Source of the DNA: JBGPLH01 sp041486365 [NCBI: Thermodesulfobacteriota bacterium]
Lineage (GTDB): Bacteria > JAUYMQ01
Direction of reading: 5' to 3'
DNA length: 10,730 nucleotides
NCBI GenBank assembly: GCA_041486365.1
Contig: JBGPLH010000088.1
Span: forward strand, 1-10,730
Below the pieces are notes generated by a model, which was given only the letters and a program-made list of their open reading frames with translations, searched no databases and was not told where the DNA came from. Shown piece by piece: positions 1-10,730 of the stretch (position 1 is its first letter; each line of letters opens with the position of its first letter). The translations under genes were made by a program, and so were the position numbers.

Positions 1-917
1 ATCACGTCGGTCCCGATGCCGATGTCCGGCAGGTCGCGGGTGAAGCGATCCAGCAGCACGCGGAAGGCCGCGGCGCCGTAGGGACGGCGCATACGCCGGA
101 GCACCGCGTCGCTTCCGCTCTGGAGCGGGATGTGCAGGTGATCGCAGAAGACCTTCGGTTGCCCCGCGATCGCGGCAATCACGTCGTCGTCGAACTCGCT
201 GGGCTCCATGCTCGACAGGCGCACCCGCGCGAAGCCCGACTCGCGGCGGACGCGCCCGAGCAGATCGGCGAGCCGCGCGGGCGGGTCGAGGTCCCGCCCC
301 CAGGAGCCGATGTGCGGGCCCGTGAGCACTAGCTCGCGCGCGCCCTCCTCGCGATGGCGGGCCATCTCGGCGAGGACGTCCTCGGCCCGCGCGCTGCGCG
401 GGAGCCCACGCGCATGGGGCACAATGCAGAAGGAGCAAAAGACGTCGCAGCCGTCCTGGACCTTGACCATCCGCCGCGTGCGAGCCGGAAGCGGCCGTCC
501 CGAGACCTCGAACGCCGGAAGCCGCCGCTCCCTGAGGATTCTGCCGACGCGCACCTCGGGCTCCGCGAGGCGCCCGCGCGCCGCAATCGCATCGAGCTCG
601 GCGGCGATCCGATCCTTGCCGCCGTGGCCGATCACGTAGTCGACCGGGAGGCGCGCCGCCTCCGACGGGCGCGTCTGGGCGTAGCAGCCAGTGAGGACTA
701 TGACGGCGCCGGGATTCTCGCGGCGGAAGCGGCGGGCGAGCTGGCCGGCCTCCAGATCAGCAGCGCGGGTCACGGAGCAACTGTTGAGCACGATGACGTC
801 GGCGTGGGCGGGATCGACGGCCGGCTCGATGCCCCGCCGCGACGCCACGTCGGCGATGGATTCGCCCTCGACCTGGTTCACCTTGCAGCCGAGCGTGTGG
901 ACGGCGAGCCTCGTCAC
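1..917 (-). CDS. mtaB: tRNA t6A37 methylthiotransferase MtaB, 3' end cut by window edge
   Basis: Radical-SAM enzyme that converts t6A at position 37 of ANN-decoding tRNAs to ms2t6A, using two 4Fe-4S clusters. My reading of the minus strand gives about 305 codons with no stop before the window edge. The N-terminal methylthiotransferase domain has its three cluster cysteines at C11 (LGCKVN), C47 (NSCSVT) and C78 (TGCYAQ). The radical-SAM motif CDVFCSFC places cysteines at 157, 161 and 164 and is followed by PHARG. LTGPHIGSWG and HLHIPLQSGSDAVLRRMRR are typical of MtaB rather than MiaB or RimO. The C-terminal part, including any TRAM domain, lies outside. The start is GTG, sharing four bases (GTGA) with the mnmA stop. 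A strong GGAGGAGG ribosome site about 8 bases upstream lies inside the mnmA end, so translation is probably coupled. Family assignment is secure; MtaB over MiaB is likely. Confidence 0.9.
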   Translation of the reverse strand, partial: MTRLAVHTLGCKVNQVEGESIADVASRRGIEPAVDPAHADVIVLNSCSVTRAADLEAGQLARRFRRENPGAVIVLTGCYAQTRPSEAARLPVDYVIGHGGKDRIAAELDAIAARGRLAEPEVRVGRILRERRLPAFEVSGRPLPARTRRMVKVQDGCDVFCSFCIVPHARGLPRSARAEDVLAEMARHREEGARELVLTGPHIGSWGRDLDPPARLADLLGRVRRESGFARVRLSSMEPSEFDDDVIAAIAGQPKVFCDHLHIPLQSGSDAVLRRMRRPYGAAAFRVLLDRFTRDLPDIGIGTDV

Positions 918-1987
918 GCGATCCACCCTCCTCCGAGCAATAGATCGCCCCGGTAGAAGACCGCCGCCTGCCCAGGCGCCACGGCCCGCGCCGGCGCCGC
1001 GAGCGTGACCTCCGCGCTGTCCGCCGACAGGAACCGCAGGAGCGCCTCGGCCTCCGGATGCGCATGGCGGATCTTCACCGACACGCGGGCTGTGCGCGGC
1101 GGGCGTCCCGCGATCCAGTGGATGCCGCTCACCTTGAAGGTCTCCCGTCGCAGCGCGCGATCGGGGCCGACGACGACGCGGTCCGTGGCCGGGTCCAGCC
1201 GCAGGACGTACCAGGGGCCGCCCGGGAGCCCGAGTCCCCGGCGCTGCCCCACGGTGTAGCGGTGAATTCCCGGGTGCCGCCCGAGCACCTTGCCGTGCTC
1301 ATCCACGATGTCGCCCGGGCCCGGCGCGCGGTCGCCCATCTCTCGCGCGAGAAACGCGCCCGTGTTCCCGTCCGGGATGAAGCAGATCTCCTGGCTCTCG
1401 GGCTTGTCCGCGAGGGGGAGCCCGTAGGCGCGGGCCCGGGCCCGCACTTCCTCCTTCGTGAGATCGCCCACGGGGAAGAGAGCGCGGGCGATCCGCGAGG
1501 GATGGAGGTTGAAGAGGAAGTAGGTCTGGTCCTTGCGGCGGTCGACGGCCCGGAGCAGCCGGGGCCGCCCGTCGCGGCCGTCCCGGCGCCGGACGTAGTG
1601 GCCGGTGGCGACGAGGTCGGCGCCGACCTCCGCCGCGCGATCGACGAGCGCGTCGAACTTGAGGCTCCGGTTGCAGGCCACGCAGGGGATCGGCGTGCGC
1701 CCCGCGCGGTACTCCTCCAGGAAGGGACCGACGACGGTTTCGCGAAAGGACGACTTGAAATCCAGGACGTAGTGGCGAATCCCGAGGGCCGTCGCCGCGC
1801 GCCGCGCGTCGCGCACGTCGGCGGGCCCGCAGCAGCGGCCGGAGCCGGCGGCCTCGGAGGCGTCCCCGTAGTCCCACAGATGCATCGTGACGCCGATCAC
1901 CTCGTGGCCCGCATCCAGGAGCAGGCCCGCGGCCACGGCGGAGTCGACGCCGCCGCTCATCGCCACGAGGACGCGCATCTTCTTCAT
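914..1987 (-). CDS. mnmA: tRNA-specific 2-thiouridylase MnmA
   Basis: ATP-dependent enzyme that puts sulfur on U34 of Glu, Gln and Lys tRNAs (s2U34), taking persulfide sulfur derived from IscS. The 357-residue length is normal. The PP-loop SGGVDS is at residues 11-16, followed by MHLWDY (35-40) and the CC...DVRDARR segment (52-63). The expected catalytic pair is C105 in the ACN motif and C202 in ESQEICFIPDG. DQTYFLFNL (153-161), TVGQRRGLG (245-253) and the C-terminal AVFYRGD (342-348) are also family signatures. The ATG at 1987 is preferred because AAGGTG lies about 8 bases upstream; ATG at 1978 is a weaker alternative, and longer upstream reading in the same frame has no MnmA character. The gene follows iscS after 76 bases, in which I see no convincing promoter or terminator, and overlaps mtaB by four bases. 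Placement after iscS fits direct sulfur delivery; no tus relay genes are visible. Confidence 0.96.
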   Translation of the reverse strand: MKKMRVLVAMSGGVDSAVAAGLLLDAGHEVIGVTMHLWDYGDASEAAGSGRCCGPADVRDARRAATALGIRHYVLDFKSSFRETVVGPFLEEYRAGRTPIPCVACNRSLKFDALVDRAAEVGADLVATGHYVRRRDGRDGRPRLLRAVDRRKDQTYFLFNLHPSRIARALFPVGDLTKEEVRARARAYGLPLADKPESQEICFIPDGNTGAFLAREMGDRAPGPGDIVDEHGKVLGRHPGIHRYTVGQRRGLGLPGGPWYVLRLDPATDRVVVGPDRALRRETFKVSGIHWIAGRPPRTARVSVKIRHAHPEAEALLRFLSADSAEVTLAAPARAVAPGQAAVFYRGDLLLGGGWIA

Positions 1988-2063
1988 GGGTGCATCACCT
2001 TCGGTGGGGGTGGGTGAGGGTCCCTGGACGTCCGTCCGCGGATGACGACCGCGCGGGCCACAC

Positions 2064-3227
2064 CTACGCGGCCGAGACCGCCGCGGCGCCCTCGCGCACG
2101 CGCGCCACCACGCGGGGAATCGTCTCGAGGGCGCGGTCGACGTCGGCACCAGTGCTGTTCCAGCCCAGGGAGAGGCGGATCGTCGAGCGCGCCACCGCGT
2201 CGTCCAGCCCCATGGCACGCAGGACCGGCGAGGGCTCCACGCTCCCGCTCGCGCAGGCCGATCCCGCGGAGACGGCGATCCCCTCGAGATCGAGCGCCAC
2301 GAGCACCGACTCCCCGGCCGCGCCGGGGAACGCGACGCTGAGGGTGTTGGGCAGCCGCCGGAGGGGATGTCCGTTCAGCCGCGCGTCCGGGATCGCCTCC
2401 CGGATCCCCCGCCAGAGGCGATCGCGCAGGGCGGCAATCTCCGGCGGACGCTTCTCCATTTCCTCCTCGGCCACCCGCGCCGCGGCTCCGAGCGCCACGA
2501 TCCCGCCCACGTTCTCGGTCCCGGCCCTCCGCCTGCGCTCCTGGCCGCCGCCGTCCATCTGCCGGGCAATCGCCACGCCGCGCCGCACCCAGAGCGCTCC
2601 CGTGCCCTGGAAGGCCCCCATCTTGTGCCCGGAGAGCGACAGGAGATCGATCGGGAGGGCCGACACGTCGATCGGCACCTTGGCCAGGGCCTGCACCGCG
2701 TCCGTGTGGAAGAGGACACCCCGCTCCCGGCAGAGGGCGCCGATGGTCTCGACGGGGAAGAACACCCCTGTCTCGTTGTTCGCGAACATCGCCGAGACGA
2801 GCACCGTGTCGGGCGCGATCGCCTCTTCGACCTGCGCCGGATCGATCAGCCCCTCGGAGGTCACGCGAAGCACCGTGAGCCGGACCCCCAGCCGCTCGGC
2901 GTGGAGCGCCGCCTCGCGCACCGCCGGGTGTTCCACTCCCGTGATGATCAGGTGGGCGCCGCGGGGAGCGGGCGACTCGAGCACGCCGCGGATCGCGAGG
3001 TTGTCGCTCTCGGTGCCGCCGCTCGTGAAGACGATCTCGTCCGGCCGCGCGTGCAGGAGGGCCGCGAGCCGCTCACGCCCCTCCTCGACCGCCTCTCGCG
3101 CACCGCTCCCTTCCAGCGACGCGCTCGAGGGATTTCCCGAACGCTCCGCGAGGAACGGGAGCGCCGCCTCGAGCGCCTCGGGCCGGGGGGGCGTCGTGGC
3201 GTTGTGGTCGAGATAGACCCGCGTCAT
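2064..3227 (-). CDS. iscS: Cysteine desulfurase, IscS/NifS group I
   Basis: PLP enzyme that takes sulfur from L-cysteine, leaving alanine and an enzyme persulfide for Fe-S clusters and tRNA thiolation. The 387-residue protein starts YLDHNATTPP, a NifS-like form. Other visible features are FTSGGTESDN (67-76), H100 in GVEHPAV, NNETG (150-154), D176 and Q179 in HTDAVQA, the PLP lysine K202 in SGHK, and catalytic C325 in SAGSACASGSVEPSPVL, whose length is that of a mobile group I loop. The ATG at 3227 shares ATGA with the iscR stop; a GGGGAAG ribosome site is just upstream. A GTG 18 bases earlier in frame is less likely because that site would then fall inside the gene. It ends in TAG. It sits between iscR and mnmA with no iscU, iscA or hscBA gene in the window, so tRNA thiolation may be its local job. 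IscS versus NifS naming is uncertain; desulfurase activity is not. Confidence 0.95.
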   Translation of the reverse strand: MTRVYLDHNATTPPRPEALEAALPFLAERSGNPSSASLEGSGAREAVEEGRERLAALLHARPDEIVFTSGGTESDNLAIRGVLESPAPRGAHLIITGVEHPAVREAALHAERLGVRLTVLRVTSEGLIDPAQVEEAIAPDTVLVSAMFANNETGVFFPVETIGALCRERGVLFHTDAVQALAKVPIDVSALPIDLLSLSGHKMGAFQGTGALWVRRGVAIARQMDGGGQERRRRAGTENVGGIVALGAAARVAEEEMEKRPPEIAALRDRLWRGIREAIPDARLNGHPLRRLPNTLSVAFPGAAGESVLVALDLEGIAVSAGSACASGSVEPSPVLRAMGLDDAVARSTIRLSLGWNSTGADVDRALETIPRVVARVREGAAAVSAA

Positions 3228-3736
3228 GTCTTCTTCCCCGAGCACCGACCCCCGGCGGCGGCCGCCTGCTCATCGCCATGGGAGAAGCCGCCGTCCAGAG
3301 CCATGGGGATCGGCGTGGAGGGCTGCTGCGTCATGCGGGACAACTCGTCGAGCTTCACCGAATCGAGGAACTCCCGGATCCGGCCGGCCAGCTCCTTCCA
3401 CACGAGGTGAGCGGCGCAGCAGTCCGCGCGCGAGCACTTGCGGTCCGAGGCGGGGTCGACGCAGTAGATCGGCTCGAGCTTCTCCTCCACCGCCTCGATG
3501 ATCTCGGCCACGGAGATCTCGCCCGGGCTCCGCGCGAGGAGGTAACCACCGCCGGGACCCCGCACGCTGCGCACGATGGAGTTTCGCCGCAGCTTCAGAA
3601 ACAGCTGCTCGAGGTAGCTCACCGAGATGTCGCCCCGCGCGGCGATCTCCCGGAGGCTCACGGGGCGCGAGTCCCCGTGGTTGGTCAGATCGACCAGCGC
3701 GCGAACGGCGTAGGATCCGCGGGCCGTGAGTCTCAT
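3224..3736 (-). CDS. iscR: Rrf2-family Fe-S sensing regulator, IscR-like
   Basis: DNA-binding repressor that in well-studied relatives carries a 2Fe-2S cluster and controls Fe-S and cysteine genes. It has 170 residues. The winged-helix part runs from [17 protein letters not shown] through the recognition region [18 protein letters not shown] (39-56) and the wing [13 protein letters not shown] (59-71). Candidate cluster ligands are C92, C101, C107 and H110. C101-X5-C107-X2-H110 matches E. coli IscR spacing, whereas C92 to C101 is three residues longer. C106 lies beside C107. After about residue 138 there is a low-complexity Gly/Ala/Gln tail with another cysteine (C165). The ATG at 3736 shares ATGA with the cysE stop, and GAGGAG lies 6 bases upstream. 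The cysE neighbour also allows a CymR-like cysteine role, but cysteines in the ligand positions favour IscR. It probably represses its own operon through the site at 4644-4668. Confidence 0.9.
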
Positions 3737-4512
3737 GGCTTGCTCCTCGTCGGGGAGGTCTCGGGCGACGGCGCGATACCGGCGCTCTCCCCCTCCCCAT
3801 CCTGCGGGGCCGCCACGGGCGCTCCCCGCTCCAGGTCGTCCATCGTCCCCGTCGCGATCTGCAGGCGGGCCTCGAGCTCAAGGATCTCCTTCTGTAGCAC
3901 CGCCATCTGGCCGAACAGCGCGTGCAGCGCCTGGCCCTCCGGATCGGGAAGCGCGTTGTGGTCGAGCCGCAGGTGGCCCTGCGCGTCACGGCACTCGGGG
4001 TGGTCCTGCACGACTTTCCCGGGAATGCCAACCACGGTCGATCCCTCCGGCACGTCCCGCACCACGACGGAGCCCGCGCCGATCTTGCTCTCGCGCCCGA
4101 TCGTGAGGGGGCCAAGGACCGTCGCGCCGGCGCCGATCACCACGCCGTCCTCCACCGTCGGGTGCCGCTTCTCCCGCCGCCAGGAGGTGCCTCCGAGCGT
4201 CACGCCCTGGTAGAGCGTGACGTCATCCCCGATGTCCGCCGTCTCGCCGATCACCACGCCCATCCCGTGGTCGATGAAGAACCGCCGACCAATGCGAGCG
4301 CCGGGATGGATGTCGATTCCCGTGAGGATGCGGCCGACGTGGGAGATCGCCCGGGCGGGGAACCTCATCTGGCCGATCCAGAGCGGGTGGGCGATGCGGT
4401 GCAGGAGCAGAGCGTGGAAGCCCGGGTAGAGGAAGATCACTTCCCACACGGATCGCGCCGCCGGATCCCGGTCGAACACGCAGCGGATATCCTCGCGGAT
4501 CCGGTCGAGCAT
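3733..4512 (-). CDS. cysE: Serine O-acetyltransferase with coiled-coil tail
   Basis: Makes O-acetylserine from serine and acetyl-CoA, the first step of cysteine synthesis. From the ATG at 4512 the protein has 259 residues. The N-terminal helical part ([19 protein letters not shown]) resembles the short Bacillus-type enzyme, and is followed by a left-handed beta-helix of hexapeptide repeats (about 62-165). Likely active-site residues are D67 in GIDIHPGA, H82 in [12 protein letters not shown] and H117 in KRHPTV. Residues 196-229 look like a coiled coil and 230-259 like a disordered Pro/Gly/Ser tail, ending in Lys-Pro rather than the C-terminal Ile that docks into CysK in the E. coli complex. 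GAGGA lies 9 bases before 4512; an in-frame ATG at 4548 has a poorer ribosome site and adds 12 residues lacking family character. It overlaps iscR by four bases and is first gene of the sulfur operon. Confidence 0.93.
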
Positions 4513-4569
4513 GACGGGACGTCCTCGGCGCCAGGGCCCGGGGGCCATGCGGGCAGCTCGCCTTCAGAG

Positions 4570-4594
4570 GTGGCGGAGCCCGAAGGTCCGCCAC
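4570..4594 (-). promoter_or_regulatory. Stable stem-loop in the cysE leader
   Basis: The minus strand has an 8-base perfect inverted repeat, GTGGCGGA and TCCGCCAC. The 9-base apex can fold further as CC-TTCG-GG with one unpaired C, giving a C(UUCG)G tetraloop, an unusually stable RNA loop. It lies between the predicted transcription start near 4647 and the cysE ATG at 4512, in a leader of about 135 bases. No U run follows, so it does not look like an ordinary intrinsic terminator. It may protect the mRNA or affect cysE translation. The fold is visible in the sequence; any function is inference. Confidence 0.45.
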
Positions 4595-4643
4595 TCCGGC
4601 GCGCGGTGCCGCGAATCATGAAGCGGGAAGGTAACTTGGCCGA

Positions 4644-4668
4644 ATCCCCCCACAAGGTAATCGGGTAT
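4644..4668 (-). promoter_or_regulatory. Candidate IscR type 1 operator on the -10 element
   Basis: Read on the minus strand, this 25-base sequence matches the E. coli IscR type 1 consensus (ATASYYGACTR half-site plus its inverted partner) at 17 of 25 positions by my count. The left half ATACCCGATTA matches 10 of 11. In the right half the last six bases, GGGGAT, match 5 of 6, but the preceding bases are poor. Its centre (4656) falls in the predicted -10 hexamer, so bound protein would block RNA polymerase. The third position downstream is iscR itself, after cysE, which fits autoregulation. The consensus comes from gammaproteobacteria, and the relative here may read a different site. Confidence 0.5.
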
Positions 4669-4682
4669 CCCGGGGGTGTCAA
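4654..4682 (-). promoter_or_regulatory. Sigma70-like promoter of the cysE-iscR-iscS-mnmA-mtaB operon
   Basis: On the minus strand a perfect -35 hexamer TTGACA (4682-4677) is followed by a 17-base spacer and TACCTT (4659-4654), which keeps T1, A2 and T6 of the -10 consensus. Transcription would start near 4647. The element lies in the 188-base gap between the receiver gene and cysE, where a promoter for the sulfur operon is expected. No intrinsic terminator was recognised after the receiver gene, so read-through from upstream is also possible. Confidence 0.55.
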
Positions 4683-4700
4683 TCGCGCTGCAAGGCTTGC

Positions 4701-5150
4701 TCAGGCGGGGTCGGGGAGCTGGTTGGTCACGTACCAGTAGTGAAGGAGTCTTTCGATCTTGTCCATCAACTCGTTGTACTTGAACGGCTTTATCACGTAC
4801 GAGTTGGCGCCCTCGGCATAGGACGACTGGATGTCCACGGGGCTCGAGGAGGTCGTGAGGACGACGACCGGGAGCGTCCTGTGACTCGGCGCCGCTTTGA
4901 TCTTCCGGAGGACTGTGATCCCGTTCTCCTTGGGAAGCTTCACGTCCAGGAGCACGAGGTTCGGACGTGGAGCGTTCTCCTGGATGCGGTACTTCCCCTC
5001 GTGGAAGAGGAAGTCCAGCGCCTCCTCCCCATCGTGGGCGATGTAGATCTCGTCCACCAGCCCGCTCCCCTTGATGGCGCTGGTGATGATCTCGATGTGA
5101 TCCGGGTTGTCCTCCACGAGGAGCACCCGCGACTTCCCCTTCTCTGACAC
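4701..5150 (-). CDS. Single-domain response regulator, Rcp1-like receiver
   Basis: A 149-residue CheY-like phosphoreceiver with no output domain, so it should act through protein contacts or phosphorelay rather than DNA binding. Receiver residues are all present: acidic pair E13-D14 in LLVEDNPDH, phospho-acceptor D69 in LVLLDVKLPK, T99/T100 in VVVLTTSS, and K121 in VIKPF. The NPDH start, the insertion around DFLFHEGKY and the C-terminal HYWYVTNQLP place it with the Rcp1 group, whose characterised members pair with phytochrome-type kinases. The GTG at 5150 is supported by GGAGG about 8 bases upstream and by a candidate promoter at 5181-5210. No histidine kinase or photoreceptor gene is in the window, so its partner is unknown. 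It stands between the competence-like gene and the sulfur operon without overlapping either, probably as its own transcription unit. Confidence 0.9.
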   Translation of the reverse strand: MSEKGKSRVLLVEDNPDHIEIITSAIKGSGLVDEIYIAHDGEEALDFLFHEGKYRIQENAPRPNLVLLDVKLPKENGITVLRKIKAAPSHRTLPVVVLTTSSSPVDIQSSYAEGANSYVIKPFKYNELMDKIERLLHYWYVTNQLPDPA

Positions 5151-5180
5151 CTATAGACCTCCGTGGCTTTACCCGGCGGA

Positions 5181-5210
5181 ATGATAGACCCATGCCGCGC
5201 CGCGGCGCAA
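5181..5210 (-). promoter_or_regulatory. Candidate promoter of the receiver gene
   Basis: On the minus strand TTGCGC (5210-5205) and TATCAT (5186-5181) are separated by 18 bases. The -10 matches TATAAT at 5 of 6 positions; the -35 is weaker but keeps TTG. Transcription would begin near 5174, leaving a leader of about 24 bases that contains the GGAGG ribosome site. A perfect 12-base palindrome GCGCCGCGGCGC at 5197-5208 covers part of the -35 and spacer and could be an operator, although G+C-rich DNA makes such palindromes less surprising. Confidence 0.45.
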
Positions 5211-5269
5211 CCGAAAGACGTGTCTCAATTTTGTGGAGCCGCCGCGAATGCACGATCAATGAACGTGGC

Positions 5270-5839
5270 TCAGCGGGAACGGGCCCGGCTGGCCGGTGGC
5301 GCAACGAGGAGAAAGGGGCGGATACGCGCGAGGGTCTTCGGGCCGATCCCCGGAATCCGCCGGAGGTCTTCCAGGCGGTCGTAACGGCCCCGGGCCGCTC
5401 GCCACGCCACGATACGGGATGCCGTGGTGGGACCGATCCCGGGAAGCGACGTGAGATCCTCCGCGGTCGCGAGATTGAGATCGATCCGGCGCCCCAGCGC
5501 GACGAGCCGTTCCCCCGGCATGCGGGCCACGCGAACGGAGCCGTCCGGAAGGAGCGTCAGCGCGTCTCCCTCCCGAAGGCATGTCTCCGCTCCACGCCCC
5601 CGCGGCGGCACTCGCGGCCCCGCCAACTCCACCGCGTCCCGCGCCCGACGGCCCGCCTGGCCGAGCAGCACACCGCTCCTTCTCACCGCGCCCCCGACCT
5701 CGATGACGCCCGCGAAGGAGCCCTCCGGCTTCCACGCGGGAGGTCCCGCCCGACCCCGGTGATCAGCGGCCACCCGGATGAGCGCGACCGCCAGCGCCAC
5801 GCCCGCGAGGAGAAACCCCCCTGCCACGCGCCGATCCAT
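5270..5839 (-). CDS. ComEA-like membrane-anchored helix-hairpin-helix DNA-binding protein
   Basis: A 189-residue protein with the layout of ComEA, the DNA receptor used in natural transformation. A short basic N-terminus is followed by one hydrophobic segment (about 7-25), which would anchor it in the inner membrane with the rest outside. Residues 43-105 (IEVGGAVRRSGV onward) resemble the SLBB-type domain found in longer ComEA proteins. Two helix-hairpin-helix motifs follow, LPGIGPTTASRI (132-143) and IPGIGPKTLARI (162-173), introduced by the family's typical DLNLATAEDL-like stretch. The C-terminus is short and basic. The ATG at 5839 has GGGAG 6 bases upstream, partly inside a stem-loop. It lies 84 bases after cimA, on the same strand. 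No comEC, pilus or other competence gene is in the window, so transformation is not shown; a general DNA-binding exported protein is the alternative. Confidence 0.82.
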   Translation of the reverse strand: MDRRVAGGFLLAGVALAVALIRVAADHRGRAGPPAWKPEGSFAGVIEVGGAVRRSGVLLGQAGRRARDAVELAGPRVPPRGRGAETCLREGDALTLLPDGSVRVARMPGERLVALGRRIDLNLATAEDLTSLPGIGPTTASRIVAWRAARGRYDRLEDLRRIPGIGPKTLARIRPFLLVAPPASRARSR

Positions 5840-5842
5840 GTC

Positions 5843-5916
5843 CGGCTCCCGAAAGCCGCGAGACGCCCCGGGACAGGGCGTCTCGCTCGATCTTCCAGTA
5901 CCCGGAGGAAGCCGGG
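5843..5916 (-). promoter_or_regulatory. Cluster of three stem-loops between cimA and the ComEA-like gene
   Basis: The 84-base gap holds three inverted repeats in minus-strand order. The first is CCCGG / CCGGG at 5916-5901 with a 6-base loop. The second is a perfect 11-base stem, GCGAGACGCCC / GGGCGTCTCGC, at 5886-5858 with a 7-base loop. The third is CGGCT / AGCCG at 5858-5843, whose loop and 3' arm include the GGGAG ribosome site of the next gene. The long stem could end or weaken transcription after cimA, or protect the mRNA end, but no U run follows. The third could limit translation of the ComEA-like gene. Structures are seen; roles are inferred. Confidence 0.5.
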
Positions 5917-5923
5917 CGATCCG

Positions 5924-7570
5924 TCAGGCCTTCCCGCCCTTGCGCTTCGCCGGGCGCGGCGATTCGTCCTTCAGCAGCTTGTAGTCGATACTGTCCGCCA
6001 GGGCCCGCCAGCTCGCCTCGATGATGTTCTCCGAGACGCCCACGGTGCCCCAGGTCTCCTCGTCATCGCCCGACTCGATGAGCACCCGCACCCGGGCGCC
6101 CGTGCCGTGGCCGGAGGCGAGCACCCGGACCTTGTAGTCCAGGAGCTCCACCTCGCGAAGCTGCGGATAGAACTTGTCGAGCGCCTTGCGGAGCGCGTTG
6201 TCCAGCGCGTTCACGGGGCCCACGCCCACGGCCGCCGTGTGCTCGAGCTGGCCTCCGACCTCGACGACCACCGTGGCCTCCGAGATGGGCGGCTCGTTCT
6301 CCGAGCGCTTCTCGTCGATCACCCGGAAGCCCTTCAGGCTGAAGTACTTCTTGTGGGTGCCCAGCGACTTCTTGATGAGGATCTCGAAGCTCGCGTCGGC
6401 CCCCTCGAAGGCGTACCCCTCGTGCTCGAGCGTCTTGAGCTGATTCAGGATTTCACGCGTGACCGGGTCCTTCGAGTTCAGGTCGATCCCGAACTCGGCG
6501 GCCTTCGCCATCACGTTCCCCTTCCCCGAGAGATCGGAGACGAGGATGCGCTGGCGGTTGCCCACCACCTCGGGGTGGATGTGCTCGTAGGTCTCGGGGT
6601 TCTTCTGCACCGCGTCCACGTGCATCCCGCCCTTGTGGGCGAAGGCCGAGCGCCCGACGAAGGGCGCATGATTCGCCGGCGGGAGATTCGCGATCTCGTT
6701 CACGAAGTGGGAGACCTCGGTGAGCCTGGCGATCTGCTCATCGGGAATGCAGGCGAAGCCCAGCTTGAATCGCAGGTTCGGGATGATCGAGGTCAGGTTC
6801 GCGTTACCGCATCGCTCCCCGTAGCCGTTCATCGTCCCCTGCACCTGCGACGCACCGGCGCGCACGGCCGCCAGGGAGTTGGCCACGCCCAGCTCACAGT
6901 CGTTGTGGCAATGGATCCCGAGCGGCGTCCGCACGCGGGCCCGGACGGCCGCCACCATCGCGACGATCTCCTCCGGGAGCCGGCCCCCGTTGGTCTCGCA
7001 CAGAACGATCCAGTGGGCGCCCCCGGACACGGCCGCCTCGACGGTCTTCATGGCGTAGCCGGGGTCGGCCCGAAAACCGTCGAAGAAATGCTCCGCGTCG
7101 TAGATCACCTCGTCGAAGTGTTTCCTCAGGTACACGACCGTGTCGTGGATGATCTCCAGGTTCTCCTCGAGCGGGATCTGGAGCGCGTCGGTGACGTGGA
7201 GGTTCCAGGACTTCCCGAAGATGGTCGCCACGGGCGTCCCGGCGCGGAGGAGCCCCTGGATGCCCGGATCCTTCGCGCACGAGCTGCCCGGCTTGCGCGT
7301 GGCGCTGAAGGCCGCGAGCTTCGATCGCCGGAGGCGCAGCTTCTCCGCCGCCTTGAAGAACTGCAGATCCTTTGGGTTCGAGCCCGGGTAGCCGCCTTCG
7401 ATGTAGTGAATCCCGAGCTCGTCGAGCTTCTCCGCGATGCGCAGCTTGTCGTCGACGGAGAAGCTGATGTCCTCCGACTGCGTGCCGTCGCGCAGGAGGG
7501 TGTCGTAGATCAGGATCTTCCGCGGCTTCGCGGCCGCCGGCGCCGGCGCCTTCGGCTTGCGGGTGGGCAT
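5924..7570 (-). CDS. cimA: (R)-citramalate synthase CimA
   Basis: Condenses pyruvate with acetyl-CoA to (R)-citramalate, giving 2-oxobutanoate and then isoleucine without threonine deaminase. The 548-residue length fits the family. The TIM-barrel domain starts at [21 protein letters not shown] (residues 18-38), with R27-D28 catalytic. The metal-binding HCHND is at 220-224, followed by [10 protein letters not shown] (249-258) and [13 protein letters not shown] (308-320). The C-terminal LeuA-type dimerisation and regulatory domain occupies about 400-532, and a basic tail ends the protein. The sequence style matches the citramalate group rather than 2-isopropylmalate synthase, although substrate choice cannot be proved by eye. 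The first 17 residues are a Lys/Pro/Ala-rich extension. The ATG at 7570 shares one base with the lysC stop (TGATG), and GGAG lies 8 bases upstream. Longer upstream reading in this frame is the lysC shadow. Coupling to lysC suggests joint control of aspartate-family and isoleucine synthesis. Confidence 0.93.
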
Positions 7571-8070
7571 CAGGACGTCTCCGCGCGGGCTGCTTCCTTG
7601 GAGAGGCCGAAGCCCTCGTGCAGGGTGCGGACCGCGAGCTCCGTGTACTTGTCCTCGATGACGCAGCTCACCTTGATCTCGGACGTGCTGATCATCTGGA
7701 TGTTGATGCCCTCCTTCGCGAGGAGGTCGAACATCCGGGAAGCCACGCCGGCGTGATTCTTCATGCCCATGCCGACGATCGACACCTTGGCGATCCGATC
7801 GTCGGCGAGCACGCCGCTCGCGTTCAGATCGCGGGCGGTGTTCTGCACGATCTCGAGCGCCCGCTTGAGATCCCCCTTGGTCACCGTGAAGGTGAGGTCC
7901 GTGCGCCCGTCGGAGCCCACGTTCTGCACGATCATGTCCACGATGATGTTGCGGGCCGTGATGGGCCCGAAGAGCTTCGCGGCGACCCCAGGCTGATCCG
8001 GCACGCCGACGACGGTGATCTTCGCCTCGTCCCGGTTGTAGGTGACCCCGGAGACCACGAGCTCTTCCAT
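7570..8070 (-). CDS. Possible aspartate kinase beta subunit from an internal lysC start
   Basis: An ATG at lysC codon 247 (MEELVVSGV) is preceded by AGGAGG with a 5-base spacer (8081-8076), one of the best ribosome sites in the window. It would give a 166-residue protein made only of the two ACT domains. In Corynebacterium glutamicum and Bacillus lysC, an in-frame internal start at the same place, before a MEE-type sequence, makes the beta subunit of an alpha2beta2 enzyme. The caution is that the codons for the conserved Glu-Glu-Asp segment naturally give purine-rich DNA, so the match may be a by-product of protein conservation. Confidence 0.4.
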
Positions 8071-8808
8071 GATGTCCTCCTCCCTGGTGACCAGCGTGCC
8101 CTCGCCGTCGTGGAAGCTCGACCGGACGTGGATCGGCACGTTGTACTTCTTCGCGAACAGCACGGAGCGCGTCTGCAGCACCTTGGCGCCGAGCGACGCC
8201 ATCTCGAGCATCTCGTCGTAGGAGACCCGGTCGAGCTTGCGGGCGGCCGGCACGATGTTCGGGTCGGTCGTGTAGACGCCGTCGACGTCGGTGTAGATCT
8301 CGCACACGTCGGCGCCGAGCGCCGCGGCCAGCGCCACGGCGCTCGTGTCGGAGCCGCCGCGTCCCAGCGTGGTCACGTTGCCCTGCTCGTCGATCCCCTG
8401 AAAGCCCGCCACCACGACCACCTCGCCGCGGGCGAGCGCCACGCGCATGGCGTTGTCGTCGATCTTCCGGATCCGGGCCTTCGTGTGAGCCGAGTCGGTG
8501 AGAATCCTGACCTGCGACCCCGTGAAGGAACGCGCGCCGTGCCCCATGCCCTTGATCGTCATCGCGAGGAGCCCGATCGTGACCTGCTCCCCCGTCGCCA
8601 TCACGACGTCCATCTCCCGCTCATCGGGAATGTCCGCCATCCGCTGGGCGAGCGCCACGAGGCGGTTGGTCTCCCCCGCCATGGCGGACACGACCACCAC
8701 GACGTCGTTCCCCGCCTCCTTCATGCGGATCACCCGCCGGGCGACGTTCCTGATCCGATCGACGTCGCCGACGGAGGTGCCGCCATACTTCTGGACGATG
8801 AGCGCCAT
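7570..8808 (-). CDS. lysC: Aspartate kinase (monofunctional)
   Basis: Phosphorylates aspartate with ATP, the entry step to lysine/diaminopimelate, methionine and threonine. The 412-residue length is that of the Corynebacterium/Pseudomonas type, not the longer E. coli enzymes or a homoserine dehydrogenase fusion. The kinase domain shows [11 protein letters not shown] (5-15), the TGEQVT segment (72-77), [15 protein letters not shown] (146-160) and [11 protein letters not shown] (173-183). Two ACT domains follow, roughly 263-330 and 343-402, with [14 protein letters not shown] (297-310) and [13 protein letters not shown] (372-384) at the expected inhibitor-binding sites. Feedback control by lysine and/or threonine is therefore likely. 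The ATG at 8808 follows tsaE after 20 bases and has only a weak ribosome site (AAAAGG about 12 bases away), so it may depend on translation of tsaE. Its stop overlaps the cimA start. Confidence 0.96.
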
Positions 8809-8828
8809 CTCGGGGTTCGCCTTTTCCG

Positions 8829-9398
8829 TCAGAGTTTCCCGTCCCTCGTTTCACTCGGGACCGGCACGTCGGACTTTCCCAGCCCGGAGAGACGTTCGAG
8901 GGCCCGTGCGGCGGAGGGCCCGAGGGCCCGCAGCCTGAGCGCGCGCCGCCGATCGTCAATCCGCCGGAGGGTCACTTCGAGCCTGTCAGCGGGGAGGCAC
9001 GTCGGGACGCGATCGGCCCACTCAACGAGGACCACGCCGCGGCCGTCGAGGAGGTCCCGGAAGCCCAGGGACTCCACGTCTTCCTCCCGGCCGAGGCGAT
9101 AGAAATCGAGATGATACACCGGAAGGGGCGCCTCGTACACGTTCACGAGGGTGAAGCTCGGACTCGTCGCCTCGTCCCGCCCGCCGAGTCCCGCCAGGAT
9201 CCCCTTGGCGAGGACGGTCTTTCCGGTCCCGAGATCGCCCAGGAGGGCCAGCACGTCGCCGGCGCGCAGCGCCTTGCCGAGCCGCTCCCCGAGAGCGCGG
9301 GTCTCCTCCTCCGATCCCGTCTCCAGGGTCCGCTCGGGCGGCGCCGGAGCGTCCTCCGCGAACCCCCCGGCCCCCCTGAAATGCTCAGAAGGCGGCAT
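8829..9398 (-). CDS. tsaE: tRNA threonylcarbamoyladenosine synthesis ATPase TsaE
   Basis: P-loop ATPase that with TsaB and TsaD puts the threonylcarbamoyl group on A37 of ANN-decoding tRNAs, in the cytoplasm. It has 189 residues, somewhat longer than the usual 150-160. A Pro/Ala-rich N-terminal stretch of about 23 residues precedes the first recognisable family sequence, [15 protein letters not shown]. Walker A is GDLGTGKT (54-61). [11 protein letters not shown] (79-89), VYHLDFYRL (94-102) and VEWADRVP (125-132) are standard family positions. The ATG at 9398 lies inside the end of nnr (14-base overlap), with GGGAAGG close upstream; a later non-ATG start cannot be excluded. Neighbourhood with nnr is common among bacteria. 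Its product t6A is the substrate of MtaB, encoded at the left end of the window. Confidence 0.95.
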
Positions 9399-10730
9399 CG
9401 CCCTTCCCGTTCATGAGCTCGTCGATCGTGCGCGGCAGCCGGTCGATCACGTCGCTCGCGAGGAGCCCCACCATTCCGTGATCCCGCGCCGCGCCATCGG
9501 CGGCCAAGCCGTGAAGATAAACGGCCAGGCCCGCGGCCGCCCCCGCCTCGACCCCCTGCGCGAGGAACCCGCCGATCATCCCGGTGAGCGCGTCACCCAT
9601 GCCGCCGGAGGCCATGCCCGGATTCCCCGTCAGGTTCACGCGTAGCTCGCCGTCGGGACGCGCGACGATTGTGTGCGCCCCCTTCAGCACCAGCACGACC
9701 CCGTGGGCTTGGGCGAAGGCCCGGGCACAGCCGATCCGGTCGGCGTTCACCGCGGCGGACTCAATCCCGAGGAGGCGCCCCATCTCCCCCGGGTGCGGCG
9801 TCAGGACACGGGGCGCCCGCGCGTCGCGCAGCGTGTCGACGCGCCCGGCGAGTGCGTTCAGCCCGTCCGCGTCCACCACGGCGGGGAGCGCCGCTTGCCG
9901 CACCGTGGACAGGACCAGCTCGATGGTTTCCGGATGGGTCGAGAGTCCCGGGCCCAGCGCTAAGGCCGTCATGCGGGGGAGCAGATCGTGGATTCGCTCC
10001 ATGGCCTTGCGGCCCAGCGTGCGTGCGTCGGTTTCCGGAAGTGGCTCGCACATCACTTCCGTGAGCTTCGCCCCGAGGAGGGTGTTCAGGCTCTCGGGCG
10101 CGCCCAGCGTCACCAGGCCCGTGCCGCAGCGCATGGCGGCCAGCGCCGTCATCGCGGCGGCGCCGGTCTTCCCCGGCGACCCGGCGAGCACGAGGAGGTG
10201 GCCGAAGGTCCCCTTGTGGGAGTCCCTCGGACGGGGTGGGAGCGCGGCGAGCGCCTCCTCCCGGGTAAGGATCGCCTCCCGGATCGAGGCCTCCGCCACG
10301 TAGGCGGGCGGGATGCCGATGTCGACGACTCGCAGACGCCCGACGCAGGCCGCCCCCGGGAAGAGCACGTGGCCGAGCTTCGGAAGTCCGAAGGTCACGG
10401 TGAGATCGGCCTGGACCGCCACGCCCAGGACGGCGCCCGTCGTGGCGTCGACCCCCGAGGGGATATCGACGGCGAGGATCGGACGGCCGGGCCGAAGGGC
10501 GTCGAGCATCTCGATGGCCCCGCGTGCAAGGCCCTCGACGGCGCGCTCGAGTCCGGTCCCGAAGATCGCGTCGACCAGCCCCGCGCATTCGGCGAGCGCG
10601 GGCCGCGCCCCCTCGAGCGCCGCCTCGTCGGCGAGGAAGTCCACCCGCACGCCGGCGCGTCGGGCGGCCTCGAGCATCCTTCGGGGATCCCCCCGGAGGG
10701 TGCCCTCCTCGGCGAGCACGAAGGCGCGGG
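9385..10730 (-). CDS. nnr: Bifunctional NAD(P)H-hydrate epimerase/dehydratase, 5' end outside window
   Basis: Repairs damaged NAD(P)HX: the N-terminal domain interconverts the R and S hydrates and the C-terminal domain dehydrates the S form using ADP. The visible 447 codons begin inside the epimerase domain; the family's first strand and the NNGGDGL region, probably 70-80 residues, lie beyond the right edge. A GTG at 10719 is an internal valine, not a start. Numbered from it, epimerase features are VDAIFGTGL (49-57), ILAVDIPSGVDATTG (81-95) and TFGLPKLGHVLFPG (109-122). The dehydratase part has SHKGTFGHLLVLAGS (167-181), GPGLS (256-260), VVDADGLNAL (281-290), LTPHPGEMGRLLG (306-318), LKGAHT (345-350) and NPGMASGGMGDALTG (366-380). 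It overlaps tsaE by 14 bases. The two-domain fusion is the usual bacterial form. Confidence 0.95.
   Translation of the reverse strand, partial: RAFVLAEEGTLRGDPRRMLEAARRAGVRVDFLADEAALEGARPALAECAGLVDAIFGTGLERAVEGLARGAIEMLDALRPGRPILAVDIPSGVDATTGAVLGVAVQADLTVTFGLPKLGHVLFPGAACVGRLRVVDIGIPPAYVAEASIREAILTREEALAALPPRPRDSHKGTFGHLLVLAGSPGKTGAAAMTALAAMRCGTGLVTLGAPESLNTLLGAKLTEVMCEPLPETDARTLGRKAMERIHDLLPRMTALALGPGLSTHPETIELVLSTVRQAALPAVVDADGLNALAGRVDTLRDARAPRVLTPHPGEMGRLLGIESAAVNADRIGCARAFAQAHGVVLVLKGAHTIVARPDGELRVNLTGNPGMASGGMGDALTGMIGGFLAQGVEAGAAAGLAVYLHGLAADGAARDHGMVGLLASDVIDRLPRTIDELMNGKGDAAF

Follow-up and report, generated by a model that had tools for sequence, protein, structure and literature searches.

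A candidate IscR operator on the -10 box of a cysE-iscR-iscS operon promoter in a high-GC bacterial lineage

The promoter of the E. coli iscRSUA operon carries IscR operators upstream of the regulator's own operon; under the scoring used here, for which it served as the positive control, it gives two strong matches to the type 1 consensus (24/25 and 22/25), one of which embeds the -35 element. Type 1 sites are bound best by the reduced [2Fe-2S] form of IscR, according to the available text of PMC12594620. In P. aeruginosa, the agreement of footprinted type 1 sites with the E. coli consensus ranges from 64 to 76%, and sites A and B of the isc promoter (68 and 76% identity, footprinted) are thought to repress by hindrance of RNA polymerase, as far as described in the accessible sections of PMC6599224. 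A third arrangement, cpe1786-iscS-iscU-trmU of C. perfringens, places an Rrf2/IscR regulator next to a desulfurase and a tRNA thiolation gene, with cysE located elsewhere together with cysK (PMC2940859, from the part of the paper available).

The window analyzed here, a stretch of 10,730 nucleotides, comes from a high-GC (70%) and apparently uncultured lineage. Like the E. coli iscRSUA promoter, it has an IscR-type site upstream of the regulator's operon, and the left half of this site is one base off the left half of the first E. coli site, ATACCCGACTA. In contrast to E. coli, there is a single weaker site centered on the -10 box, the operon begins with cysE, and within the window mnmA and mtaB follow iscS in place of the scaffold gene iscU, which is also present in C. 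perfringens. The operon comprises the following genes.

3733 to 4548, minus strand: cysE, serine O-acetyltransferase (TIGR01172, 246.5 bits, cut-off 210.65); the start may be 4512
3224 to 3736, minus strand: IscR-like Rrf2 regulator (above the TIGR00738 cut-off, with the ligand positions)
2064 to 3227, minus strand: IscS/NifS-type cysteine desulfurase (TIGR03402, 471.5 bits, equivalog cut-off of 530.75 not reached)
914 to 1987, minus strand: mnmA, tRNA 2-thiouridine synthase (NF001138, 421.7 bits, cut-off 284)
1 to 917, minus strand: mtaB-like radical SAM methylthiotransferase (best model TIGR01579), running off the window

The desulfurase falls short of both the NifS and the IscS equivalog cut-offs of NCBIfam, and the mtaB-like fragment scores 264.8 bits with TIGR01579, under the cut-off of 357.05. 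Co-transcription is supported by stop/start overlaps, ATGA at the cysE-iscR and iscR-iscS junctions and GTGA between mnmA and the mtaB-like gene. The overlap of cysE and iscR leaves no space for an iscR promoter between them, and therefore iscR is most simply read together with cysE; a promoter may lie inside cysE. Upstream of the promoter, the same strand encodes a receiver-domain protein, a ComEA-like protein, citramalate synthase, aspartokinase, TsaE and an NAD(P)H-hydrate enzyme. The receiver-domain protein (4701-5150, minus strand), in which no output domain was seen, adjoins the promoter. The cysE leader contains a GC-rich inverted repeat, GTGGCGGA...TCCGCCAC (4549-4620, minus strand), not seen by eye in the related locus described below; the leader folds no better than its shuffles (z 0.18), and the window contains no Rfam match at or above the gathering score.

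The regulator passes the Rrf2 superfamily model TIGR00738 (130.9 bits, cut-off 73.3). The IscR equivalog TIGR02010 is its best-scoring model at 150.2 bits, below the cut-off of 207.55, and we therefore call the protein IscR-like. The original prediction of an IscR-like protein with candidate cluster ligands agrees with the alignment: the pattern C-x8-C-x5-C-x2-H falls on C92, C98, C104 and H107 of E. coli IscR (numbering as in the available text of PMC3899308), so that all four positions are present, with the loop between the first two cysteines three residues longer than in E. coli. The recognition helix and the wing closely match those of E. coli IscR, including the RGPGGGYL wing and the equivalent of E43, and the solved structures that score best against the protein are IscR chains. 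These features bear on the possibility that the regulator is a CymR-like sensor of cysteine rather than of Fe-S clusters, the leading position of cysE in the operon then reflecting cysteine control. In C. perfringens the Rrf2-iscS-iscU-trmU genes are up 3- to 6-fold under cysteine limitation, and their regulator shares 50% identity with CymR and 37% with IscR (PMC2940859, available text), a protein nonetheless named IscR in the title of a later paper. The window protein scores only 93.7 bits with the CymR equivalog NF047409, failing its cut-off of 195, against 150.2 bits with the IscR model, and together with the four retained ligand positions this makes a cysteine sensor quite unlikely here.

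The promoter region holds four features.

4677 to 4682, minus strand: -35 hexamer TTGACA, read from the sequence and identical in the related locus L001
4654 to 4659, minus strand: -10 hexamer TACCTT, 17 nt from the -35 hexamer; TATCTT in L001
4644 to 4668, minus strand: candidate type 1-like IscR operator, 17/25 against the E. coli consensus, left half 10/11
4638 to 4687, minus strand: block conserved in L001, with 43 identities in a 50-column alignment, containing the unexplained C-rich spacer stretch

The promoter was predicted with these hexamers and this spacer, and all of its coordinates are correct; our promoter scan omitted it because the -10 box matches TATAAT at 3/6 positions and the scan requires 4/6 (the L001 box has 4/6). 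The operator match also came out as originally described. The 25-mer ATACCCGATTACCTTGTGGGGGGAT (4668-4644, minus strand) has its center at 4656, within the -10 hexamer, and agrees with the E. coli type 1 consensus ATASYYGACTRWWWYAGTCRRSTAT at 17/25 positions, or 68%, which is within the 64 to 76% range of the published footprinted sites. The matches are distributed as 10/11 in the left 11 positions, 1/3 in the middle and 6/11 in the right 11 positions. No other place in the window scores 17/25; 16/25 occurs at five places. Among 2000 dinucleotide shuffles of the 200-nt region before cysE, 56 scored at least 17, and the match alone is thus unpersuasive: by itself it is weak and only marginally significant. 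The fit to the P. aeruginosa type 1 motif (15 of 19 informative positions, equalled by 179/2000 shuffles) is nothing special either. With a matrix built from 11 other, AT-rich relatives, the window site scores poorly, at -10.1 bits and rank 7 among 21412 positions in the symmetric form of the matrix, or at -7.8 bits and rank 9, which counts against an IscR site.

It is conservation, not the consensus score, that makes the candidate site convincing. Of 212 relatives in the scan of genome contigs for the regulator, the best 80 were retained, so that nearer kin may exist; the nearest among these 80 is L001, from a MAG labelled Deltaproteobacteria, with an IscR 70% identical to that of the window. 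There the order is aspartokinase, citramalate synthase, ComEA-like protein, receiver protein, and then iscR-iscS, with no cysE at that place; a receiver protein thus stands upstream of iscR in L001 too. Alignment of the intergenic region before cysE in the window with that before iscR in L001 gave 50 columns with 43 identities and a score of 63, where 1000 shuffle pairs reached 29 at most. The neighboring ComEA-receiver and citramalate-ComEA intergenic regions both score 18, as chance would give (262/1000 and 355/1000 shuffles), and are unconserved. On this comparison selection seems to act on the shared block, which also seems to stay with the regulator's operon with or without cysE.

Within the 25-mer, 21 of 25 positions are identical in the two loci and 16 of the 17 consensus matches of the window are kept. 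The left half is identical, and three of the four differing positions fall in the right half. The conservation that the original prediction expected of both half-sites therefore holds, in this one near relative, for the promoter and the left half, which keep their positions, and holds in part for the right half. Taken alone, the L001 site is the better match of the two: 18/25 to the E. coli consensus (17/2000 shuffles), 18 of 19 informative positions of the P. aeruginosa motif (1/2000 shuffles), and -0.9 bits, rank 3 of 13440 positions, or 0.5 bits, rank 4, with the matrix from the 11 relatives. A search of the genome of L001 for further copies of the operator (a 21-mer with at most three mismatches) returned the iscR promoter itself, with none, and one place with three. 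The best CysE candidate in that genome is 38% identical over 105 residues, below the level of a CysE match. Apart from the iscR locus, this genome contains a suf cluster with an Rrf2 gene of its own at its head; the best type 1-like match within 250 bases upstream of that gene is 16/25, reached by 313/1000 shuffles. This weak match shares the register of the window site relative to TTGACA.

Conservation of the block could also mean that only the promoter is maintained and that its resemblance to an operator is fortuitous. The shuffle frequency of the window match agrees with such a reading, as do the facts that the block includes both hexamers and that the C-rich spacer is conserved too, but the conservation spans the spacer and continues beyond the -10 box to GGGG, which the hexamers alone would not need. 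Considering in addition that the left half differs by one base from that of an E. coli operator and that such sites precede iscR in many relatives (see below), we regard a fortuitous resemblance as unlikely.

The spacer between the -35 hexamer and the operator (4669-4676, minus strand) is CCCCCGGG in the window and CCCCCGGA in L001, almost wholly conserved, and neither sigma70 nor IscR should need it. Its stretch CCCCCGG, conserved to the same degree as the operator, is explained by neither of the two. Another transcription factor might read the C-tract and G-tract (CCCCC...GGGG) or the repeat CGGG-ATA-CCCG, elements that are partly conserved between the two loci. Their arms are short, L001 has an imperfect copy of the CGGG-ATA-CCCG repeat, and we consider this explanation highly improbable. 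To our knowledge, no factor is associated with either element.

Type 1-like sites at a shuffle frequency of 0.01 or less were found upstream of 71 of 108 IscR loci; independent cases are far fewer because many of the loci are close kin. In the first 49 loci, 17 have such a site (L001 among them), 22 have one at 0.05 or less, and for 32 no upstream site reaches 0.01; in the 59 further loci, nearly all from Pelagibacteraceae, the site is present in 54 and no upstream site reaches this frequency in five. The sites of the Pelagibacteraceae genes (L025-L080) are mostly very strong, up to 24/25, and lie about 27 bases before the start codon. CysE was searched for in 56 loci and heads the cluster in five. 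Two of these, L011 (a Magnetococcales MAG) and L091, have the cysE-iscR-iscS order of the window, and in both a type 1-like site (20/25 and 21/25, respectively) precedes cysE and embeds the -35 element, unlike the -10-centered site of the window. In the other three (L087, L099 and L105) no such site precedes cysE; in L087, a 19/25 candidate separates cysE from iscR.

What differs in the window, to judge from these comparisons, is the centering of the site on the -10 box and its weak right half. Eight of the 17 relatives with good sites have the arrangement of E. coli site B, with a -35 element that begins at site position 5 and an acceptable -10 after it, and L003, L004, L008 and L107 have TTGACA at the same position with no -10 acceptable by the rule used. 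The -35 element starts 6 and 5 bases ahead of the site in L098 and L090, and L101 and L102 show none of these registers. In the window and L001 it starts 14 bases ahead of the site, which places the -10 box in the middle of the site, and this register was seen only in these two, in a comparison with the 17 relatives and in an exact search of 386 genomes. The search for the -35/operator pattern gave four places in three genomes, the iscR promoter of L001, one place in G133 and two in G040, and its reversed form gave one place. Both G040 places are inside open reading frames and the G133 place was taken for chance on reading by eye, so that the 386 genomes hold no further iscR case of the exact arrangement. 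A 17-base core matches viral contigs nine times, about the number expected by a rough estimate, and the pattern-based search of these contigs gave no relative of the regulator.

Taken together, the operator call is probably right. We consider it likely that IscR loaded with an Fe-S cluster binds at 4668-4644 and represses cysE-iscR-iscS-mnmA-mtaB. In the predicted mechanism, a sigma70-type promoter (4682-4654) would drive the operon; an IscR-type dimer carrying its cluster would bind the operator, chiefly at its conserved left half, and would block RNA polymerase because it occupies the -10 box. Under Fe-S shortage the apo form would leave the operator, and derepression would raise CysE (cysteine precursor), IscS (sulfur mobilization), MnmA (tRNA thiolation) and IscR itself. 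Repression in this organism we infer from the likeness of the ligands and recognition helix to those of E. coli IscR and from the binding data in the available text of PMC12594620, and binding, cluster dependence, the direction of regulation, the dominance of the left half and a transcription start near 4647 are predictions of the same kind. With that start, the site would occupy approximately -21 to +4, whereas the P. aeruginosa sites lie at -67 to -18 (PMC6599224, accessible sections). A more ambitious version seems to us rather doubtful and is offered tentatively. In it, IscR would repress in this lineage from a -10-centered operator with one dominant half-site, and the conserved C-rich spacer would form part of a longer recognition element or of a second one; a single compact promoter would then link Fe-S status with cysteine supply, desulfuration and two sulfur modifications of tRNA.

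The original prediction also held that the regulon is wider than the E. coli isc operon, which is true of this operon and is no novelty, as E. coli cysE itself has a type 1-like site upstream. That candidate (20/25, 0/1000 shuffles) lies inside gpsA in E. coli K-12 and begins 184 nt upstream of the cysE start, and a Yersinia study lists cysE among the genes searched for type I sites (PMC8262890, available text); with C. perfringens, they provide precedents for a link between Fe-S sensing and both the supply of cysteine and the thiolation of tRNA. The cysE-iscR-iscS order is found elsewhere too, and the wider coupling is not new. In the literature text searched, largely excluding subscription papers, no paper contains two or more of five phrases for cysE-iscR, and 17 papers mention IscR, cysE and Fe-S. 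The case for an IscR operator is well supported by the comparative data yet ordinary, a variation on a well-known theme and a modest addition that brings no new principle. It suggests that an IscR-type regulator controls its own operon in a high-GC, apparently uncultured lineage, from an operator shifted onto the -10 box, and it offers a concrete test case of how far an IscR site may move along a promoter and still repress.
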